From Lentzea tibetensis (GTDB lineage: Bacteria > Actinomycetota > Actinomycetes > Mycobacteriales > Pseudonocardiaceae): 64,000 nucleotides of DNA. Shown piece after piece: positions 1 to 64,000 of the stretch; the first letter of the stretch is position 1, and each line of letters opens with the position of its first letter. The notes beneath the pieces were generated by a model. The model was given only the letters and a program-made list of their open reading frames with translations, was not told the DNA's origin and did no database searches. The position numbers and the translations under genes were made by a program. The stretch is taken from NCBI RefSeq assembly GCF_007845675.1, contig NZ_VOBR01000006.1, forward strand, positions 370,198-434,197, read 5' to 3'.

Positions 1-1
1 G

Positions 2-124
2 CTGAACGTCAACACCGGGACCAACGTGCTGCACCTGTTCGTGGGGTTCGCCGGGATGGCGATCGTGCAGGGTGCCGCGTGGATGCGGCAGTGCGACAAG
101 GTCGCGGCTTCTCGCCAGTCCTGA
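2..124 (+). CDS. C-terminal end of a probable membrane protein (partial)
   Basis: The reading frame enters from outside the window and ends at a TGA at 122-124, giving about 40 residues. The visible part has a hydrophobic stretch with an N-T-G-T-N-V-L-H-L start, followed by a short charged tail. An asparagine/threonine turn before a last transmembrane helix resembles the end of DUF4383-type small integral membrane proteins, but the fragment is too short to be sure of the family. No catalytic motif is visible. Confidence 0.45.
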   Translation: MNVNTGTNVLHLFVGFAGMAIVQGAAWMRQCDKVAASRQS

Positions 125-187
125 TCGGACGTTGTTGCGGTGTGGGCCTCCGGCGGCCCGTGCCTTCTTTTCGTAGTGGGTCGCCTT

Positions 188-320
188 GGTGGTGGGGTCT
201 CCGTACGACGCACCAGAGGCAGCCACATTTCGAGGGTGGGGTCAAGACGAAAAACGTGTCTTGACCCCACCCTCGAAATGCGGCAGGGCTTCGCCTGCGC
301 CGTACGGAGACCCCACCACC
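188..320. repeat. Nested intergenic palindrome (outer 20 bp, inner 23 bp arms)
   Basis: Outer arms 188-207 and 301-320 are perfect inverted repeats of 20 bp. Inside them, 226-248 and 258-280 form a perfect 23-bp inverted repeat with a 9-nt loop. The structure lies in a 480-bp gap (125-604) with no credible gene. Short CDS-like frames here only reflect the GC-rich palindromes. It resembles in layout, not in sequence, the palindrome at 25532-25650, and both are followed by the same 80-bp repeat. Confidence 0.8.
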
Positions 321-410
321 CACTGGTTTGTTGCGCCTTCGGCGCCTCTCGGTGCTCGCCTTCGGCATCGCCTAGTGAAAGAGCCCCCCGCACTCCGGCG
401 GCCACGCTGG

Positions 411-489
411 AAAGAGCGCCCGCCGCACTGGCGAGCACCGCACTGCCCGGCGGGCGCGGCCCCGAGCACAAACCGGCAGCCGAACGACC
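411..489 (+). repeat. Dispersed intergenic repeat, copy 1
   Basis: This roughly 80-bp segment has a second copy at 25809-25889. Both begin AAAGAGCGCCCGCCGCACT and both end in a near-identical block containing GAGCACAAACCGGCAGCCGA, with a more variable middle. Both copies sit 90-160 bp after a nested palindrome and shortly before a gene boundary. It is probably a non-coding interspersed element of this lineage. The rest of the gap up to 604 shows nothing else recognisable. Confidence 0.75.
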
Positions 490-604
490 AGAACAAACTT
501 TCCCGGAGGGCAGGGAGTGGGGAGGGCCTCCCCACCACCAGAAACCCAGCCCGCAGCACACCGGGAGAGTTTCGGCCCCAAGATCAGCGGGTATTCGCGC
601 CACG

Positions 605-1672
605 ATGAGCGAGTACACGGTCGGCGTGGAGCAGGAGTTCCTGCTGGTGGACCCCCAGACCCGGCGGCCGGTGGCCAGGGCTGAGGAGGTCCACGCCGCC
701 GCGCGGGCCGAGAAGCCGTACGACGTGCAGTTTGAGCTGACCCCGTTCCAGATCGAGGTCGCCACCGGTATCTGCGCTACGCCCGCCGAACTGGACCAGC
801 AGGTTCGGCGCGCCAGGAAGGTGCTGGTCGACGCGGCTGACGCGGTGGGGTGCAGGCTCGTCGCGGTCGGTCTGCCGCCGATCGGTGAGGCCGGGCCGCC
901 GCCGGGTACGGACGACCCCCGATATCACCGGATCGAGTATTCCCACCGAAGGCTCGTGATCGGGCAGGGTGCGTGTGGGATGCACGTGCACGTGGGTGTG
1001 GAGGACCGGGCGGCCGCGATGCGCGCGTCGAACGCGCTGCGGCCGTGGCTGCCTACGTTGCTGGCGCTGAGCGCTAACTCGCCGTTCGCCAACGGCGAGG
1101 ACACGGGTTACGCGAGTTGGCGCGCGATGGTGTGGTCGCGGTGGCCGGTCAGCGGCCCGCCGCCGGACTTCGACTCGCCCGAGCACTACGACCGCGTGGT
1201 GGAGGCCCTGGTCAGGTCGGGTGCGCTGATCGACAGGGCGATGGTCTACTGGGATGTCCGGCCGGCTGTCGACTGGCCGACGGTCGAGGTGCGGGTGTCG
1301 GACATCCCCATGCTGGCAAGCGAAGCCGTGATGCTGGCTGAGCTGATCCGCGCGATCGTGGTCGTCGGAGCGCCCGAGGGCCGGGTGGAGGATCCCGTGC
1401 TGCGCGCGGCGTACTGGCGGGCCGCGCGCGACGGGGCGGACGGGCTGTCCGCGAACCCGATCACCGGGCGGCTGTCCCCCGGCTTCGAGCAGGCGGACGC
1501 ACTGGTGAAGCACTGCGCTCCCGCGCTGCGGGATCGTGATCAACTGTCTACTGTGGAACAGCACTTGGAGTGGTTGCGCCACAACGGCTGTGGCGCGGCC
1601 CGTCAACGCCGCACCGAGGATGCTGAGTCGCTTGTGGACATGCTGATCGCCAAGACCCGTGAGGACCTGTAG
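605..1672 (+). CDS. GCS2-family carboxylate-amine ligase (YbdK/EgtA-like)
   Basis: The 355-residue protein belongs to the glutamate-cysteine ligase type 2 family, which couples ATP hydrolysis to formation of a gamma-glutamyl or similar amide bond in the cytoplasm. Family hallmarks are the N-terminal VGVEQEFLLVD block (metal/ATP-binding acidic residues) and the ACGMHVHVGV histidine motif near residue 125. Length is normal for actinobacterial YbdK proteins. The ATG at 605 is chosen because the similarity begins immediately there; the upstream frame runs through palindromic intergenic DNA. The exact acceptor amine cannot be read from sequence. A gene for a heme-oxygenase-like protein follows 3 nt after the stop, suggesting an operon. 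Confidence 0.85.
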   Translation: MSEYTVGVEQEFLLVDPQTRRPVARAEEVHAAARAEKPYDVQFELTPFQIEVATGICATPAELDQQVRRARKVLVDAADAVGCRLVAVGLPPIGEAGPPPGTDDPRYHRIEYSHRRLVIGQGACGMHVHVGVEDRAAAMRASNALRPWLPTLLALSANSPFANGEDTGYASWRAMVWSRWPVSGPPPDFDSPEHYDRVVEALVRSGALIDRAMVYWDVRPAVDWPTVEVRVSDIPMLASEAVMLAELIRAIVVVGAPEGRVEDPVLRAAYWRAARDGADGLSANPITGRLSPGFEQADALVKHCAPALRDRDQLSTVEQHLEWLRHNGCGAARQRRTEDAESLVDMLIAKTREDL

Positions 1673-1675
1673 CCC

Positions 1676-2392
1676 ATGTGCCTGCCCGCGCCCCGCGGCC
1701 ACACGAGTGCCGCGCTGATCGCCGCGCTCCGCGCCGCACCGTCACCCCACCCCGCGCTGCTGGTGAGCGGCGGCACCCGCCCGGTGCAGGCCGACGACGA
1801 TCTCCAGCTGGCGCTGTGGATCTGCTACAACCGGCCGTTCACCGACGAGCACCCCGGCTGGCAGCGGCACCCCGCGCTGGCCCAGTTCCGCTCCGCGCTG
1901 GAGGCCCGCTGGGAGACCGCGCTGCGGGCGGTCGAGCCGGTGGATCCGGTCGAGGTGCGTCCCACGACCGCGCAGGAGGCGGCGGAGTGGGAACGGCACC
2001 AGGCGTTCTGGCTGCCGCAAGGTGGTTATCGCACGGTGATGCTCGACATCGACGCCTACGGCTCGGTGCTGATGTCGTTGTCCTCCGACATCTCGGAGAT
2101 GCCGGTGCAGACCCTCGCGCTGGCGAACGCGCTGTCCCTGTTCAGTTCTCATCCGCGCCTGGTCGGTGTGCTCGCGGGGTTCCTGACCGCGGTGGACACG
2201 ATGGCGGGCGACCCCTACGCCCAACTGGCCGCGGGAGGCTTTCCCGCGGAGGACGTCCTGTTCGGTTTCGGCACGTGTCATGCTCTGCACGCACGGCTCG
2301 GCGCGCACGTCGCCGACGCCTGGCGGAGCGGGCGCTCGTCGCTCCGGACACGCTGGCTCCCGTTGCCCGACCGGGTCAACGTGGGCTGTTGA
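1676..2392 (+). CDS. Iron-containing redox enzyme-like protein (reduced form)
   Basis: The 238-residue protein resembles the heme-oxygenase-like 'iron-containing redox enzyme' family of actinobacteria. Its first 70 residues (P-R-G-x-T-S-A-A-L, then D-D-D-L-Q-L-A-L-W, then an A-L-E-x-R-W-E-x-A-L helix) and its later block P-V-Q-T-L-A-L-A-N-A-L-S-L-F match the usual order. The central helices that normally carry the iron-binding His/Glu residues look shortened, so metal binding is uncertain. It starts 3 nt after the ligase and is followed by a STAS protein 17 nt later, so the three genes are probably cotranscribed. Family assignment is from remembered patterns. Confidence 0.6.
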   Translation: MCLPAPRGHTSAALIAALRAAPSPHPALLVSGGTRPVQADDDLQLALWICYNRPFTDEHPGWQRHPALAQFRSALEARWETALRAVEPVDPVEVRPTTAQEAAEWERHQAFWLPQGGYRTVMLDIDAYGSVLMSLSSDISEMPVQTLALANALSLFSSHPRLVGVLAGFLTAVDTMAGDPYAQLAAGGFPAEDVLFGFGTCHALHARLGAHVADAWRSGRSSLRTRWLPLPDRVNVGC

Positions 2393-2409
2393 TCGAAAGG
2401 AGCCCATCG

Positions 2410-2772
2410 GTGCCCGACCCCACTGCTCTCGCGTCCGTGGTCGTCGACCACATCTCGCCCGACGTCGTGGTGCTGCACGTGTCCGGCGAGCTGGACACGA
2501 CGAGCACGAACGAGCTGACCGAGCCCATCGGGACCCACGTGGTCACCGGCAACCGCGCGGTCGTCGTCGACCTGTCCGGCGTGCGCTTCCTCGGCTCGGC
2601 CGGGCTGGAGGCGTTGGTCGTCGGCCAGCAGCGCGCTGCGGCGGCCGGTGTCGAGTTCGTTCTCGTCGCGGACTCGCGTGCCGCGCTGCGCCCGATCGAG
2701 GCGACCGGACTCGACTCGGTGTTCACGATCCTGCCGTCAGTCGAGCAGGCTGCTGAGCGCTTCTCCGCCTGA
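2410..2772 (+). CDS. STAS-domain anti-sigma factor antagonist
   Basis: A single STAS domain of about 120 residues, of the SpoIIAA/RsbV kind. These proteins bind anti-sigma factor kinases and are switched by phosphorylation of one Ser. The core VVDLSGVRFLGSAGLEALV contains the expected D-L-S-x(5)-S-x-G-L phosphoacceptor loop. The GTG at 2410 is supported by a strong AAAGGAG at 2396-2402. No partner kinase is adjacent; the downstream gene is on the other strand. Confidence 0.88.
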   Translation: MPDPTALASVVVDHISPDVVVLHVSGELDTTSTNELTEPIGTHVVTGNRAVVVDLSGVRFLGSAGLEALVVGQQRAAAAGVEFVLVADSRAALRPIEATGLDSVFTILPSVEQAAERFSA

Positions 2773-2817
2773 CCTGACCGGCGCCGAACTCGCCTGGGCT
2801 GCGACTACGTGCAGCCA

Positions 2818-3141
2818 TCACGGCCGCACGGTCCTGATCGCGCAGCGGATCACGCTGACCAGCGGCAGCGCGTCGCCGGGGCGCACGACCCAGTGCGCGG
2901 TCGGCGCGGGTACGCGGTCGCGCCAGTAGCGGACGTCCGGCGGGGGCGTGTGCGGTCTGGTGTCCCAGCGCGCCAGGAACAACCAGCGGGTGCGTCTGCC
3001 TGGCAGCGCGAGGATGGGGCCGAGCGGTCCGGCGAACGTGAGCTGGTGGCTCACCTCGCCGCCCCAGCTCGCGGGCACGTCCACCGCGACGACGTCACGC
3101 GGCAGCAGCAGTTCGTCGGAGTCGAGGCTCAAGTTCGCCAT
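2818..3141 (-). CDS. Hypothetical protein, 107 aa
   Basis: A short protein with clear coding bias and an ATG at 3141. It contains two pieces reminiscent of the N-terminal part of actinobacterial bifunctional primase-like or glycan-binding small proteins (A-V-D-V-P-A-S-W-G, then L-P-G-R-R-T-R-W-L-F-L), but I do not recognise the family with confidence. No signal peptide or transmembrane segment. It is convergent with the STAS gene (45-nt gap) and lies just downstream of the deaminase on the same strand. Confidence 0.6.
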   Translation of the reverse strand: MANLSLDSDELLLPRDVVAVDVPASWGGEVSHQLTFAGPLGPILALPGRRTRWLFLARWDTRPHTPPPDVRYWRDRVPAPTAHWVVRPGDALPLVSVIRCAIRTVRP

Positions 3142-3188
3142 GTCCGACGATGGTGATCAACGCACATGACCGCCGGGTAACCCGGAGA

Positions 3189-3632
3189 TCAATCCTGGCC
3201 GATGTCCTCGTACCAGAGCTCGGGGCGCTCGGCGATGAACGACTCCATCATCGCCACGCACGCGGGGTCGTCCAACAGGGTGACCGTGACACCGTGCTCC
3301 TCGAGCCACGGGTGGCCGCCGGAGAACGTCCGCGCCTCGCCGATCACGACGTGCGAGATGCCGAACTGGCGCACCAGGCCGGAGCAGTACCAGCAGGGCG
3401 ACAGGGTGGTGACCATCGTGGTGCCCCGGTAGGAGCGGCGCCGTCCGGCCGCGCGGAACGCCGAGGTCTCGGCGTGCATGGACGCGTCGCCGTCCTGCAC
3501 GCGGCGGTTGTGCCCGCGTCCCCACACAGAGCCGTCGCCGCCGAAGAGGGCCGCGCCGATGGGGATCCCGCCCGATGCGAGTCCCATCCGCGCCTCTTCG
3601 ACGGCGACGGCGAGCATGTCCTCAGGGGTCAT
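3189..3632 (-). CDS. Cytosine deaminase-like nucleoside deaminase (FCY1 type)
   Basis: A zinc-dependent deaminase of 147 residues. The HAE motif (residues 53-55) provides one zinc ligand and the catalytic Glu; the PCWYC motif near residue 79 supplies the two Cys ligands. The GGIPIGAAL start, RGHNRR block and the C-terminal ERPELWYEDIG closely follow yeast-type cytosine deaminase, where the tail closes over the active site. The likely reaction is cytosine to uracil in pyrimidine salvage, in the cytoplasm; a guanine- or pterin-type substrate cannot be excluded. HAE replaces the HGE of the yeast enzyme, a common variation. The start is ATG at 3632. Confidence 0.85.
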   Translation of the reverse strand: MTPEDMLAVAVEEARMGLASGGIPIGAALFGGDGSVWGRGHNRRVQDGDASMHAETSAFRAAGRRRSYRGTTMVTTLSPCWYCSGLVRQFGISHVVIGEARTFSGGHPWLEEHGVTVTLLDDPACVAMMESFIAERPELWYEDIGQD

Positions 3633-3658
3633 GCGGAAACACTACCCAGAAGGAAGTG

Positions 3659-5998
3659 CTATTTCGTCTTGAACAACTTCACCTTCATCGAAGTGCCCGC
3701 CTGGGACACGACGCGCAGGCCGACACCGGCCGCCGGGACCTTGACGCCCGTGTTCGGGGTCTCGGCGTACCAGAACGGCTTGGTGTCGTCGAACACCGGC
3801 TGCGCAGCCTGGCCGCGGACGTAGGACGCCTTGCCATTGACGTGCAAGGTGAACGAGTCCGACTTCTGCCTGCCGAACGGGGCGTCGTAGCCCGCCACGG
3901 TCGCCGACCACGGCCTGCCCTCGAGGTTGTAGATCGGCGCCGGGTTCGCGTCGATCGGGAGGATCAGGCCCTCACCGGGGTGCTCGCTGGTGTTGTTGTC
4001 CAGGTGGGACGTGTCCCACAGCGACACGAGCAGACCGTCCTGGTACGGGAAGTGCTCCACCCAGTCCGGCTTGTCCGGGAAGCTGAAGCGGTACGGGCCG
4101 GTCTTGTTGTACTTGCCGTACGACTCGTACGTGCGGTTCGACGCGACGTAGAACTGGTCGAAGACCTTCTTCTCCGTACCCGCCGTGCTGCGGAAGCCCT
4201 TGAGCGTCCACGGGCCTGCCGTCTCGGCGCCGTCCTCCAGCACCGGGGCACCGTCCGCCGTGACGACGAGCGAGTCCGCGAAGAAGCCCTGCAGCGCGAG
4301 GCCACCGTCGGTGCGGTAGGCGAAGCGCAGCTTGGTGTTCTTGCCCGCGTAGGCGTTCAGCGGCACCTGCACGTCGACCCACTTGCCGGCCGACGAACCG
4401 CTGATCGCGGGAGCGTCACCGGAGTCGCGGATGAACGGCTTGCCGTCGACCACGCCGTCGAGCTGGGTCCAGCTGCCGTCCTCATTGGACGCCTCGACGT
4501 AGAGGTAGTCGAAGTCCTCCTCGATGTCGAAGCGCGCCTTCAGCGACAGCGACGCCGACGTCTTGCCCGTGAGGTTCAGCGGGGCCGTCATCGTGTGGTC
4601 GAGGTCGTTGCCCTTGTCGCTCCACCACATCTTGGAGCCGGCGAACGGGGTGCCGTAGTTGAACGTCTTCTCGACGTCCGGCAGCACGACCACGAGCCCC
4701 TGCGCCTTGCGCGAGTTGTACTCGTGCGGGCCGAGCTCGAAGGTCTTCTCCTGACCGGCGACGCCGATCTCGTAGTCCAGCCAGCCGAGCTGCAGCTTGT
4801 CCCACGCGGACAGCTCGTTCGCACGCGTGCCGGGCGCCTCGTTCAGCTCGCCGACGCGGGTCTGGCCCATCAGCGACCACCAGTTGACGCCGTTCTGGCC
4901 GCCACCGCTGGTGTCGTAGTGGTCCGGCAGACCGAGGTCGTGGCCGTATTCGTGCGCGAACACGCTGACGCCGCCGTTCTCCGGCTGCATCGTGTAGTCG
5001 CCGACCCAGATGCCGGTGTCGCCGATCAGCGAACCACCGAGCTTGTTGTTGCCGGGGCCGGTGTTGTAGTTCTTGAACGCGTAGCCGCGGTGGGACCAGA
5101 TCGCGTCCTCGCCCTGCCACGGGTCGCCGTCCGCCTGGTCGCCACCGGAGTGCACGACCTGGAAGTGGTCGATGTAGCCGTCGGGCTCGTTGAACTCGCC
5201 GTCACCGTCGAAGTCGTAGCGGTCCCACTCGTCGAACGTCGCGAGCTCGGCCTTGATCTGCGCGGGCGTCCGGCCCGCCGCCGTCTGGTCGGCGACCCAC
5301 TGGGTCACCGCGTCGCGGACGAGCTGCTCGGAGTTGTTGCAGACGTTGCCACCGCACGGGAAGCCGTTGGACCGGCCGTAGCGCGCCTCGTTGTACTTGA
5401 CCTTGACCCAGTTCGTCACCGAGCCGGTGACGCTGTAGCGGCCAGACGACTGCTTGTCGTAGTAGTTCGCGACCGAGTTCGCGCCCGACTTGGTCGAGAA
5501 GTACAGGTCCTGGAAGTACTGGCGGCTGAAGTCCTTCTGCCAGATCGTCGTGTTGTCCTTGGTGCGATCCGGCTCCGGGATCTGGTTGTGCAGCGGGCCG
5601 TCGAACCTCTGCGGACCGGGCACGTTCGGCGCCGTGTCCTTGTCCGGGTACTGCGGGTGCCGCTCGTTGCCGAACTCGGTGAGCACGACGAAGATCTTGT
5701 CGACCTTCTCGCGCTTCAGCTCGACGTACTGGTCCTTCTTGTCCTTGGTGCTGGTCTTACCGACCTTGACGACGGTGCTCGCACCGCGCTTCTCCGCGGT
5801 GGCGGCCCCCGTCAGCACCTCGGCGAGCGCCTCCTGGCGCGCGGCCCGGCGCTTGTCCTCCAGCGGGTGGGGCAGCTCATCCGTCTGCTGCACCGTCTGC
5901 TCAGTCGGCTGGGCCGCGGGCGACGCCGTCGCGACTGCGGGCAGCACGCCCGCGCTCAACAGCGCGAGAGCGGCCGCTCCGGCCAGAACTCTTCGCAC
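3659..5998 (-). CDS. Secreted immune inhibitor A-type M6 metalloprotease
   Basis: About 779 residues. The N terminus is a Sec signal peptide (RR-V-L-A-G then a long Ala/Leu core ending at A-T-A-S), so the enzyme is exported. A pro-region follows, then the catalytic domain with HEYGHDLGLPD (zinc ligands His349 and His353, Glu350 general base). The C-terminal half contains beta-sandwich modules typical of InhA (MAM-like, 'DGxxDGKPFI' region). I choose GTG at 5998 rather than the upstream TTG at 6031 because an AGGGGG stands six bases before the GTG and the signal peptide then starts with its basic residues. It shares a 123-bp divergent promoter region with the transporter gene at 6122. Confidence 0.9.
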   Translation of the reverse strand: MRRVLAGAAALALLSAGVLPAVATASPAAQPTEQTVQQTDELPHPLEDKRRAARQEALAEVLTGAATAEKRGASTVVKVGKTSTKDKKDQYVELKREKVDKIFVVLTEFGNERHPQYPDKDTAPNVPGPQRFDGPLHNQIPEPDRTKDNTTIWQKDFSRQYFQDLYFSTKSGANSVANYYDKQSSGRYSVTGSVTNWVKVKYNEARYGRSNGFPCGGNVCNNSEQLVRDAVTQWVADQTAAGRTPAQIKAELATFDEWDRYDFDGDGEFNEPDGYIDHFQVVHSGGDQADGDPWQGEDAIWSHRGYAFKNYNTGPGNNKLGGSLIGDTGIWVGDYTMQPENGGVSVFAHEYGHDLGLPDHYDTSGGGQNGVNWWSLMGQTRVGELNEAPGTRANELSAWDKLQLGWLDYEIGVAGQEKTFELGPHEYNSRKAQGLVVVLPDVEKTFNYGTPFAGSKMWWSDKGNDLDHTMTAPLNLTGKTSASLSLKARFDIEEDFDYLYVEASNEDGSWTQLDGVVDGKPFIRDSGDAPAISGSSAGKWVDVQVPLNAYAGKNTKLRFAYRTDGGLALQGFFADSLVVTADGAPVLEDGAETAGPWTLKGFRSTAGTEKKVFDQFYVASNRTYESYGKYNKTGPYRFSFPDKPDWVEHFPYQDGLLVSLWDTSHLDNNTSEHPGEGLILPIDANPAPIYNLEGRPWSATVAGYDAPFGRQKSDSFTLHVNGKASYVRGQAAQPVFDDTKPFWYAETPNTGVKVPAAGVGLRVVSQAGTSMKVKLFKTK

Positions 5999-6121
5999 GA
6001 GAGTCCCCCTCACTAATGGGTGAAAAGACAAACCGAGGGGACGCTACGTATTCGATCGGCGGCGCAACACGTCCGAAAGTCGGTAGTACGGTCGTCGAAA
6101 AGCCAGTTCGGGAGGTCGTCA

Positions 6122-7615
6122 ATGGAGACGCAAACCCACCCATTAGGGACGAGCAGGCCACCGCTGGACGTCGCTGACCTGCCCCAACCCGAAGACGTGT
6201 TCAAGGTCCGGAAGCTCGGGCCCGTTCAGGTGATCCAGTTCGTCATCGGCCCGAGCCTCATCGCGCTCGGCATCTCGATCGGCAGCGGCGAGTGGCTGCT
6301 CGGACCGCAGGCCGTCGGCAAGTACGGATTCGTCGGCGTCGGCTGGGTGATCACGGTCTCGGCGCTGCTGCAGACGTTCTACAACGTCGAGATCTCGCGG
6401 TACGTCATCGCCACCGGTGAGGTGCCGGTCGTCGGGTGGGGAAGGGTGCCACCCGGCTGGAAGTTCTGGGTGCCTTTCTCACTCGTGGTCTTCTACTTCG
6501 CGTTCATCTTCGGCGGCTGGGCGGCGGGCGCCGGACAGGGACTCTTCGCGTTGGTCGCGGGACGCGTCTACCGGCCGGACGAGATCGAGTACGTGCGTCT
6601 GCTCGGAATCGGCCTGCTCGTCGTCGTATTCCTCATCACCGTGATGGCCAAGAAGGTCTCGCGTGCTCTGGAACTCACCAACTGGGTGCTGGTCGGCGCA
6701 CTGCTGCTGATCCTGCTCGGCGTGACGGTCGCGATCGTGCCGTTCGCCGTGTGGCTGGACGGGATCAAGGGCCTGGTCACGTTCACCGCGCCACCGGCGG
6801 GCATCACGGCGACCCAGCTCGGCGCGCTCGCCGGGTTCACCGCGCTCGCGTCCGGGCTCAACTGGTACGCGATGAACCACTACCGCGACAAGGGTTACGG
6901 CATGGGCCACCGGGTCGGCTACATCTCCGGCATGCGCGGAGGCAAGCAGGAGATCAAGCCGGTCGGCGTCACGTTCCCGGACACGCCGGAGAACCGGTCG
7001 CTCTGGAAGCGCTGGTACAAGCTGCTGCTGATCGACCAGTGGGCGGTGTTCTTCGTCGGCGCGATGCTCGGCATGCTCCTGCCGACCGTGCTCATGGCGC
7101 ACGTCGTGGACGTCAGCGGAAAGCAGCCGACCGCGGCGAACGTGCCGACGTTCTCGGCCGAGCAGCTCGGCGCCATCTACGGCCAGGCCATGTTCTACCT
7201 GATGCTGATCGTGGGCGTGCTCATCCTGTTCTCCACGCAGCTCGGCATCTTCGAGGCGCTGGTGCGCAACTTCACCGACGCGGCGCACGCCGTGTCGCCC
7301 CGGATCAGGAAGCGGATCGAGGACGACCCGCGCAAGTTCTACTACCCGTTCATGCTGCTGGTGCTCGCGGTCATCGCGGGCGCGATCCACCTCGCACTTC
7401 CCGTTGAACTGGTGCAGATCTCGGCGAACATGTCGAACTTCGGCGCGCTGATGTTCCCGTTCGCCTTGATGTACCTGAACTCCAGGCTCCCGAAGCCCGC
7501 CAGGCCGCACTGGTGGCACTACGTGATCCTGGCGCTGAACGTCGTGTTCTTCGGGTTCTTCTTCGTCAACTTCGTCTACGAGTTCTTCACCGGCGCCGCG
7601 CTGGTGAAGTTCTGA
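6122..7615 (+). CDS. Nramp-family divalent metal transporter-like membrane protein
   Basis: A 497-residue integral membrane protein with about 11-12 hydrophobic segments. The first helix carries G-P-S-L-I-A-L-G-I-S-I-G-S-G-E-W, a longer version of the Nramp signature in which a D-P-x-N metal motif is normally found; here the classical DPGN is replaced by GSGEW, so the transported ion may not be Mn/Fe. This matches the broad 'Nramp family' group in actinobacteria with unknown substrate. The ATG at 6122 follows a GGGAGG. It is transcribed divergently from the M6 protease and ends 1 nt before the convergent TfoX-like gene. Confidence 0.75.
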   Translation: METQTHPLGTSRPPLDVADLPQPEDVFKVRKLGPVQVIQFVIGPSLIALGISIGSGEWLLGPQAVGKYGFVGVGWVITVSALLQTFYNVEISRYVIATGEVPVVGWGRVPPGWKFWVPFSLVVFYFAFIFGGWAAGAGQGLFALVAGRVYRPDEIEYVRLLGIGLLVVVFLITVMAKKVSRALELTNWVLVGALLLILLGVTVAIVPFAVWLDGIKGLVTFTAPPAGITATQLGALAGFTALASGLNWYAMNHYRDKGYGMGHRVGYISGMRGGKQEIKPVGVTFPDTPENRSLWKRWYKLLLIDQWAVFFVGAMLGMLLPTVLMAHVVDVSGKQPTAANVPTFSAEQLGAIYGQAMFYLMLIVGVLILFSTQLGIFEALVRNFTDAAHAVSPRIRKRIEDDPRKFYYPFMLLVLAVIAGAIHLALPVELVQISANMSNFGALMFPFALMYLNSRLPKPARPHWWHYVILALNVVFFGFFFVNFVYEFFTGAALVKF

Positions 7616-7616
7616 G

Positions 7617-7946
7617 TCACTTCGGCGGCATCGGTTCCACGTAGTCGCGGGCCCGGTCGATCCAGTCGGCCAGGTCCGCGTCTTCGCCGACGGCCTCGCC
7701 TGCCACGACGACCCAGCCCTTCATCGGGCGGCCGGTGAAGTCGAAGACCCGTGCGCCCGGCTGCTTCAGCGCGTCTGCCATGCCGTCAGGGCCTACGCGG
7801 GCGATCAGGTCGTCGCCCATGACGCCCACCAGCATGTTGCCGCGCCACATGCAGGCGAGGCCGCCGAACATGCGCTTCTCCACCACGTCGGGGAGGTCAC
7901 CGAGCGCCTCGCGCAAACGCTGGGCCAGGCCTTCGTCGTAAGCCAC
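7617..7946 (-). CDS. TfoX N-terminal domain protein
   Basis: About 109 residues, matching the TfoX/Sxy N-terminal domain: KRMFGGLACMWRGNMLVGV and a later RPMKGWVVV block. In gamma-proteobacteria TfoX controls competence, but stand-alone N-terminal domains in actinobacteria have no settled role. I choose the GTG at 7946 (V-A-Y-D-E-G), because family similarity begins there and it lies 7 nt after the stop of the CHAT gene; an upstream GTG at 8009 would overlap that gene. It is probably cotranscribed downstream of the CHAT gene. Confidence 0.82.
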   Translation of the reverse strand: MAYDEGLAQRLREALGDLPDVVEKRMFGGLACMWRGNMLVGVMGDDLIARVGPDGMADALKQPGARVFDFTGRPMKGWVVVAGEAVGEDADLADWIDRARDYVEPMPPK

Positions 7947-7953
7947 GGGCAAC

Positions 7954-10548
7954 TCACCCCGCCCCGAAGCACACGAAGCCGACACCGGCCGCGTAACCGA
8001 GGTCGTCATCCCGTTGCACGGCAGCCAAAGCCTCGGCGGGCGCCATCCCGGACGCGAGCCGCTGGTGCAGGTCGACCATGAGCGGCGCGGTGCCGTCGGT
8101 GGGCACCGGTACCACGGGCGCGATCAACGTGCGGGTCCCCAGCCCGAGAAGGGCGGCGGTGAACCCCATGAGCTCGTCCCCCGGACGCACCGCCGACTGA
8201 CCGGTGTCGCACGCGGACAGCACGACCAGCGAAGGCGGCGCGTGCAGGCGTTCGAGGTCGTAGACGGTCAGCGGACCGTCGGCCAGTTCCAGGGCGGAGA
8301 ACAGCGGGTTGTCGACGCGGAAGCTGCCGTGCGCGGCCACGTGGGCGAGCCGGGCGCCGTCCATCGCGTCGGCGACCGCGGACACGGTCGCCGCGGCACC
8401 GACGAGCACCTTGTTGTCCGGGACGTGCGCGCTGATCGCCTCGATCTCGGCGGGGGCCGCCGCCAGCCGGGGACCGGCGGCCAGCACGGAGGAACCGGCG
8501 CCGCCCGCGACCGAAGAGGCGCGCAGCCACACCGTCGCCGACGGCGAGACGGTCACCTGGCGGTTGAGCACCGCCCACGGCAGACCGTTCAGTGCGCCGG
8601 TCGGCACGACCACGAGCGACCGGCCGTCGATGCGCCGCTGCAGCGGCGCGAGCAGCCGCTCGCCCAGCGCCTTGGCCGCGTGCGCGGCGGAAGCCCGTGC
8701 CACGGAACGGTTCGGCGTGTCCGGAGGCAGGGTCACCAGGCGGTGCAGGGCGAAGCGCAGCAGGCGGATCTCCCGCACCGCGCCCTCCACCTCGCCGAGC
8801 CGGTGCAACGACGCGCGCCCGTCGACCACGACGACCGCGAGCAGCGCGGAGTCGTACTGGACGAACTCGACCAAGGCCGATGAACCCAGCGCGCCCGCGA
8901 GGCGGGACAGCGACGGCGGCCGGTGGACCACTCCCCCACCCGACGCCTGGCGGGTCAGGTCGCGCACGCGCTGTTCGAGCCGGACGAGGCGCTGGCGCAG
9001 CGCGTTCGACGGCCGTCCGGCCAGCACAGCGGCCTCCAGGTCGCCGGACACCGAGCGCAGCTCGCCCATCGCGTCCTCGAGGCGGGGATCGTCGGGCGGC
9101 GAAACAGGAGTCATGCGCAGCGCACCGGCGCGCCAGCTCTCCGCCCACGACAACACCTGCGAAGCAGCACCGGAAGCGACCGCCAGCCCCAAGCCCTCCA
9201 GCGCGAGCGCCTTGCCCTGGGCGCCGCTGAGCGCGCGGAGCTCCGCCGCGCCGAGGGACACGCGGTACTCGTCCAGCAGGGAAAGACCGCGTCGCAGCGC
9301 CGACGCCGTGCCGCGCACGTTGCCGGAGAGCTTGCGCCGCAACGCTTCCGCGTACCAACCGTGCACGCGGTGCGAGGCCGCGCCGCGCTGGCGGGACCGC
9401 GCCGCGACGGCCAGCTGGGACTCGGCGCGACGCACGTCGCCCATGTCCAGTGCCACCTGGCCCGCGTCGACCCGCGCCTCCAGTGCCGACATCCGCCAGC
9501 CCAGCGACTCCAGCTCGTCGGCGACCTTGATGATCGCGGTGCACAGCACGCGCGTGCGTTGCCCGGACAGGACCGCGGCGCGCAGCTCGAGGTAGCGCGC
9601 GGACGCCTCCCAGACGTCGCGCTTCTCCCGCCGGAACAACCCGCGCGCCTCGGCGGCGAACGACGCGGCGCCCGCGAGGTCGTTCTCCTGCAACGCGACC
9701 TGCGCGCGGTAGAACAGCGACTCGGACAGGCCGTGGGTGAGCTTCGACGACCGCATCTCGGCGATCACCCGGTCCGCGGTCGTCCGCGCCTCGTCGAGCA
9801 ACGGCACCGACGCGAGCAGCTCCAGCCGGTTCACCAGCAGCTGCGGCCGGGGCACGTCGAGCCGCCGGTACTCGTCGTCCGCCTGGGAGAACATCGTCAG
9901 CGCGCGGGGGATGTCGCCGGCGCGCTGCGCGGAGATGCCCGCGTTCCACCGCACGTCCGCGACCGCCAGCTCCTGCCCGAGCGACGCGTACAGCTCGGCC
10001 GCGCGCGAGAAGTCCTCGTCCGCGCGGCGCAGACCACCGCAGTAGGCCCTGACCAGGCCCCGGTTGTTGCGGGCCCGCGCCTCCCCCAGCGCGTCACCGG
10101 TGCGCCGGGCCGCCTCGATCGCGTGGTCGTAGTCGCGCAACGCGTCGGTGTACCGGCACAGGTAGTGCGCGACGACACCGCGTTGCATGCGCGCGTGGTC
10201 GGCGTCCTCACCGGAGAGCTCGGGCAGCGCCGAGTCGATCAGCTGCAACGCCTGCCGGTGCCTGCCGAAGTGCGACAGCACGTACGCGAGGCTGATCGAC
10301 GCCAGTGCCGCCAGCCGGGCCGACCCGATGGACTCCGCTATCTGAATCGAACGACGCAGGTGCCTTCGCGCGCCGGCGAAGTCGTGCAGCTCGCGCAACG
10401 ACAACCCGATCGCGCGTTCGGCGACGGAAGCCTCCTCCAGGTCGCCTGAGGAACGGGTGCGGCGGAGCACCTGGCGGGCCATCTCGATGGCCGCGCGGGG
10501 GTTGCGCTGCCTGGCCTCCAGCGCGTCCTCCGCGGAGATATCGGTCAC
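7954..10548 (-). CDS. TPR-CHAT caspase-like protease
   Basis: An 864-residue cytoplasmic protein. Residues 1 to about 480 form tandem tetratricopeptide-type helical repeats (for example A-L-R-D-Y-D-H-A-I-E-A-A-R and A-R-A-R-N-N-R-G-L). The last 280 residues are a CHAT domain, a caspase/separase-related cysteine protease: catalytic His740 in HVAAHGSF and Cys780 in VLSACDTG are both present, as is the substrate-loop GDELMGF. It should therefore be catalytically competent. It is divergent from a subtilisin-like protease, with a perfect palindrome in the shared promoter. TPR-CHAT proteins often act as triggered proteases in defence or programmed death; that role here is inferred from the family and neighbours. 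Start is GTG at 10548. Confidence 0.88.
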   Translation of the reverse strand: MTDISAEDALEARQRNPRAAIEMARQVLRRTRSSGDLEEASVAERAIGLSLRELHDFAGARRHLRRSIQIAESIGSARLAALASISLAYVLSHFGRHRQALQLIDSALPELSGEDADHARMQRGVVAHYLCRYTDALRDYDHAIEAARRTGDALGEARARNNRGLVRAYCGGLRRADEDFSRAAELYASLGQELAVADVRWNAGISAQRAGDIPRALTMFSQADDEYRRLDVPRPQLLVNRLELLASVPLLDEARTTADRVIAEMRSSKLTHGLSESLFYRAQVALQENDLAGAASFAAEARGLFRREKRDVWEASARYLELRAAVLSGQRTRVLCTAIIKVADELESLGWRMSALEARVDAGQVALDMGDVRRAESQLAVAARSRQRGAASHRVHGWYAEALRRKLSGNVRGTASALRRGLSLLDEYRVSLGAAELRALSGAQGKALALEGLGLAVASGAASQVLSWAESWRAGALRMTPVSPPDDPRLEDAMGELRSVSGDLEAAVLAGRPSNALRQRLVRLEQRVRDLTRQASGGGVVHRPPSLSRLAGALGSSALVEFVQYDSALLAVVVVDGRASLHRLGEVEGAVREIRLLRFALHRLVTLPPDTPNRSVARASAAHAAKALGERLLAPLQRRIDGRSLVVVPTGALNGLPWAVLNRQVTVSPSATVWLRASSVAGGAGSSVLAAGPRLAAAPAEIEAISAHVPDNKVLVGAAATVSAVADAMDGARLAHVAAHGSFRVDNPLFSALELADGPLTVYDLERLHAPPSLVVLSACDTGQSAVRPGDELMGFTAALLGLGTRTLIAPVVPVPTDGTAPLMVDLHQRLASGMAPAEALAAVQRDDDLGYAAGVGFVCFGAG

Positions 10549-10571
10549 CGCGCCACTTTATCCGCTGTGGT

Positions 10572-10585
10572 AGCTTGATCAAGCT
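10572..10585. promoter_or_regulatory. 14-bp palindrome in the CHAT/S8 divergent promoter
   Basis: AGCTTGATCAAGCT is a perfect 14-bp palindrome located 24 bp upstream of the CHAT start and 38 bp upstream of the chosen S8 protease start, inside a 75-bp divergent spacer. A symmetric site in this position is a good candidate operator for a dimeric regulator that controls both halves of the module. No regulator for it is proven. Confidence 0.5.
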
Positions 10586-10623
10586 CGGTCGGGGTGCCCG
10601 TCAACGCTGCTAGTGAGGCCGTT

Positions 10624-11823
10624 GTGTCGAAATCGCCGGAACGTGCGGAACTTTACGAAAGAGCTTTTGACCAGCTCATCGCCGAAGACAAGCGCATTAG
10701 TCTGCACGCCGAGCAGGGACGTGAATTTCTTTTCCGCCCCAGCGAGTTGTTGGTCAATGAAGTAGATCGCGACCGCGTGATCCGAAAGTTGCGGCAAAAC
10801 GACTTCGTGGTCGAAGTCGGTAAGGGATTCGCGGGAATGGCCCGGCTGATCCTCCCGCGCAACCCCGACGACATCCCGCGCATCGTCCGCCTGCTGCGCG
10901 ACCCGCGTCAGTGGCCCGGCGAGCGCGTCCCGTTCGTGCAGCCGCACCACGTCGTGGTCGGCCACGGCGGCAACATCCACGGCCACCCCGGCGACCGCCC
11001 GAAGCCCTCGGACCCGTTGAAGGAGCCGAAGCCGGACGAGCGCAACAGCAAGGTCGTCGTCGGCATCATCGACACGGGCATCTCCAAGTCCGCGACCAAC
11101 GACCACGGCGGCTGGTTCAAGGGCCGGTACTCCCAGGAGCTCGACGACGTCGACAAGGCGTACAGCGCCGGCGACTTCTTCGCGCTCCAGGGCGGGCACG
11201 GCACGTACGTCGCAGGCTGCGTGCAGCAGGCCGCGCCGGGCGTCTCGTTCGACCCGGAGGTCGCGCTCGACCCGAACGGCCTCGGCGACGAGGAGACGCT
11301 GTGCGCGAAGATCACTGAACTGGGTGACCGCGTCCACATCCTGAACCTCTCCCTCGGCTGCTTCACCGAGGACGACGTGGCGTCCGAACCGATGCGCCGC
11401 ACGATCAACGCGCTCAAGAGCGACGTCGTCGTGGTCGCGTCGGCGGCCAACCAGGGCACGACCCGCCGGAGCTGGCCCGCGGCGCTGCGCAACGTCGTCG
11501 CGGTGGCCGCGCTCGCGCAGAACGGCGACGGCTCGATCGTCCCCGCCTGCTACAGCAACCACGGCGACTGGGTCGACCTGTGCGCCATCGGCAACCGCAC
11601 CAGCACCTACCTCAAGGGCGAGTGGCAGCTCCCCGGTGAGCCCGCGCCGACGCCGTTCGCGCTGTGGGCCTACTGGGCGGGCACCTCGTTCGCCGCGCCG
11701 TACGTCTCCGGGGCCATCGCCCAGAAGATGAGCGACGACGGCATCAGCGCGCCACAGGCGCGCGACAAGCTCCTCGCATCCGGGCCGGAGTTCCATCCCG
11801 GTTATGGAGTTTTCATCAAGTAG
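10624..11823 (+). CDS. Subtilisin-like (S8) serine protease, cytoplasmic
   Basis: About 399 residues with the complete S8 triad: Asp150 (GIIDTGI), His192 (GGHGTYVAG), Ser355 (AGTSFAAPYVSG) and the oxyanion Asn276. It has no signal peptide and no transmembrane segment, so it should act in the cytoplasm. The first 130 residues (K-S-P-E-R-A-E-L-Y-E-R-A-F onward) are not a standard subtilisin propeptide. GTG at 10624 is chosen because a GAGG lies 6 nt upstream; the longer GTG at 10594 lacks a clear ribosome binding site. It heads the plus-strand half of the CHAT module and is followed 54 nt later by a sigma factor gene. Confidence 0.9.
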   Translation: MSKSPERAELYERAFDQLIAEDKRISLHAEQGREFLFRPSELLVNEVDRDRVIRKLRQNDFVVEVGKGFAGMARLILPRNPDDIPRIVRLLRDPRQWPGERVPFVQPHHVVVGHGGNIHGHPGDRPKPSDPLKEPKPDERNSKVVVGIIDTGISKSATNDHGGWFKGRYSQELDDVDKAYSAGDFFALQGGHGTYVAGCVQQAAPGVSFDPEVALDPNGLGDEETLCAKITELGDRVHILNLSLGCFTEDDVASEPMRRTINALKSDVVVVASAANQGTTRRSWPAALRNVVAVAALAQNGDGSIVPACYSNHGDWVDLCAIGNRTSTYLKGEWQLPGEPAPTPFALWAYWAGTSFAAPYVSGAIAQKMSDDGISAPQARDKLLASGPEFHPGYGVFIK

Positions 11824-11877
11824 ATGTATCTGGCGGGCAACCCGGCGCTCCGCATGTTGTGAACGCAAGGAGTGGAC

Positions 11878-12504
11878 GTGACCTCTGCATCCCCGATCGC
11901 CGCGCTGGTCAGCGCGGCGGCCGAGGGCGACCAGCGGGCGTGGAACGAGATCGTCGATCGTTACACGCCGCTGGTGGTGTCGGTGATCTACAAGCACCGG
12001 CTGCGTCCCGCGGATGCCGCGGACGTCAACCAGACGCTGTGGCTGCGCCTCGTGGAACAGATCGGCAGGCTCCGCGAGCCGGAGGCACTGCCCGGCTGGA
12101 TCATGACGACCACCCGCAACGAGTGCCTTCGGGTGCTGCGCGTTCAGCAACGGACTCACCTGTACGACCCGCTGTCGGCGGAGGAGCCGGTCGGCGAGGC
12201 GGACATGGCGACGGACCTCGACGAGGAGATGCTCGCCGTCGAGCGCCGTCAGGCGTTGCGCGACGGGTTCCGCGAGCTCACCGAGCAGTGTCAACGCCTG
12301 CTGACCAAGCTGATGACCGATCCACCGCCGAGCTACCAGACCGTCAGCGAAGAGCTCGCGATGCCGATCGGCAGCATCGGGCCGACGCGCATCCGGTGCC
12401 TCGGCAAGTTGCGCAAGACGCCCGCGATCATGCGGTTCCTGGGGGCACCGTCAACAGGGGGGAGAGGAGGTGTGTTGGGTGCGGCAGCACGGATGGGACA
12501 GTGA
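11878..12504 (+). CDS. ECF-type RNA polymerase sigma factor
   Basis: About 208 residues with a sigma-70 region 2 (A-W-N-E-I-V-D-R-Y-T-P-L-V and D-A-A-D-V-N-Q-T-L-W-L-R-L) and region 4 (S-Y-Q-T-V-S-E-E-L-A-M-P-I-G-S-I-G-P-T-R). The GTG at 11878 is chosen because an AAGGAG at 11867-11872 stands five bases before it; a GTG at 11872 overlaps that ribosome binding site. The 3' end overlaps the next gene by 26 nt, so translation is probably coupled. It likely directs transcription of the module or a wider regulon, a function not shown by sequence alone. Confidence 0.88.
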   Translation: MTSASPIAALVSAAAEGDQRAWNEIVDRYTPLVVSVIYKHRLRPADAADVNQTLWLRLVEQIGRLREPEALPGWIMTTTRNECLRVLRVQQRTHLYDPLSAEEPVGEADMATDLDEEMLAVERRQALRDGFRELTEQCQRLLTKLMTDPPPSYQTVSEELAMPIGSIGPTRIRCLGKLRKTPAIMRFLGAPSTGGRGGVLGAAARMGQ

Positions 12505-12937
12505 CGAGGCGATGCTCGAAGACCTGCGTGACGCGTTGATGGAACCGGCGGCGTCGTCGTCAGAGGTGCCGCCGGAGTTCTACGAGGCGGCGCGCGCGGC
12601 GTTCACCTGGCGCACCATCGACGCCGAGCTCCTGGCGATCAGCTACGACTCCGTGCTCGACGACGACCTGATGGCGCGGGCCCGGTCCACCATGACCGCC
12701 CGGCAGCTGGTGTTCGACGCGGACGGCGTGTCGTTGCAGGTCGAGGTCACCGAGGCCGGCATCACCGGCCAGCTCATGCCGCCGCGCAGCGCGCGGGTGG
12801 CGCTGGTGACGCCGGACGGCGTGGGTGAGGAGGCCGACACCGACGAGCTCGGCTGCTTCCTGATGGGGCCGCCCCCGCGCGGCCCGATCCGATTCCGGCT
12901 CGACGATTCGTCACTCACCGATTGGGTTTGTCTATAA
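12479..12937 (+). CDS. Sigma-coupled small beta-domain protein (possible anti-sigma or adaptor)
   Basis: About 152 residues. A helical N terminus (D-E-A-M-L-E-D-L-R-D-A-L, then P-P-E-F-Y-E-A-A-R-A-A-F-T-W-R-T-I-D-A-E-L) is followed by a beta-rich part resembling a carboxypeptidase-regulatory-like sandwich. The helical motif is one I associate with proteins encoded next to ECF sigma factors in CHAT or protease loci, but no ZAS zinc motif or transmembrane helix is present, so it is not a classical anti-sigma factor. GTG at 12479 lies 8 nt after GGAGG; the GTG at 12470 overlaps that site. Overlap with the sigma gene argues for stoichiometric partnership. Confidence 0.75.
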   Translation: MRQHGWDSDEAMLEDLRDALMEPAASSSEVPPEFYEAARAAFTWRTIDAELLAISYDSVLDDDLMARARSTMTARQLVFDADGVSLQVEVTEAGITGQLMPPRSARVALVTPDGVGEEADTDELGCFLMGPPPRGPIRFRLDDSSLTDWVCL

Positions 12938-12938
12938 G

Positions 12939-12959
12939 GCATCCCCAAAAGGGTGATGC
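12939..12959 (+). terminator. Hairpin after the CHAT/S8/sigma module
   Basis: Directly after the stop of the small coupled protein, GCATC (12939-12943) pairs with GATGC (12955-12959), and CCC with GGG inside, around an A-rich loop. There is no U tract, as is common in actinobacteria. It marks the probable 3' end of the plus-strand transcript. Confidence 0.45.
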
Positions 12960-13038
12960 GAGAATTAGCTCGTTCGGCCTACACGTGCCGCCAGTAGGGT
13001 TATGCCGCTCAGGATTTCCGCGCATTTGAGAGTGGCAG

Positions 13039-13848
13039 GTGTCTGCAGTGGTCGACCAAGTCAGCTGGGTACCGGAAGGCGTCAACGTCGACGTGCCGAG
13101 TTCCGCGAGGATCTACGACTACCTCCTCGGCGGCGGGCACAACTTCGAAGCGGACCGCAACACCGCCGAAGCGCTGATCAAGGTGCTCCCGGTGCGCGAC
13201 ATGGCCCGCCGCAACCGTGCTTACCTGCGGCGTGTCGTGCTCGAGCTGGCGGACATGGGCATCACGCAGTTCCTCGACCTCGGCTCGGGCATCCCGACCG
13301 TCGGCAACGTGCACGAGATCGCGCACGAGGTGAACCCGGACGCCCGCGTGGTCTACGTGGACTTCGAGCACGTGGCGATCACGCACGCCGAGCTGATGCT
13401 CGCGAACGAGCCCAACGTGACGGCCGTGCTCGCCGACCTGCGGGTACCGGAGACCGTGCTGAAGCAGGCCTCCACGCTGCTCGACTTCAGCAAGCCGGTC
13501 GGCCTGCTGATCGTGGGCGTCCTGCAGTTCATCCCGGACGCCGACGACCCGTGGCAGATCATCGAGCAGTACGCCGAGGCGCTGGCACCCGGCAGCTACG
13601 TCGCCCTGTCGCACTTCACCGCGGACTCCATGCCCGAGGCGATGGCCGCGGGCAAGGAGATCTTCGCCAGGACCGCCGAGCCGATCACGCCGCGCACGCT
13701 CGAGCAGGTGACCCAGATGCTCCGCGGACTCGAGACCGTCGAACCGGGCATCGTGTTCACGCCGCAGTGGCGGCCGGAGTCGCCCGACGACGTCGGCGAG
13801 AACCCCAGCAGGGCCAACCTCTACGCCGCGGTCGGCCGCAAGCCGTAA
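13039..13848 (+). CDS. DUF574 / Methyltransf_19 SAM-dependent methyltransferase
   Basis: A 269-residue protein of the S-adenosylmethionine-dependent methyltransferase family that is much expanded in actinobacteria. The N-terminal S-S-A-R-I-Y-D-Y-L-L-G-G-G-H-N-F-E-A-D motif is diagnostic, followed by the SAM-binding FLDLGSGIPT loop and an acidic strand (V-V-Y-V-D-F-E). The substrate is unknown. The GTG at 13039 is used; a GTG nine bases later is equally possible. The stop lies 3 nt before the diguanylate cyclase gene, indicating an operon; these methyltransferases are often found next to signalling genes. Confidence 0.9.
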   Translation: MSAVVDQVSWVPEGVNVDVPSSARIYDYLLGGGHNFEADRNTAEALIKVLPVRDMARRNRAYLRRVVLELADMGITQFLDLGSGIPTVGNVHEIAHEVNPDARVVYVDFEHVAITHAELMLANEPNVTAVLADLRVPETVLKQASTLLDFSKPVGLLIVGVLQFIPDADDPWQIIEQYAEALAPGSYVALSHFTADSMPEAMAAGKEIFARTAEPITPRTLEQVTQMLRGLETVEPGIVFTPQWRPESPDDVGENPSRANLYAAVGRKP

Positions 13849-13851
13849 CCC

Positions 13852-15750
13852 GTGCCCGAACAGCCGTCCAACATCGCGAGACGCTGGGCGACGGTCCTCA
13901 TCGAGAGCGCGTACTCGCCGATCTTCCGCGGCAGGCTCACGCACATCCTCGACGAGCACGTCGCCCGGCTTTCGCGCGCGCTCGGCACGGAGAACGACAC
14001 CGAAGGCGACTCGGCGGCCGACGCGGTCGGCGAGTGGCTCGTGGCGTCGCGGTTCACCGGCCCGGACAGCCTGAAGGGCACCATCGAGACGCTCGGCGAG
14101 CTCGGCCGCGGCCAGCGCCTGATGACCATGCTCGGCTCGCTGTCGGCCGGCTACGTCCGCGCGACCCGCGACCAGCTGTTCCACCAGCAGGAGAAGGTCA
14201 AGAACTCGCTGCTCAAGGCCGTCGAGGACGCGCAGCGGTCGTTGTTGGAGAGCGAGGCGCGGTTCGCGCGGGTGTTCGCGAGCTCCGGCGCGGGCATCGC
14301 GATCATGGACCTGGACGGCGAGGTCGTCGAGGTGAACCCGGCGCTCGCCGCGATGCTCGGCCACTCCGGCGAGCCGCAGCCGAAGCTCGTGTTCGCCGAC
14401 GCCGACCTGGCCGTGCTGTTCAACGACTGCCGCCGCCTGCTGTTCTCCGACGACGAGTCCGTCCGGCAGGAACGCGAGCTCAGCCGCGGCCCCGAGGACC
14501 GGCTGTGGGCGAACGTCGTGCTCTCGCTGCTGCGCGACGGCGAGGGCGAGCCGCGGTACTACATCGCGGTGATCGAGGACGTCACGGACCAGCGGATGCT
14601 GCGGGACGTGCTGCGGCGGCAGGCATCCACGGACATGCTGACCGGCCTGCCGAACCGGCAGAGCTTCGTCAACCGGCTGGAGGAGGTCATCGCCAGGGCC
14701 GGTCCCACCGACACGATGACGCTCGGCTACCTGGACGTCGACAGCGTCACGATCGTCAACGACGGACTCGGCTACGCCGCGGGTGACGCGGTGCTGCGCG
14801 AGGTCGCGCGCCGCCTCGGCAGGGTGCTGCCGGAGGCGGTGATCGCCCGCATCGGCGGTGACGAGTTCGTGGTGCTGGTGGAGGGCGCGCCGGACGTGTC
14901 CGCGCTGGCCGAGTTGATCGACGACGAGCTGGCCGAGCCGGTGTTCATCGACGGTCACGGCGTCGCGGTGTCCACGTCCATCGGGTTCGTGCACGGCACC
15001 GGCCCCGAGATCGACCCGGTCGCGCTGCTGCGTCGCGCGCACAGCACGTTGCGCCGCGCCGAGAAGGGCGGCAAGCGGCAGTGGGGCATCTTCGACCCGG
15101 TGCAGGACCTGGCCGACCGCACCACGTCCGCGCGGATCGCGTCGATGCCGGGCGCGTTCGAGAACGGCGACATCCGCATCGAGTACCGGCCCATCGTGCG
15201 GCTCTCCGACGGTGCTGTCGTCGCGCGCGAGGCGCAGCTGCGGTGGGCCGACCTCGGTCACGACGAGTGCGCCCGCTACGCCGAGACGCTGGGCCTCGCG
15301 TCCCGGATCGGCCGCTGGATGCTGCAGGAGGCGTGCTCGCTGGGCGAGCCCGTGCTGGTGCGCCTGTCACCGGACCAGTCGCGCGACCCGGATCTCGCGG
15401 CGATCGTGCGCAGAACGTTGCGCAACAGCGCACTCGGGCCGCTGTCCCTGCTGCTCGCGCTGGACGTGCGCGGCATGCCGGACGGCGAGGAGAACCTGGA
15501 AGTGCTGCACGACATGGGAGTCCGGGTGCTGCTGCACGAGTTCGGCGGCGGGTTCGCCGGACTGTCCTACGTGGACCGCAACCCGCTGTGGGGTGTGCGG
15601 CTCAGCGCTCCCCCGTCGGAACGTCTTGCGCGGCAAGGACTTGCCGGACTGGTTCCGCTGCTGCACGCCGCCGGGATCCAGGTGATCGCCGGACATCCGG
15701 CCGATCCGGACGAACACCGCGCGCTGGGCGTGGACCTGGTCGTGCGCTAG
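13852..15750 (+). CDS. PAS-GGDEF protein with degenerate EAL domain
   Basis: About 632 residues. Residues 1-120 form a helical sensor-like region; about 130-260 is a PAS domain (A-R-F-A-R-V-F-A-S-S-G-A-G-I-A-I); about 265-420 is a GGDEF domain with the intact signature ARIGGDEFVVL, so c-di-GMP synthesis is plausible. The C-terminal part has EAL-domain fold segments (E-Y-R-P-I-V-R-L, R-E-A-Q-L-R-W) but the EAL motif reads EAQ and the DDFG block reads HEFG. The phosphodiesterase site is therefore probably dead and may serve in binding or regulation. Cotranscribed with the methyltransferase. Confidence 0.88.
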   Translation: MPEQPSNIARRWATVLIESAYSPIFRGRLTHILDEHVARLSRALGTENDTEGDSAADAVGEWLVASRFTGPDSLKGTIETLGELGRGQRLMTMLGSLSAGYVRATRDQLFHQQEKVKNSLLKAVEDAQRSLLESEARFARVFASSGAGIAIMDLDGEVVEVNPALAAMLGHSGEPQPKLVFADADLAVLFNDCRRLLFSDDESVRQERELSRGPEDRLWANVVLSLLRDGEGEPRYYIAVIEDVTDQRMLRDVLRRQASTDMLTGLPNRQSFVNRLEEVIARAGPTDTMTLGYLDVDSVTIVNDGLGYAAGDAVLREVARRLGRVLPEAVIARIGGDEFVVLVEGAPDVSALAELIDDELAEPVFIDGHGVAVSTSIGFVHGTGPEIDPVALLRRAHSTLRRAEKGGKRQWGIFDPVQDLADRTTSARIASMPGAFENGDIRIEYRPIVRLSDGAVVAREAQLRWADLGHDECARYAETLGLASRIGRWMLQEACSLGEPVLVRLSPDQSRDPDLAAIVRRTLRNSALGPLSLLLALDVRGMPDGEENLEVLHDMGVRVLLHEFGGGFAGLSYVDRNPLWGVRLSAPPSERLARQGLAGLVPLLHAAGIQVIAGHPADPDEHRALGVDLVVR

Positions 15751-15757
15751 TGCGTGC

Positions 15758-15790
15758 GTGGCCGGGGTCCTCAGGACGAACCCCGGCCAC
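15758..15790. terminator. Hairpin between convergent genes
   Basis: GTGGCCGGGGT (15758-15768) and ACCCCGGCCAC (15780-15790) are perfect 11-bp inverted repeats with an 11-nt loop. The hairpin lies between the stop of the GGDEF gene and the stop of the convergent snapalysin gene and can serve both. Confidence 0.7.
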
Positions 15791-15805
15791 TCACGATCGG
15801 CTGGG

Positions 15806-16330
15806 TCAGCCGGCGTCCACGAACTGGTTGTTCCACTCGCCGGTCGCCATCACGCTGGGCCGGAACTTGGCCTCGACGCGCGCCTTCTCACTGGCGTTCG
15901 GGTAGATGTTCTTGCAGGGGATGCCACCCGTCGAGCCGGACATCAGGCTGCTGCACGGACCGGGCTTGATGTCCGGCAGGCCGAGGATGTGGCCGAGCTC
16001 GTGCGATGCGATCCGGGGCGGGTAGTAGCCCTGGTCAACGGCCTGGCGCCCCATCCACACGCGGCCGTTGCCGAGCGTGGTCGGTTGGGCCCGAGGCCAG
16101 CCGTTGTCCGCGACGATGGTGATGTTCGCGGCGCCGGTGGTCTTGACGAGCTTCACGTTCTTGACGCTGTCGTTCCACACCTTCGCACCCTCGTCGACGA
16201 CGGCCTTGAACTCGGCCGCACCGTTCGAGTTGTAGGTGAGAACGCGGGGAGCCGCCTCAGCTGCGGGAGCGATGCCGACCACCAGGGCCGCGGTGCTCGC
16301 GAGCACGGCTATTGTTTTGCGCAGGAACAC
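15806..16330 (-). CDS. Snapalysin-type secreted zinc protease (M7)
   Basis: A 174-residue exported metalloprotease. Residues 1-27 are a Sec signal peptide ending A-A-E-A-A. The mature part has the extended zinc motif HELGHILGLPD (two His ligands, Asp as third ligand, Glu base) followed by the C-S-S-L-M-S-G Met-turn, the arrangement typical of Streptomyces snapalysin. Length is normal for the family. The GTG at 16330 has GGAG eight bases upstream. It probably hydrolyses milk-protein-like or other peptides outside the cell. Confidence 0.9.
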   Translation of the reverse strand: MFLRKTIAVLASTAALVVGIAPAAEAAPRVLTYNSNGAAEFKAVVDEGAKVWNDSVKNVKLVKTTGAANITIVADNGWPRAQPTTLGNGRVWMGRQAVDQGYYPPRIASHELGHILGLPDIKPGPCSSLMSGSTGGIPCKNIYPNASEKARVEAKFRPSVMATGEWNNQFVDAG

Positions 16331-16411
16331 AGGGATCTCCTCGCAATGCAGGGATTAACGTTTCCGAGCGTATCGCCGAACCTTTGCGACACAAGAAGAG
16401 TCAAGTGTCAA

Positions 16412-17569
16412 CTAGCGCCGGAACGGTCCAGTCACTTCGTAGGTGATGCCTCCGCCGCTGGTCCCGGACGTGCCGCGCTGCGAGGAGAAGTAGAACCGGT
16501 TCCCCGCGGGGTTGAACGCGGGACCGGTGATCTCCGATCCGCTCTGGTTCGGGACCCGCAGGAACGGCGCGACGATCCCGTTCGGCGTGATGATGCAGAT
16601 CTCCATGTTGCCGCCGTCTTCGGCGACGAAGAGGTCACCGCCGGACGACCGGGTCACGTTGTCCACACCGGTCAGCGGTGGCGTCCCGTTCACGAGCGAG
16701 TCGTCGTAGGTGAGGCTGATCGTCGAGGTGGCCGCGTCGTACGCCCACACCCTGTTGTCGCCCTTGGTGGTGAACCAGCAGACGCCCGCGGCGTAGTAGC
16801 AGCCCTCGCCGCCGTTGAACCGCTTCGCGCCGGACACCTGGTTGCGGGTCGCGGTCGGCGAGCCGTCCGGGTCGGGAACGGGCTTCCACGTGACGGGGCC
16901 GGAGGTCTGCGACGTCGCACCGACCATGACCTCGAGCGTCCCGCTGGACAGGTCACCCCACACCGTCGGCTTGAACCGGTAGAGGCAGCCGTCCGGCACG
17001 TCCTCGGTCAGGTAGATCACCTTGCGGTCGGGGTCGGAGGCGCACGCCTCGTGCTTGAACCGGCCCATCGCGGGACGGCGGATCGCCGCCTTCACGCCGA
17101 ACGGATCGGTCTCGTAGACGTAGCCGCGGTCGACTTCCTCGCAGGACAGCCAGGTCTGCCACGGTGTCGCGCCGCCCGCGCAGTTCACGTTCGTGTTGGC
17201 GAGGGTCCGGTACGCGCCCACGATCTTGCCGTCGGACGCGAACCGCACCGCGCCGACGCCACCGGTGGCCGGGACCTCGCTGTTGGACACGTAGATCCAC
17301 CCGGTGCCGTCGGCGAAGCAGGCTCCGCCGTCCGGCGCCGGGTGCCACGTGTACGCGGTGCCCGCGACCTTCTGCCCGGTCCTGGCGACCACCCTGCTGG
17401 TGAAACCCTTGGGCAGCATCAAGCCGCTCGGGTTCACCGGCTCCAGCGGACCGTACGGGCTGGGTCCCGGCTGCGCTCCGGCCGCGAAGGCCTCACGCCA
17501 GGACGCACCACCGAACGCGGCCGCTGCGGTGCCGACGACCGCTACGCGCAAGAGAGTTCGACGCTCCAT
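16412..17569 (-). CDS. PhoX-like (DUF839) exported protein
   Basis: A 385-residue protein of the PhoX/DUF839 beta-propeller group. The N terminus M-E-R-R-T-L-L-R-V-A-V-V-G-T-A-A-A-A-F-G has a twin-arginine-like signal, suggesting folded export. Family features include W-L-S-C-E-E, G-R-F-K-H-E-A and Y-L-T-E-D, which in PhoX coordinate calcium and iron. It may be an alkaline phosphatase, but many members have no tested activity. It lies 82 nt upstream of the snapalysin gene in the same direction. Confidence 0.8.
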   Translation of the reverse strand: MERRTLLRVAVVGTAAAAFGGASWREAFAAGAQPGPSPYGPLEPVNPSGLMLPKGFTSRVVARTGQKVAGTAYTWHPAPDGGACFADGTGWIYVSNSEVPATGGVGAVRFASDGKIVGAYRTLANTNVNCAGGATPWQTWLSCEEVDRGYVYETDPFGVKAAIRRPAMGRFKHEACASDPDRKVIYLTEDVPDGCLYRFKPTVWGDLSSGTLEVMVGATSQTSGPVTWKPVPDPDGSPTATRNQVSGAKRFNGGEGCYYAAGVCWFTTKGDNRVWAYDAATSTISLTYDDSLVNGTPPLTGVDNVTRSSGGDLFVAEDGGNMEICIITPNGIVAPFLRVPNQSGSEITGPAFNPAGNRFYFSSQRGTSGTSGGGITYEVTGPFRR

Positions 17570-17625
17570 GGCTTGGAGCGTCCCGCACTTCCCCGCCCGC
17601 GCGACTGCCTGACCGTTGACAGGTT

Positions 17626-18222
17626 TCAGACGAGGGACGGTTGCCGCAACGCGTGTTCGACGAGCTGGATCAGGATCTGCTTCGTCGACTGACGGTTCCG
17701 CGCATCACACGGGATGATCGGCACGGACGGGTCGATGGTCAGCGCGTCGCGGATCTCCTCCGTGCGGTGGTGCATCTTGCCGTCGAAGCAGTTGACGCCG
17801 ACCACGTAAGGAAGTTCGCGGTCCTCGAAGAAGTCGATCGGCGCGAACGCGTCGGACAACCGGCGCGTGTCGACCAGCACGACGGCGCCGATGGCTCCGC
17901 GCACCAGGTCGTCCCACATGAACCAGAACCGGTGCTGTCCCGGCGTGCCGAACAGGTACAGGATCAGGTCCTTGTCGAGCGACACGCGGCCGAAGTCCAT
18001 CGCCACCGTGGTGGTGACCTTGTTCGGTGTCGCTGACAGGTCGTCGACACCGACGCTCGCCTGGGTCATCAGTGCCTCGGTCGTCAATGGCGTGATCTCC
18101 GAGACAGACCCGACGAACGTCGTCTTGCCGACACCGAACCCTCCGGCCACGACGATCTTCGTCGACGTGACGTTCAGGTCCACCCCAGGTGACCCCGGAC
18201 GACCCGGAGCACCGTTGCTCAT
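17626..18222 (-). CDS. cvnD: Conservon GTP-binding protein (CvnD)
   Basis: A 198-residue small GTPase of the type encoded at the end of actinobacterial conservons. The P-loop G-G-F-G-V-G-K-T-T lies near residue 28, followed by the L-F-G-T-P-G-Q-H-R-F switch II motif, and the D-x-x-G block. Such proteins work with a membrane sensor kinase and Roadblock protein in a G-protein-like switch. The gene lies 16 nt after the Roadblock gene, leaving no room for the DUF742 protein normally found between them. Confidence 0.92.
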   Translation of the reverse strand: MSNGAPGRPGSPGVDLNVTSTKIVVAGGFGVGKTTFVGSVSEITPLTTEALMTQASVGVDDLSATPNKVTTTVAMDFGRVSLDKDLILYLFGTPGQHRFWFMWDDLVRGAIGAVVLVDTRRLSDAFAPIDFFEDRELPYVVGVNCFDGKMHHRTEEIRDALTIDPSVPIIPCDARNRQSTKQILIQLVEHALRQPSLV

Positions 18223-18238
18223 GAGAACTTCTCTCTAC

Positions 18239-18658
18239 TCAGGCTCGCATGGAAACGTGCAGCTGGGCCCGGATCTCCGGCGTCAGCTGGAGTCCGACCC
18301 GCTCCACCAGGCGGGTCATCGCGTAACCGATGAGCCCGATGTCGCAGTTGGGCGCGGCGAGCACCGCCAGGCACGAGCCGTCGCTGATGGACATCAGGAA
18401 AAGATAGCCCCGTTCCATCTCGACGACCGTCTGCTTCACCTCACCCGCCTCGAAACAGCGCGCTGCCCCGAGGTTCAGACTGATGAGACCGGACGACACA
18501 GCCGCCAGCTGCTCCGCACGATCATGGGGCAGTCTGTCAGACGTCGCGAGAAGCAGTCCGTCGGCCGACACGACAATGGCGTGAGCCACACCAGCGACCC
18601 TGCTGACGAAGTCCTCGACCAGCCAACTGAAGTTGTCCAGTTCCTCCGAGGTGGTCAC
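18239..18658 (-). CDS. cvnB: Roadblock/LC7 protein of the conservon (CvnB)
   Basis: A 139-residue single-domain Roadblock/LC7 protein ([17 protein letters not shown] near residue 25, and the family's [11 protein letters not shown] strand). It is thought to act as a scaffold or GTPase-activating partner for CvnD. Its start codon overlaps the sensor kinase stop by 4 nt (ATGA), so the two are translationally coupled. Confidence 0.92.
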
Positions 18659-21498
18659 TGGTGCTTCCTTTCTACGATCACGGGGATGTTGCCGATGGTC
18701 GAGTCCACGAGGGACTCCCGGCCCATCCGCACACCCTTCTGGTACGTGGCGAAACGCTGACGCAGCCGGTCCGCGGACCTGCCCGAGCCCGGCGCGGCGA
18801 GCGCGGGGACGGGTGAGGTCGTCCGGGGGGACGACCCAGGTACCAAACGCGCGCGAGGCACGCGCTTGGGCAGACCGTTCTCCGTGGTCTCGGTTCCTCC
18901 GTTGGTGAGCGCACCCGCGGCGCGCCAGCCTTCGTCGGCCGATCCCCAGTCGGACTCCGCCCAGTCCGCGACCGCCTTCGGCACCGTTTCCGGTGCGGCC
19001 GAGGGCTTCTGCTGCTCCGCTGCCGACCGCTGCCGCTTGGGCAGCCCCGCCACCGTCTCCTGCTGGACCTCCTCGTCCACGGGCGTGTCATCGGCAACGT
19101 CAGCGGGAACGGGGGCGGATCCGTTCTCGCCGGGTGGTGACTGGAACCAGCGCGACAGCCCGCCGTCGGTCAGCTCCTGCAGCGCGGGCAAGGTCTCCGT
19201 GAGCGGCTCGCGCTGCTCCGGCAGCTCCGGCTGGTCACCGGGAGGTGTCAGCGGGGGCTCGTAGTCGTACTTGTCGGCCGGGGGCCCGCTCGGCGGTTCG
19301 TAGCTGTAGGCGTCCTCGTCCGCGATCTCGGTCGCCTCGGTGCGCGCGGTGAACAACCCGTCCGCCGGCGTCGCCTCGACGCGGTGGCGACCGGTCGCCT
19401 CCTCCGGCGTCTCGACGGCGACGGGGTACGCGGGCGGCGTGCTGTCCGGCGTCCACTTGGGCACACCGGCGAGCGCGCCGTCGTCCGTCGCGGTGACGCC
19501 ACCACCGGTCGTCTCGACCGGCAGCGCGGGCGCGGGACCCTTGTGCAGCAACGAGACCGGCAGCACGACCTGCGCCGTGACGCCACCCTCGATGTCGTCG
19601 TTGTTCGCGAGCGTCACCCGGATCTCGTGCCGCTTCGCGAGCTGGCCGACCACGTACAAGCCCATCTCGCGGGCCACCGACACGTCCACCTCGGGCGGGT
19701 CGGCGAGCTTCGCGTTGGCCTCGGCGATGTCCTCCTCCTGCATCCCGACACCTCGGTCGTGGATGCGGATGGCGACCTCGCCCCGGCGCGTCTCGATGGT
19801 GCGCACGGTGACCTTGGTGGTGGGCTTGGAGAACGCGGTCGCGTTGTCCAGCAGCTCGGCGATGAGGTGCGCGAGGTCGTTGACGACGCGGCCCTGCACC
19901 ATCAGCTCCGGCGTCGGCGCGATCTGCACGCGCGCGTACTTCTCGACCTCGGACACCGCGGCGCCGAGCACCTCGGCGATCTGCACCGGGCGGTTGACCC
20001 TGCGGTTGACCGTGGTGCCGGAGAGCACCAGCAGGTTCTCGCTGTTGCGGCGCATCTGCGTCGCGAGGTGGTCGAGCTCGAACAGCGACGCGAGGTGGTC
20101 GGGGTCCTGCTCGTCCTGCTCCAGCCGGTCGATCACGTTGATCTGCCGCTCGACGAGCGCCTGCGAGCGCCGCGAGAGGTTGATGAACATGTCGTTGACG
20201 TTGGCGCGCAAGGCGACCTGCTCGACCGCGAGTCGCACGGCCTCGCGCTGCACGAGGTCGAACGCGCGCGCGACCTGGCCGACTTCCTCGGTCGTGTTGA
20301 GCGGGACCGGGACGATCGCCTCCTGCGCGGCGCGGTCCGGGTCGCGGTGCGTCCTGATTCGCCGGATGGCGTCGGGCAGCTGGTTGCGGGCCACGTCGAG
20401 CGCGCTGCGGCGCAGCACGCGCAGCGGCCTGATCATCGAGCGAGCCACGACGATCATGAGGCCGAACGCGATGACGAGCGACGCGGCCACCAGTGCCGCG
20501 TCGCGCCAGGCGGACTGGCGCGCGGTCTCGGCGAGCGAGACGGTCTTGTTGTTGGTCTGCGCCTCGATGAACGAGGACACGTCGCGGACCAGGCCCGCGG
20601 TCTCCTCGCCGATCTTGAGCACCTCGGCGTCGGTGATCGACAGCGGCTGCTTGTCCGTGTCCTGCACCAGCGCGAGCTTCACCAGCCGGTTGCGGCCGTC
20701 GACCGCGGCACCGGACACGGTGTCCTGGAACCGCTGGCGGGTCGGCTGGTCCGCGACGGCGTCGAACTCGGTGAGCGCGGCGTCGAGCCGGGACTGCGCG
20801 GCGCGCAGCGCGTCGGCCTGGCCGGGCCCGAATCCCTTGCGCAGCGCGGCGGAGACCAGGATCGCGTTCTGCTGCGACAGCTGTTCCTTGGCCGCGTAGA
20901 GCGACTGCGAGGACGCGGCGAGCGGGGTGATCTCGGATTCGTTGAGACCGCTGACCGTCACCCGGTTGACCTGGCTGATCGCCGCGATCATCTGGTTGTA
21001 GGCGCTGATCACCGAGATGTCGGGGTACTTCGTGGCGATCAGCGTGTTGCGGAGGTTGCTCAGCCCGTCCAGCGCCTGCATGGACTTGGTGAACGTGTCG
21101 AGCACAACGTTGTCAATGCCGGTGGTCGTGGCGGCGACGTCGCGGTACTTCGCGATCTCCACGTCGGTCCGGCTGGCACGGGTGATGTGCTCGGCGCAGT
21201 TGTTGGCGCGGCCACCGCCGACGCACTGGACGGCCCAGTCGCGCTCGGTCTGCAGCGCGTCCTCGACCTTCATCGCCTGCTGGCTGAGCGACAGCTCCCG
21301 CTGCACCTTGGAGAACAGCTCCACGTCGTCGAGCTGGACGTTGAGCCGGAGTCCGGCGAGCGTCGCGGTGCTCAGTGCCGGTACGAGCAGCACCACCGCG
21401 AGTTTGCTCCGAAGCCTCCAGTTGCGGAGGCGGTAGCGAGCGAACCTGTCCTTGCGCTCGCCGCTGTCCCTGCGCCGCTGGTCCCTGCGACCGCGCAC
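18655..21498 (-). CDS. cvnA: Conservon sensor histidine kinase with nitrate/nitrite-sensing domain (CvnA)
   Basis: About 947 residues. A basic N terminus leads to transmembrane helix 1 (about 31-51), an extracellular helical nitrate/nitrite-sensing domain (about 60-325), transmembrane helix 2 (about 335-355), a HAMP-like region and a HATPase domain with the N-box E-L-L-D-N-A and G-box D-R-G-V-G-M. The dimerisation region lacks a canonical phosphoacceptor His, as usual for conservon kinases. The C-terminal 270 residues are proline/acid-rich and likely disordered. I choose GTG at 21498, downstream of GGGGAGA; a TTG at 21534 is possible. First gene of the conservon. Confidence 0.88.
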
Positions 21499-21671
21499 CG
21501 TCAGCACTCTCCCCGCCCCTGGAAATCCCAACAAACCTCGTGGATCTTGGTGTAAAACCTGCAGTTCTCATACCGCCATATGGACGACGGCTGTGATAGT
21601 TGACAAATCATTCAGCATCCCACCACTGCGGCTAAACGGGGGCTAACCGATAATTCATCTGGAGGAAACAC

Positions 21672-21723
21672 CGAACGCGGGTGACGTCGATCACGGCGAG
21701 ATCACGAAAGTCACCCGCGTTCG
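21672..21723 (-). terminator. Hairpin downstream of the ABC substrate-binding gene
   Basis: CGAACGCGGGTGAC (21672-21685) and GTCACCCGCGTTCG (21710-21723) form a perfect 14-bp stem with a 24-nt loop. It lies 8 nt past the stop of the minus-strand binding-protein gene and probably terminates it. The remaining upstream gap to the conservon shows no gene. Confidence 0.65.
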
Positions 21724-21730
21724 CAGTTCG

Positions 21731-22741
21731 TCAACTGCCGGAGGGTGCCAGCAACATCGGCTTGACGTCCATGTCGTTCTGGAGCAGGCCGTAGGTCTTC
21801 ATCAGCGTCGCGACGCGCTGGAGGCGGGTGGCGTCCAGCGTGGTCGGGAACTCGCCGAAGTGCACGAGGCTGGCGGTTTCCTTGTCGACCTTCGCGTACT
21901 CGACCAGCAGCGGCTCGACCGTCGGACGGTCAGCGGCGTCCTTCTGCCCCTTGGTGATCGCGCGCTGGAACGCGGCGAGCGTCTTGGGGTTCTCCTTGGC
22001 GAACTTCCCGGTGGTCGCGTAGCCCGCGATCGGGATGTTCGCGGTCGGCCCGGAAGCCGCGTCGAGCACCGTGACGGCGCCCGCCATGCGCTGGGCCCTG
22101 GTGATGAACGGCTCGACCAGGAACGCGGCGTCCACGGTCTTGTTCTGCAGGGCGGCCTGCATGTCCGGGAACGGCATCTCCTTGAACGTCACCGTCTTCG
22201 GGTCGACGTTGTTGGCCTCGAGCGTGGCCTTCGCGGTGAGCTCCGCGATGTTCTTGAACGTGTTGATCGCGATCGTCTTGCCTGCCAGGTCCTTGGGGTT
22301 CTTGATGGCGGAGTCACCGGCGGCCAAGATCAGGAACATGTCGGGTTTCGCCTGGTAGCCGTCGGCGACGAGCTTGAGGCCGTCGACCGCCTTCGCGGCG
22401 CCCTTGGACTCGGCGGCGAAGAAGCTGACCCAGTTGCCGAAGCTCATGTCCAGCTCGCCGTTGACCAGGCCGGGGATCGCCTGGGCGCCGCCCTGGATCG
22501 TCTTGAGCTCGACCTCGAGGCCCTCTTCCTTGAAGTAGCCCTTCTTGTTCGCGACGTGGATGGCCGCGACGTCGAGGATGGGCAGAACGCCGACTACGAC
22601 CTTGGACTTCTCCACCTGCCCGTTGGACTGCTGGGCGGGTTTCTGCTCTTCACCACCGAGCAGGCCGCAGCTTGCGACCAGGGCGAGCAGAGCGGCGAGG
22701 GCGGTGCCGCGGAAGATCGATCGGCTGACTCTAAGAGTCAT
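21731..22741 (-). CDS. NitT/TauT-type ABC transporter substrate-binding lipoprotein
   Basis: About 336 residues. The ATG at 22741 is chosen because it gives a short basic region and a lipobox L-V-A-S-C (Cys25), preceded by GGAGAG; the longer frame has no signal sequence. The mature protein fits SsuA/TauA/NMT1-type periplasmic binding proteins (V-G-V-L-P-I-L-D-V-A-A-I-H-V-A start, and I-Q-G-G-A-Q-A-I-P-G-L-V-N-G-E-L-D near residue 90). It would capture an organic sulfonate, nitrate-like, pyrimidine or other small solute; the substrate is not evident. The matching permease/ATPase operon lies on the same strand 3.2 kb upstream. Confidence 0.85.
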   Translation of the reverse strand: MTLRVSRSIFRGTALAALLALVASCGLLGGEEQKPAQQSNGQVEKSKVVVGVLPILDVAAIHVANKKGYFKEEGLEVELKTIQGGAQAIPGLVNGELDMSFGNWVSFFAAESKGAAKAVDGLKLVADGYQAKPDMFLILAAGDSAIKNPKDLAGKTIAINTFKNIAELTAKATLEANNVDPKTVTFKEMPFPDMQAALQNKTVDAAFLVEPFITRAQRMAGAVTVLDAASGPTANIPIAGYATTGKFAKENPKTLAAFQRAITKGQKDAADRPTVEPLLVEYAKVDKETASLVHFGEFPTTLDATRLQRVATLMKTYGLLQNDMDVKPMLLAPSGS

Positions 22742-22922
22742 CGGGAGCACTCTCCTGTCGGAGCGGTGTCGCTTGCGGGTGCGGGGAGCCGGTCCGCCAG
22801 GGGACCACTCAGAGTAGTGACGCTTGCTCCGCAAGACCCCGGTTGACCGACGTGTGAAGGCCTGAATCCACTACCTTCGGTGAGGATCTAAGCACAGGGT
22901 GTCTAGTGACAGGAGCACTAAC

Positions 22923-24092
22923 GTGAAGAGCGCTGTAGCCGTCGTCGGCGCGGGGCCAGCCGGTCTGACCTTGGCAAACCTGACTCTTCAGTCAGGTATC
23001 CCATGTGTGGTATTGGAGCGGTCCAGTCGACGTGAGGTGGAAACCCGGCCACGGGCGGGGGTCCTGGAACATCGCTCCGTAGAGTTACTAGAACGGCATG
23101 GTTTGGCGGACCGCCTCCTGGCGCAAGCAGACCGGCACGGCACCTGTGAATTCCGCGTGAACGGCCAGGCGTTCCAGGTCGACTACGCCGATCTGTACGG
23201 CGGCCGGACCCACTACGTCTATCCCCAGCAGGAAGTCGTCACCGACCTCATCGCCGCATTCATCGAGGGCGGCGGTGACATCCGGTTCTCGGTCGATGAC
23301 GTGACGTTGCACGACCTGACGTCCGAGAGCCCCCGTGTGGCCTGGACCAGTGCAGACGGGGTGCGCGACGAGATCTCGTGCGACTTCGTCGCGGGATGCG
23401 ACGGGTTCCACAGCGTGTCCCGCCGCAGCATTCCTTCAGGCTACCTTCAGGAACTTGTGCATCACCACGGAATTGGTTGGCTCTCCATTCTTGCCGAGGC
23501 GCCTCCGTCGACTAAAGCCATCATTTATTCGCTGCACCCCGATGGATTTGCCGGGCATATGTTGCGGAGCTCCACGGTGAGTCGCTATTACCTCCAGGTG
23601 GACCCGTCCGAAAGTGTTGACAACTGGCCAGATGACCGCGTCTGGATGGAGCTGCAGAAAAGGCTCTCTTTGGCCGACGGGAGCTGGCGGCTGACCACCG
23701 GCAAGATCACCGAGAAGCGAATCTTGGACATGCGCAGCCATGTGGTCGAACCCATGTCGTACGGACGGCTGTATCTGTTGGGTGACGCAGCACACATCAT
23801 CACACCGGTCGGAGCGAAGGGGATGAACCTCGCGATGAACGACGCGGCCGTCCTTTCAAGCGCCCTAACGGAGTACTACAAGGCCGGTGACGAGACGGGC
23901 CTCAAGACGTACTCGGACGACTGCCTGCGCCGGGTGTGGCGCGCACAGGAGTTCTCGCAGTGGATGGTCGGCATGATCCACACGTCGCTCGACACGCCGT
24001 TCCAGGCCCGGCTGGCCCAGGCGCGACTGGAGCACCTGGCCTCCTCGAAGGCCTACGCGGCGTCGTTCGCCGAGAACTACGTGGGCCCCTAA
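22923..24092 (+). CDS. pobA: 4-hydroxybenzoate 3-monooxygenase-like flavoprotein
   Basis: A 389-residue FAD-dependent aromatic hydroxylase. It has the dinucleotide motif VVGAGPAGLTLA, the R-A-G-V-L-E-H block, the Y-P-Q-Q-E segment, D-F-V-A-G-C-D-G and the FAD-binding GDAAHIITPVGAKGMNLA. Length and motif order match p-hydroxybenzoate hydroxylase, which makes protocatechuate in aromatic catabolism. GTG at 22923 follows AGGAG by 7 nt; a GTG at 22899 is in frame but lacks a site. No protocatechuate pathway genes are adjacent, and its base composition has more AT-rich codons around 23430-23660 than its neighbours, which may signal transfer. Confidence 0.85.
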   Translation: MKSAVAVVGAGPAGLTLANLTLQSGIPCVVLERSSRREVETRPRAGVLEHRSVELLERHGLADRLLAQADRHGTCEFRVNGQAFQVDYADLYGGRTHYVYPQQEVVTDLIAAFIEGGGDIRFSVDDVTLHDLTSESPRVAWTSADGVRDEISCDFVAGCDGFHSVSRRSIPSGYLQELVHHHGIGWLSILAEAPPSTKAIIYSLHPDGFAGHMLRSSTVSRYYLQVDPSESVDNWPDDRVWMELQKRLSLADGSWRLTTGKITEKRILDMRSHVVEPMSYGRLYLLGDAAHIITPVGAKGMNLAMNDAAVLSSALTEYYKAGDETGLKTYSDDCLRRVWRAQEFSQWMVGMIHTSLDTPFQARLAQARLEHLASSKAYAASFAENYVGP

Positions 24093-24217
24093 GGAGCCCC
24101 TAACGGTCTTGTTTGGTCGCGAACTAGGGCTCTCTCCCGATGCCGGGGGATGCCGGTGGTCCATACGGTTCCCACCACATCCCCCGTATCGACACCTTCT
24201 TCAGGAGCAGAGCTTTC

Positions 24218-24934
24218 ATGAGCACCCAGCAGACCACCCTGCACGACTTCACCCTCGACCTGCTGGCGAACCCGGACGCGCGCGCCTCGTTCCAGGCGGA
24301 CCCGCAGGGTGCGCTGAGCGACGCCGGCCTGGAGGGCATCACCGCTGGCGACGTGTACGAGATCCTCCCGCTGGTCCTCGACTCGGCTTCGGTCGTCAAG
24401 GTCGACGCGATCGACAAGGTGCTGGTCGAGGCAGGCGACATCACCGCCGCCGACCACCTCAAGCTGATCACCGACAACCTGGTCTCCGTCGCCCCGGTGA
24501 CCGACGTCGTCGCCACCGGCGGCATCGCCGCGTTCGTCAAGGACTTCTCCGACGTCGGCGACGTCTCCAGCACCCTCGACGCCGTCGTGGCCGGCAACGA
24601 CCTGGCGACCGACCTCGTCCACGACAACAACGTCGTCACCAAGATCCACGACGTGGCCGACGTGGACGTGTCCGAGATCGACGTCGTCGACGACGTCGTC
24701 GCGAAGACCGCTGTCCTCAACGACAACGACGTCCTCACCGGCGACATCGACAGCACCATCAAGGCGGTCGACGTCGTGAACGTCGGCGACACCGTCGTCC
24801 AGGACGTCGCCCAGGTCGGCGACGTGCACGGCGACCTCGGCCAGGTCGTCGGTGACATCACCGTCGGCGACGTCGCGGGCGACGTGCTCTCCGGCGGCAT
24901 CGGCAACGGCAACGACGTGGACATCCACTTCTGA
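24218..24934 (+). CDS. IniB N-terminal domain acidic repeat protein
   Basis: A 238-residue protein. Residues 1-60 (T-L-H-D-F-T-L-D-L-L-A-N-P-D-A-R-A-S-F then D-P-x-x-A-L-x-x-A-G-L) fit the IniB N-terminal domain, first seen in a mycobacterial isoniazid-inducible protein. The rest is a low-complexity Asp/Val stretch with repeated D-V-V and G-D-V units, very acidic, with no signal peptide or transmembrane segment. Function is unknown. The ATG at 24218 has CAGGAG 10 nt upstream. Three hairpins follow the stop. Confidence 0.82.
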   Translation: MSTQQTTLHDFTLDLLANPDARASFQADPQGALSDAGLEGITAGDVYEILPLVLDSASVVKVDAIDKVLVEAGDITAADHLKLITDNLVSVAPVTDVVATGGIAAFVKDFSDVGDVSSTLDAVVAGNDLATDLVHDNNVVTKIHDVADVDVSEIDVVDDVVAKTAVLNDNDVLTGDIDSTIKAVDVVNVGDTVVQDVAQVGDVHGDLGQVVGDITVGDVAGDVLSGGIGNGNDVDIHF

Positions 24935-24957
24935 CCCACTGCCCTCCACAGGGGAAC

Positions 24958-25116
24958 CAGCGGGCGCCTCGCTCTGCCCCCGAGCAGGCGCCCGCTGCCA
25001 CAGACGTACGACTCGCCGGAACATCCAGCGGCGGCGGCCGGCGAGTCGTACACCCTCTTCGCATCACCCTCCAGTGCCCCGTGTGCGTCGTCGTCGGGGG
25101 ACGACACACACGGGGC
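24958..25116 (+). terminator. Three consecutive stem-loops after the IniB-like gene
   Basis: Stem 1: CAGCGGGCGCCT (24958-24969) with its complement at 24986-24997, 12 bp perfect. Stem 2: GTACGACTCGCCGG (25006-25019) with 25038-25051, 14 bp perfect. Stem 3: 25076-25092 with 25100-25116, 17 bp with one mismatch. The first is a good terminator candidate for the plus-strand gene; three in a row is more than termination needs. Confidence 0.7.
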
Positions 25117-25530
25117 ACTCCCGCGTGCGCAGGCCTTCACGGCTTCGCGTGGCGCGGCTTTTCGTTGGGGTTGCGAGGTTTGCGTCGGTTCGGCCGCCTC
25201 GCCGGATTGCGAAGTTCGCTTCCTTCGGCCGCCTCGGGGGTGCGTGGCCGGCCTCGAGTCGCTCACCGTCGGGTACCCGGCTCAGGCCGCCTGGCGCCGG
25301 GGCCCTGGCATGCGGGCTGTCGCGCCTGCCCGCGGAACTCTTGCCGCCTCGGCCCTTGTCGCCTGCCGTCCGGGCTTTGCTCGGCTGCCGGTTCTCGGTG
25401 GTGCTGGTCTCTGCCGGTTTTCGTCGGGGCGGGGTTCTTTGCCTGGCTGCCGGTCCCTGCCGGGGCTGAGGTCTGATGCTCGCTGCGCTTCGGTGTTCTG
25501 GTGTCGTGGGTTGGGTCGCGCCTTCGGCGC
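25117..25530. other. Non-coding GC-rich stretch before the second nested palindrome
   Basis: No frame here has a credible start, ribosome binding site or family similarity. The long frames on both strands reflect high GC. The sequence contains several GCCTTCGGC-type short palindromes, like the region at 330-370. I see no RNA gene. Confidence 0.5.
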
Positions 25531-25531
25531 A

Positions 25532-25650
25532 GCGATTGGGCCTTGACTTGGGGCCCCTCGCGGCGTGTTGGGGCCGGCTCCGCCGGCAGGAAGAGCACCT
25601 GCCGGCCCGATAGGGGTACCACGCCGCACCCCAAGTCAAGGCCCAATCGC
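25532..25650. repeat. Nested intergenic palindrome (outer 22 bp, inner hairpins)
   Basis: Outer arms 25532-25553 and 25629-25650 are perfect 22-bp inverted repeats. Inside lie GCGGCGTG (25560-25567) with CACGCCGC (25620-25627), and GCCGGCAGG (25582-25590) with CCTGCCGGC (25598-25606). The whole could fold into one long cruciform. The plan parallels the palindrome at 188-320. Confidence 0.8.
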
Positions 25651-25808
25651 CAGGTGCCCACCACCCCGCTGACTGCGGACGCGCAAACCGCCGGGCCGAA
25701 CACCGACCCACCTGCCGCCGGGCCCGCTGTCCGTGGAAGCACCGCCCCACCGATCGCAGCTGGTCAGGTACCAAGGGAGCACAGCGAAAACCGGCAGGTA
25801 CCAAAGGA

Positions 25809-25889
25809 AAAGAGCGCCCGCCGCACTCCCCAACCCACGCACTGCCAACCGGGCGCGGCCCCCGAGCACAAACCGGCAGCCGAACGATC
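25809..25889 (+). repeat. Dispersed intergenic repeat, copy 2
   Basis: Second copy of the roughly 80-bp element seen at 411-489, with the same first 19 bases and the same 3' block around GAGCACAAACCGGCAGCCGA. The middle part differs. It ends about 50 bp before the stop of the ABC ATPase gene, on its downstream side. Confidence 0.75.
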
Positions 25890-25940
25890 CCAAGCATCCG
25901 AAGGGCCGGGGGTGGGGATGTCCTCTTAGGACAACACGAC

Positions 25941-26747
25941 CTACCGGTCAGCCAACGCTTCCTCGGCCAGCGACTCGCGCTCAGCGGCGGCCCACTTGGC
26001 GATGTCCACGGTGGGCTTGCCGACGTTGAGCAGCCGAGCCACACGGGACCGCAGCGTCACGAACTTCTCGTCGGTGCGCGTGGTGACCTGGTCCCGCACC
26101 GCGGGCAGGTCGACCTTCAGGTCGGCGACCAGCCGGGCGGGAGACCCGGACAGCACGAGGATGCGGTCCCCCAGGTACACCGCTTCGTCGATGTCGTGCG
26201 TGACGACGAGGACGGTGGCGCCGAGCTCGCGCCGCACCTTCAGCAGCAGGTCCTCGAGCTCGAACCTGGTCTGCGCGTCGACGGAGGCGAAAGGTTCGTC
26301 CATCAGCAACAGGGAAGGTTGGTAGGCGAGTGCGCGGGCGATGGCCACGCGCTGCTGCATGCCACCGGAGAGCTGCCACGGGTTCTTCTTCGCCGCGTCG
26401 GTGAGGCCGACCCACTCGAGCGCCTCCGCGGCGCGGCGGCGGCGTTCGGCGCGCTTCGTGGTGCGGCGCAACGGGAACTCGACGTTGCCCTGCACGGACA
26501 GCCACGGGAACAGGGAGCGGCTGTAGTCCTGGAACACGACGGCCAGGTGGTCGCCGTTGAGGTCCACCGACCCGTGTGAGGGTGTGATGAGGCCGGAGAT
26601 GGTGCGCAGCAGCGTCGACTTGCCGCAGCCGGAAGGGCCTACGACGCACACCAGCTCGCCGGCCCCGACGTTGAACGACAGGCCGGCGATGGCCTGGTGT
26701 TCGCCGTAGGTGTGGCCGAGATCGGCCACCTCAAGCATGTTGGTCAT
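25941..26747 (-). CDS. ABC transporter ATP-binding protein (SsuB/TauB type)
   Basis: About 268 residues with Walker A GPSGCGKST, Q-loop V-F-Q-D, signature LSGGMQQR, Walker B L-L-L-M-D-E-P-F and the H-loop V-T-H-D. This is the nitrate/sulfonate/taurine importer ATPase type and powers the two permeases encoded just upstream. ATG at 26747 has AGGAG five bases upstream. The gene overlaps the second permease by 17 nt, which points to a single operon. A C-terminal tail of about 40 residues beyond the ATPase core is normal. Confidence 0.92.
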   Translation of the reverse strand: MTNMLEVADLGHTYGEHQAIAGLSFNVGAGELVCVVGPSGCGKSTLLRTISGLITPSHGSVDLNGDHLAVVFQDYSRSLFPWLSVQGNVEFPLRRTTKRAERRRRAAEALEWVGLTDAAKKNPWQLSGGMQQRVAIARALAYQPSLLLMDEPFASVDAQTRFELEDLLLKVRRELGATVLVVTHDIDEAVYLGDRILVLSGSPARLVADLKVDLPAVRDQVTTRTDEKFVTLRSRVARLLNVGKPTVDIAKWAAAERESLAEEALADR

Positions 26748-27498
26748 CAAGACTCCTCGGTTGCCAAGCCAAAGCCCTGCGTTCCACCGCGAGCAACGCG
26801 GTGTTGAGTCCGTAGCCGATCGCGCCGAGCAGCACGATCCCGGCCCACATGCGCGTGTAGTCGAACTCGCGCTGGGCCACCATGAGTTGCGATCCGATGC
26901 CGCTGTCGGTGCCGACCAGCTCGGAGATCACCATCAGCACCAGCGAGAGCGACAGGGAGACGCGCAGGCCGGCGAAGATCTTCGGTGACGCCGCGGGCAG
27001 CACCACGCCGAGCACCCACTGCGCCCTGGGGATCTGGAACACCAGAGAGGTGTCGAGTTTTGTCACGTCCACTGACCGCGCACCGTCCACGCTGTTCAGC
27101 AGGATCGGCCACAGCACGCCGAAGACGATGGTGGCCAGCTGCATCGACGTGCCCGTCTTGAACAGCAGCAGGAACACCGGCACCAGCGCGGGCGGCGGGA
27201 TCGAACGCAGGAACGTCAGCAGCGGGCCCGCGTACTGCATCGCGGTGTCGGAGCGGCCGAGCAGCAGGCCGAGCGAGATGCCGATGCCGGCGGCGACGAG
27301 CCAACCGGTCAGCAGACGTCCGACGCTGGGCAGGATGTGGTCGGTGACGTTGGACGGCTCCAGCACCCACCACTCCCACGCGGCGGTGAGGATCTGGCTG
27401 GGCGGCGGGAAGAACGGGTTGTCACCGAGCCACGCGAACAGCTGCCAGCAGGCGACGATGCCTCCGAACACGGTCCAGCGTTGCAGGAACCTGTTCAC
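26731..27498 (-). CDS. ABC transporter permease 2 (SsuC/TauC type)
   Basis: A 255-residue inner-membrane permease with about six transmembrane segments and the EAA-like cytoplasmic loop before the fifth segment (P-A-A-S-P-K-I-F-A-G-L-R). GTG at 27498 overlaps the first permease stop as GTGA. The longer continuous frame up to 28188 is an artefact: only the part after 27498 has permease character. Two permeases of the same family imply a heterodimeric channel. Confidence 0.9.
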   Translation of the reverse strand: MNRFLQRWTVFGGIVACWQLFAWLGDNPFFPPPSQILTAAWEWWVLEPSNVTDHILPSVGRLLTGWLVAAGIGISLGLLLGRSDTAMQYAGPLLTFLRSIPPPALVPVFLLLFKTGTSMQLATIVFGVLWPILLNSVDGARSVDVTKLDTSLVFQIPRAQWVLGVVLPAASPKIFAGLRVSLSLSLVLMVISELVGTDSGIGSQLMVAQREFDYTRMWAGIVLLGAIGYGLNTALLAVERRALAWQPRSLDDQHA

Positions 27499-28238
27499 CA
27501 GGCCACCCAGCGGCGCCGCGCGCGCTCGAGCCCTCCGTTGACCAGCACGCCGATCGCACCGGCGACGACCGTGCCGACGAGCACCTGGTCCATGCGGCCC
27601 GCGCCGCTGCGCGCTTCCATGATGAAGTAGCCGATGCCGATCTCGCTGCCGGACATCAGCTCCACGCTGACCAGCACGACGAGCGCGGTGGTCGCGGCGA
27701 GCCTGATCCCGGTGAGCACGAAGGGAAGTGCGCTGGGCAGCGCGACCTGCAGGAGCACCCTGATCCGTCCGCAGCCGAACGCCCGCGCGGTGTCCACCAT
27801 CACCGGGTCCAGTTCGTCCAGTGCGTAAATGGTGTTGAACAGGATCGGCCACAGCGCCGCGTACACCGCGAGCGTGATCTTCGTTTCGGGACCGAACCCG
27901 AGCATCACCAGCGCGAGCGGGATGAGCGCGACGGACGGGATGGGCCGCAGGAACTCGATGACCGCTCGCGTTGCGTGGCGCACGGCGGGCACGCTGCCGA
28001 GCACGAGTCCACTGGGTACGGCGATCACCACGGCGACGACCACGGCGATCAACAACGCCAGCACGGTCGCGATCACGTGCCGGATGAACATCTGGTCGCT
28101 CAGCTGGGTGAACAGCTCTCCGACGACGACCGACGGTGGCGGCAGCGCGTCGTCGGGAACCAGCGGGGAGCGTCCGAACAGCTCCCACACCACGAGAAAC
28201 CCGGCGATGCCGAGAAGTCCCCTTGTGAACACACGCAC
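27495..28238 (-). CDS. ABC transporter permease 1 (SsuC/TauC type)
   Basis: A 247-residue binding-protein-dependent permease with six hydrophobic segments and the G-C-G-R-I-R...A-L-P-S-A-L-P-F-V-L-T-G-I-R coupling loop. It starts at GTG 28238 and is the first gene of the permease-permease-ATPase operon. No binding protein gene is next to it; the likely partner is at 21731-22741. The 93-bp upstream gap to the nSTAND gene probably holds the promoter; no sequence element is certain. Confidence 0.9.
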   Translation of the reverse strand: MRVFTRGLLGIAGFLVVWELFGRSPLVPDDALPPPSVVVGELFTQLSDQMFIRHVIATVLALLIAVVVAVVIAVPSGLVLGSVPAVRHATRAVIEFLRPIPSVALIPLALVMLGFGPETKITLAVYAALWPILFNTIYALDELDPVMVDTARAFGCGRIRVLLQVALPSALPFVLTGIRLAATTALVVLVSVELMSGSEIGIGYFIMEARSGAGRMDQVLVGTVVAGAIGVLVNGGLERARRRWVAW

Positions 28239-28331
28239 CCGGTCACCCTAGAGAGTGGATCTTCCCACCACAACGAGTGCACGAAGAACTTCACACGGTG
28301 ACACCAACTTCGGTACACACTGAAGCAATAG

Positions 28332-31142
28332 TCATGAGCACACTGAAATCGGTTTCACTCCGAGGAAGTAGTCGTTCCACCGAGCGGCGGGCAGATCCAT
28401 GTCACGGCTGTTGCACGCGGTGGCGATGAGCCGGTCCGTGTCGAGGTCGAACCGCCAGAGCCCGGTGTTGCGGTCGATCAGCAGCACGTCCTTCTTCTCC
28501 GGCCGGTACACGGGCTGCTCCAGCAACCCGCCCAGCCCGCCGAACGACGCGATGCGCTGGGGGCGTCCGGCGAGCTCGACGTTCCAGAGCAGCACGCGCC
28601 CCTCGGTGCTGACGATCAGCGTCTTGCTGTCGGACGCGAACTCCACGACGAGCGACGTGGCGGTCGTGTCGCTCACCGCCGACCACTCCACCGCGCCGTC
28701 GGACACCTCGTACACCCGCAGCACCTTCAACGCGCGGTCGGGCACCACGACGAACCGGCCGTCCGGACTGATCTTCGCCTGCAGGTAACCATCGCTGCCG
28801 ATCACCATCCGCAGGCGGCGCAGTTCAGCACCCGTCTCCCAGATCTCGATGACGTTCCCGATGGTGGCGTCCCTGCGGACCAGGACCATCCGGCGGCCGT
28901 CGGCACTCAGTTCCGCGGACTGGACGTCGGCGGCCGGCACCGGCACCTCCTCGACCTGCCCGGAACTCGTCACGCGCAACAACGTGAGCACACCGGTCGG
29001 CACCCAGTTCGCCTGGCCGCCGCTGCCGTCGAGCCGCTGCCCCATGACCGCGAGCACGTCACCGGCCGCGTTGACGTCCTGCACGACGGCGGGCTTCGTC
29101 CACTGCGCGATCTTGCGCATCCGGTGCCGGACGGCGATGTCCCACAATTGGTAGCTCGTGCCGGCCTCGCCGACTCCGGTCCTCGTCAGCAGCACGCGTT
29201 CGTCCCCGCTGAACATCTCGGGGAAACCGGTCTCGGGCAGCGTGCCCGCCGGTTCGAACGTGCCGCTCGCGATGTCGGTCAGGAACATCCGGCCATCGCG
29301 GTCGGTGCCGAGCGCGAGGTTCCCCTGCGGCGACAGGTACATGCCCATCGCACCGTTCTCGTCCTTGCCTGCGAACAGGGACTTGGTGATCTCCGCCTGA
29401 GCGGCGCTCAGCGCGTCACGGGCTTCCGCCGTGGCAGACACCCGGTAAGCGGCGAGCGCGATCCTCACCGCGTCACGGGAGTCGGTGCCGATCAGGTCGA
29501 CCGCGGCGTCCGCCGCGCGCAGCGACAGCGCGTTGTTGCGCTGCTCGACCGAGGTCTGCTCCGCACTGTTCGCGTACAGGACGACACCCGCGAGCAGCAG
29601 CACCAGCACGGACAGCAGAGCGACGAACAACCGCAGTCGGCGCGTGCGCCTGCGCACGGCCACCTGGCGTGCGGTGTCCGCGACGACGCTCGCGTCCAGG
29701 AACTCGCGCTCCCGGCCGGACAACACCTCACCGAGATCTTTCGCCTGCACAAGGCGGACTCCGCGGTACAGCGCGTCCGGGTCACGTCCGTGCGCCTCCC
29801 ACGCGTCGGTGGCGTCGATCAGCTGACGATGCGCGCGCAGTCCGTCGCGGTCCTCGGCGATCCAGTCCCGCAGCCGCGGCCACGAGCGGATCAGCGCCTC
29901 GTGCGTCAGCTCGACCGAGTCCCGGTCCAGCGTCACCAGACGTGCCGACACCAGCCGGTCCAGCAAGGAGTCGGCGTCCAGTTCGCGGCGCGGCACCCGG
30001 CGCTTCGTGTCCTCGGTGCCCTCGCCCAACGCGATCAGGCGCAGGAACAACAAGCGCGCGGCGCGCTGTTCGTCCGGTGAGAAGGCGAAGAACACCTCCT
30101 CGGCGGTGCGCGCGACCGCGTGCTCGATGCCGCCCGCGGCCTCGTAACCGTTGAGCGACAACGTCATCCCGCGCCTGCGCCGCCACGTCTCGACGAGCGC
30201 GTGCGACACCAGCGGCAGCGCGGCGGCCTGACCGGCCACATCCGCGACGAGGCGTGCCACCAACGCCGTCTCGACCGTGGCACCAGCCCGCGCGGCGGGT
30301 TCGGTGATCGCGCGGCGCAGCTCGTCCGACGTCATCGGGCCGACCAGGAGTTGGCTTCCCTCAAGGGATTCCACCAGCTCCGGGTACCGTCCACAGTGGC
30401 CGTAGAAGTCCGCGCGCACACCGAGAACCACGCGCGGTCCGCCGGTCAGCGCCCGCACGAGCCAGTGCGCGTCCGGCGCCAGCGTGAACGCCTCCTCGAA
30501 CTGGTCGACCACCAGCACGAGCTCGGGCTCGAACTGCCGCACCCGCAGCCACAGGTTCGCCGGGTCGGCGGCGAACTCCTGCTTCAGCTCGACCGCGGAC
30601 ACGCCCATCAGCGCGGCCAGCCGCACCGCGCACTCCTCCACCGGGTTCGCGCCGGGCGTGAGCACCAGCGCGCGACCCGGCAGCGCGGGCACCAGACCGG
30701 CCCGCAGCAGCGACGACTTCCCGGACCCCGACGCGCCGAACACGCCGACGAACCGCCGCGAACCCACCAGCTCCAGCAACTTCCCGGTCAGGTTCTCCCG
30801 GCCGAAGAACCGGTCCGCGTCGGCGGCCTGGAACGCGGCCAGCCCGACGTACGGCGACTCGAGCGCCGGTGCGGGCTCCTCGCCGACGGCCAGCTCACGC
30901 CACCGCGCCTCCCACTCCCCCAGGTCGCCACCGCAGGCCGCGACGTACGCCAGGGTCACCGCGAGCGTCGGCAGCTTCCGCCCGCCCGCGGCCTCGGACA
31001 GCGTGGCCGCCGAGTAGTGGGCGCGCTGTCCCAGCGAGCGGTACGGCGGGCTGCCCGCCTTCTCCCGCAGCAGCCGCAGGTCCGCCGCGAACCGCGTCAG
31101 CGCGGCGTCGCCGGACTCCAGCGGTCGTTCACCTCGTGGCAC
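28332..31142 (-). CDS. HTH-nSTAND-TM-propeller protein, paralogue A
   Basis: A 936-residue membrane-bound STAND protein. Residues 15-75 form an XRE-like helix-turn-helix (F-A-A-D-L-R-L-L-R-E-K-A-G ... Y-S-A-A-T-L-S-E-A-A-G-G-R-K). The nSTAND1 NTPase follows, with Walker A GASGSGKSS (136-144) and Walker B L-V-L-V-V-D-Q-F-E-E. After a basic stretch there is one transmembrane helix (about 505-525), so the C-terminal beta-propeller-like part should lie outside the cell. It ends with the two-cysteine motif C-x11-W-x2-YF-x8-C shared by all four paralogues. GTG at 31142 is 6 nt after the stop of paralogue B; the two form an operon. Confidence 0.85.
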   Translation of the reverse strand: MPRGERPLESGDAALTRFAADLRLLREKAGSPPYRSLGQRAHYSAATLSEAAGGRKLPTLAVTLAYVAACGGDLGEWEARWRELAVGEEPAPALESPYVGLAAFQAADADRFFGRENLTGKLLELVGSRRFVGVFGASGSGKSSLLRAGLVPALPGRALVLTPGANPVEECAVRLAALMGVSAVELKQEFAADPANLWLRVRQFEPELVLVVDQFEEAFTLAPDAHWLVRALTGGPRVVLGVRADFYGHCGRYPELVESLEGSQLLVGPMTSDELRRAITEPAARAGATVETALVARLVADVAGQAAALPLVSHALVETWRRRRGMTLSLNGYEAAGGIEHAVARTAEEVFFAFSPDEQRAARLLFLRLIALGEGTEDTKRRVPRRELDADSLLDRLVSARLVTLDRDSVELTHEALIRSWPRLRDWIAEDRDGLRAHRQLIDATDAWEAHGRDPDALYRGVRLVQAKDLGEVLSGREREFLDASVVADTARQVAVRRRTRRLRLFVALLSVLVLLLAGVVLYANSAEQTSVEQRNNALSLRAADAAVDLIGTDSRDAVRIALAAYRVSATAEARDALSAAQAEITKSLFAGKDENGAMGMYLSPQGNLALGTDRDGRMFLTDIASGTFEPAGTLPETGFPEMFSGDERVLLTRTGVGEAGTSYQLWDIAVRHRMRKIAQWTKPAVVQDVNAAGDVLAVMGQRLDGSGGQANWVPTGVLTLLRVTSSGQVEEVPVPAADVQSAELSADGRRMVLVRRDATIGNVIEIWETGAELRRLRMVIGSDGYLQAKISPDGRFVVVPDRALKVLRVYEVSDGAVEWSAVSDTTATSLVVEFASDSKTLIVSTEGRVLLWNVELAGRPQRIASFGGLGGLLEQPVYRPEKKDVLLIDRNTGLWRFDLDTDRLIATACNSRDMDLPAARWNDYFLGVKPISVCS

Positions 31143-31148
31143 GGACCC

Positions 31149-33971
31149 TCACTCGCAGACCGACTTCCTCGGCACCTCGGGGAACAGAGCTTTCCAGTCC
31201 TCGTCGCTGACGTGGTAGGACGGGTCGCCGCACATGCTGAGCACCACCGCGTCCACGTCGACGGTGAACTCGAACAGCTCACGCGGCTTCTTCTGGCTCT
31301 GCGCGACGAACCCGCGCTCGCCCTGGAAGGTCACCCTGCTGATGTCGTCCAGGTTGCTCGTGACCGTGCCCAGCTCGACGAAGGACCCCGGCACGGCGAG
31401 GCCGAACGTCCGCAGCACGCCCGCGGACGCCACGACGATCGTCCCGCTGTCCGCACCGAAGGCGACCGCGATCGGGTCGTTCGTGTCGCGCGCGATCATC
31501 CCCGACATCGCGCCCCAGTGCTGCGGCGCTTCCGGGGTGGACACGTCCCACACCTCGAGCCGGTTGCCCACCAGCACGGCGACGAACCGCCCGTCGGGGC
31601 TGAAGGTGAACGACTCCGCGGCCGTCGCGTCGACGTCGAACGAGGACACCGTGCGCGACGCGCGGTCGTCGCCGATCCGCGCGAGGTCGACGGAGAAGCC
31701 CGCCCCGCCGGTGCGGAGGCGGATGATCGCCAAGAGCCCACCCGCCGGGCTGATCACGACGTCGTCCGACGACGCTCCCGGCACCGCGACCGGCTTCGGC
31801 TCCCCGGTGCGGATGTCCCACAGCGCAGGCGAGAAACCGGTCCACGTCTGGCCGGTCGGGCTCCGGCTCATCCTGGTCGCGACGACGAGCCCGGTGGACG
31901 GGTTGACGTCGCGGATGAACGCGGGCCCCGGCAGCGCCATGACCCGCCTCGGGTGGTCGAGGTCGCTGATGTCCCACAGCAACGGGGTGTACTGGTCGTC
32001 GTGCGTCACGACGTACCGGCCGTCCGCGCTGAACACCGCGCCGCCGCCGGACGGCCCCAGCTCGCCGCGCGTGGTGAAGGCGTAGCCGGACAGGCTCCAC
32101 AACCGGTACTTCCCGGCGTTGTCCCTTCCGACGACCACCTTGCCGCCGGGTGCGATGGCCGGTGTCTCGTCGACCGGCCCGGTGAGCTCGACGAGCGCCC
32201 GCTTGCTGGCGGCGTACGAGCTGAGCAGCGCGTCGCGCGCGGCCTCGGTCGGGGTGAGGCTGTACGCGGCGAGCGCCGTGCGCGCGGCGGCGTGCGGGGA
32301 GGAGTTGAGCAGCATCATCGCCTCCATCGCGCCGCGGTGGGACATGGCGTTGTTGGCGGCCCTGGTCGCCTCGCGCTGGATGATCACCGCGTAGACGACC
32401 GTGCCGGCGAGCACGAGCACCACCGCGGCCAGTATCGCGACGAACTGCCGCAGCCGGTGGGTGTGCAGCCGCTCGGACGCGTCGTGCTCGCGTTCGAGCT
32501 CGGCGCTCGCGGTGAGGAACTCGCGCTCCCGCCAGCCGATCAGGTCGCCGAGCGCCTTCGCCTGCGCGAGCCGCACGCCCCGGTAGAGCGCGTCCGGGTC
32601 GCGCCCGTCGGCCTCCCACACCGCGGTCGCGTCGACCAGCTGCCGGTGCACGCGCAGCCGTTCCCTGTTCTCCGCGATCCAGTCGCGCAGCCGCGGCCAC
32701 GAGCGGATCAGCGCCTCGTGCGTCAGCTCGACGGCGTCGCGGTCGATCGAGATCAGCCGCGCGGACGCGAGCCCTTCGAGCACCGAGTCGTCGACGTCCA
32801 GCTCGCCGCGCGGGACGCGGCGCTTGGTGTCCTCGGTGCCGTCCCCCAGCGCGATCAGCCGCAGGAACAGCAGGCGCGCCGCGCTCTGCTCGGCCGCGGC
32901 GAACGACCGGAACACCGTCTCGGCGGTGCGCGCGACGGCGTGCTCGAGCCCGCCCGCCTCCTCGTACGAGGACAGCGCCAGCGCCATCCCGCGCCTGCGC
33001 TGCCACGTCTCGACCAGCGCGTGCGACACCAGCGGCAACGCCGCCGCCTGACCCGTGACGTCGGCGACGAGCCGCGCCACCAGCGCGGTCTCCACCTTCA
33101 CGCCCGCACGCGCGGCCGGTTCGGTGATCGCGCGGCGCAGCTCGTCCGGTGTCATCGGGCCGACGAGCACCTGGCTGCCGCGCAACGCCTCCACCAGCGC
33201 GGGGTGCCGCCCGCAGTGGCCGTAGAAGTCCGCGCGCACGCCGATCACCACGCGCGGCCCCGACGTCAGCGCGCGGACGAACCACTCGCGTTCCTCGGCG
33301 GACGCGAGCGTGAAGACCTCCTCGAACTGGTCGACCACCAGCACCAGGTCCGGGTTCCACTGCCGGATCCGCAGGTGCAGGTTCGCCGGGTCCGCGTCGA
33401 GCTCCTGCTTCAGCCGCACGGCCGACTCACCGGTGAGCCCGGCGAGCCGCACCGCGCACTCGTCGGCCGGGTGGACGCCGGGCGTGAACACCAGCGCGGG
33501 CGCGCCGATCCTCGGCACCAGTCCCGCGCGCAACACCGACGACTTGCCCGACCCGGACGCGCCGAACACGCCGACGAACGGGCGGGTCCGAACAGCGGCG
33601 ATCAGCTCCTCCGTCAACTGCTCCCGGCCGAAGAAACGATCCACGTCCTCCGGTTGAAATGCCTGCAATCCGACATAGGGTGAGTTGGTGGAACCCATTT
33701 CGCTGCGTTCACACGCCGCGATTTCCCGCCAGCGCTCCTCCCACTCCGTCAGGTCTCCTTCGCAGGCACCCACGTAGGCCAGCGTCACCGCGAGGCTCGG
33801 CAGCTTCCTGCCACCCGCCGCCTCGGACAACGCGGCTGGCGAGTAGTGGGCGAGCCTGGCCAGCTCGCGGTACGTCGGCCTGCCCGCGCTCTCCCTCAGC
33901 CTGCGCAGATCGCCCGCGAACTGGGACAACGCCCCCTCGTCGCCCCCGATCGGACGTTCACGTCGTGGCAC
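31149..33971 (-). CDS. HTH-nSTAND-TM-propeller protein, paralogue B
   Basis: A 940-residue paralogue of A with the same order: HTH, nSTAND NTPase (GASGSGKSS Walker A; L-V-L-V-V-D-Q-F-E-E), one transmembrane helix (R-Q-F-V-A-I-L-A-A-V-V-L-V-L-A-G) preceded by basic residues, and an outer beta-propeller with weak WD-type blades. The C terminus has C-x11-W-x2-LF-x8-C. GTG at 33971 is supported by GGGGGAGG 6 nt upstream and by alignment with A and C. Its promoter contains a TTGTTCAG half-site array and is shared with the divergent ArsR-like gene. Confidence 0.85.
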   Translation of the reverse strand: MPRRERPIGGDEGALSQFAGDLRRLRESAGRPTYRELARLAHYSPAALSEAAGGRKLPSLAVTLAYVGACEGDLTEWEERWREIAACERSEMGSTNSPYVGLQAFQPEDVDRFFGREQLTEELIAAVRTRPFVGVFGASGSGKSSVLRAGLVPRIGAPALVFTPGVHPADECAVRLAGLTGESAVRLKQELDADPANLHLRIRQWNPDLVLVVDQFEEVFTLASAEEREWFVRALTSGPRVVIGVRADFYGHCGRHPALVEALRGSQVLVGPMTPDELRRAITEPAARAGVKVETALVARLVADVTGQAAALPLVSHALVETWQRRRGMALALSSYEEAGGLEHAVARTAETVFRSFAAAEQSAARLLFLRLIALGDGTEDTKRRVPRGELDVDDSVLEGLASARLISIDRDAVELTHEALIRSWPRLRDWIAENRERLRVHRQLVDATAVWEADGRDPDALYRGVRLAQAKALGDLIGWREREFLTASAELEREHDASERLHTHRLRQFVAILAAVVLVLAGTVVYAVIIQREATRAANNAMSHRGAMEAMMLLNSSPHAAARTALAAYSLTPTEAARDALLSSYAASKRALVELTGPVDETPAIAPGGKVVVGRDNAGKYRLWSLSGYAFTTRGELGPSGGGAVFSADGRYVVTHDDQYTPLLWDISDLDHPRRVMALPGPAFIRDVNPSTGLVVATRMSRSPTGQTWTGFSPALWDIRTGEPKPVAVPGASSDDVVISPAGGLLAIIRLRTGGAGFSVDLARIGDDRASRTVSSFDVDATAAESFTFSPDGRFVAVLVGNRLEVWDVSTPEAPQHWGAMSGMIARDTNDPIAVAFGADSGTIVVASAGVLRTFGLAVPGSFVELGTVTSNLDDISRVTFQGERGFVAQSQKKPRELFEFTVDVDAVVLSMCGDPSYHVSDEDWKALFPEVPRKSVCE

Positions 33972-33997
33972 CTTCGCCTCCCCCTCAGACCCGCCCA

Positions 33998-34043
33998 TTG
34001 TTCAGTCCCGGTTGTTCAGCGTCCACGGCCTGACACTGAACAA
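33998..34043. promoter_or_regulatory. TTGTTCAG operator array, copy 1
   Basis: Two direct TTGTTCAG copies (33998-34005 and 34012-34019) separated by 6 nt, then after 16 nt the inverted CTGAACAA (34036-34043). It lies 26-72 bp upstream of paralogue B and about 60 bp upstream of the ArsR-like gene, and is matched in sequence and spacing at 40122-40167. A helix-turn-helix protein, perhaps the nSTAND proteins or the ArsR-like regulator, is the likely ligand. Confidence 0.7.
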
Positions 34044-34102
34044 CCCGATCGCCCTAGCGTCTGTCGTCATTGGGGAGCACACATCTCCTGGGGGAGAGGG
34101 AA

Positions 34103-35050
34103 ATGCTGTCGACTTACTGCGCACCCGCGATGCCGTCCATTATCGCGACCGGTGCGCCAACAGGGGGAAAGTCACTGCGCATCCACTTCGGGCTGGAAGA
34201 CCTGGCGAACACGTTGTTCGCCAGCAGCCCGTTGCCGATGTACGAGCTGGTGTTCGGAGTGCGTTCCCGCGAATGGGACCGCGCGCTGCTGCCGGTCATC
34301 GCACCGCTCGCCGAGCTGATCCGGCCGAACCACCTCATCCCGGACTTCTTCGACTCGGCGCGGCCGAAGTTCGTGGACGCGGTCGGCGAGGTGCTCGACC
34401 TGGCCACCGGCTCGGCTCGCGCGCAGTTGGCGAGCTTCGGCACGACGTCGCCGTGGCTGCGGTCGTTCGCGCGGGGTGATGCCAGGTCGCGGATGGACCT
34501 GCGCACCGCGCTGCACAACTACCACCGCACGCAGCTCGCGCCGACGTGGGAGCAGATCTCCCAGTCGTTCGACGCCGAGGTGCGGACGCGGGCGCGGCAG
34601 GCGTTCACCGACGGGTTCGGTGCGATGCTCGGCTCGCTGCACCCGTCGATCCGCTGGGAGGCGGGGGTGCTGCACGTGGACATGTGGTGGGACGGCGACA
34701 TCCACCTCAACGGCAGGGGCCTGCTGCTCGTGCCGACCGTGCACGCCCGGACCGGTCCGGCCGCGGCGCTCACCTCGGGTCAGCAGCCGATCCTGTTCTA
34801 CCCGGCGGCCGCGGTGCCCACGTCGGGCGTCAGCCTGGAGGGCGCGCTCGGCCGGACGCGCACCGAGGTGCTGCGCGCGTTGACGACCGAGCGGTCGACC
34901 ACCGACCTGGCCAGGCACGTGGGGATCAGCCTGCCGACGGCGTCGCAGCACGCCACGGCGTTGCGCGGGGCGGGGTTCGTGTCCACGCACCGCGAGGGGC
35001 GGGCGGTGAAGCACCGCCTCACCCAGCGCGGCTGGGAACTGCTCAACTGA
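34103..35050 (+). CDS. ArsR-like winged-helix transcriptional regulator
   Basis: A 315-residue protein of the actinobacterial group with an N-terminal S-L-R-I-H-F-G-L-E-D-L-A-N-T block and a C-terminal winged-helix DNA-binding domain (E-V-L-R-A-L-T-T-E-R-S-T-T-D-L-A-R-H-V-G-I-S-L, then S-Q-H-A-T-A-L-R-G-A-G-F-V). The ligand-binding part between them is family-specific and unknown. ATG at 34103 follows GGGGAGAGGG; an in-frame ATG at 34130 is possible. It lies between the two nSTAND pairs, is divergent from B, and its stop overlaps the convergent stop of C by 8 nt. Confidence 0.82.
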   Translation: MLSTYCAPAMPSIIATGAPTGGKSLRIHFGLEDLANTLFASSPLPMYELVFGVRSREWDRALLPVIAPLAELIRPNHLIPDFFDSARPKFVDAVGEVLDLATGSARAQLASFGTTSPWLRSFARGDARSRMDLRTALHNYHRTQLAPTWEQISQSFDAEVRTRARQAFTDGFGAMLGSLHPSIRWEAGVLHVDMWWDGDIHLNGRGLLLVPTVHARTGPAAALTSGQQPILFYPAAAVPTSGVSLEGALGRTRTEVLRALTTERSTTDLARHVGISLPTASQHATALRGAGFVSTHREGRAVKHRLTQRGWELLN

Positions 35051-37163
35051 TCTCGGCGCACAACGGCGCGTAGGGCTCGCCGGTGAAGTAGCGGGCCCAC
35101 TGGCCAGCCGTGATGACGGGCCGGGTGACCGAGCAGATCCGCTCGGCCGCCCGGTCCGCTTCCCCCACGGGGAGCCCTGTCTCGCGCACGTGCTGGCCGA
35201 GTTCGGGGAGAGCGTGGACCGCCAGGTCGCCGACGGGCCTGCCCTTGATCTCCTGGAAGCCGCCGCCCTTCAGGTCGAACAGCGCCCACTGGGCGACGTC
35301 CCTGCCGCGCACCAGCGACAGCTCGGCGTCGTCGCCGACCCGCACCTCGGGGATCGTGCCGTCCGGCAGGCGAAACCGCAGGTAGTAGGTCAGTGCGGCC
35401 ATCTCGCTGAGCCTGCCGGCCATCTCGGGAGTCCGCGTCATGCGGTACGCCTCCTGGACCAGCTGCAGCGCCAGCGCGGGGTCGGTGTTCCGCAGCTCCG
35501 TCGCGGCCGTGACAGCCAGTTCCGCCATGCGGCCTTTGCGCTGCTTCTCAGCGTTCTCCTTCGGGCCGACCGACAGCAGCGAGCCGATCGTGCCGAACCC
35601 AACGAAGATCAGGACGACGAGCACGAGCACCCCTCGGCGTCGGCGGCTGACGCGCCGCCGGGCGGCCAGTTGCCCGGCGTCCTCCTCGGCGATGCTCGCG
35701 GTGAGGAAGTCGGCTTCGCGGTCGGAGAGGCCGCGTTCCGGGGTGTGCCACTTCTTCGCGATCGTCAGCCGCGTCCCCCGGTAGAGCGCGCCGGAGTCGC
35801 GGCCGTGCGCCTCCCACGCGTCGGGGGCGTCGGTGAGCTGGCGGTGGATCCGCAGCCCTTCGCGGTCTTCGTCCAGCCACTGGCGCAGCCGCGGCCACGA
35901 GCGGATCAGCGCCTCGTGCGCCAGCTCGACGTGGTCGCGGTCGAGCGTGATCAGCCGGGCGGCGGCGAGCTCTTCGAGCAGCTGGTCGGAGTCGATCTCG
36001 TGGCGGCTCACCCTGCGCTTGGTGTCGTCGGGCCCGTCGCCGAGCGCGATCAACCGCAGGAACACGTGCCGCACGGCGATCTTCTCGGTGCCGGACAACG
36101 TGCTGTACAGGTGTTCGGCGGTGCGGGCGATGGCGTGCTCGACGCCGCCCGCCTCCATGTACCCGTGCAGGGACAACGTGATCCCGCGCCTGCGCTGCCA
36201 CGTCTCGACGAGCGCGTGCGACAGCAGCGGCAGCACCGCCGCCTGCCCGGCCGCGTCGGCGACGAGCCGCGCGACCAGCGCCGTCTCGACCTTCGCTCCC
36301 ACGGCGAGCGCGGGTTCGACGATGGCCCGGCGCAGTTCCTCGGTGCTCATCGGACCGACCATGACCTGCCCGCCGCGCAACGCGCCGACCAGTCCGGTGT
36401 GCCGTTCGCAGTGCGGGTAGAAGTCCGATCGGACACCGATCACGACGCGCGGGGCCTCGGTCAGCGCCGCGATCAGCCACTCGCGCTCCTCAGCGGGCGC
36501 GAGGGTGAACACCTCCTCGAACTGGTCGACGACCAGCAGCAGGTCCTCGTCGAACTGCCGGATCCGCAGCCGCAGGTTCGCCGGGTCGGCGGCGAGCTCC
36601 TGCTTCAGCACGACCGCCGACTCGCAGGTGAGCCCCGCGAGCCGCACCGCGCACTCGTCCACCGGGTGTGCGCCGGGCGCGAACACCAGCACCGGCGTCT
36701 CCAGCGCTGGCACCAGGCCCGCGCGCAGCACCGACGACTTGCCCGACCCGGACGCGCCGAACACCCCGACGAACCGCCGCTGCCCCACCAGTTCCACGAG
36801 CTCGGCGGTCAGCCGTTCGCGGCCGAAGAAGCGCTCGGCGTCCGCCGTCTGGAACGCGGCCAGCCCGACGTACGGCGACTCGTCGGTGGCCGGCCGGTCA
36901 TCGGGCTGGGCCAGCTCACGCCAGCGCGTCTCCCACTCGACGACGTCGCCGTCGCAGGCCTGGACGTACGCGAGCGTCACCGCCAGCGTCGGCGCCCTGC
37001 GCCCGCCCGCCGCCTCCGACAGCGCCGCCGCCGAGTAGTGCGCGCGACGACTGAGCTCGCGGTAGGGCGGACCGCCCGCCTTCTCCCGCAACCGCCGCAG
37101 GTCGGCGGCGAACCGCAGCAACTCGCTCTCGCCCTCGTCGAGCGGGCGTTCCCCTCGTGGCAC
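35043..37163 (-). CDS. HTH-nSTAND-TM protein, paralogue C, without propeller
   Basis: About 706 residues: HTH, nSTAND NTPase (GASGSGKSS; D-L-L-L-V-V-D-Q-F-E-E) and one transmembrane helix, then only about 160 residues instead of the propeller of its paralogues. It still ends in C-x11-W-x2-YF-x8-C, so the loss is internal rather than a 3' truncation. GTG at 37163 has GGGGGAG about 9 nt upstream and matches the paralogues' V-P-R-G-E-R-P start; the longer open frame upstream is antisense-like sequence from the D/C spacer and the D gene. No operator array is present in its 185-bp upstream gap. Confidence 0.83.
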   Translation of the reverse strand: MPRGERPLDEGESELLRFAADLRRLREKAGGPPYRELSRRAHYSAAALSEAAGGRRAPTLAVTLAYVQACDGDVVEWETRWRELAQPDDRPATDESPYVGLAAFQTADAERFFGRERLTAELVELVGQRRFVGVFGASGSGKSSVLRAGLVPALETPVLVFAPGAHPVDECAVRLAGLTCESAVVLKQELAADPANLRLRIRQFDEDLLLVVDQFEEVFTLAPAEEREWLIAALTEAPRVVIGVRSDFYPHCERHTGLVGALRGGQVMVGPMSTEELRRAIVEPALAVGAKVETALVARLVADAAGQAAVLPLLSHALVETWQRRRGITLSLHGYMEAGGVEHAIARTAEHLYSTLSGTEKIAVRHVFLRLIALGDGPDDTKRRVSRHEIDSDQLLEELAAARLITLDRDHVELAHEALIRSWPRLRQWLDEDREGLRIHRQLTDAPDAWEAHGRDSGALYRGTRLTIAKKWHTPERGLSDREADFLTASIAEEDAGQLAARRRVSRRRRGVLVLVVLIFVGFGTIGSLLSVGPKENAEKQRKGRMAELAVTAATELRNTDPALALQLVQEAYRMTRTPEMAGRLSEMAALTYYLRFRLPDGTIPEVRVGDDAELSLVRGRDVAQWALFDLKGGGFQEIKGRPVGDLAVHALPELGQHVRETGLPVGEADRAAERICSVTRPVITAGQWARYFTGEPYAPLCAEIS

Positions 37164-37348
37164 CGTCGTTCTGCTCCCCCGACGTTTCGGCCCTCGCCAA
37201 AAGGCTGGGCCATCGCGTTCCCACAGCCTAGTTTCGCGAGTGCGGGTTGCTGAGGACGAGGTGGTTCGGGGGACGCCTCGCTCCGACGCGCAACGTGGTG
37301 GGCGGGTGCCATGGACCAGCAGCCGTCCACCACGAAGGACCTGTGCTC

Positions 37349-40114
37349 CTACTGGGACGGACAGGGTGGCTTGAACTCCACGCCGGGGAAGTAGCGGTTC
37401 CAGTCCTCTTCGGTCATTCGCGGCACCGCGCGTTCGCACGCCCGGTCGTAGCGGTCGCGGCCGCCGATCTCCCACAGCCGCAACGTTCCGTCCGCGCCGC
37501 CGGTGACGACGGTGTCCGAGTCCGGCATCAGCGCGACGGTCGTGACGGCCCCGGCGTGGCCGCTCAGCCGGACGGTCTCGATCGGCGCGCCGGACGCGGG
37601 GAGCGACCACAGCCGGGTGGTGCCGTCCTCGTTGGCCGTGGCGACGGTCTTGCCGTCGTGGCTGTAGATCGCGGCGGTGATCTGCCCGCCCTCGCCGGGG
37701 ATGTCGCCGTTCTTGCGCTGCCCGAGACGGGTCTGGTCCCACACGGTCGCGACCTGGCCGCCCGCGGTGACGATGTCGCCGTGCTGGTTGAACGACGCGG
37801 TCGTCGCGGCCTGCGGCAGCGTCGCCCTCGGGTACAGCTCTCCCCCGCCGCCGACGTCGAGCACGATCGCGTCACCGCCGACGGTCACCGCGACCATCCT
37901 GTTGCCGTCGTCGCTGAACGCCACGTGCCGCAGTTTCGGCAGCACGTCGGCGTGCGTGCGCACCAGCTTCTGCGACGCGTTGCGCACGCCGTCCCACATC
38001 TTCACCAGGCTGTCCTGGCCCGCGGTGACGAGCGTGTCGCGGCGGAACGCCATGGCGGTGACCGGGCCGGCGTGCGCCTGGAACGTGCCGATCTCGCTCG
38101 GCCTGCCCAGCGACACGTCGATGATGTGGACGTAGCCGTCCTCGCCCGCGGTCACGACCGTGCGGCCGTCGGCGCTGATCGCCATCGCCACGACCGCGCC
38201 CTCGTGCTTGGTCATCCGCACCGGCTCGCGCGGGCCGGGCTGGTCGCGCAGGTCGGTGAAGAGCACGGTGCCGTCGCGGTGCCCGGACAGCAGCTGCTGC
38301 ACCGGCGTGAGCACCATCGCCGTGACCTCGCTGCCGGACTGGCGCAGCTGCTGTCCGGTGAACGCGTCGTAGCGCAGGCCGCGCAACGCGTCCGGCACGC
38401 CAGCCAGCTGGTAGGCGGCCAGGCTCAGCTGGATCGCGAGCGCCGGGTTGGTCGTGCGCAGCGCGGCCGCCTCGCCGACGGCCTTGAGCGCCAGCGCGTT
38501 GTTGCGCTCCTCGTTCGCGCTGCGCTGCGCGTTCAGCGCGACGACCGTCGAGGTGAGCGCCACCGCGAGCAGGACGACCAGCACCGCGATGAGATAGCGG
38601 CCGCGCCTCGTGCGCTTGCGGACGGCAGTCCGCACCTCTTCTTCTGCCGCCTCGCTCGCGGCGAGAAACGCCCGCTCCCGCTCGTTCAGCGCGGTGTGCG
38701 AGTGCGCGCGCCACTCGAGAGCGACCTCCAGCCGCACGCCCCGGTACAGCGCGCCGGGGTCGCGGCCGAGTGACTCCCACGCGTCCGCCGCGTCGGTGAG
38801 CCTGCGGTGCACGCGGAGCCCGTCGCGGTCCTGCCCGATCCACTCCCGCAGCAGCGGCCACGAGCGGATCAGCGCCTCGTGCGCGAGCTCCACACCGTCA
38901 CCGTCGAGCGTCAGCAGGCGTGCGGCGACGAGCTTGTCGAGCACCTCGCTGGCGCTGACCTCGCCCAGCCGCACCTTGCGCTTCGTGTCGTCCGTCCCGT
39001 CGCCGACGGCGATCAGCCGGAGCAGGATCTCCCGCGCCTCCTTGCGCTGCGCGGTGCCGAGCGAGGTGTACACGTCGTGCGCGGTCTGCGTGACCGCGTG
39101 CTCCAGCCCGCCCGCCTGCTCGTAGCCTGCGAGCGTGAGCGTCATGCCGTCCCGGCGCACCCACGTCTCGGCGAGCGCGTGCGACAGCAGCGGCAGCACG
39201 CTCGCCTGGCCCACGGCGTCCGACATCAGCCTGGCCAGCAGCGCCGCCTCGACCTTGGCACCCGCGTGGTGAGCGGGTTCGGTGACGGCCTGCCGCAGCT
39301 CGTCCGCGCTCATCGCGCCGACCATGACCTGCCCGCCGCGCAGCGCGTCCACCAGCCTCGGGTACCGCGCGCAGTGCCCGTAGAAGTCCGCGCGCACCCC
39401 GATCACCACGTGCGGGCCGCTGGTCAGCGCCGTGATCAGCCACTCGCGCTGCCGGTTGTCGCGGCACAGCGTGAACAGCTCCTCGAACTGGTCGACGACG
39501 ACCAGCAGCCCGTCGGCCAGGCGTTTCAGGTTCGCCGGATCGTCCTCCAGCTCGGCGCGCAGCGCTTTGACGGACTCGTCGCGCACGGTCGCGAGCTGCA
39601 TCGCGACCTCGTCCAGCGGGTCGGCGCCGGGCGTGAACAGCATCACCGGCAGGTCGGTCCGCGCGATGAGCCCAGCCCGCAGCACCGACGACTTCCCCAC
39701 CCCGGACGCGCCGAACACGCCGATGAACCGGCGTTCAGTCACCAGGTCGAGCAGCTCGGAGGTGAGCCGGTCGCGGCCGAAGAAGCGGTGCGCGTCGGCG
39801 GCCTGGAACGGCTTGAGCCCCACGTACGGCGACTGCCCGTCCAGGCCCATGTCGTGCTGGAGCGCGTTGCGCCAGCGCGCCTCCCACTCGGCGGAGTCGC
39901 CTTCGCAGGCCTGGACGTACGCCAGGGTGACGGCGAGGCTCGGCAGCTTCCGCCCGCCCGCGGCCTCGGACAACGCGGCGGCCGAGTAGTGGGCACGCCT
40001 GCTCAGCTCGCGGTAGGTCGGGCTTCCCGCCAACTCGCGCAACCTGCGCAGGTCCGCCGCGAACTGCAGTAACTCGCTCTCGCCCGCGTCGAGCGGGCGC
40101 TCGCGCCTGGGCAC
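37349..40114 (-). CDS. HTH-nSTAND-TM-WD40 protein, paralogue D
   Basis: About 921 residues: HTH, nSTAND NTPase (Walker A GASGVGKSS; L-L-V-V-V-D-Q-F-E-E), transmembrane helix (Y-L-I-A-V-L-V-V-L-L-A-V-A-L), then seven WD40-type repeats, recognisable by the H-x-G-x-V...G-x-D-G...L-W pattern and enough for one closed propeller, and the C-x11-W-x2-YF-x8-C tail. The GTG at 40114 aligns with the start of A, B and C and leaves the operator array just upstream; an in-frame GTG at 40150 has GAGG 7 nt upstream and cannot be excluded, but would put half the array inside the gene. Basic residues before the helix place the propeller outside. Confidence 0.85.
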   Translation of the reverse strand: MPRRERPLDAGESELLQFAADLRRLRELAGSPTYRELSRRAHYSAAALSEAAGGRKLPSLAVTLAYVQACEGDSAEWEARWRNALQHDMGLDGQSPYVGLKPFQAADAHRFFGRDRLTSELLDLVTERRFIGVFGASGVGKSSVLRAGLIARTDLPVMLFTPGADPLDEVAMQLATVRDESVKALRAELEDDPANLKRLADGLLVVVDQFEELFTLCRDNRQREWLITALTSGPHVVIGVRADFYGHCARYPRLVDALRGGQVMVGAMSADELRQAVTEPAHHAGAKVEAALLARLMSDAVGQASVLPLLSHALAETWVRRDGMTLTLAGYEQAGGLEHAVTQTAHDVYTSLGTAQRKEAREILLRLIAVGDGTDDTKRKVRLGEVSASEVLDKLVAARLLTLDGDGVELAHEALIRSWPLLREWIGQDRDGLRVHRRLTDAADAWESLGRDPGALYRGVRLEVALEWRAHSHTALNERERAFLAASEAAEEEVRTAVRKRTRRGRYLIAVLVVLLAVALTSTVVALNAQRSANEERNNALALKAVGEAAALRTTNPALAIQLSLAAYQLAGVPDALRGLRYDAFTGQQLRQSGSEVTAMVLTPVQQLLSGHRDGTVLFTDLRDQPGPREPVRMTKHEGAVVAMAISADGRTVVTAGEDGYVHIIDVSLGRPSEIGTFQAHAGPVTAMAFRRDTLVTAGQDSLVKMWDGVRNASQKLVRTHADVLPKLRHVAFSDDGNRMVAVTVGGDAIVLDVGGGGELYPRATLPQAATTASFNQHGDIVTAGGQVATVWDQTRLGQRKNGDIPGEGGQITAAIYSHDGKTVATANEDGTTRLWSLPASGAPIETVRLSGHAGAVTTVALMPDSDTVVTGGADGTLRLWEIGGRDRYDRACERAVPRMTEEDWNRYFPGVEFKPPCPSQ

Positions 40115-40121
40115 GGCGTCA

Positions 40122-40167
40122 TTGTTCAGAGAACTTTGTTCAGCGTCCACGAAAGGCCTCTGAACAA
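40122..40167. promoter_or_regulatory. TTGTTCAG operator array, copy 2
   Basis: TTGTTCAG at 40122-40129 and 40136-40143 (6-nt gap), then CTGAACAA at 40160-40167 after 16 nt. Half-site order and spacing are identical to 33998-34043, and the following CCCG-x-TCGCCCTAGCGT block is conserved too. On the right no gene follows: 40185-40363 holds only the rluB terminator, so the outward half is an orphan. Confidence 0.7.
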
Positions 40168-40321
40168 CCCGTTCGCCCTAGCGTTGATCTCGCCGGGGGA
40201 AGGACCACCGCATTTCGGGTGGTACGGCGGCGGGCGAGATCACCTGCGGGGGAGGCAGGCGGTCTCTGTCCGCCGCCGGGGCAGCTGCCGGCACTCTCGC
40301 CCCGAACCGGTGCCGGTGCAC

Positions 40322-40358
40322 AGGTCGGTGGAGCCGACCCCAGTGGCTCCACCGACCT
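40322..40358 (-). terminator. Terminator of the scpB-rluB operon
   Basis: AGGTCGGTGGAGCC (40322-40335) pairs perfectly with 40345-40358 around a 9-nt loop, 6 nt past the rluB stop on the minus strand. It is the end of the long core operon. Confidence 0.75.
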
Positions 40359-40363
40359 CCCGC

Positions 40364-41098
40364 CTACAGTCCTACGAGCTTGTACAGCCCGCCGACTTCC
40401 TGCCGGTTGAGCACGCGCATCGAGCCGGGCCGCTGGTTGCCGAGCAGCACCTCGCCGACGGCGGTGCGGACCAGGCTGCGCACCGGGTAGCCGACCTCTT
40501 CGAGCAGCCGCCGCACGATGTGCTTGCGCCCCTCGTGCAGCACGACCTCGACGAGCGCGCGGCCGGGCATCGAGTCGACGAGCTTGAACGAGTCGACCTT
40601 GACCGGCCCGTCCTCGAGCTCGATGCCGGCGCGCAACCGCTTGCCGACACCCCGCTCGACCGGACCCGGCACCTCGGCGAGGTAGGTCTTCGTGACGTTG
40701 TACGACGGGTGCATGAGCCGGTGCGCCAGCTCGCCGTCGTTCGTGAGCAGCAGCAGCCCCTCGGTGTCCGCGTCGAGGCGCCCGACGTGGAACAGCCGCT
40801 CCTTGCGGTTGCGCACGAAGTCGCCGACGCACGGCCTGCCCAGGTCGTCCTCCATCGTGGACAGCACGCCGAGCGGCTTGTTCATCGCGATGGTGATGAT
40901 GTCCTCGCGGATCTGCACCCGGACCCCGTCGACGTGCACGACGGCCGTCTCCGGGTCGATGCGCCGCCCCTGCTCCTTGACGACCTTGCCGTCGACCTGG
41001 ACCCGGCCCTCGGCGATCAGTTCCTCCGAGGCGCGGCGGCTCGCGATGCCCGCCTGAGCGAGCACCTTCTGCAGCCGTACGCCTTCCTGTTCAGACAT
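40364..41098 (-). CDS. rluB: 23S rRNA pseudouridine synthase B-type
   Basis: A 244-residue RsuA/RluB-family enzyme. Residues 7-55 are an S4 RNA-binding domain (V-R-L-Q-K-V-L-A-Q-A-G-I-A-S-R-R), and the catalytic motif G-R-L-D-A-D-T-E-G-L-L-L-L contains the nucleophilic Asp. It converts one or more uridines of 23S rRNA to pseudouridine during ribosome assembly. ATG at 41098 overlaps the end of scpB by 8 nt, the usual actinobacterial arrangement. Confidence 0.93.
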   Translation of the reverse strand: MSEQEGVRLQKVLAQAGIASRRASEELIAEGRVQVDGKVVKEQGRRIDPETAVVHVDGVRVQIREDIITIAMNKPLGVLSTMEDDLGRPCVGDFVRNRKERLFHVGRLDADTEGLLLLTNDGELAHRLMHPSYNVTKTYLAEVPGPVERGVGKRLRAGIELEDGPVKVDSFKLVDSMPGRALVEVVLHEGRKHIVRRLLEEVGYPVRSLVRTAVGEVLLGNQRPGSMRVLNRQEVGGLYKLVGL

Positions 41099-42296
41099 CG
41101 TCGATCGCATCCACTTCGGGCAACAGGGGGGCGATCGGTGGCAGGTCGGCGAGCGACGGCAGCCCCAACCGCTCCAGGAACAGTTCGGTCGTGCGGTACA
41201 GGATCCCACCCGTGTCGCTGTCGGTGCCGATCTCCTCGATGAGGCCCCGCGCGACGAGGGTGCGGATCACACCGTCCACGTTGACGCCGCGCACCGCGGC
41301 GATCCGCGCCCTGGTGACCGGCTGCCGGTAGGCGATGACCGCGAGCGTCTCCAGGGCGGCACGCGTGAGCTTGGCCCGCTGGCCGTCCAGCAGCAGCTTC
41401 TCCACGAAGGGGGCGAAGCGGTCGCGGGTGTAGAAGCGCCAGCCGTCACCCACCCTGCGCAGGTCGATGCCGCTGCCGGACTCGGTGTACCGGGTGCTGA
41501 TCCTACTCAGCGCCTCCTTGACCCGTTTGACCGGCTGCTCCAGGGCGCTCGACAGCTGGTCCTCGTGGATCGGGGAGTCGACCACGAGCAGGACCGATTC
41601 CAGTGCCCCGTCGAACTCCTGGTCGTTCGTCAGGTCCGGGAGGCCTGAGTCCTCGATGTCCTCCGGGGTTGCGTTCGCCAGGTCTGCCGCTTCCAGGGCG
41701 GCGGTGACTGCGGCCGCGTCCAGGTCCCGCGTTTCGGGCTCGGGCTCGGGCTCGGTGTCAGGGTCGAACTCGGCGTCAGGCGCGGTGCCGGGCTCGGCCT
41801 CGAGCTCAGGGGCTGCCTCGGGCTCGGCTACGGGCTCCTGCGCAGAATCGGCCTCAGCTGCGGGGTCGGGGGCCGGTTCGAACTCAGGCGCGGAGTTGTC
41901 CACAGATTCGGCCGCGACCTCGGCTTCGGCCCCGGAAGTGTCGGTGCTGGTCGATACACTGGAACCGGGGGGCGCCCCCGCGGGTTCAAGATCGGAAGCC
42001 TCAGCCCCGGCGCCCTCCGCGCCGGCCACCGAGTTGTCCACAGATTCAGGCGCAGCCTCAGCTTCGGCCCCGGAAGTGTCAGTGCTCGCCGATACGCTGG
42101 AACCGGGGCCCGCCCCCGCGGGTCCCACAGCATCAAGATCGACCTCAGCCTCGCCGCCGGCCGACTCTTCCTCTTCCTCGGACTCGGACTCGGCCCGCCC
42201 CCCAACCCACCCAGCGAGGGCGGCACCAGCCGCGTCGAGAGCGGCGAAGTCCCACGGGGCGGCCTTTGACGCCGAAGGGTCGGTCGGCTCGGTCAT
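41091..42296 (-). CDS. scpB: Segregation and condensation protein B with long acidic N-terminal extension
   Basis: The C-terminal 183 residues (from about 219) are a normal ScpB: E-S-V-L-L-V-V-D-S-P-I, then A-L-E-T-L-A-V-I-A-Y-R-Q-P-V-T and R-G-V-N-V-D-G-V-I-R-T-L. ScpB forms the kleisin complex with ScpA and SMC. The first 218 residues are a low-complexity Glu/Ala/Pro/Ser stretch with two near-identical 25-residue units 46 codons apart. The ATG at 42296 has GGAG 7 nt upstream, so the extension is translated. An insertion element separates it from scpA. Confidence 0.9.
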   Translation of the reverse strand: MTEPTDPSASKAAPWDFAALDAAGAALAGWVGGRAESESEEEEESAGGEAEVDLDAVGPAGAGPGSSVSASTDTSGAEAEAAPESVDNSVAGAEGAGAEASDLEPAGAPPGSSVSTSTDTSGAEAEVAAESVDNSAPEFEPAPDPAAEADSAQEPVAEPEAAPELEAEPGTAPDAEFDPDTEPEPEPETRDLDAAAVTAALEAADLANATPEDIEDSGLPDLTNDQEFDGALESVLLVVDSPIHEDQLSSALEQPVKRVKEALSRISTRYTESGSGIDLRRVGDGWRFYTRDRFAPFVEKLLLDGQRAKLTRAALETLAVIAYRQPVTRARIAAVRGVNVDGVIRTLVARGLIEEIGTDSDTGGILYRTTELFLERLGLPSLADLPPIAPLLPEVDAIDDV

Positions 42297-42427
42297 CGAA
42301 TCTCCAATCGGCGGAGCCGCCGGCTGCCACGGTGGGGATGTGTCAGCCCCCAACCGCCAGCTCGCGGCCGCAACATGGGTCCACCCCGCCCACTGTCTTT
42401 CACAGGGCCGGAAATAAAGTGTGAACG

Positions 42428-43573
42428 ATGTCGAAGACGCTGGTGAAGCGGGCCTACCGGTACCGCTTCTACCCAACCGAACGTCAGCAACTCGAGTTGC
42501 TGCGCACGTTCGGCTGCGTGCGTCTCGTCTACAACATGGCCCTGCAAGCCAGGGCGGAGGCATGGGACCAGCACCGACGTCGGATCAACTACCACGACAC
42601 GTCGGCGCTGCTGAGCGGGTGGAAGCGGACCGACGAGCTGGCTTTCCTCAACGATGTGTCCAGCGTGCCGCTGCAGCAGACGCTGCGGCATCTCCAGACG
42701 GCGTTCACCGGGTTCTGGGCCAAGCGCGCACGGTACCCGCGGTTCAAGTCCCGCAAGCGGGGGAAGGCCAGTGCCGAGTACACCCGCTCCGCATTCAGGT
42801 GGCGTGACGGGCGACTGTGGTTGGCGAAGCTGGATGATCCTCTGGACATCCACTGGTCCCGACCGTTGCCGGACAACGCGACGCCATCGACAGTCACGGT
42901 CAGCCGCGATGCGGCCGGGCGCTGGCACGTCTCGCTGAGGGTCGAAACAAGCGTCGAGCACCTGCCGCCCGGAGTGGACGCGGTCGGGATCGATGCCGGG
43001 TTGACTGCGCTGATCACTCTGTCGACAGGCGAGAAGATCGCGAACCCGCGACACGAGCGTCGCGACCGGCAACGGCTGGCCCGTGCGCAGCGGGTTTTGT
43101 GCCGCAAGCAGAAGGGATCCAACAACCGGGAAATGGCCCGCAAGGCGGTGGCACGCGTACACGCGCGCATTACTGATCGCCGGACGGACTTCCTGCACAA
43201 GCTCTCGACTCGGCTCGTTCGCGAGAACCAAACGATCGTGCTCGAGGACCTCAACGTGCGGGGCATGATCCGCAACCACAACCTGGCTCGCGCCATCAGC
43301 GATGCCGCGTGGTCGAAGCTGCGATCGATGCTGGAGTACAAGGCCGACTGGTACGGGCGCACCGTGATCGTGGTCGATCGCTGGTTTCCCAGCAGCAAGA
43401 CCTGTGAGCAGTGCGGGCACCGACTCGACGACCTGCCGCTGGAGACGCGGGCGTGGACCTGCCCCGGCTGCGGCTACACGCATGATCGGGACGTGAACGC
43501 GGCCCGCAACGTACTGGCCGCCCGGCGGGCGGTCGCAGCCTGTGGAGACGGAGTAAGACCGATCCGGCGCTAG
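42428..43573 (+). CDS. tnpB: TnpB RNA-guided nuclease (IS605 OrfB)
   Basis: A 381-residue TnpB. The N-terminal helix-turn-helix region (Y-R-Y-R-F-Y-P-T-E-R-Q-Q) is intact. RuvC acidic residues are Asp in GIDAGL, Glu in LEDLNVRG and Asp in HDRDVNAARN. The zinc ribbon has CEQCG and CPGCG pairs. All catalytic residues are present, so it may be an active DNA nuclease guided by an RNA made from the element's right end, which in related systems helps the element persist. Length fits the family. ATG at 42428. Confidence 0.92.
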   Translation: MSKTLVKRAYRYRFYPTERQQLELLRTFGCVRLVYNMALQARAEAWDQHRRRINYHDTSALLSGWKRTDELAFLNDVSSVPLQQTLRHLQTAFTGFWAKRARYPRFKSRKRGKASAEYTRSAFRWRDGRLWLAKLDDPLDIHWSRPLPDNATPSTVTVSRDAAGRWHVSLRVETSVEHLPPGVDAVGIDAGLTALITLSTGEKIANPRHERRDRQRLARAQRVLCRKQKGSNNREMARKAVARVHARITDRRTDFLHKLSTRLVRENQTIVLEDLNVRGMIRNHNLARAISDAAWSKLRSMLEYKADWYGRTVIVVDRWFPSSKTCEQCGHRLDDLPLETRAWTCPGCGYTHDRDVNAARNVLAARRAVAACGDGVRPIRR

Positions 43574-43675
43574 TTGGTGAGGCATCCGCCGCAACCTCCC
43601 TTCCAGGGAACAGAAGCAGGAACTGTTCGGCGCGAGCCGAACGGACAATCCCGGCCGTCCGGCCGGGAAGACGTC
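43574..43675 (+). ncRNA. Candidate omega-RNA right-end region
   Basis: Between the tnpB stop and the element's right end are two compact hairpins: GTTCGGC/GCCGAAC (43625-43631, 43636-43642, loop 4) and CCCGGCC/GGCCGGG (43650-43656, 43661-43667, loop 4). This position and shape match the 3' part of TnpB guide RNAs, which usually begin inside tnpB. If so, the guide would be read from the first bases of scpA's 3' end beyond 43675. Expression is not visible from sequence. Confidence 0.45.
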
Positions 43676-44483
43676 AACCGTATTCCTCGTCTTCGTCGCG
43701 GGCGACGGCCCGCGCTTCCTCCACCGACCCACCGACCCAGGTCACCTGCAACGGCCCCAACGGGTCGGGCTGCTCGAACGCCAGCACCTTCTCCCGGTAC
43801 AACTCCAGCAAGGCCAGGAACCGGGCAACGACGTCCATCGTCTCCGAACAGTCGGAAACCAACTCGGCAAAGGTGGCCGTCCCGGCCGCGGCCAAGCGGG
43901 AACGCAACAACTCGGCGTGCTCCCGAACGGACACCCGATGCTGGTGAATGTGCGCGACGGACACTGTCTTAGCGGCCTTGGGCCGAAAGGCGGCGGCGGC
44001 GATCTCGGCGAACCGCGCGGGCGATACGCCGAGCATCACCTCGGGCAACAACCCTTCGTACCGCTGCTCCAATGCGACAGAACGCGGATACCGCCGATAA
44101 GCCCCTTGCTCCAACTCGGCGAACAACGCCGCGACCTGCTTGTAGGCCCGGTACTGCAAGAGTCGCGCGAACAACAGGTCGCGTGCCTCCAAGAGGGCCA
44201 GATCGTCTTCGTCCTCGACGTCGCCCGCGGGCAACAACCGGGCGGCCTTCAAATCGAGCAATGTCGCCGCGATGACGAGGAACTCGGTCGTCTCGTCCAA
44301 GTCCCACGAGTCGCCGAGTGCGCGGATGTGCGCGATGAAGTCGTCGGTGACGGTGTGCAGCGCCACCTCGGTGACGTCCAGGGTGTGCTGGGAGATCAGC
44401 TGCAGCAGGAGGTCGAACGGCCCCTCGAAGTTCGTCAGCTTGACCTTGAACCTGCCGTCGCCCTCAACAGACGGTTCAGTCAC
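43674..44483 (-). CDS. scpA: Segregation and condensation protein A
   Basis: A 269-residue kleisin. The N-terminal F-E-G-P-F-D-L-L-L-Q-L-I SMC-binding helix and the C-terminal winged helix (V-V-A-R-F-L-A-L-L-E-L-Y-R) are complete. It bridges SMC heads together with ScpB for chromosome organisation. The stop TGA (43674-43676) lies inside the right-end GTCAAC of the TnpB element, so the last codons may derive from the insertion. It overlaps the upstream RHH-type gene by 4 nt. Confidence 0.92.
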   Translation of the reverse strand: MTEPSVEGDGRFKVKLTNFEGPFDLLLQLISQHTLDVTEVALHTVTDDFIAHIRALGDSWDLDETTEFLVIAATLLDLKAARLLPAGDVEDEDDLALLEARDLLFARLLQYRAYKQVAALFAELEQGAYRRYPRSVALEQRYEGLLPEVMLGVSPARFAEIAAAAFRPKAAKTVSVAHIHQHRVSVREHAELLRSRLAAAGTATFAELVSDCSETMDVVARFLALLELYREKVLAFEQPDPLGPLQVTWVGGSVEEARAVARDEDEEYG

Positions 44484-44797
44484 TGCTCGCGCAACCTACG
44501 CACGAGCAACGAGTCGGCGCCCGATGACTCCAGGTCGTCCAGCACGATCGCGATGGCCTCGCGCACCACGCGGCCGCGGTCCACGCCCAGCGAGTGCGAC
44601 CCGCGCAGCTCGAGGCGGGCCTGCTCCAGCGCGAGCAGCTCCTCGTCGGACACGTACACCGTGATCTTCGTGGTGTGCTTCTCTCGACCGCTCCCCCGCC
44701 GTTGCGCGGGAGGCTCGTCCGTGGACGAGGTGGCGGGAGCAGCCGAGGTGAGGCGGAACAGCTCAGCCGCGCCCGGCAGTGAAGGGCGACGGTTCAC
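44480..44797 (-). CDS. Small RHH-like protein between parA and scpA
   Basis: A 105-residue protein. The C-terminal half (K-I-T-V-Y-V-S-D-E-E-L-L-A-L-E-Q-A-R, then D-R-G-R-V-V-R-E-A-I-A-I-V-L-D-D-L) has a ribbon-helix-helix look; the N-terminal 40 residues are disordered. The gene sits between the ParA-like and ScpA genes with 4-nt overlaps on both sides, so it is part of the segregation operon. It could bind DNA as a ParA partner; there is no adjacent classical parB. This is inference from fold pattern and context. Confidence 0.75.
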   Translation of the reverse strand: MNRRPSLPGAAELFRLTSAAPATSSTDEPPAQRRGSGREKHTTKITVYVSDEELLALEQARLELRGSHSLGVDRGRVVREAIAIVLDDLESSGADSLLVRRLREQ

Positions 44798-45729
44798 CTG
44801 GCGATCACCTCACGGGCCAGTGCGCGGTACGCCTGCGCGCCCGCCGAGCGCGGGGCCCAGCGGGTGATCGGCTCGCCCGCGACCGTGGTCTCGGGGAACC
44901 GGACGGTGCGGTTGATGACGGTGTCGAACACGATGTCGCCGAACGCCTCGACGACGCGCGCCATCACCTCGCGGGAGTGCAGGGTGCGGTGGTCGTACAT
45001 GGTCGCGAGGATGCCGGTGATCTCCAGCTTGGGGTTCAAGCGTTCCTTGACCTTCTCGATGGTGTCGATGAGCAGCGCGACCCCGCGCAGCGAGAAGAAC
45101 TCGCACTCGAGCGGGATCAGCACTCCGTCCGCGGCCGCGAGGGCGTTCACCGTGAGCAGGCCGAGCGAGGGCTGGCAGTCCACCAGCACGTAGTCGTAGT
45201 GGTCTATCACCGGACGCAGCGTGCGGACGAGCGTGTGCTCCCTGCCGACCTCGGACACGAGCTGGATCTCGGCCGCGGACAGGTCGATGTTCGACGGGAG
45301 CAGGTCCATGTCGTCGACGCCGGTGTTGCGGATGACGTCGCGGACGCCGCAGTCGCGTTCCATGATGACGTTGTAGATCGTCTGGTCGAGCTGGTGCGGG
45401 TGGATGCCGAGGCCGACCGACAGCGCTCCCTGCGGGTCGAAGTCCACCAGCAGCACGCGTCTGCCGTACTCGGCCAGCGCGGCACCCAGGTTGATGGTCG
45501 ACGTCGTCTTGCCCACGCCGCCCTTCTGGTTGCAGACCGCGAGGATCTTCGCGGGGCCGTGCTGCAGCACGCCCGGTGGTTCGGGCGTGTGGCGGCGCGG
45601 GCGACCGGTCGGACCGATGCCACCGACCTGCTCGGGTGCGACGTCGTCGACGGGCGCGGCGTGAGGAGCCAGGCTCAGGTCAACGGGAGGACGCGGCGCG
45701 AAGCGCTCGGCGTGCTCTGGTGTCGACAT
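44794..45729 (-). CDS. ParA-family ATPase
   Basis: A 311-residue ParA/MinD-type ATPase. The deviant Walker A Q-K-G-G-V-G-K-T-T lies near residue 69, followed by D-F-D-P-Q-G and the V-D-C-Q-P-S-L-G motif. Residues 1-55 are a proline-rich, likely disordered extension. Dynamic ATP-driven positioning of the chromosome or the SMC complex is the expected role. In actinobacteria this gene leads the parA-scpA-scpB-rluB operon and is distinct from the origin-proximal parAB. Promoter must lie in 45730-45829. Confidence 0.9.
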   Translation of the reverse strand: MSTPEHAERFAPRPPVDLSLAPHAAPVDDVAPEQVGGIGPTGRPRRHTPEPPGVLQHGPAKILAVCNQKGGVGKTTSTINLGAALAEYGRRVLLVDFDPQGALSVGLGIHPHQLDQTIYNVIMERDCGVRDVIRNTGVDDMDLLPSNIDLSAAEIQLVSEVGREHTLVRTLRPVIDHYDYVLVDCQPSLGLLTVNALAAADGVLIPLECEFFSLRGVALLIDTIEKVKERLNPKLEITGILATMYDHRTLHSREVMARVVEAFGDIVFDTVINRTVRFPETTVAGEPITRWAPRSAGAQAYRALAREVIAR

Positions 45730-45829
45730 GGCCCGGTAACCTCACTGCTCGTAGTCGTCTCTCCGGGCGCAGCCTAGGCCGACGATGTATCAGCGGCAAC
45801 GCGCCTCGCCGAGGACCGTCACACTGAGG

Positions 45830-46150
45830 TCAAGCAGGTACATCCGTTCGGGTGGCAGCCGAAAGGACCACGTCGAGCAATCCGGGGAACAACCTGTCGA
45901 GGTCTTCGCGGCGCAGCGACACCCAACGCTGGTTGCCCCGGCATCGTGTCCGGGTCACCCCGGCCTCTCGCAGGACGCGCAGATGTTGGGACAACGTCGA
46001 CTTCGCGACCCCCACTTCGAACGCTCCGCAGAGGCGTTCGCCGTCGGCTTGTATCTGCCGTACGACGGCAAGCCGGGTCGGATCACTCAACGCGTGCAAC
46101 ACAGCGGGAAGGTCGATCGCCTCGAGGAGCGGCTCGTCCAAGTTCGGCAC
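45830..46150 (-). CDS. ArsR-family transcriptional regulator
   Basis: A 106-residue winged-helix protein (L-S-D-P-T-R-L-A-V-V-R-Q-I, then S-T-L-S-Q-H-L-R-V-L-R-E-A-G-V recognition helix). No metal-binding Cys pair of the ArsR/SmtB kind is obvious (a single Cys at the helix preceding the DNA-binding motif), so the inducer is unknown. Start GTG at 46150. It follows xerD by 24 nt and is not a usual member of this operon, so it may have been inserted. Confidence 0.85.
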   Translation of the reverse strand: MPNLDEPLLEAIDLPAVLHALSDPTRLAVVRQIQADGERLCGAFEVGVAKSTLSQHLRVLREAGVTRTRCRGNQRWVSLRREDLDRLFPGLLDVVLSAATRTDVPA

Positions 46151-46174
46151 GTTTACACCGTACCCGTGGATGCC

Positions 46175-47062
46175 TCACATTCCAGTGGCACGTGGGTGAG
46201 CGGTCGCATAAACCTCGCGCAAAGTCGTAACTGTGACCAACGTGTAGACCTGAGTGGTCGTAACGGACGCATGCCCTAGCAACTCTTGGACCACACGCAC
46301 ATCCGCGCCTCCTTCGAGGAGGTGCGTCGCGAACGAGTGCCGCAACGTGTGCGGTGAGACGGGGGCCAGAATTCCGGCCTCCTCCGCCGCCGTTTTGAGC
46401 ACCTGCCAGGCCGACTGGCGCGAGAGCCGCCCGCCACGCGTGTTGAGGAACAAGGCGGGCGTGCCGCGTCCCTTTGCGGCCAAAGCGGGTCGCGCTCTCA
46501 CCAAATAGGAGTCAACGGCGGCCAGCGCCGGACGGCCGACAGGAACGATGCGCTGTTTGCCACCTTTGCCGTCCAAAAGGACGGTCCGCTCCTCCGCGTC
46601 AATGTCGTCCACGTCCAAACCGACGACCTCCGAGATGCGCGCGCCCGTCGAGTAGAGGAGTTCCAGCAACGCCTTGTCGCGCGGATTGGACACGTTGTCC
46701 AGCAACTGGAGCACCTGGTCGACCGGCAACGCCTTGGGCAGCCGCTTCGGCGGCGACGGCGGGTGCACGGCGCGCGCGGCGTCGTGCGGCACCAGTCCTT
46801 CCCGGTGCGCGAAGCGGTGCAGCCCGCGCACGGCCACGAGCGTGCGGGCGGCGGACGACGCGGCGAGACCGCTCTCGCGCAACGTCGCGAGGAACTCGCT
46901 GACGTGCCCCTCGCTCACCTCCTCGAGCGCGGTGACGCCGCGTTCGGTCAGGTGCTCGTCGTAGCGGCGCAGGTCGCGCGAGTACGAGTCGAGCGTGTTG
47001 TGCGCGGTGCCGCGTTCGACCGCGAGGTGGTCGAGGTAGGTGGCGATGACCTCAGCGATCAC
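46175..47062 (-). CDS. xerD: Site-specific tyrosine recombinase
   Basis: A 295-residue XerD-type recombinase: N-terminal SAM-like core-binding domain ([13 protein letters not shown]) and catalytic domain with Arg in A-R-I-S-E-V, H-T-L-R-H, H in L-L-G-H and Tyr in Q-V-Y-T. It resolves chromosome dimers at dif with XerC at cell division. GTG at 47062 overlaps the ald stop by 4 nt. The position between Nudix and parA is the core actinobacterial one, so it is not a phage integrase. Confidence 0.93.
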
Positions 47063-48132
47063 CCCGACAGCCCTTCGAGGACGATCCGTCCGTCCACCGC
47101 GTTCACGCCCTTCGCCAGTGCCGGGTCGGCGGCGACCGCGGCTTCGAAACCCTTGTCCGCCAACGCGAGCACGTACGGCAGCGTCACGTTGGTGAGCGCC
47201 CAGGTCGAGGTGTTCGGCACCGCGCCGGGCATGTTCGCGACGCAATAGAACACGGAGTCGTGCACCCGGTACGTCGGGTCGGCGTGCGTCGTCGGCCGCG
47301 AGTCCTCGAAGCACCCGCCCTGGTCGATGGCGATGTCCACGAGCACCGAACCGGGCCGCATCCGCGACACCAGGTCGTTGCTGACGAGCTTCGGCGCCTT
47401 CGCGCCCGGCACGAGCACCGCGCCGATCACCAGATCCGCCCAGCGGCAGGCCTTCTCGACCTCGTAGGCGTTGCTGGCGATCGTCTGGAGGTGGCCGCGG
47501 TAGGTGAAGTCGATCTGCCGCAGGCGGTTGACGTTGTTGTCCAGCACGATCGTCTCGGCCTGCAGGCCGACGGCCATCGTCGCCGCGTTCAGCCCGGCGA
47601 CCCCGGCGCCGATCACCGCGACCTTGCCCGCCGCGACACCGGGCGCGCCCCCGAGCAGCACGCCGCGGCCGCCCTGCGCGCGTTCGAGGCAGTGCGCGCC
47701 GACCTGCGCCGCCATCCGCCCGGCGATCTCGCTCATCGGCGCGAGCAGCGGCAGCGAGCCGTCCGGCAGCTGCACGGTCTCGTAGGCGATGGCGGTGATG
47801 CCGGAGTCCAGGATCGCCTTCGTGCACTCAGGACTGGCCGCGAGGTGCAGGTAGGTGAAGAGGACCTGGCCGGACCGCATGCGGTGGTACTCGTCCGCGA
47901 TCGGCTCCTTGACCTTGAGCACGAGCTCGGCGTCCCGCCACACGTCGTCGGCGGTCGGCACGATCGTCGCGCCCGCCTCCTCGTACTCGTGGTCGGGGAA
48001 GGACGACCCGGCGCCCGCGTCGGTCTCGACGACCACCCGGTGCCCGCGGCGCATCAGCTCGACCACACCCGCCGGCGTGATGGCCACCCGGTACTCGTGG
48101 TTCTTGATCTCCCGAGGGACTCCGACCAACAT
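47059..48132 (-). CDS. ald: Alanine dehydrogenase
   Basis: A 357-residue NAD-dependent alanine dehydrogenase ([15 protein letters not shown] start, M-S-E-I-A-G-R-M near 135, and the NAD-binding G-A-G-V-A-G-L-N-A). It converts L-alanine to pyruvate and ammonia and back, linking nitrogen and carbon metabolism. The ATG at 48132 starts the conserved N terminus. It is divergent from the DUF1707/TM2 gene, with a 52-bp shared promoter. Confidence 0.93.
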
Positions 48133-48184
48133 CGTCGCAGCGTATTCCGCACAACCCCGAGTCGCATCGGATAGCGTCCGCGTC

Positions 48185-48802
48185 GTGTCAGAAGCTTTCG
48201 GCGCCGAGCACCAGCGCATCGGCAACCAGCAGCGCGAAGAAGCGATCAACGCGCTCAACGACCACTTCGCGGCGGGCCGCGTCGACATCGGCGAGTACCA
48301 GAACAGGGTGAGCAGCGCGACCAACGCGCAGACCTACCAAGAACTCGCGATGCTGTTCAGCGACCTCCCGCACCCGCACCCGCCGTTCCTGGCACCCGCG
48401 ACACCGCCGCCGTTCCCGACGATGACGATGCCGCCGCCGGCATACACGCCGCCGCCCACGTACACGCCGCCGACGGGGCCCTACACGCCTCCTGCGGGCG
48501 CGTACGTGCCTCCGCCGACCTATGCGGTGCCGCCGACGGCATACGGGTACAACGTCTACGCGCCGTACGGCTACGACCCGCTGACCGGGCAGCCGCTGTC
48601 GGACAAGTCGAAGGTCGTCGCGGGCCTGCTGCAGCTGTTCCTCGGCGGCTTCGGCGTCGGCCGGTTCTACATCGGCGACGTCGGTATCGGCGTCGCGCAG
48701 CTGCTGACGTGCGGCGGCTGCGGCATCTGGGCGCTGGTCGACGCGATCATCCTGCTGGTCAACGGCGGAACGGACGCGCAGGGCCGCAGGCTGCGCGACT
48801 GA
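48185..48802 (+). CDS. DUF1707-TM2 membrane protein
   Basis: A 205-residue protein. Residues 8-60 form a DUF1707 (SHOCT-like) domain (R-E-E-A-I-N-A-L-N-D-H-F-A-A-G-R-V-D-I). A Pro/Thr/Tyr-rich linker follows (60-130), then a TM2 domain: two helices with the G-G-F-G-V-G-R-F-Y-I-G turn. It is probably a membrane-anchored protein of unknown role, common in actinobacteria. GTG at 48185 is chosen to start at the DUF1707 boundary; the frame upstream is antisense to ald. Confidence 0.85.
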   Translation: MSEAFGAEHQRIGNQQREEAINALNDHFAAGRVDIGEYQNRVSSATNAQTYQELAMLFSDLPHPHPPFLAPATPPPFPTMTMPPPAYTPPPTYTPPTGPYTPPAGAYVPPPTYAVPPTAYGYNVYAPYGYDPLTGQPLSDKSKVVAGLLQLFLGGFGVGRFYIGDVGIGVAQLLTCGGCGIWALVDAIILLVNGGTDAQGRRLRD

Positions 48803-48805
48803 CGC

Positions 48806-49201
48806 TCAGAGCACCAGGTTCCGCACCAGCATCCACGTGAGCCCCACTCCCAGGACCACCGATCCGAGCCTCCTGGGAACGGGCCGCGGCTTCTCCCCCT
48901 TGCGGGCCGCGTTCGCCCACCGCAGCCACAGCCACGCGAGCATCGGCAGCCCGGCGACGAGCATGACCGCGTTGAAGTCCCACGCGGCGGCGAAGTCGCC
49001 GTGCAGCAGCGCGTGCACCATCCGGGTGGACCCGCAGGCGGGACAGTCCCAGCCGGTCAGCCAGTTGAACGGGCAGCGCGGCAGCAACGAGTCCGGGTTG
49101 TTCGGGTTCACGAACAGCAGCACGCCGCACCCGGCGGCAGCCGCTGCCAGCGTGATGAAGGGAGCTTTCATCAAGCTCAGCTTTGTGAAAGCTCCCTTCA
49201 T
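48806..49201 (-). CDS. DUF2752 membrane protein
   Basis: About 131 residues with three hydrophobic segments and the DUF2752 signature C-P-F-N-W-L-T-G-W-D-C-P-A-C-G-S-T-R. Function is unknown. ATG at 49201 has GAGGTGAT six bases upstream; its first 15 codons run through a near-perfect inverted repeat, and an in-frame ATG at 49171 after the repeat would also give a complete domain. It follows the Nudix gene by 5 nt. Confidence 0.78.
   Translation of the reverse strand: MKGAFTKLSLMKAPFITLAAAAAGCGVLLFVNPNNPDSLLPRCPFNWLTGWDCPACGSTRMVHALLHGDFAAAWDFNAVMLVAGLPMLAWLWLRWANAARKGEKPRPVPRRLGSVVLGVGLTWMLVRNLVL
49155..49201. repeat. Palindromic repeat overlapping the DUF2752 start
   Basis: ATGAAGGGAGCTTTCA (49155-49170) and TGAAAGCTCCCTTCAT (49186-49201) are a perfect 16-bp inverted repeat with a 15-nt spacer. 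It encodes the first residues of the DUF2752 protein on the minus strand. Similar ATGAAGG-type palindromes are common in related genomes, so it may be a REP-like element captured by the gene. Confidence 0.7.
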
Positions 49202-49206
49202 GAAGA

Positions 49207-49830
49207 TCACCTCAGGCCGCGGGCCGCGAAACGGGTCGGGCGGTCGCGCCACGGGGCGTCGGCGGGACGGGCGGACGCCCGGCCCTCGACGACCTCGCGC
49301 GCGGCCAGCAGTCCACCGACCGCGGACGAGTTGACGATCTCACCGGAGAACACCATCGACACCGCGTCGGACAACGGGAAGCGGTGGATCTCCAGGTCCG
49401 CCTCCTCCTCGCCCTGATGATCACGTTCCACAGTGGACAGACCCTGGGCGAGGTAGACGCGGACGACCTCGTCGGTGAAACCCGGTGACGCGGCCACGTC
49501 CACGAGCGTCGACCACCACTGCGCGGAGAGCCCGACCTCCTCGCCCAGCTCACGCCGCGCACCGTCCACAGGGGACTCGCCCTCGGCGTCGAGCAGGCCG
49601 GCGGGCAGCTCCCACAAGTGGCGGCCGAGCGCGTGCCGGTACTGGTGGATGAGCGTCACGAAGCCCTCGGAGTCGAGCGCGACGACCGCCACCGCACCGG
49701 GGTGCTCGACGATCTCGCGTTTCGCGGTGTCCCCGCCCGGCATCTCGACGTCGTCCACCCGCAGCGCCACGACGCGGCCGATGTGCACGTCCGTCGAGTC
49801 GACGGTCTTGAACTCGTGACGATCACTCAC
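49207..49830 (-). CDS. Nudix hydrolase (ADP-ribose pyrophosphatase type)
   Basis: A 207-residue protein with the Nudix box G-L-L-D-A-E-G-E-S-P...R-R-E-L-G-E-E-V-G-L, preceded by Q-Y-R-H-A-L-G-R-H-L-W-E-L-P-A, typical of ADP-ribose and related nucleotide-sugar diphosphatases. Start GTG at 49830 abuts the pyrG stop. Its place after pyrG is conserved in actinobacteria. Confidence 0.92.
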   Translation of the reverse strand: MSDRHEFKTVDSTDVHIGRVVALRVDDVEMPGGDTAKREIVEHPGAVAVVALDSEGFVTLIHQYRHALGRHLWELPAGLLDAEGESPVDGARRELGEEVGLSAQWWSTLVDVAASPGFTDEVVRVYLAQGLSTVERDHQGEEEADLEIHRFPLSDAVSMVFSGEIVNSSAVGGLLAAREVVEGRASARPADAPWRDRPTRFAARGLR

Positions 49831-51510
49831 TTATTTGACTCCTGCCGTGAGCGGAAGACGTTCCGCGACACGGTAGTCGATCGCCGCCCGAACGAAAGCG
49901 GCGAACAGCGGGTGCGGCTTCGTCGGGCGCGACTTGAGCTCCGGGTGGGCCTGCGTCGCGACGAAGAACGGGTGCACGTCGGCGGGCAGCTCGATGAACT
50001 CGACGAGCCTGCCGTCCGGCGAGACACCGGAGAACACGAGGCCCGCGTCGGCGAGCTTGCCGCGGTAGGCGTTGTTGACCTCGTAGCGGTGGCGGTGCCG
50101 CTCGGACGCCTCGGAGGCACCGTAGGCGTTCGCGACCTGCGAGCCGGGCGTCAGCTTCGCGACGTACGCGCCGAGGCGCATCGTGCCACCCATGTCGCGC
50201 TCGCCGGAGATGACGTCCTGCTGGTCGGCCATCGTGCTGATGACCGGCGCGCCGCCCTCCTCGAACTCGGCCGAGTTGGCGTCCGCGATGCCCGCGAGGT
50301 TCCGCGCGGTCTCGATGACCATGCACTGCAGCCCGAGGCACAGGCCGAGGATCGGCACGCCGCGGGTGCGGGCGTAGGTGATGGCGCCGATCTTGCCCTC
50401 GATGCCGCGCACGCCGAAGCCACCGGGCACGAGCACGCCGTCCAGGCCGGACAGCGCACGCGCCGCGCCCTCTGGCGTCTGGCACTCGTCGGACGGCACC
50501 CACTTGACCTCGACCTTGGCGCGGTGCGCGAAACCACCCGCGCGCAGCGCCTCGGTGACCGACAGGTAGGCGTCCGGCAGGTCGACGTACTTGCCGACGA
50601 GACCGATCCTCACCGTCTCGGACGGGTTGTGGACGCGGTCGAGCAGGTCGCCCCACACGGTCCAGTCGACGTCGCGGAACGGCAGGTCGAGGCGGCGCAC
50701 GACGTACGCGTCGAGGCCTTCGGCGTGCAGGACCTTCGGGATGTCGTAGATGGACGGAGCGTCGACCGCGGCCACGACGGCCTCGTTGTCGACGTCGCAC
50801 ATCAGGCCGATCTTGCGCTTGAGCGCGTCCGGGATCTCCCGGTCCGCGCGGCACACGATGGCGTCCGGCTGGATACCGATGTTGCGCAGCGCGGCGACCG
50901 AGTGCTGCGTCGGCTTGGTCTTCAGCTCACCGGACGGCGCGAGGTACGGCACGAGACTGACGTGCAGGAAGAACACGTTGTCCCGGCCGACGTCGTGCCG
51001 CACCTGGCGGCACGCCTCGAGGAACGGCAGCGACTCGATGTCGCCGACTGTGCCGCCGACCTCGGTGATGACGACGTCCGGCGTGACACCGTCCGCGTCC
51101 GGCTCGGCCATCGCCCTGATCCGGCGCTTGATCTCGTCCGTGATGTGCGGGATGACCTGGACGGTGTCGCCCAGGTACTCGCCGCGCCGCTCCTTGGCGA
51201 TGACCTCGGAGTAGACCTGCCCGGTCGTGACGTTCGCGTCCGCGGTCAGGTCACGAGCGAGGAACCGCTCGTAGTGGCCGATGTCGAGGTCCGTCTCCGC
51301 GCCGTCGTCGGTCACGAAGACCTCGCCGTGCTGGAACGGGTTCATCGTGCCGGGGTCCACGTTGAGGTACGGGTCCAGCTTCTGCATGGTGACCCGCAGA
51401 CCACGGGACGTGAGCAACTGGCCGAGGCTGGAAGCCGTGAGCCCCTTGCCGAGCGAGGAGGCGACGCCTCCCGTGACGAAGACGTGCTTGGTCGTGCGTA
51501 CCTGCTGCAC
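49831..51510 (-). CDS. pyrG: CTP synthase
   Basis: About 559 residues. The synthetase domain starts [16 protein letters not shown] and has [20 protein letters not shown]; the C-terminal glutaminase has the G-L-C-L-G-L-Q nucleophile and the H-P-E motif. It makes CTP from UTP and glutamine. GTG at 51510 (GGGAG upstream) is preferred to the TTG at 51549 because it fits the family N terminus. Expected in the essential core. Confidence 0.95.
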
Positions 51511-51658
51511 CAACGAGGGCTCCCGTGGTCCGAAATTGGTGAGGGTCAATCCCCCACGTCCACGGGCCTAAACGCTAACACGCCTTCGGTCACTCAGCGC
51601 ACTCCGACTCGGTGGATCACATCACCCGGTTGGCGGTGCCGCCATCGCACCAACAAGA

Positions 51659-52245
51659 ATCGCCGCGCAGCGGCAGCCCAACCCAGCGGCAGCGGGCAGC
51701 CGTCCCGGCACGGCTCCGTCGAATCGGCGTGTTGGTCGGGCGGGATGCCGAGCAGGGTGAGCGGCCCGGCGGGGCAGCATCGTGAACACAGCGGGGATCA
51801 GGAAACAGGCACGGCCTTCACGATCATTGGTCTTCGACACCACATGATCGAACAGAGGTCGTACTCGCTCACATCGCAGCCGCACCAAGCAACAATCGCC
51901 GCGCAGCGGCAGCCCAACGGGCAGCCCCCACCCGCCCTGGCAGGGTTCCGTCAAAGTCAATTGCCCGCATCCTGCGCGGACACCGGGACATCGAGAACCG
52001 GCTGCACCGGGTCCGTGACGTCACCAACGGCGAAGCCACTCCCGCCCGCGCACCGGCACCGCACCACGCGCCATGGCCAGCCGGCGCAACCTCGCCCTCA
52101 GCGCACACCGCATCACCGGCACCAGCAACATCGCCCAAGCCCTACGCGCCACGGCCCGAGACAACACACGATCGAACCGACGTCGTGCCTGCCTGCGCCG
52201 CAGCAACTCCAGGCAGCCCCCACCCGCCCTGGGGGGCGTCCCTGC
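51659..52245. repeat. Degenerate direct repeats in a 0.8-kb gap without genes
   Basis: The gap 51511-52325 has no supported gene. ATCGCCGCGCAGCGGCAGCC occurs at 51659 and again at 51895. CACATGATCGAACAGAGGTC at 51841 has a diverged copy at 52166, and GCAGCCCCCACCCGCCCTGG occurs at 51921 and 52211. Together they suggest two to three decayed copies of a roughly 300-bp unit. Open frames here have no start signal or recognisable product. Confidence 0.6.
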
Positions 52246-52325
52246 TCCAGTCTATCGACATAGCCGCAGGTCAGCGCGCCATTCGGCGATCTGTGGACAA
52301 CTCGGCCGGTGTGGACAACTCGCGA

Positions 52326-53255
52326 TCACGCCGCCGGCGACGGCGCCTCGGCGTTCCCGGCCACGCCGTAGCGCCCCGACCTGCCCTCCAGCTGCTCCCG
52401 CAACGCCAGCACGGTCACCACGCGACCGGCCGCGGAGTCGATGTTGTCCACAGTGGACAGGACCGAGGTGGACGCCGTGTCCGCCCGCACCACGCCGATC
52501 GCCCCGGTCCCGCTGGCCGCGCCGTCCGCACCGGCGAGGACGGTGCCGGCGCCGGACCGGTCGAGCTGGGTCGCGAACCGCGCGACGGTGGCGGCGCGGT
52601 CGCCCGCGGCGTCGCCCGTCGCGGAACCACCGGTGAGCACGACCGCGAGCTGCGCGGCCTTCACGCCCTGGGTGGCGCGCACGAACCCGGAGTTCGCGAG
52701 TCCGGCCAGCGCGGAGGCGGCCTCGTCGGCTGAGGCCTGGGGCTGGTTGTCCTTGTTGAGCAGCAGCAACGTGCCGAGGAGGCCACCAGCGCGCGTGCCG
52801 GGGTCCGACGCGGTCGGCAGCTGGGTTCCGGCGGGCTGGAGGCGGGCGACGAGGTCGCGCAGCTGGTCGGCCTTGTTCGGGTCGGTGAACGCGTCGGTGA
52901 GCTGGAGCTCGCCGGTGACGGTCGCGCCCGCGGCCTTGAGCAGCTGGGTCAGCGCGTCGCGGTCGGTGGGCCGCGCGTCGGCCGTCGTGACGATGACGAC
53001 CGTGCGGTCGGTGAGCCGGTCCTTCACCGCGAGCGGACCGACGGAGCCCGCGAACCGGTCAGCCTCGGCGAGCTTCGCGTTCAGCGCGTTGCGCTCGGTC
53101 TGCAGGTCGGACACCTGCTGGCCCAGCGTGTTCTTCTCGTTCGACAGTCCGGAGAGGAGCCTGCCGCTGATGGCGGTCGACCCCAGCACCACGCCCACGG
53201 CGAGCGCGAGGAACACCGCGGTGATCGAGACGATGTGGTAGCGCAGCGAGATCAC
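52326..53255 (-). CDS. SteB-like copper-transporter-family membrane protein
   Basis: A 309-residue protein of the MctB/'copper transporter' family (DUF3186). It starts I-S-L-R-Y-H-I-V-S-I-T-A-V-F-L-A-L-A-V-G-V-V, an N-terminal membrane anchor, followed by a coiled-coil (K-N-T-L-G-Q-Q-V-S-D-L-Q-T-E-R) and an extracellular Ala/Gly/Thr-rich domain. Next to SteA it corresponds to the corynebacterial SteB partner, which acts in cell separation; the Mycobacterium homologue is linked to copper. GTG at 53255 overlaps steA by 4 nt. Confidence 0.88.
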   Translation of the reverse strand: MISLRYHIVSITAVFLALAVGVVLGSTAISGRLLSGLSNEKNTLGQQVSDLQTERNALNAKLAEADRFAGSVGPLAVKDRLTDRTVVIVTTADARPTDRDALTQLLKAAGATVTGELQLTDAFTDPNKADQLRDLVARLQPAGTQLPTASDPGTRAGGLLGTLLLLNKDNQPQASADEAASALAGLANSGFVRATQGVKAAQLAVVLTGGSATGDAAGDRAATVARFATQLDRSGAGTVLAGADGAASGTGAIGVVRADTASTSVLSTVDNIDSAAGRVVTVLALREQLEGRSGRYGVAGNAEAPSPAA

Positions 53256-54436
53256 GAGAAAAGCCCCCTGAACCAGTCGGCGACGGATTTCCACGCGTCG
53301 ACGGCGATGTCGACGTAGGCCTGACCGACCCCGGACACCGCGAGCGCCGACACCATGGCGATGACGGCGGCGAGCACCAGGAGGACGATCACGCCGAGTG
53401 AGACCCGGCTGCGGTGCAGCGTGGCGACGGCTTCGCCGTCCACCAGCTTGCTGCCCAGCTTCAACCGGGTCAGGAAGGTCGAGGGGTTGGAGCCGGAGTG
53501 GCCCCGGTCGAGGAACTCGCGCAGCGTCGCGCGCAGCCCCACCGTGACGACCAGGGACGCGCCGTGCGCCTCGGCGAGCAGCAGCGCCAGGTCCTCGGCG
53601 TTGCCGGACGCGGGGAACGTGACCGCGCCGATGCCCAGGTCCTGGATGCGCTGGAGACCGGGCGCGTGCCCGTCGGTCTGCGCGGGCACCACGACCTCGG
53701 ACGCGGCCTTCAGCGACGCGGTGCCGATGCCGTCGGGGTCGCCGACGATGATGTCCGGCTTGAACCCGGCGTCGTGCAACGTGTCCGCGCCGGTCTCGAC
53801 GCCGATCAGCACGGGCCGGTACTCGCGGATGTACTTGCGGAGCTTGCGCAGCTCCTCGGCGTGCGACGGGCCGCCCGCGACGACCAGCACCTGCCGGTCG
53901 CGGATCGGCACGTACACCTCCGGCACGCCGACGCCGTCGAGTATCAGCGTGCGTTCGCGGCGCAGGAACTCGATGGTGTTGGCGGAAAACGCCTCCAGCT
54001 GCGCCGACATCCCGGCCTTCGCCTCGATCATGGCGTCCGCGATGGACTCGGCGTTCTGCTCGACGCCCTTCGCGAGCTCGCGTTCGCCCGCGTAGACGAC
54101 GCCCTCGTGCAGCCGGAGCTTCGTGCCCTCCTTGATCTCCCGCAGCGCGGTGGCACCGACCTGGTCGATGAGCGGGATGCCCGCCTCGATCAGCAGCTCG
54201 GGCCCCAGGTTCGGGAACCGGCCGGAGATCGACGGCGACGCGTTCACCACCCCGACGACCTCGGCGGCGACCAGCGCTTCCGCGGTCCGGCGGTCGAGGT
54301 CGACCAGGTCGAACACCGCCACGTCTCCGGGGCTGACCCTCCGGATCAGGTCACTCGCCTTCCGGTCCACCCGCGCCACGCCGGTGACCCCTGGCAGTTC
54401 GGTGTTCGAGCGGCTGAGCAACCCGGAGAGCTTCAT
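53252..54436 (-). CDS. steA: Cytokinetic ring protein SteA-like
   Basis: A 394-residue protein with a thiamine-pyrophosphokinase-like catalytic core (V-V-A-G-G-P-S-H-A-E-E-L and I-I-V-G-D-P-D-G-I-G) and one C-terminal transmembrane segment near residue 355. In corynebacteria SteA localises to the septal ring with SteB and affects peptidoglycan hydrolysis. The ATG at 54436 starts M-K-L-S-G-L-L as in the family. Forms a pair with the downstream SteB-like gene. Confidence 0.88.
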   Translation of the reverse strand: MKLSGLLSRSNTELPGVTGVARVDRKASDLIRRVSPGDVAVFDLVDLDRRTAEALVAAEVVGVVNASPSISGRFPNLGPELLIEAGIPLIDQVGATALREIKEGTKLRLHEGVVYAGERELAKGVEQNAESIADAMIEAKAGMSAQLEAFSANTIEFLRRERTLILDGVGVPEVYVPIRDRQVLVVAGGPSHAEELRKLRKYIREYRPVLIGVETGADTLHDAGFKPDIIVGDPDGIGTASLKAASEVVVPAQTDGHAPGLQRIQDLGIGAVTFPASGNAEDLALLLAEAHGASLVVTVGLRATLREFLDRGHSGSNPSTFLTRLKLGSKLVDGEAVATLHRSRVSLGVIVLLVLAAVIAMVSALAVSGVGQAYVDIAVDAWKSVADWFRGLFS

Positions 54437-54491
54437 GCGTCCGATGGTGACTCACGGTGCAGGTGTGGCCGGTGAGGCACGCCGAGCGCGT

Positions 54492-54950
54492 TCAGTCCCA
54501 GGTCGGGTGAAGAACCGTCCCCGCGACGGCCACGACCACGGCCGCGAGCAGGAACCAGATGCCGTCGCCGTACCCGGCGCGCAACGCGGGGTCGACCAGC
54601 AGGTTGCCGTCGCGGGAGAACGCGATCGCGTTCTCCAGGTACACGAGCAGCATCGCGACCACGCCCGCGAGCATCGCGGTGCCGGCGAGCGCGAGCTTCT
54701 TGCCCTTCTTCGGCCATGCGAGCGCGACGACCAGCAGCAGGGCCGCGGCCACGATGGACGCGCCGAACAGCGGGCTGTGCGGGTCGTCCGGGCCGCCGAA
54801 GTTCGTGCGCCACGCGGTGGTGAAGAACTCGCTGCGCGGCTGGTCGAGGCCGAACTGGATGCTCAGGTAGGACAGCGTCCTCGTCGTGCCCCACAACGCC
54901 AGTGCGACCGCCGCCACGAGCGCGACCACGGCCTGAACGCGCCTGCTCAC
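54492..54950 (-). CDS. Small membrane protein, paralogue group member 1
   Basis: A 152-residue protein with about four hydrophobic segments. It starts with GTG at 54950 (S-R-R-V-Q-A-V-V-A-L-V-A) and overlaps its neighbour by 4 nt. The pattern of a short N-terminal helix, an aromatic outer loop (S-E-F-F-T-T-A-W-R-T-N-F) and three further helices is shared with the next three genes. No family name is known to me. Confidence 0.72.
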   Translation of the reverse strand: MSRRVQAVVALVAAVALALWGTTRTLSYLSIQFGLDQPRSEFFTTAWRTNFGGPDDPHSPLFGASIVAAALLLVVALAWPKKGKKLALAGTAMLAGVVAMLLVYLENAIAFSRDGNLLVDPALRAGYGDGIWFLLAAVVVAVAGTVLHPTWD

Positions 54951-55402
54951 GCCGCCTCCCGCTGCAACCCGACCGCACCCGCCGTCGCAACGACCGTCGC
55001 CACGACCAGCAGCACCAGCCCGATGCCGAAGTCGAACGACGCACCCTTCTGGCCGACCGCGTGCCCGCGCTCGGACATCACCAGCGCCACCAGCACACCC
55101 AGCGCACCGACCTGGGCCAGCGCGCCGCCGAGCGCGGCGTACCGGGCCACCTCGGGCCGCCACGCGAGCGCGGCGATCGCCAGCGCGGCGATGACCGCGG
55201 TGACGGTCAGCGGGATCCCGTACGTCGGGGACAGTTCGCCCGCGGGCCAGTCGCCCGGCTTGTTGATGATCGTGGTGCCCCACGCGCGGACGACGACCTC
55301 GACACCACCGGTGTAGGACGACGAGTACAGCGGCAGCACCTGCGCCACCGCGGTGAGCACGACGCCGACGGCCAGCAGCGCGGCCGCCGTGGCGCGCCCC
55401 AT
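54947..55402 (-). CDS. Small membrane protein, paralogue group member 2
   Basis: A 151-residue protein with four hydrophobic segments and an extracellular loop between the first and second (S-S-Y-T-G-G-V-E-V-V-V-R-A-W-G). The fourth segment continues into a short Q-R-E-A-A tail. The ATG at 55402 overlaps the upstream stop by one base, the downstream start by four. It belongs to the four-gene membrane cluster. Confidence 0.72.
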   Translation of the reverse strand: MGRATAAALLAVGVVLTAVAQVLPLYSSSYTGGVEVVVRAWGTTIINKPGDWPAGELSPTYGIPLTVTAVIAALAIAALAWRPEVARYAALGGALAQVGALGVLVALVMSERGHAVGQKGASFDFGIGLVLLVVATVVATAGAVGLQREAA

Positions 55403-55983
55403 CACGCGTTCTCCTGCATCGGGACACCGTACGGCGGGGTGTCCATCTCGTCGGAGTCGTCGAACTGGTGGATCACCACCGCTCCCTCGGTGGCGGCGGG
55501 TTCGGCGGCGCGCTTGCGCCGCAGCGTGAACACGAGCCCGACCACGGCGACGACCACGCCCGCGATCATGACCGTCAGTCCGCCGCCCGCCTCGGCGGTG
55601 GGCCCGAAGTCCATGCCCGGTTCCTGCGCCTGGACCCCGCTGCCCATCGACAGGTACGCCTCCGCGGCCGACCACACACCCGCGGCCATCCCGGCGACAC
55701 CGCCGACGGCGAGCAGACGGCCGGCTTCCCGTCCACGCAGCAACAAGACCACGCCGACGACGGCAGCCACGGCGGCGGCCGAGATCGGCAGCCCGAAGCG
55801 GGGCGGGTACGCCTCCTGGGGCGGCCCCGACGCGGGCTGCAGGTACTCCCACGAGCTCATCGAGTGCACCTCGGAGGCTCCGGGGAACGAGAACTTGAGC
55901 ACGTACAGCTCGAGGAACGTCCCGATCACCGCGACCACGGCACCGACGACCAGCAGCACCGGCCCGAGCCGCACCCGGATCAC
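55402..55983 (-). CDS. Small membrane protein, paralogue group member 3
   Basis: A 193-residue protein with four hydrophobic segments and the cytoplasmic C-terminal tail V-V-I-H-Q-F-D-D-S-D-E-M-D-T-P-P-Y-G-V-P. The same DTPPYGxP motif ends the next gene's product. R-F-G-L-P-I before the second segment is also common to both. GTG at 55983 overlaps the following gene's stop. Function unknown. Confidence 0.75.
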   Translation of the reverse strand: MIRVRLGPVLLVVGAVVAVIGTFLELYVLKFSFPGASEVHSMSSWEYLQPASGPPQEAYPPRFGLPISAAAVAAVVGVVLLLRGREAGRLLAVGGVAGMAAGVWSAAEAYLSMGSGVQAQEPGMDFGPTAEAGGGLTVMIAGVVVAVVGLVFTLRRKRAAEPAATEGAVVIHQFDDSDEMDTPPYGVPMQENA

Positions 55984-56573
55984 TTGGGTTCCTCGACCAC
56001 GACCGGGAAGCCGTAGGGCGGCGTGTCCTCGTCGCTGCCCTCGTCCTCGATCTGGTGGATGACGACGTCGTCCGCGGGCGGCTCGGGTTTCGGCTGCCGC
56101 GGCGGGTACTCCTGGATCGCGGCCGCGCCGACCAGTGCGAGCCCGGTCGCCACGATCAGCGCCAGCAGCCCGTCGCCGGTGTGCAGCTGGACCGGCGAGT
56201 CGGGCTGCAGCTGGAACGCGAACTCGGCGACCTTCGAGTCGTGGTACTCCTGCGCGGTCCACGCGGCGCCGAACAGCAGGCCGGCACCGATCAGCGCCCC
56301 GTACCTGGCGAGCGGCAGGCGGGTGCTGAGCAGCCCGCCGAGTGCGAGCAGCACAGCACCGGCGAGTATCGGCAGGCCGAACCTCGGCGGCGGCGTGGTG
56401 CGGCCGCCGGGGAAGTCGTTGCGCGACACCGTCCACGCGTCTTCCTCGAACCGCAGCGGTGAGCCCTGGCCGACGTCGATCTCGATGTAGCGGAACGTCA
56501 GGAATGTCGCGGCCACGCCGAGCGCGGCCGCGAGCACCACCAGCACCGCCCCCAGTGCCCGGCGCGTGGTCAC
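55980..56573 (-). CDS. Small membrane protein, paralogue group member 4
   Basis: A 197-residue protein of the same design: four hydrophobic segments, R-F-G-L-P-I-L-A-G before the second, and a tail with V-V-I-H-Q-I-E-D-E-G-S-D-E-D-T-P-P-Y-G-F-P. Start GTG at 56573. It lies 26 nt after recN and is first in the four-gene cluster, which is inserted between recN and steA as compared with mycobacteria. Confidence 0.75.
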   Translation of the reverse strand: MTTRRALGAVLVVLAAALGVAATFLTFRYIEIDVGQGSPLRFEEDAWTVSRNDFPGGRTTPPPRFGLPILAGAVLLALGGLLSTRLPLARYGALIGAGLLFGAAWTAQEYHDSKVAEFAFQLQPDSPVQLHTGDGLLALIVATGLALVGAAAIQEYPPRQPKPEPPADDVVIHQIEDEGSDEDTPPYGFPVVVEEPK

Positions 56574-56599
56574 GTTCGCACTTCCTTCCAGCCTGTTGC

Positions 56600-58387
56600 T
56601 CAGGCGCCCTTCTTGCGGCTCTTGCGCCGCACGACGGGTGCCGCGTCCTTGTCCGCCTTGGCGGCGGCCAGCAGTTCCTCGGCGTGGGCCCGGCCGGTGT
56701 CGGTCGAGTCCATCCCCGCCAGCATGCGCGCGAGTTCGACGACCCGCTGGGATTCGTCCAGCCTGCGCACCGCGCTGCTCGTGAACGTCCCGTTCGCGCT
56801 CTTGTCGACGACGAGGTGCCGGTCCGCGAACGCGGCGACCTGCGGGAGGTGCGTCACGACGATGACCTGGTGGCTGCGCGCCAGCCTGGCGAGCCTGCGC
56901 CCGACCTCGACGGCCGCACGGCCGCCGACACCGGCATCGACCTCGTCGAACACGAGCGTGGGCACCGGGTCCGAGTGCGACAGCACGACCTCCAGCGCCA
57001 GCATGACCCTGGAGAGCTCACCGCCGGACGCGCCCTTGTGCACCGGCAGCGCGGGCGCGCCGGGGTGCGAGATGAGCCGCAGCTCCACGTCGTCGACGCC
57101 GGACGCACCAGCGTGCAGCCGCAGCTTGCCGACGGCGAGCGCCTGCGCGTCGTTGGCCTCGGCGTGGCGTGGCCGGACGACGACCTCGACCGTCGCGTGC
57201 GGCATGGCGAGCCCGTCGAGCTCCTCGGTGACGGCCTTGCCCAGCTCCTCGGCCGCGGACGTGCGCGCGTCGGTGACCTGCTGCGCGAAGATCGCCAGCT
57301 CGAGCGCCAGCGCGTCCCGCCGTTCGGCCAGCGCGGTCAGCGCCTCCTCGGACGTGTCGAGCCCGTCGAGCCGCTGCTTGGCCTGGTCGGCCCACTCGAT
57401 GACGCCGTCGACGTCCGCCGCGTACTTGCGGGTGAGCGCCTTCAGCTCGGCCTGCCGCTGGAGCACCTGCTCGAGGCGGCCGGGGTCGGCGTCGAGGTGC
57501 TCGAGGTAGGTGCTGATCTCCGCGCCCACGTCGGCGAGCAACGTGGCCGCTTCGACGAGCCGCGGTTCCATCTCGCGCAGCTTCGGGTCCTCCGAGACGG
57601 ACAGCCTGCGGCGCGCCTCGCTGATCAGCCCCAGCGCGCCGGGGTTGTCCGGGTCGCCGTCGACGGCGCCGCTGACCGCGTAGTGCACGCCCTGCGCGGT
57701 TTCACGCAGCTGGTCGGCGTCCGCGAGGCGGCGCGCCTCGTCGTGCAGCTCGGTGTCCTCGCCCGGCTTCGGGTCAACGGCCCCGATCTCGCCGAGGCCG
57801 TGCCGCAGCAGATCGGCCTCGCGGGCCAGCTCGCGGGAGCGTTCGGTGCGCTCGGTCAGCTCGGCGGCGACGCGCAGCCACTCCTCACGCAGCCGCTGGT
57901 ACTCGCCGAGCGGCCCGGTGACGTCGTCGCCCGCGAAGCGGTCGAGCAGCGCGCGCTGCTCGGTGGGCCGCATCAGGCGCAGCTGGTCGTTCTGCCCGTG
58001 CACGGCGAGAAGCTGTTCGGACAGCTCGGAGAGCACGCCGACCGGGACGGAGCGGCCACCGAGGTGGGCGCGCGAACGGCCGTCCGCACCGACGGTGCGC
58101 ACGGCGATCACCGTGCCGTCGTCGTCCGGCTCACCGCCGACCTCGTCGGCCACCTTCGCGGCCGGGCTACCGGCCGGGGCGTGAAATCTTCCCTCCACCA
58201 CTGCTTTGTCGGCGCCGGTTCGAACTCTGGACGCCTCGGCACGACCTCCGCCGAGCAGGTGCAGCCCGGTCACGACCATGGTCTTGCCCGCCCCCGTCTC
58301 ACCGGTGACAACGGTGAATCCGGGGTCGAGCTCGAGCGTCGCCTCGTCGATCACGCCAAGGCCATTGATGCGCATCTCGGCCAGCAC
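56600..58387 (-). CDS. recN: DNA repair protein RecN
   Basis: A 595-residue SMC-like ATPase. N-terminal Walker A T-G-E-T-G-A-G-K-T near residue 35, a central coiled-coil (roughly 160-360) and a C-terminal signature G-A-S-G-G-E-L-S-R-V-M-L-A-L with Walker B L-V-F-D-E-V-D-A-G-V-G-G. It helps double-strand-break repair. GTG at 58387 (L-A-E-M-R-I-N-G-L-G-V-I) fits the family; an ATG four codons later is possible. Confidence 0.94.
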   Translation of the reverse strand: MLAEMRINGLGVIDEATLELDPGFTVVTGETGAGKTMVVTGLHLLGGGRAEASRVRTGADKAVVEGRFHAPAGSPAAKVADEVGGEPDDDGTVIAVRTVGADGRSRAHLGGRSVPVGVLSELSEQLLAVHGQNDQLRLMRPTEQRALLDRFAGDDVTGPLGEYQRLREEWLRVAAELTERTERSRELAREADLLRHGLGEIGAVDPKPGEDTELHDEARRLADADQLRETAQGVHYAVSGAVDGDPDNPGALGLISEARRRLSVSEDPKLREMEPRLVEAATLLADVGAEISTYLEHLDADPGRLEQVLQRQAELKALTRKYAADVDGVIEWADQAKQRLDGLDTSEEALTALAERRDALALELAIFAQQVTDARTSAAEELGKAVTEELDGLAMPHATVEVVVRPRHAEANDAQALAVGKLRLHAGASGVDDVELRLISHPGAPALPVHKGASGGELSRVMLALEVVLSHSDPVPTLVFDEVDAGVGGRAAVEVGRRLARLARSHQVIVVTHLPQVAAFADRHLVVDKSANGTFTSSAVRRLDESQRVVELARMLAGMDSTDTGRAHAEELLAAAKADKDAAPVVRRKSRKKGA

Positions 58388-58467
58388 AGGGCGAACGATA
58401 CTTGCCTCCCCTGACAGTTCCGCGCGGGTACCGTATCCAGCGAATGCCGCGTGTCCGAGCGGTGAGA

Positions 58468-59358
58468 TCAGCCTGCCGATGGTCCGCGCCATCCCTTCAC
58501 GGGCAACGAGAACTTCTCGACCAGCCGGTCGGTGAACGGTTCCTGGCGCAGCCGCACGACCTTGAGCGGGAACTTGCCCTCGACGACCTCGATGCGCGAC
58601 CCCGGCGGCAGCTCGAACGTGCGCCGCCCGTCCGCGGACAGCACGGCGGGCTGGCTGCTCGGCTCGATCTCGAACGCCACGACGGACTTCGGCGACACCA
58701 CGAGCGGCCGCGCGAACAGCGCGTGCGCGTTGTTCGGCACCACCAGCAGCGCCTGCACGTCCGGCCACACCACCGGTCCGCCCGCGGAGAACGCGTACGC
58801 GGTCGACCCGGTCGGCGTCGCGCACAGCACGCCGTCGCAGCCGAACGCCGAGACAGGCCTGCCGTCGACCTCGACGACCACCTCGAGGATCCGCTCCCGG
58901 ATGCTCTTCTCGACGCTGGCCTCGTTGACGGCCCAGGTCTGCGCGATGACGTCGCCGTTGGCGCGCACCATCACGTCGAGCGTCATGCGCTCCTCGACGT
59001 GGTAGTCCTTCGCCAGCACGTGGGTCACGGCCTCGTGCAGCGCGTCCGAGTCCGCTTCGGCGAGAAACCCGACGCGGCCGAGGTTCACGCCGAGGATGGG
59101 CACACCGGCGGGCAGCGCGAGCTCCGCGCCGCGCAACAGGGTTCCGTCACCGCCCAGCACGAGCACCAGCTCGGTACCGGCGGCCGCCTCGTCGTCCGCG
59201 GGGACGAGCTTCGTGCAGCACGACGGTCCGAGGTCGGACGCCTCCTCGTCGAGCACCCGCACGGTGATGCCACCGACGGCGAGCCTTCCGGCCACCTGCC
59301 GTGCGAGATCGACGTTGCTCTGGTGTCCGGTGTGGACGACCAGCAGGATTTCCCTCAT
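58468..59358 (-). CDS. nadK: NAD kinase
   Basis: A 296-residue NAD kinase (PpnK). GGDGT near residue 69 and the N-E-A-S-V motif are the ATP/NAD site; the T-P-T-G-S-T-A-Y strand is conserved. It makes NADP from NAD. The ATG at 59358 overlaps the tlyA stop by 4 nt (ATGA), the standard actinobacterial order. Confidence 0.94.
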   Translation of the reverse strand: MREILLVVHTGHQSNVDLARQVAGRLAVGGITVRVLDEEASDLGPSCCTKLVPADDEAAAGTELVLVLGGDGTLLRGAELALPAGVPILGVNLGRVGFLAEADSDALHEAVTHVLAKDYHVEERMTLDVMVRANGDVIAQTWAVNEASVEKSIRERILEVVVEVDGRPVSAFGCDGVLCATPTGSTAYAFSAGGPVVWPDVQALLVVPNNAHALFARPLVVSPKSVVAFEIEPSSQPAVLSADGRRTFELPPGSRIEVVEGKFPLKVVRLRQEPFTDRLVEKFSLPVKGWRGPSAG

Positions 59359-60161
59359 TGGGGCCCTTCTGCGACAGCGGTGCGCACCATCTCGGCGACA
59401 GCACCCGGTTCGACCGGGGCGCCGCGCCGGAGCCAGAGGAAGAATTCGACGTTGCCGGACGGGCCGGGCAACGGGCTAGCGACCACGCCGTGCGGCTGCA
59501 GCCCCAGTTCCTGTGCGGCGACGGCCACCTCGGTGACCGCTTCGGCGCGCAGCTCGGGGTCGCGGACGACGCCACCCGAGCCGAGCCGTTCCTTGCCGAC
59601 CTCGAACTGCGGCTTGACCATCGGCAGCAGATCGCCCTCCTCGTCGAGGCACGCGGCCAGTGCGGGAAGCACGAGCCTCAACGAGATAAACGAGAGATCA
59701 GCTACCGCGAGTTCAACTTTTCCGCCGATGTCCTCCGGCGTGAGGGTGCGGACGTTGGTCTTGTCCTTCACCACGACCCGGTCGTCGGTCTGGAGTTTCC
59801 AGTCGAGCAGGCCACGTCCGACGTCCGCCGCCACGACGGTTTTCGCACCGCTGCGCAGCAGGACGTCGGTGAAACCGCCGGTGGACGCGCCCGCGTCGAG
59901 GCACCGCTTGCCGTCGACCGCGATCTGGAACGCTTCGAGCGCGCCGACGAGCTTGTGCGCGCCGCGCGAGGCCCACTTGGGGTCGGCCTGGTCTTCCTTG
60001 ACGACCAGTGCCGTGTCGATCTCGACGGCGGTGGCTGGTTTGGTGGCGACCGTGCCGCGGATCGTCACGCGGCCTTCGGCGACGAGCTGGCTGGCGTGCT
60101 CACGCGACCGCGCCATGCCGCGGCGCACGAGTTCGGCGTCGAGCCGTGCCCTGCGTGGCAT
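59355..60161 (-). CDS. tlyA: TlyA-family rRNA 2'-O-methyltransferase
   Basis: A 268-residue protein: S4 RNA-binding domain (residues 4-60, L-D-A-E-L-V-R-R-G-M-A-R-S-R-E) and an FtsJ-like methyltransferase (C-L-D-A-G-A-S-T-G-G-F-T-D, then K-P-Q-F-E-V-G). TlyA methylates 16S and 23S rRNA cytidines, which in mycobacteria sets capreomycin sensitivity. ATG at 60161. Confidence 0.93.
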   Translation of the reverse strand: MPRRARLDAELVRRGMARSREHASQLVAEGRVTIRGTVATKPATAVEIDTALVVKEDQADPKWASRGAHKLVGALEAFQIAVDGKRCLDAGASTGGFTDVLLRSGAKTVVAADVGRGLLDWKLQTDDRVVVKDKTNVRTLTPEDIGGKVELAVADLSFISLRLVLPALAACLDEEGDLLPMVKPQFEVGKERLGSGGVVRDPELRAEAVTEVAVAAQELGLQPHGVVASPLPGPSGNVEFFLWLRRGAPVEPGAVAEMVRTAVAEGPQ

Positions 60162-60165
60162 CGGG

Positions 60166-60333
60166 TCACACCTTGTCGATGGAGGACAGCGCCTCGGTGA
60201 GCGTCGCGTGCACCGCGTCGAACCGGGCGACGTGCTCGGCGACGTCCACGTGGTCGAGGCCCTCGAGCCGCGACAGCGCGTCCTCGATAGCTTCCGCCGG
60301 GATCGGCGGAGGGCCGGGCAGTGGGAAGTTCAC
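60166..60333 (-). CDS. Small conserved protein between HAD phosphatase and tlyA
   Basis: A 55-residue protein starting V-N-F-P-L-P-G-P-P-P-I-P-A-E-A-I (GTG at 60333), followed by one helical stretch. It corresponds to the short ORF found at this place in other actinobacteria. The longer frame up to 60474 is not used because family similarity begins at the GTG. It sits 4 nt after the HAD gene, before tlyA. Function unknown. Confidence 0.75.
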   Translation of the reverse strand: MNFPLPGPPPIPAEAIEDALSRLEGLDHVDVAEHVARFDAVHATLTEALSSIDKV

Positions 60334-60337
60334 CGGT

Positions 60338-61132
60338 TCACGGTAGCTGATGCAGAACCGACAGGTCTCGGCCGACATACGTGGGCCGCCACTCCTCCGG
60401 CAGCGCCTCCGCGTCCTCGCGGGTCGACACGCCGGTGAGCACGAGCAACGAGTCCATGCCCGCGTTGACCGCACCCGCGATGTCCGTGTCGAGCCGGTCC
60501 CCGACCACCAGCGGCCGGTCCGCGCCGAGCGACTTGGCGGCCTGCTCCAGCAGCGGTGTCGCCGGCTTGCCCGCGACCAGCGGTTCGGTGCCCGTGGCCG
60601 CCTTCAGCGCCGCCACCAGCGCACCGTTGCCGGGCAGCAGCCCGCGCTCGGTGGGCAGCGTGACGTCGACGTTGCAGGCCACCCACAGCGCGCCGTTGTT
60701 GATGGCGACGCAGGCCTCGGCCAGCTCGCGCCAGCCGAGGTCCTGGTTGAGTCCCTGCACGACCGCCTGCGCCTCGTCCGCCGTGTCGACGGGGACGAGC
60801 TTGCGCAGACGGATCTCCTCTTTCAGCGCGTCGGTGCCCAGCACCAGCACCTTGGTCGCGGCGGGGACGCGGTCCGCGACCATCGCCGCGCCCGCCTGCG
60901 CACTGGTGCTGACCTCGGTGATGCTCGTGTTGAACCCGAGCTCGTTGAGGTGGTCCGCGACGGCCTGGGGGCTGCGTGAGGCGTTGTTGGTGACGAAGCG
61001 GATCCCGACGCTCTTCCTGCGTGCCTCGGCGACCGCCTCGACGGCGCCGGGAACCACTTCGCCTCCCCGGTAGACGGTGCCGTCGAGGTCGATCAGCAGC
61101 GCGTCGTACCGGTCCAACAACGTCTGGCTCAC
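60338..61132 (-). CDS. HAD-IIA family phosphatase
   Basis: A 264-residue NagD/Rv1692-type HAD hydrolase. Motif I D-L-D-G-T-V-Y-R, motif II T-N-N-A-S, motif III lysine in A-G-K-P-A-T-P-L, and G-D-R-L-D-T-D-I-A-G for motif IV. The mycobacterial homologue acts on glycerol phosphate; other small phosphates are possible. GTG at 61132 overlaps the repetitive protein's stop by 4 nt. Confidence 0.92.
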   Translation of the reverse strand: MSQTLLDRYDALLIDLDGTVYRGGEVVPGAVEAVAEARRKSVGIRFVTNNASRSPQAVADHLNELGFNTSITEVSTSAQAGAAMVADRVPAATKVLVLGTDALKEEIRLRKLVPVDTADEAQAVVQGLNQDLGWRELAEACVAINNGALWVACNVDVTLPTERGLLPGNGALVAALKAATGTEPLVAGKPATPLLEQAAKSLGADRPLVVGDRLDTDIAGAVNAGMDSLLVLTGVSTREDAEALPEEWRPTYVGRDLSVLHQLP

Positions 61133-63777
61133 TTGTCTCCCGCGTCCTCGGTGCTCTCCGCGTCGTCGTTCGCGGTCTCGCCGTCGCCTGCGTCCTGGAC
61201 GTCCTCGGTCAGCTCGAACGCGCGCTCGGCGGCGTCGGTCTCACCCTCGTCGTCGGCCTCAGCGGCGTTGAGGAACCACTTCACGGCTTCCTCGGTGCGC
61301 CCGGCAGCCGCCAGGTTGTCCGCGTAGGCGTAGAACAGCCGTGCGCTGAACTCGGTGCGGTGACCGGGGTCGAGGTCGGGCCCCTGCAGCGCGACGACCG
61401 CCGCGTCCAGCTGACCCATGTCCCTGCGCGCACCGGCCGCGACGATCCGCAGCTCGACGGCCTCTTCGTCCGGCAGCTTCAGTCCCTTGGCCTCACGGGC
61501 GAGCTCGATGGCCCGCTCGGGCCTGCCGAGCGCGCGTTCGCAGTCCGCCATGATCGCCAGGTGGCCGGTGCCGGTGGTCATCCGCCGCGCGGCCCGCAGT
61601 TCGGACAGCGCCTCGGCCCACTCGCCCGCGAAGTACGCGGTCAGGCCGGCCGCCTCGCGGACGACACCGACGCGCGCCGCCTTGCTGCGGGCGTGCCGTG
61701 CGTGCTCGAGCGCCAGCTCCGGCTCGCTGTCGATCAGCAGACCGGCCGCGGCCAGGTGCCTGCCCACGATCTCGGCGAGGCCCTTGGGGAGGCTGCGCAG
61801 CTCGCCCCGGATCTCCGGGTCGAGCAGCGAGATGTCGGCGTCCTCGGGGAGCTCGGGTGCCCGGCCCCGGACGGGAGCGGACTCCTCGTCCCGGTCACGC
61901 CCGCGGTCGCCCGCGTCGTCGCGCCTGTCGCTGCCGCGCTGGTCGCTGTCACTGTCATCGCGGCGGCTGTCGCCGGCCTCGTCAGCGGCGCGCTCGTCCT
62001 CGCGGTCGTCAGCACCGCTCTCGTCGGCGTCGCGCTCAGTTGAGTCGCGCTCGTCGATCTCGTCGTCCTCGCGGTCGACGTCGTCGGCCTCAACCGCGCT
62101 CGGGGCGTCGGTCGAGTCGTCGGCCTGCACAGCCTCGGCAGAACTCACAGTGGATGCGGAGACCGCGGCCTCGTCGACATCGGTCTGGTCGGCGGTCTTC
62201 TCGTCGACCTGGCTCGGCTCGGCGGCGCGCTCCTGGAAGCGTGCCGCGCGCTCACGGCTGCGCTGGTCGCGGCGGTCGTCCGTGGGACGGTCGCTGCTCG
62301 CCGGACGGTCATCGCGGCGGTAGCCGCCCTGGTCGTCACGGCGGAACTGCTTGCGCTCGCCCGTGTGGCGGTCGTCGCGGGGCTTGAAGTCGCGACGGTC
62401 GTTGTCGCGCGGCTTGAAGTCCCTGCGGTCGCCACCGCGGTCGTCACGCGGACGGTCGTCGCGGGAGCGGAAGCCGCCGGAAGGACGGTCGCCACCGCGG
62501 TCGTCGCGGGGCTTGAAGTCCCTGCGGTCGCCACCGGAGCGGGGGTAGCCGCCGCGGTCGCTCGAAGGACGGTCGTCGCGCCCGCGGTAACCGCCCTCAC
62601 GACGGTCGCTGCCGGAGCTGTCGTCACGGCGGTAGCTCGGACGATCGCTCGAGCGGTCGTCACGCGGCTTGAAGCCACCGCGGTCGCCACCGGAACGGCC
62701 GCGATCGCCGCCCGCGCGGTCATCGCGACGGAAACCGCCGCGGTCACCGGAGCTGGAACGGTCGCCGCGGTAACCACCGCGGTCGCCCGACGAGTCGTCG
62801 CGGCGGTAGCTGGGACGGTCGCTCGAAGAGCGGTCGTCACGGCCGCGGTAACCGCCACGGTCGCTGGAGCTGTCGTCACGGCGGTAGCTGGGACGGTCGC
62901 CGCCACGGTCGTCGCGCGGCTTGAAGCCACCGCGGTCGCCACCGGTGCGGTTGTAGCCGCCGCGGTCGCTGGACGAACGGTCGTCACGGCCGCGGTAACC
63001 GCCCGAAGGACGGTCGCCACCGCGGTCGTCGCGGGGCTTGAAGTCCCTGCGGTCGCCACCGGAGCTGGAACCCTTGTAGCCACCCCGGTCCGAGCTGGGG
63101 CGGTCGTCACGGCCGCGGTAACCACCGCGGTCGCCGGAGCTGTCGTCACGGCGGTAGCTGGGACGGTCCGAGCCGGCGCGATCGTCACGCGAGCGGAAGC
63201 CGCCGCGGTCGCTGCTGCTCGACGAACCCTTGTAGCCACCCCGGTCGGAACCCGCGCGGTCGTCGCGCCGGAAACCACCGCGGTCGCCGCCGGTGCTGGA
63301 ACCCTTGTAACCGCCGCGGTCCGAGCTGGGGCGGTCGTCACGGCCGCGGTAACCACCGCGGTCGCTGCCGGAGCTGCCGGAACCCGAACGGTTGTAGCCA
63401 CCGCGGTCGCTCGACGAGCGGTCAGAGCTGGGGCGGTTGTAGCCGCCTCGGTCGCTGCTCGAGTCGTCGCGGCGGTAGCTGGGGCGGTCGGAGCCGGCCC
63501 GGTCATCGCGGCGGTAGCCGCCCTGGTCGTCACGGCGGAACTGCTTGCGCTCGCCCGTGTTGCGGTCATCGCGGGGCTTGAAGTCGCGACGGTCGTTGTC
63601 GCGCGGCTTGAAGTCACGGCGGTCCGAGGACGACTTCGCACGGTCGTCGCGGCTGCCGGTACTGCTGCTGCTGCTGTTGAACTTTCGATCGCCTGTTGGG
63701 CGGCCACCATCGGAACGGCGCGGTCGGTCTCCCTGGCCACGCTGACGGTCGCCGGGACGATCCCCGAACCTGGACAC
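61129..63777 (-). CDS. RGG/RDD-repeat protein with C-terminal TPR domain (Rv1691-like)
   Basis: A protein of 882 residues. The C-terminal 220 residues are a helical TPR-like domain (P-E-L-P-E-D-A-D-I-S-L-L-D-P-E-I-R-G-E-L, then A-L-E-H-A-R-H-A-R and L-A-R-E-A-K-G-L) as in the mycobacterial homologue. Residues 1 to about 515 consist of repeats built from D-R-G-G-Y, R-G-R-D-D-R, P-S-Y-R-R-D-D and D-F-K-P-R-D-D units, followed by an acidic stretch (about 515-660). The first part is disordered, arginine- and aspartate-rich and RGG-like, suggesting RNA contact. GTG at 63777 follows a perfect AGGAGG five bases upstream. First gene after the rRNA operon. Confidence 0.9.
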   Translation of the reverse strand: MSRFGDRPGDRQRGQGDRPRRSDGGRPTGDRKFNSSSSSTGSRDDRAKSSSDRRDFKPRDNDRRDFKPRDDRNTGERKQFRRDDQGGYRRDDRAGSDRPSYRRDDSSSDRGGYNRPSSDRSSSDRGGYNRSGSGSSGSDRGGYRGRDDRPSSDRGGYKGSSTGGDRGGFRRDDRAGSDRGGYKGSSSSSDRGGFRSRDDRAGSDRPSYRRDDSSGDRGGYRGRDDRPSSDRGGYKGSSSGGDRRDFKPRDDRGGDRPSGGYRGRDDRSSSDRGGYNRTGGDRGGFKPRDDRGGDRPSYRRDDSSSDRGGYRGRDDRSSSDRPSYRRDDSSGDRGGYRGDRSSSGDRGGFRRDDRAGGDRGRSGGDRGGFKPRDDRSSDRPSYRRDDSSGSDRREGGYRGRDDRPSSDRGGYPRSGGDRRDFKPRDDRGGDRPSGGFRSRDDRPRDDRGGDRRDFKPRDNDRRDFKPRDDRHTGERKQFRRDDQGGYRRDDRPASSDRPTDDRRDQRSRERAARFQERAAEPSQVDEKTADQTDVDEAAVSASTVSSAEAVQADDSTDAPSAVEADDVDREDDEIDERDSTERDADESGADDREDERAADEAGDSRRDDSDSDQRGSDRRDDAGDRGRDRDEESAPVRGRAPELPEDADISLLDPEIRGELRSLPKGLAEIVGRHLAAAGLLIDSEPELALEHARHARSKAARVGVVREAAGLTAYFAGEWAEALSELRAARRMTTGTGHLAIMADCERALGRPERAIELAREAKGLKLPDEEAVELRIVAAGARRDMGQLDAAVVALQGPDLDPGHRTEFSARLFYAYADNLAAAGRTEEAVKWFLNAAEADDEGETDAAERAFELTEDVQDAGDGETANDDAESTEDAGDK

Positions 63778-63808
63778 CAAATCCTCCTGTGGATATGGAC
63801 GCACTGAA

Positions 63809-63857
63809 AGGGGCCTGCGAGAGAGCACTCTGTAGTGTGCCCCCATCGCAAGCCCCT
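63809..63857 (-). terminator. Stem-loop after the 5S rRNA gene
   Basis: AGGGGCCTGCGA (63809-63820) and TCGCAAGCCCCT (63846-63857) form a 12-bp stem with one U-G pair in RNA, read on the minus strand. It is placed 13 nt after the 5S rRNA and probably terminates the rRNA operon, before the promoter of the repeat-protein gene, for which no clear -10/-35 is seen. Confidence 0.6.
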
Positions 63858-63870
63858 TCAGGGAAGTAAA

Positions 63871-63987
63871 GTTCGGCGGCGACCTACTCTCCCACACCGT
63901 CACCAGTGCAGTACCATCGGCGCAGAAGGGCTTAACTACCGGGTTCGGAATGGGACCGGGTGTTTCCCCAACGCTATAACCACCGAA
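63871..63987 (-). rRNA. rrf: 5S ribosomal RNA
   Basis: Read on the minus strand the 117-nt sequence starts TTCGGTGGTTATAGC and has the conserved C-C-C-A-T-T-C-C-G-A-A-C loop, the middle TAGTTAAG and the 3' end GTAGGTCGCCGCCGAAC, which pairs with the 5' end. This is a typical actinobacterial 5S rRNA. 16S and 23S should lie to the right, outside the window, on the same strand. Confidence 0.95.
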
Positions 63988-64000
63988 ACACTATGGAAAT

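Follow-up and report, generated by a model that had tools for sequence, protein, structure and literature searches.

Four neighbouring genes lie in the window, the whole 64,000-nucleotide stretch of Lentzea tibetensis DNA that was analysed. They encode a TPR-CHAT protease, an S8 protease, an ECF sigma factor and a small protein (Table 1). The starts compatible with orthologues are 10624 for S8 and 12479 for the small protein, and hence the divergent spacer between the CHAT and S8 genes spans 75 bp and the sigma and small-protein genes share 26 nt. Both values had been given in a preliminary description of this DNA and are reproduced with these starts. Within the spacer, the motif TAGCTTG is common to all 16 aligned rows.

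Table 1. Features of the locus, in positions of the window
Feature	Position	Strand	Remarks
TPR-CHAT protease	7954..10548	-	ORF, 864 aa; CHAT domain residues 624-846 (~8011-8679)
CHAT-S8 divergent spacer (start to start)	10549..10623		75 bp
S8 (subtilisin-type) protease	10624..11823	+	longest ORF from 10594
S8 prodomain-like region, predicted	10720..10959	+	residues 43-122
Bipartite promoter-like element, 5' of sigma gene	11826..11854	+	GTATCT-N16-CTCCGCA
ECF sigma factor	11872..12504	+	208-210 aa; start 11872 or 11878
Small protein, candidate soluble anti-sigma factor	12479..12937	+	152 aa; 155 aa if start 12470
Seven-strand beta-sandwich, small-protein C-terminus	12701..12901	+	predicted structure; residues 78-144

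Results

Domains and catalytic residues

Pfam searches identified a CHAT domain (PF12770, E=2.3e-38) together with TPR_12 in the first protein, Peptidase_S8 (PF00082, E=6.8e-23) in the second and Sigma70_r2 (E=6.9e-13) in the sigma factor, which also scored above the cut-off of the NCBIfam sigma70-ECF model and has a region-4 stretch conserved across 14 aligned rows. In 11-row alignments, His740 and Cys780 of CHAT and Asp160, His202, Asn286 and Ser365 of S8 (numbered from 10594) were invariant. Moreover, the catalytic residues were intact in all 70 CHAT copies and all 66 S8 copies recovered from the 96 loci described below. Alignments A5 and A6 each held 12 of 16 loci, A6 including both S8 copies of L012. 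No export signal was seen in S8, the maximum 19-residue hydropathy near the N-terminus being -0.14. Thus the assignments of the preliminary description, a TPR-CHAT protein with an intact His/Cys pair, an S8 protease with a full triad and no export signal, and an ECF sigma factor, all hold. In the predicted structure of S8, blocks 51-120 of the prodomain-like part reached pLDDT values of 82-92 and were followed by a low-confidence linker, and the catalytic part was also of low confidence; on this model S8 looks like a pro-subtilisin.

Co-conservation of the four genes

The order of the genes was identical in 16/16 Lentzea and Saccharothrix loci, and all four were present, in shuffled orders, in 59 of 96 chosen loci from the wider actinobacteria. 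The latter set combined 16 of 26, 69 of 113 (small-protein search) and 11 of 18 places from separate search lists, and its fractions do not describe a random sample because most of the weakest matches and several near relatives were omitted. The sigma factor and small protein occurred with neither CHAT nor S8 within 7 kb in 18/96 loci, some of them at contig ends, and with CHAT but no S8 found nearby in 10/96. The small protein lay directly 3' of S8 with no intervening sigma gene in L062, L081 and L099, and it stood alone at the cut-off used in L128 and L129. Twenty further loci with sigma relatives were chosen on visual inspection as having no small-protein match close by, and 13 of these 20 had no recognisable small protein. 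Across the class, the small protein was found in 93 of 296 sampled genomes.

The preliminary description had proposed to compare the co-occurrence of these genes with chance, and it exceeds chance in the genome of origin. This genome contains 81 sigma-region-2, 7 CHAT and 44 S8 matches, and all four of its small-protein matches adjoin a sigma gene and have a CHAT domain within 4 kb; by an arithmetic estimate, about 0.03 small-protein/CHAT pairs would be expected within 5 kb. The four genes are one real module, as had been claimed, and a co-conserved one; they pass one of the points on which that claim was to stand or fall, namely conservation of the genes together in related genomes.

Promoter-like element

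The core GTAT-N18-CTCCG preceded the sigma gene in 24/24 loci and appeared in none of 2400 shuffles. The full form occurred twice in the genome of origin, compared with once for the control, and across 21 genomes of the genus there were 1-7 sites per genome versus 0-3 for the reversed control. In 10 of 12 regions examined around further sites the next called gene was on the opposite strand; a same-strand gene begins 109 bases past the site in L208 and 1077 bases past it in L211. We make no case for a regulon extending past the sigma operon.

Features of the small protein

The small protein had no Pfam match above cut-off and no detectable carboxypeptidase domain. A non-catalytic regulatory domain, CarboxypepD_reg (PF13620), matched two homologues below threshold, one of them with E=1.3e-4. 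The structure model suggests a C-terminal beta-sandwich, with helices of low confidence. Foldseek returned nothing at E<=0.001, and the sequence profile matched the biofilm surface protein 7dm0 in the beta part (E=3.6e-7); a known-fold identity via 7dm0 or Foldseek was not adopted, and only the beta-sandwich type was retained. Anti-sigma models of NCBIfam matched none of the 17 members of small-protein set A1, which includes P0004, the protein of the window. Among five homologues from another lineage with a different N-terminus, two matched an anti-sigma model weakly at that end (E=0.0028 and 0.0079; scores of 17.7 and 16.2 against a curated cut-off of 100 bits), and three did not match.

Distance-tree correlations

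Distance trees were compared over 58 loci, L051 and L137 having been removed beforehand. Correlations were 0.54 both for sigma with the small protein and for CHAT with S8, and were weak for sigma with S8 (0.11) and with CHAT (0.16); the sigma factor was the module member most closely tracked by the small protein. Over all rows the partial correlation of the small protein with S8 was -0.08; in the subsets it lay between -0.23 and 0.04, and CHAT-S8 values there were 0.54-0.71. In the 24 rows of the main gene order, sigma-S8 reached 0.39 and sigma-small protein 0.34; the latter value was -0.15 in 12 loci where the genes are ordered differently. The trees fit a chain of sigma, small protein, CHAT and S8, which is less clear in the subsets. 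We reject these correlations as proof of direct contact: values of this kind also arise from shared descent and linkage, and they change between subsets.

Genomic setting

Chromosomal neighbours were shared among loci, with a phosphodiesterase cluster in 28/96 and a DUF5998 cluster in 27/96. The sigma factor matched only four plasmid records and one phage record, the latter without annotation, and the small protein matched one record in the plasmid search. One plasmid record, of 11.85 Mb, is from Nonomuraea. On a Miltoncostaea plasmid the S8 gene adjoins sigma and the incomplete gene table lists no CHAT gene, and on the plasmid of Streptomyces NBC_01296 sigma lies among biosynthetic genes with neither S8 nor CHAT. 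In viral contigs, 28 candidate stretches yielded no confirmed relative of the sigma profile. The setting looks chromosomal, unlike that of mobile defence.

Discussion

In our view, the locus is best explained as a cytoplasmic protease-gated sigma switch, a reading that is quite possible but stops short of being probable. The small protein, a candidate soluble anti-sigma factor, would keep its cognate ECF sigma factor inactive. A signal felt via the TPR part would switch on the TPR-CHAT protease, which would then cut the small protein and free the sigma factor, and the freed factor would transcribe its own operon and perhaps few genes besides. S8 may be synthesised as a zymogen whose prodomain inhibits it, and it may work with CHAT, either as its activator or as a downstream partner. 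We infer anti-sigma binding, cleavage by CHAT, the order of the proteases, the signal and the output. The earlier suggestion that proteolysis of the small protein would free sigma gives the best fit to our comparative evidence. Several observations count against this reading: the anti-sigma scores lie far under the curated cut-off and are absent from set A1, some loci have the small protein but no sigma gene or have the pair but neither protease, 13 selected sigma relatives showed no small protein, the correlations rearrange in subsets, and parts of both structure models are of low confidence.

The gene context itself is in print. ECF54 is an actinobacterial ECF group whose conserved domain neighbours are CHAT, subtilase and a 'carboxypeptidase', and proteolytic sigma control without an anti-sigma factor has been proposed for it (PMC8999054). 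The sigma factor of our module, with regions 2 and 4, is probably of ECF54 type, judged from its ECF match and the CHAT and subtilase genes alongside. Hence the statement in the preliminary description that no characterised system with exactly this set was known to it needs amending for the printed prediction (PMC8999054); an experimental study of that context was not found. According to the published idea (PMC8999054, section 3.3), the proteases degrade sigma itself so that the system stays off, and the small protein would be an accessory adaptor or sensor. Such an arrangement would suit the 13 of 20 selected sigma relatives in which no small protein was recognised, and the sigma-S8 value of the main-order subset, but over all 58 rows sigma follows the small protein and neither protease closely. 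Moreover, the 'carboxypeptidase' of ECF54 is probably our small protein, which looks like a sigma partner and whose family matches a regulatory, non-catalytic domain alone and below threshold. We therefore regard degradation of sigma itself as unlikely.

A two-step cascade, in which CHAT removes the S8 prodomain and the free S8 rather than CHAT destroys the small protein, would agree with the strong CHAT-S8 link, with the predicted prodomain-like region and with the three loci where the small protein directly follows S8 in the absence of sigma. Against it stand the small protein-S8 partial correlations and the ten loci where S8 was not found near the other three genes, and we consider it rather improbable. 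The preliminary description also pointed to conflict or regulated-death loci, in which CHAT proteases often sit. On such a reading CHAT and S8 would be toxic effectors, and the role of sigma and the small protein would be confined to controlling their expression. PADLOC defence models do match both proteases: CHAT matched BovA (E=7.7e-6), and S8 matched a subtilase model (E=1.4e-14) as well as IetS (E=1.9e-7). Bacterial conflict systems with peptidase cascades are also described (PMC7159879). However, the shared chromosomal neighbourhoods and the scarcity of plasmid and phage records for sigma and of plasmid records for the small protein, together with the viral-contig result, argue against this setting, which we consider very unlikely.

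The protease-gated switch can be compared with several known systems. CHAT proteases are caspase-like and common in bacteria, and to our knowledge few have a known substrate, Craspase being the best studied. The Craspase/CASP system is a type III-E CRISPR system of Cas7-11, the TPR-CHAT protein Csx29, Csx30 and CASP-sigma, and Csx30 is cleaved by Craspase. Our module likewise has a TPR-CHAT protein with intact His/Cys, an ECF sigma factor and a soluble protein encoded next to sigma; it differs in the added S8 protease. The CHAT profile matched Csx29 chains at E=1.4e-4 over profile positions 744-824, and PDB entry 8rot, a CHAT protein, scored higher. None of the four module genes encodes a Cas protein by Pfam (three non-Cas matches, one without match), and the small-protein profile found no Csx30 chain up to E=1 in a structure set whose Csx30 content is unconfirmed. 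Tentatively, the module may be a CRISPR-free and possibly ancestral counterpart of the Craspase circuit, widespread in actinobacteria. Its caspase-like TPR-CHAT protease, coupled to a pro-subtilisin in the cytoplasm, would cleave soluble anti-sigma factors that form a new family, and would thereby launch a transcriptional response. If so, many of the 93 genomes bearing the small protein would hold a natural protease-to-transcription relay, the sigma arm of Craspase would gain a chromosomal counterpart outside CRISPR, and the published view of ECF54 as lacking an anti-sigma factor and having an adjacent carboxypeptidase would change.

Overlap of the small-protein and sigma genes recalls the soluble anti-sigma factors of the RsrA/ChrR type, as do the weak N-terminal anti-sigma matches of the two other-lineage relatives; unlike these factors, the small-protein type of the window has no anti-sigma match. 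A zinc-binding motif is usual in RsrA/ChrR-type factors and is not visible in the window's small-protein sequence. With pro-subtilisins and intracellular subtilisins, S8 shares a subtilisin catalytic domain and a prodomain-like N-terminus, and it is set apart by a prodomain-like part without export signal and by the CHAT and sigma genes alongside. EACC2/caspase systems also have an ECF sigma factor and a TPR protein; as far as the available portion of their description goes, their constant domains are EACC2 and TRADD-N, and the gene set differs from that of our module.

Organization of the four genes

The preliminary description placed a TPR-CHAT protease, an S8 protease, an ECF sigma factor and a small protein side by side, and these positions are borne out by coordinates and frames (see table). 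By 19-residue hydropathy, no obvious export signal or membrane segment was seen in any of the four proteins (peak 1.65, in the CHAT protein), so the S8 protease appears without an export signal, as had been claimed.

Genes of the module, in window positions
Gene	Position	Strand	Match
TPR-CHAT	7954-10548	-	Pfam CHAT + TPR
S8 protease	10624-11823	+	Pfam Peptidase_S8
ECF sigma factor	11872/11878-12504	+	Pfam / NCBIfam
Small protein	12479-12937	+	family-less in Pfam and NCBIfam

Conservation of the module

The four genes are a real and widespread module. Searching genome contigs with the S8 protein gave 16 loci, 12 from Lentzea and 4 from Saccharothrix; the nearest named relatives by this protein are Lentzea with ≤81% identity. 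The order of reverse CHAT, then S8, sigma factor and small protein was the same in 16/16, CHAT and S8 being matched piecewise in one of them (L013). In these loci the genes of sigma factor and small protein share 23-35 nt, and in the window 26 nt, according to our own gene-caller starts. The methyltransferase (S-adenosyl, Methyltransf_19) and PAS-GGDEF-EAL proteins encoded after the module (13039-15750, +) each have a match in 13 of these 16 loci. On the other side, a hydrophobic 531-aa protein (6020-7615, +) adjoins the module and has no Pfam match at E≤0.1. Saccharothrix tamanrassetensis carries a second S8 copy 3′ of its module (L012:8857-10074), 57% identical to that of the window.

Within the family, 23 of 150 genomes have a match to the small protein. 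Its 17-member profile, A1, matched 93/296 genomes of the class and 12/149 of a phylum sample, the latter including our own genome and three already in the class sample; in the same class sample, the sigma profile matched 115/296 at E≤1e-25. Around small-protein matches we read 96 loci, a hand-chosen and not random set, counting genes at E<1e-10 within 7 kb. In 91 of them the small protein has a sigma gene 5′ of it, in the same orientation; CHAT is present in 70, S8 in 66 and the complete set in 59. These 59 fall into 12 gene strings, two of which are simpler strings with an extra sigma or small-protein match. Catalytic residues are intact throughout, both CHAT His and Cys (70/70 copies) and S8 Asp, His, Asn and Ser (66/66). 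Because the genes are kept together despite shuffled order, the loci provide strong evidence that the four genes act jointly; the co-occurrence proposed for checking is thereby confirmed in close and in wider chosen loci.

Comparison with chance, also proposed, gave the same answer in the module's own actinobacterial genome (9.36 Mb), which has 7 CHAT, 44 S8, 81 sigma-region-2 and 4 small-protein matches. All four small-protein matches adjoin a sigma gene and have a CHAT domain within 4 kb, and three also have S8, while chance would give about 0.03 pairs of small protein and CHAT within 5 kb (calculated from the 7 CHAT matches). Hence, this genome holds four versions of the module; the one in which S8 was not found lies close to the end of a contig.

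The small protein as a probable sigma-factor partner

AlphaFold2 models the small protein with three low-confidence helices (12-24, 35-61 and 65-74) and a better supported seven-strand beta-sandwich at 78-144; mean pLDDT is 68.7 overall and 81-92 in blocks 81-150. PF13620, a carboxypeptidase-regulatory domain that is not a peptidase, matched one homologue at E=1.3e-4, under the curated cut-off, and another at E=0.081. We infer that this domain probably explains the 'carboxypeptidase' gene in the published context of the sigma group ECF54.

In L161, the locus of a sigma relative from another family, the sigma gene is followed by one for a 208-aa protein, and the C-terminal half of this protein can be aligned to the small protein (hhalign E=0.0093, probability only 4.4). 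Such proteins occur in 5 of the 120 genomes sampled from that family; these five homologues, A7, match the profile of the small protein at E=6.3e-5, with probability 64.6 over 115 columns. Each is preceded by a sigma gene, and their N-termini are unlike that of the small protein. Two of them weakly match an NCBIfam anti-sigma model, L166 at E=0.0028 (residues 10-93) and L169 at E=0.0079 (residues 12-120); L166 also weakly matches RsrA (E=0.029), and one A7 member weakly matches zf-HC2 (E=0.0093). The three remaining A7 proteins gave no NCBIfam match, 0/17 A1 members match an anti-sigma model, and a profile search of solved structures returned no anti-sigma chain. We read the small protein and A7 as a putative family of sigma partners, one lineage of which retains a recognisable anti-sigma domain. 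The small protein would be the partner of the sigma factor and probably an anti-sigma factor.

Several loci do not fit this reading. In L062, L081 and L099 the small protein comes directly after S8, without an intervening sigma gene; orphan copies occur; and a recognisable partner is absent in 13 of 20 sigma relatives, from loci selected for having no adjacent small-protein match. L062 and L081 come from genomes that carry, elsewhere, a sigma relative without recognised small protein (L163, L164). Opposite-strand short frames of 57, 58 and 62 aa adjoin three sigma relatives (L150-L152) and, judged by eye, resemble just the N-terminal helix of the small protein.

Tree distances between the four proteins

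Patristic distances, taken from trees of each protein across the window and 57 loci, were compared by partial rank correlation. The highest values were those of sigma-small and CHAT-S8 (both 0.54), ahead of small-CHAT (0.31); the other pairs were lower, at 0.16 (sigma-CHAT), 0.11 (sigma-S8) and -0.08 (small-S8). In 83% of 1000 subsamples (60% each), the three strongest links were those of the chain sigma - small - CHAT - S8. The main gene order (24 rows) puts small protein and CHAT at opposite ends, and their correlation is still 0.38, with sigma-S8 up to 0.39 and sigma-small 0.34; in the second order (12 loci) sigma-small drops to -0.15. Tree distances support the chain, short of proving contacts, since patterns of this kind also arise from linkage and shared transfer.

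A promoter-like element

A bipartite element, GTAT-N18-CTCCG, occurs with fixed spacing ≤160 bases 5′ of the sigma gene in 24/24 loci (the window, L003-L018 and L054-L060, related by descent) and in 0/2400 simple shuffles. A fuller form lies 52 to 130 bases from the sigma start in 15 of the 24. The natural reading would be autoregulation of the sigma operon. Sites sought in genomes for a wider regulon gave none convincing. In L014, GTGTATCTG 5′ of the sigma gene is part of the element, tandemly repeated.

Relation to known systems

The gene context is not new: that of ECF54, with CHAT, subtilase and 'carboxypeptidase' neighbours, is published together with a proposal of proteolytic sigma control that involves no anti-sigma factor (PMC8999054), and our module resembles this group in gene context. 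In Craspase, the type III-E CRISPR protease, TPR-CHAT protease Csx29 cuts Csx30, an inhibitor of an ECF sigma factor (PMC10028731). The module would be a functional parallel to Craspase without CRISPR. Craspases cut Csx30 at non-conserved sites (PMC11106740), and thus a conserved cut site need not be expected in the module. Other caspase/peptidase systems, among them one that includes an ECF sigma factor, have been described (PMC8195603, PMC7159879), and the four-gene set does not appear in the passages on them. The earlier statement, that no characterised system with exactly this set was known, is to be amended: the gene context was already published, as a prediction, and the open-licence literature, with subscription papers mostly outside the search, yielded no experimental study. 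As far as could be searched, the evidence for the small protein as sigma partner and probable anti-sigma factor, the chain of associations and the proposed CRISPR-free Craspase parallel are new.

Chromosomal setting

Four plasmid records match the sigma factor (E≤1e-15), one plasmid record, of 11.85 Mb, matches the small protein, and one unannotated phage record matches the sigma factor (plasmids were searched with both proteins, phages with the sigma factor). Of the 96 loci, 28 have a phosphodiesterase cluster nearby and 27 have one of DUF5998, each identified by one representative. This neighbourhood is common to modules of several families (L068-L140), partly with DUF3071 and thymidine-kinase-like genes. 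Because of these common chromosomal neighbours and the few plasmid and phage records, the setting speaks against a mobile defence system, though not against defence as such. A large NAGPA and metallophosphatase protein is encoded 5′ of the sigma gene in L071 (3417-7193), with cluster relatives in L068, L073 and L078; in these four loci sigma factor and small protein are present and CHAT is absent.
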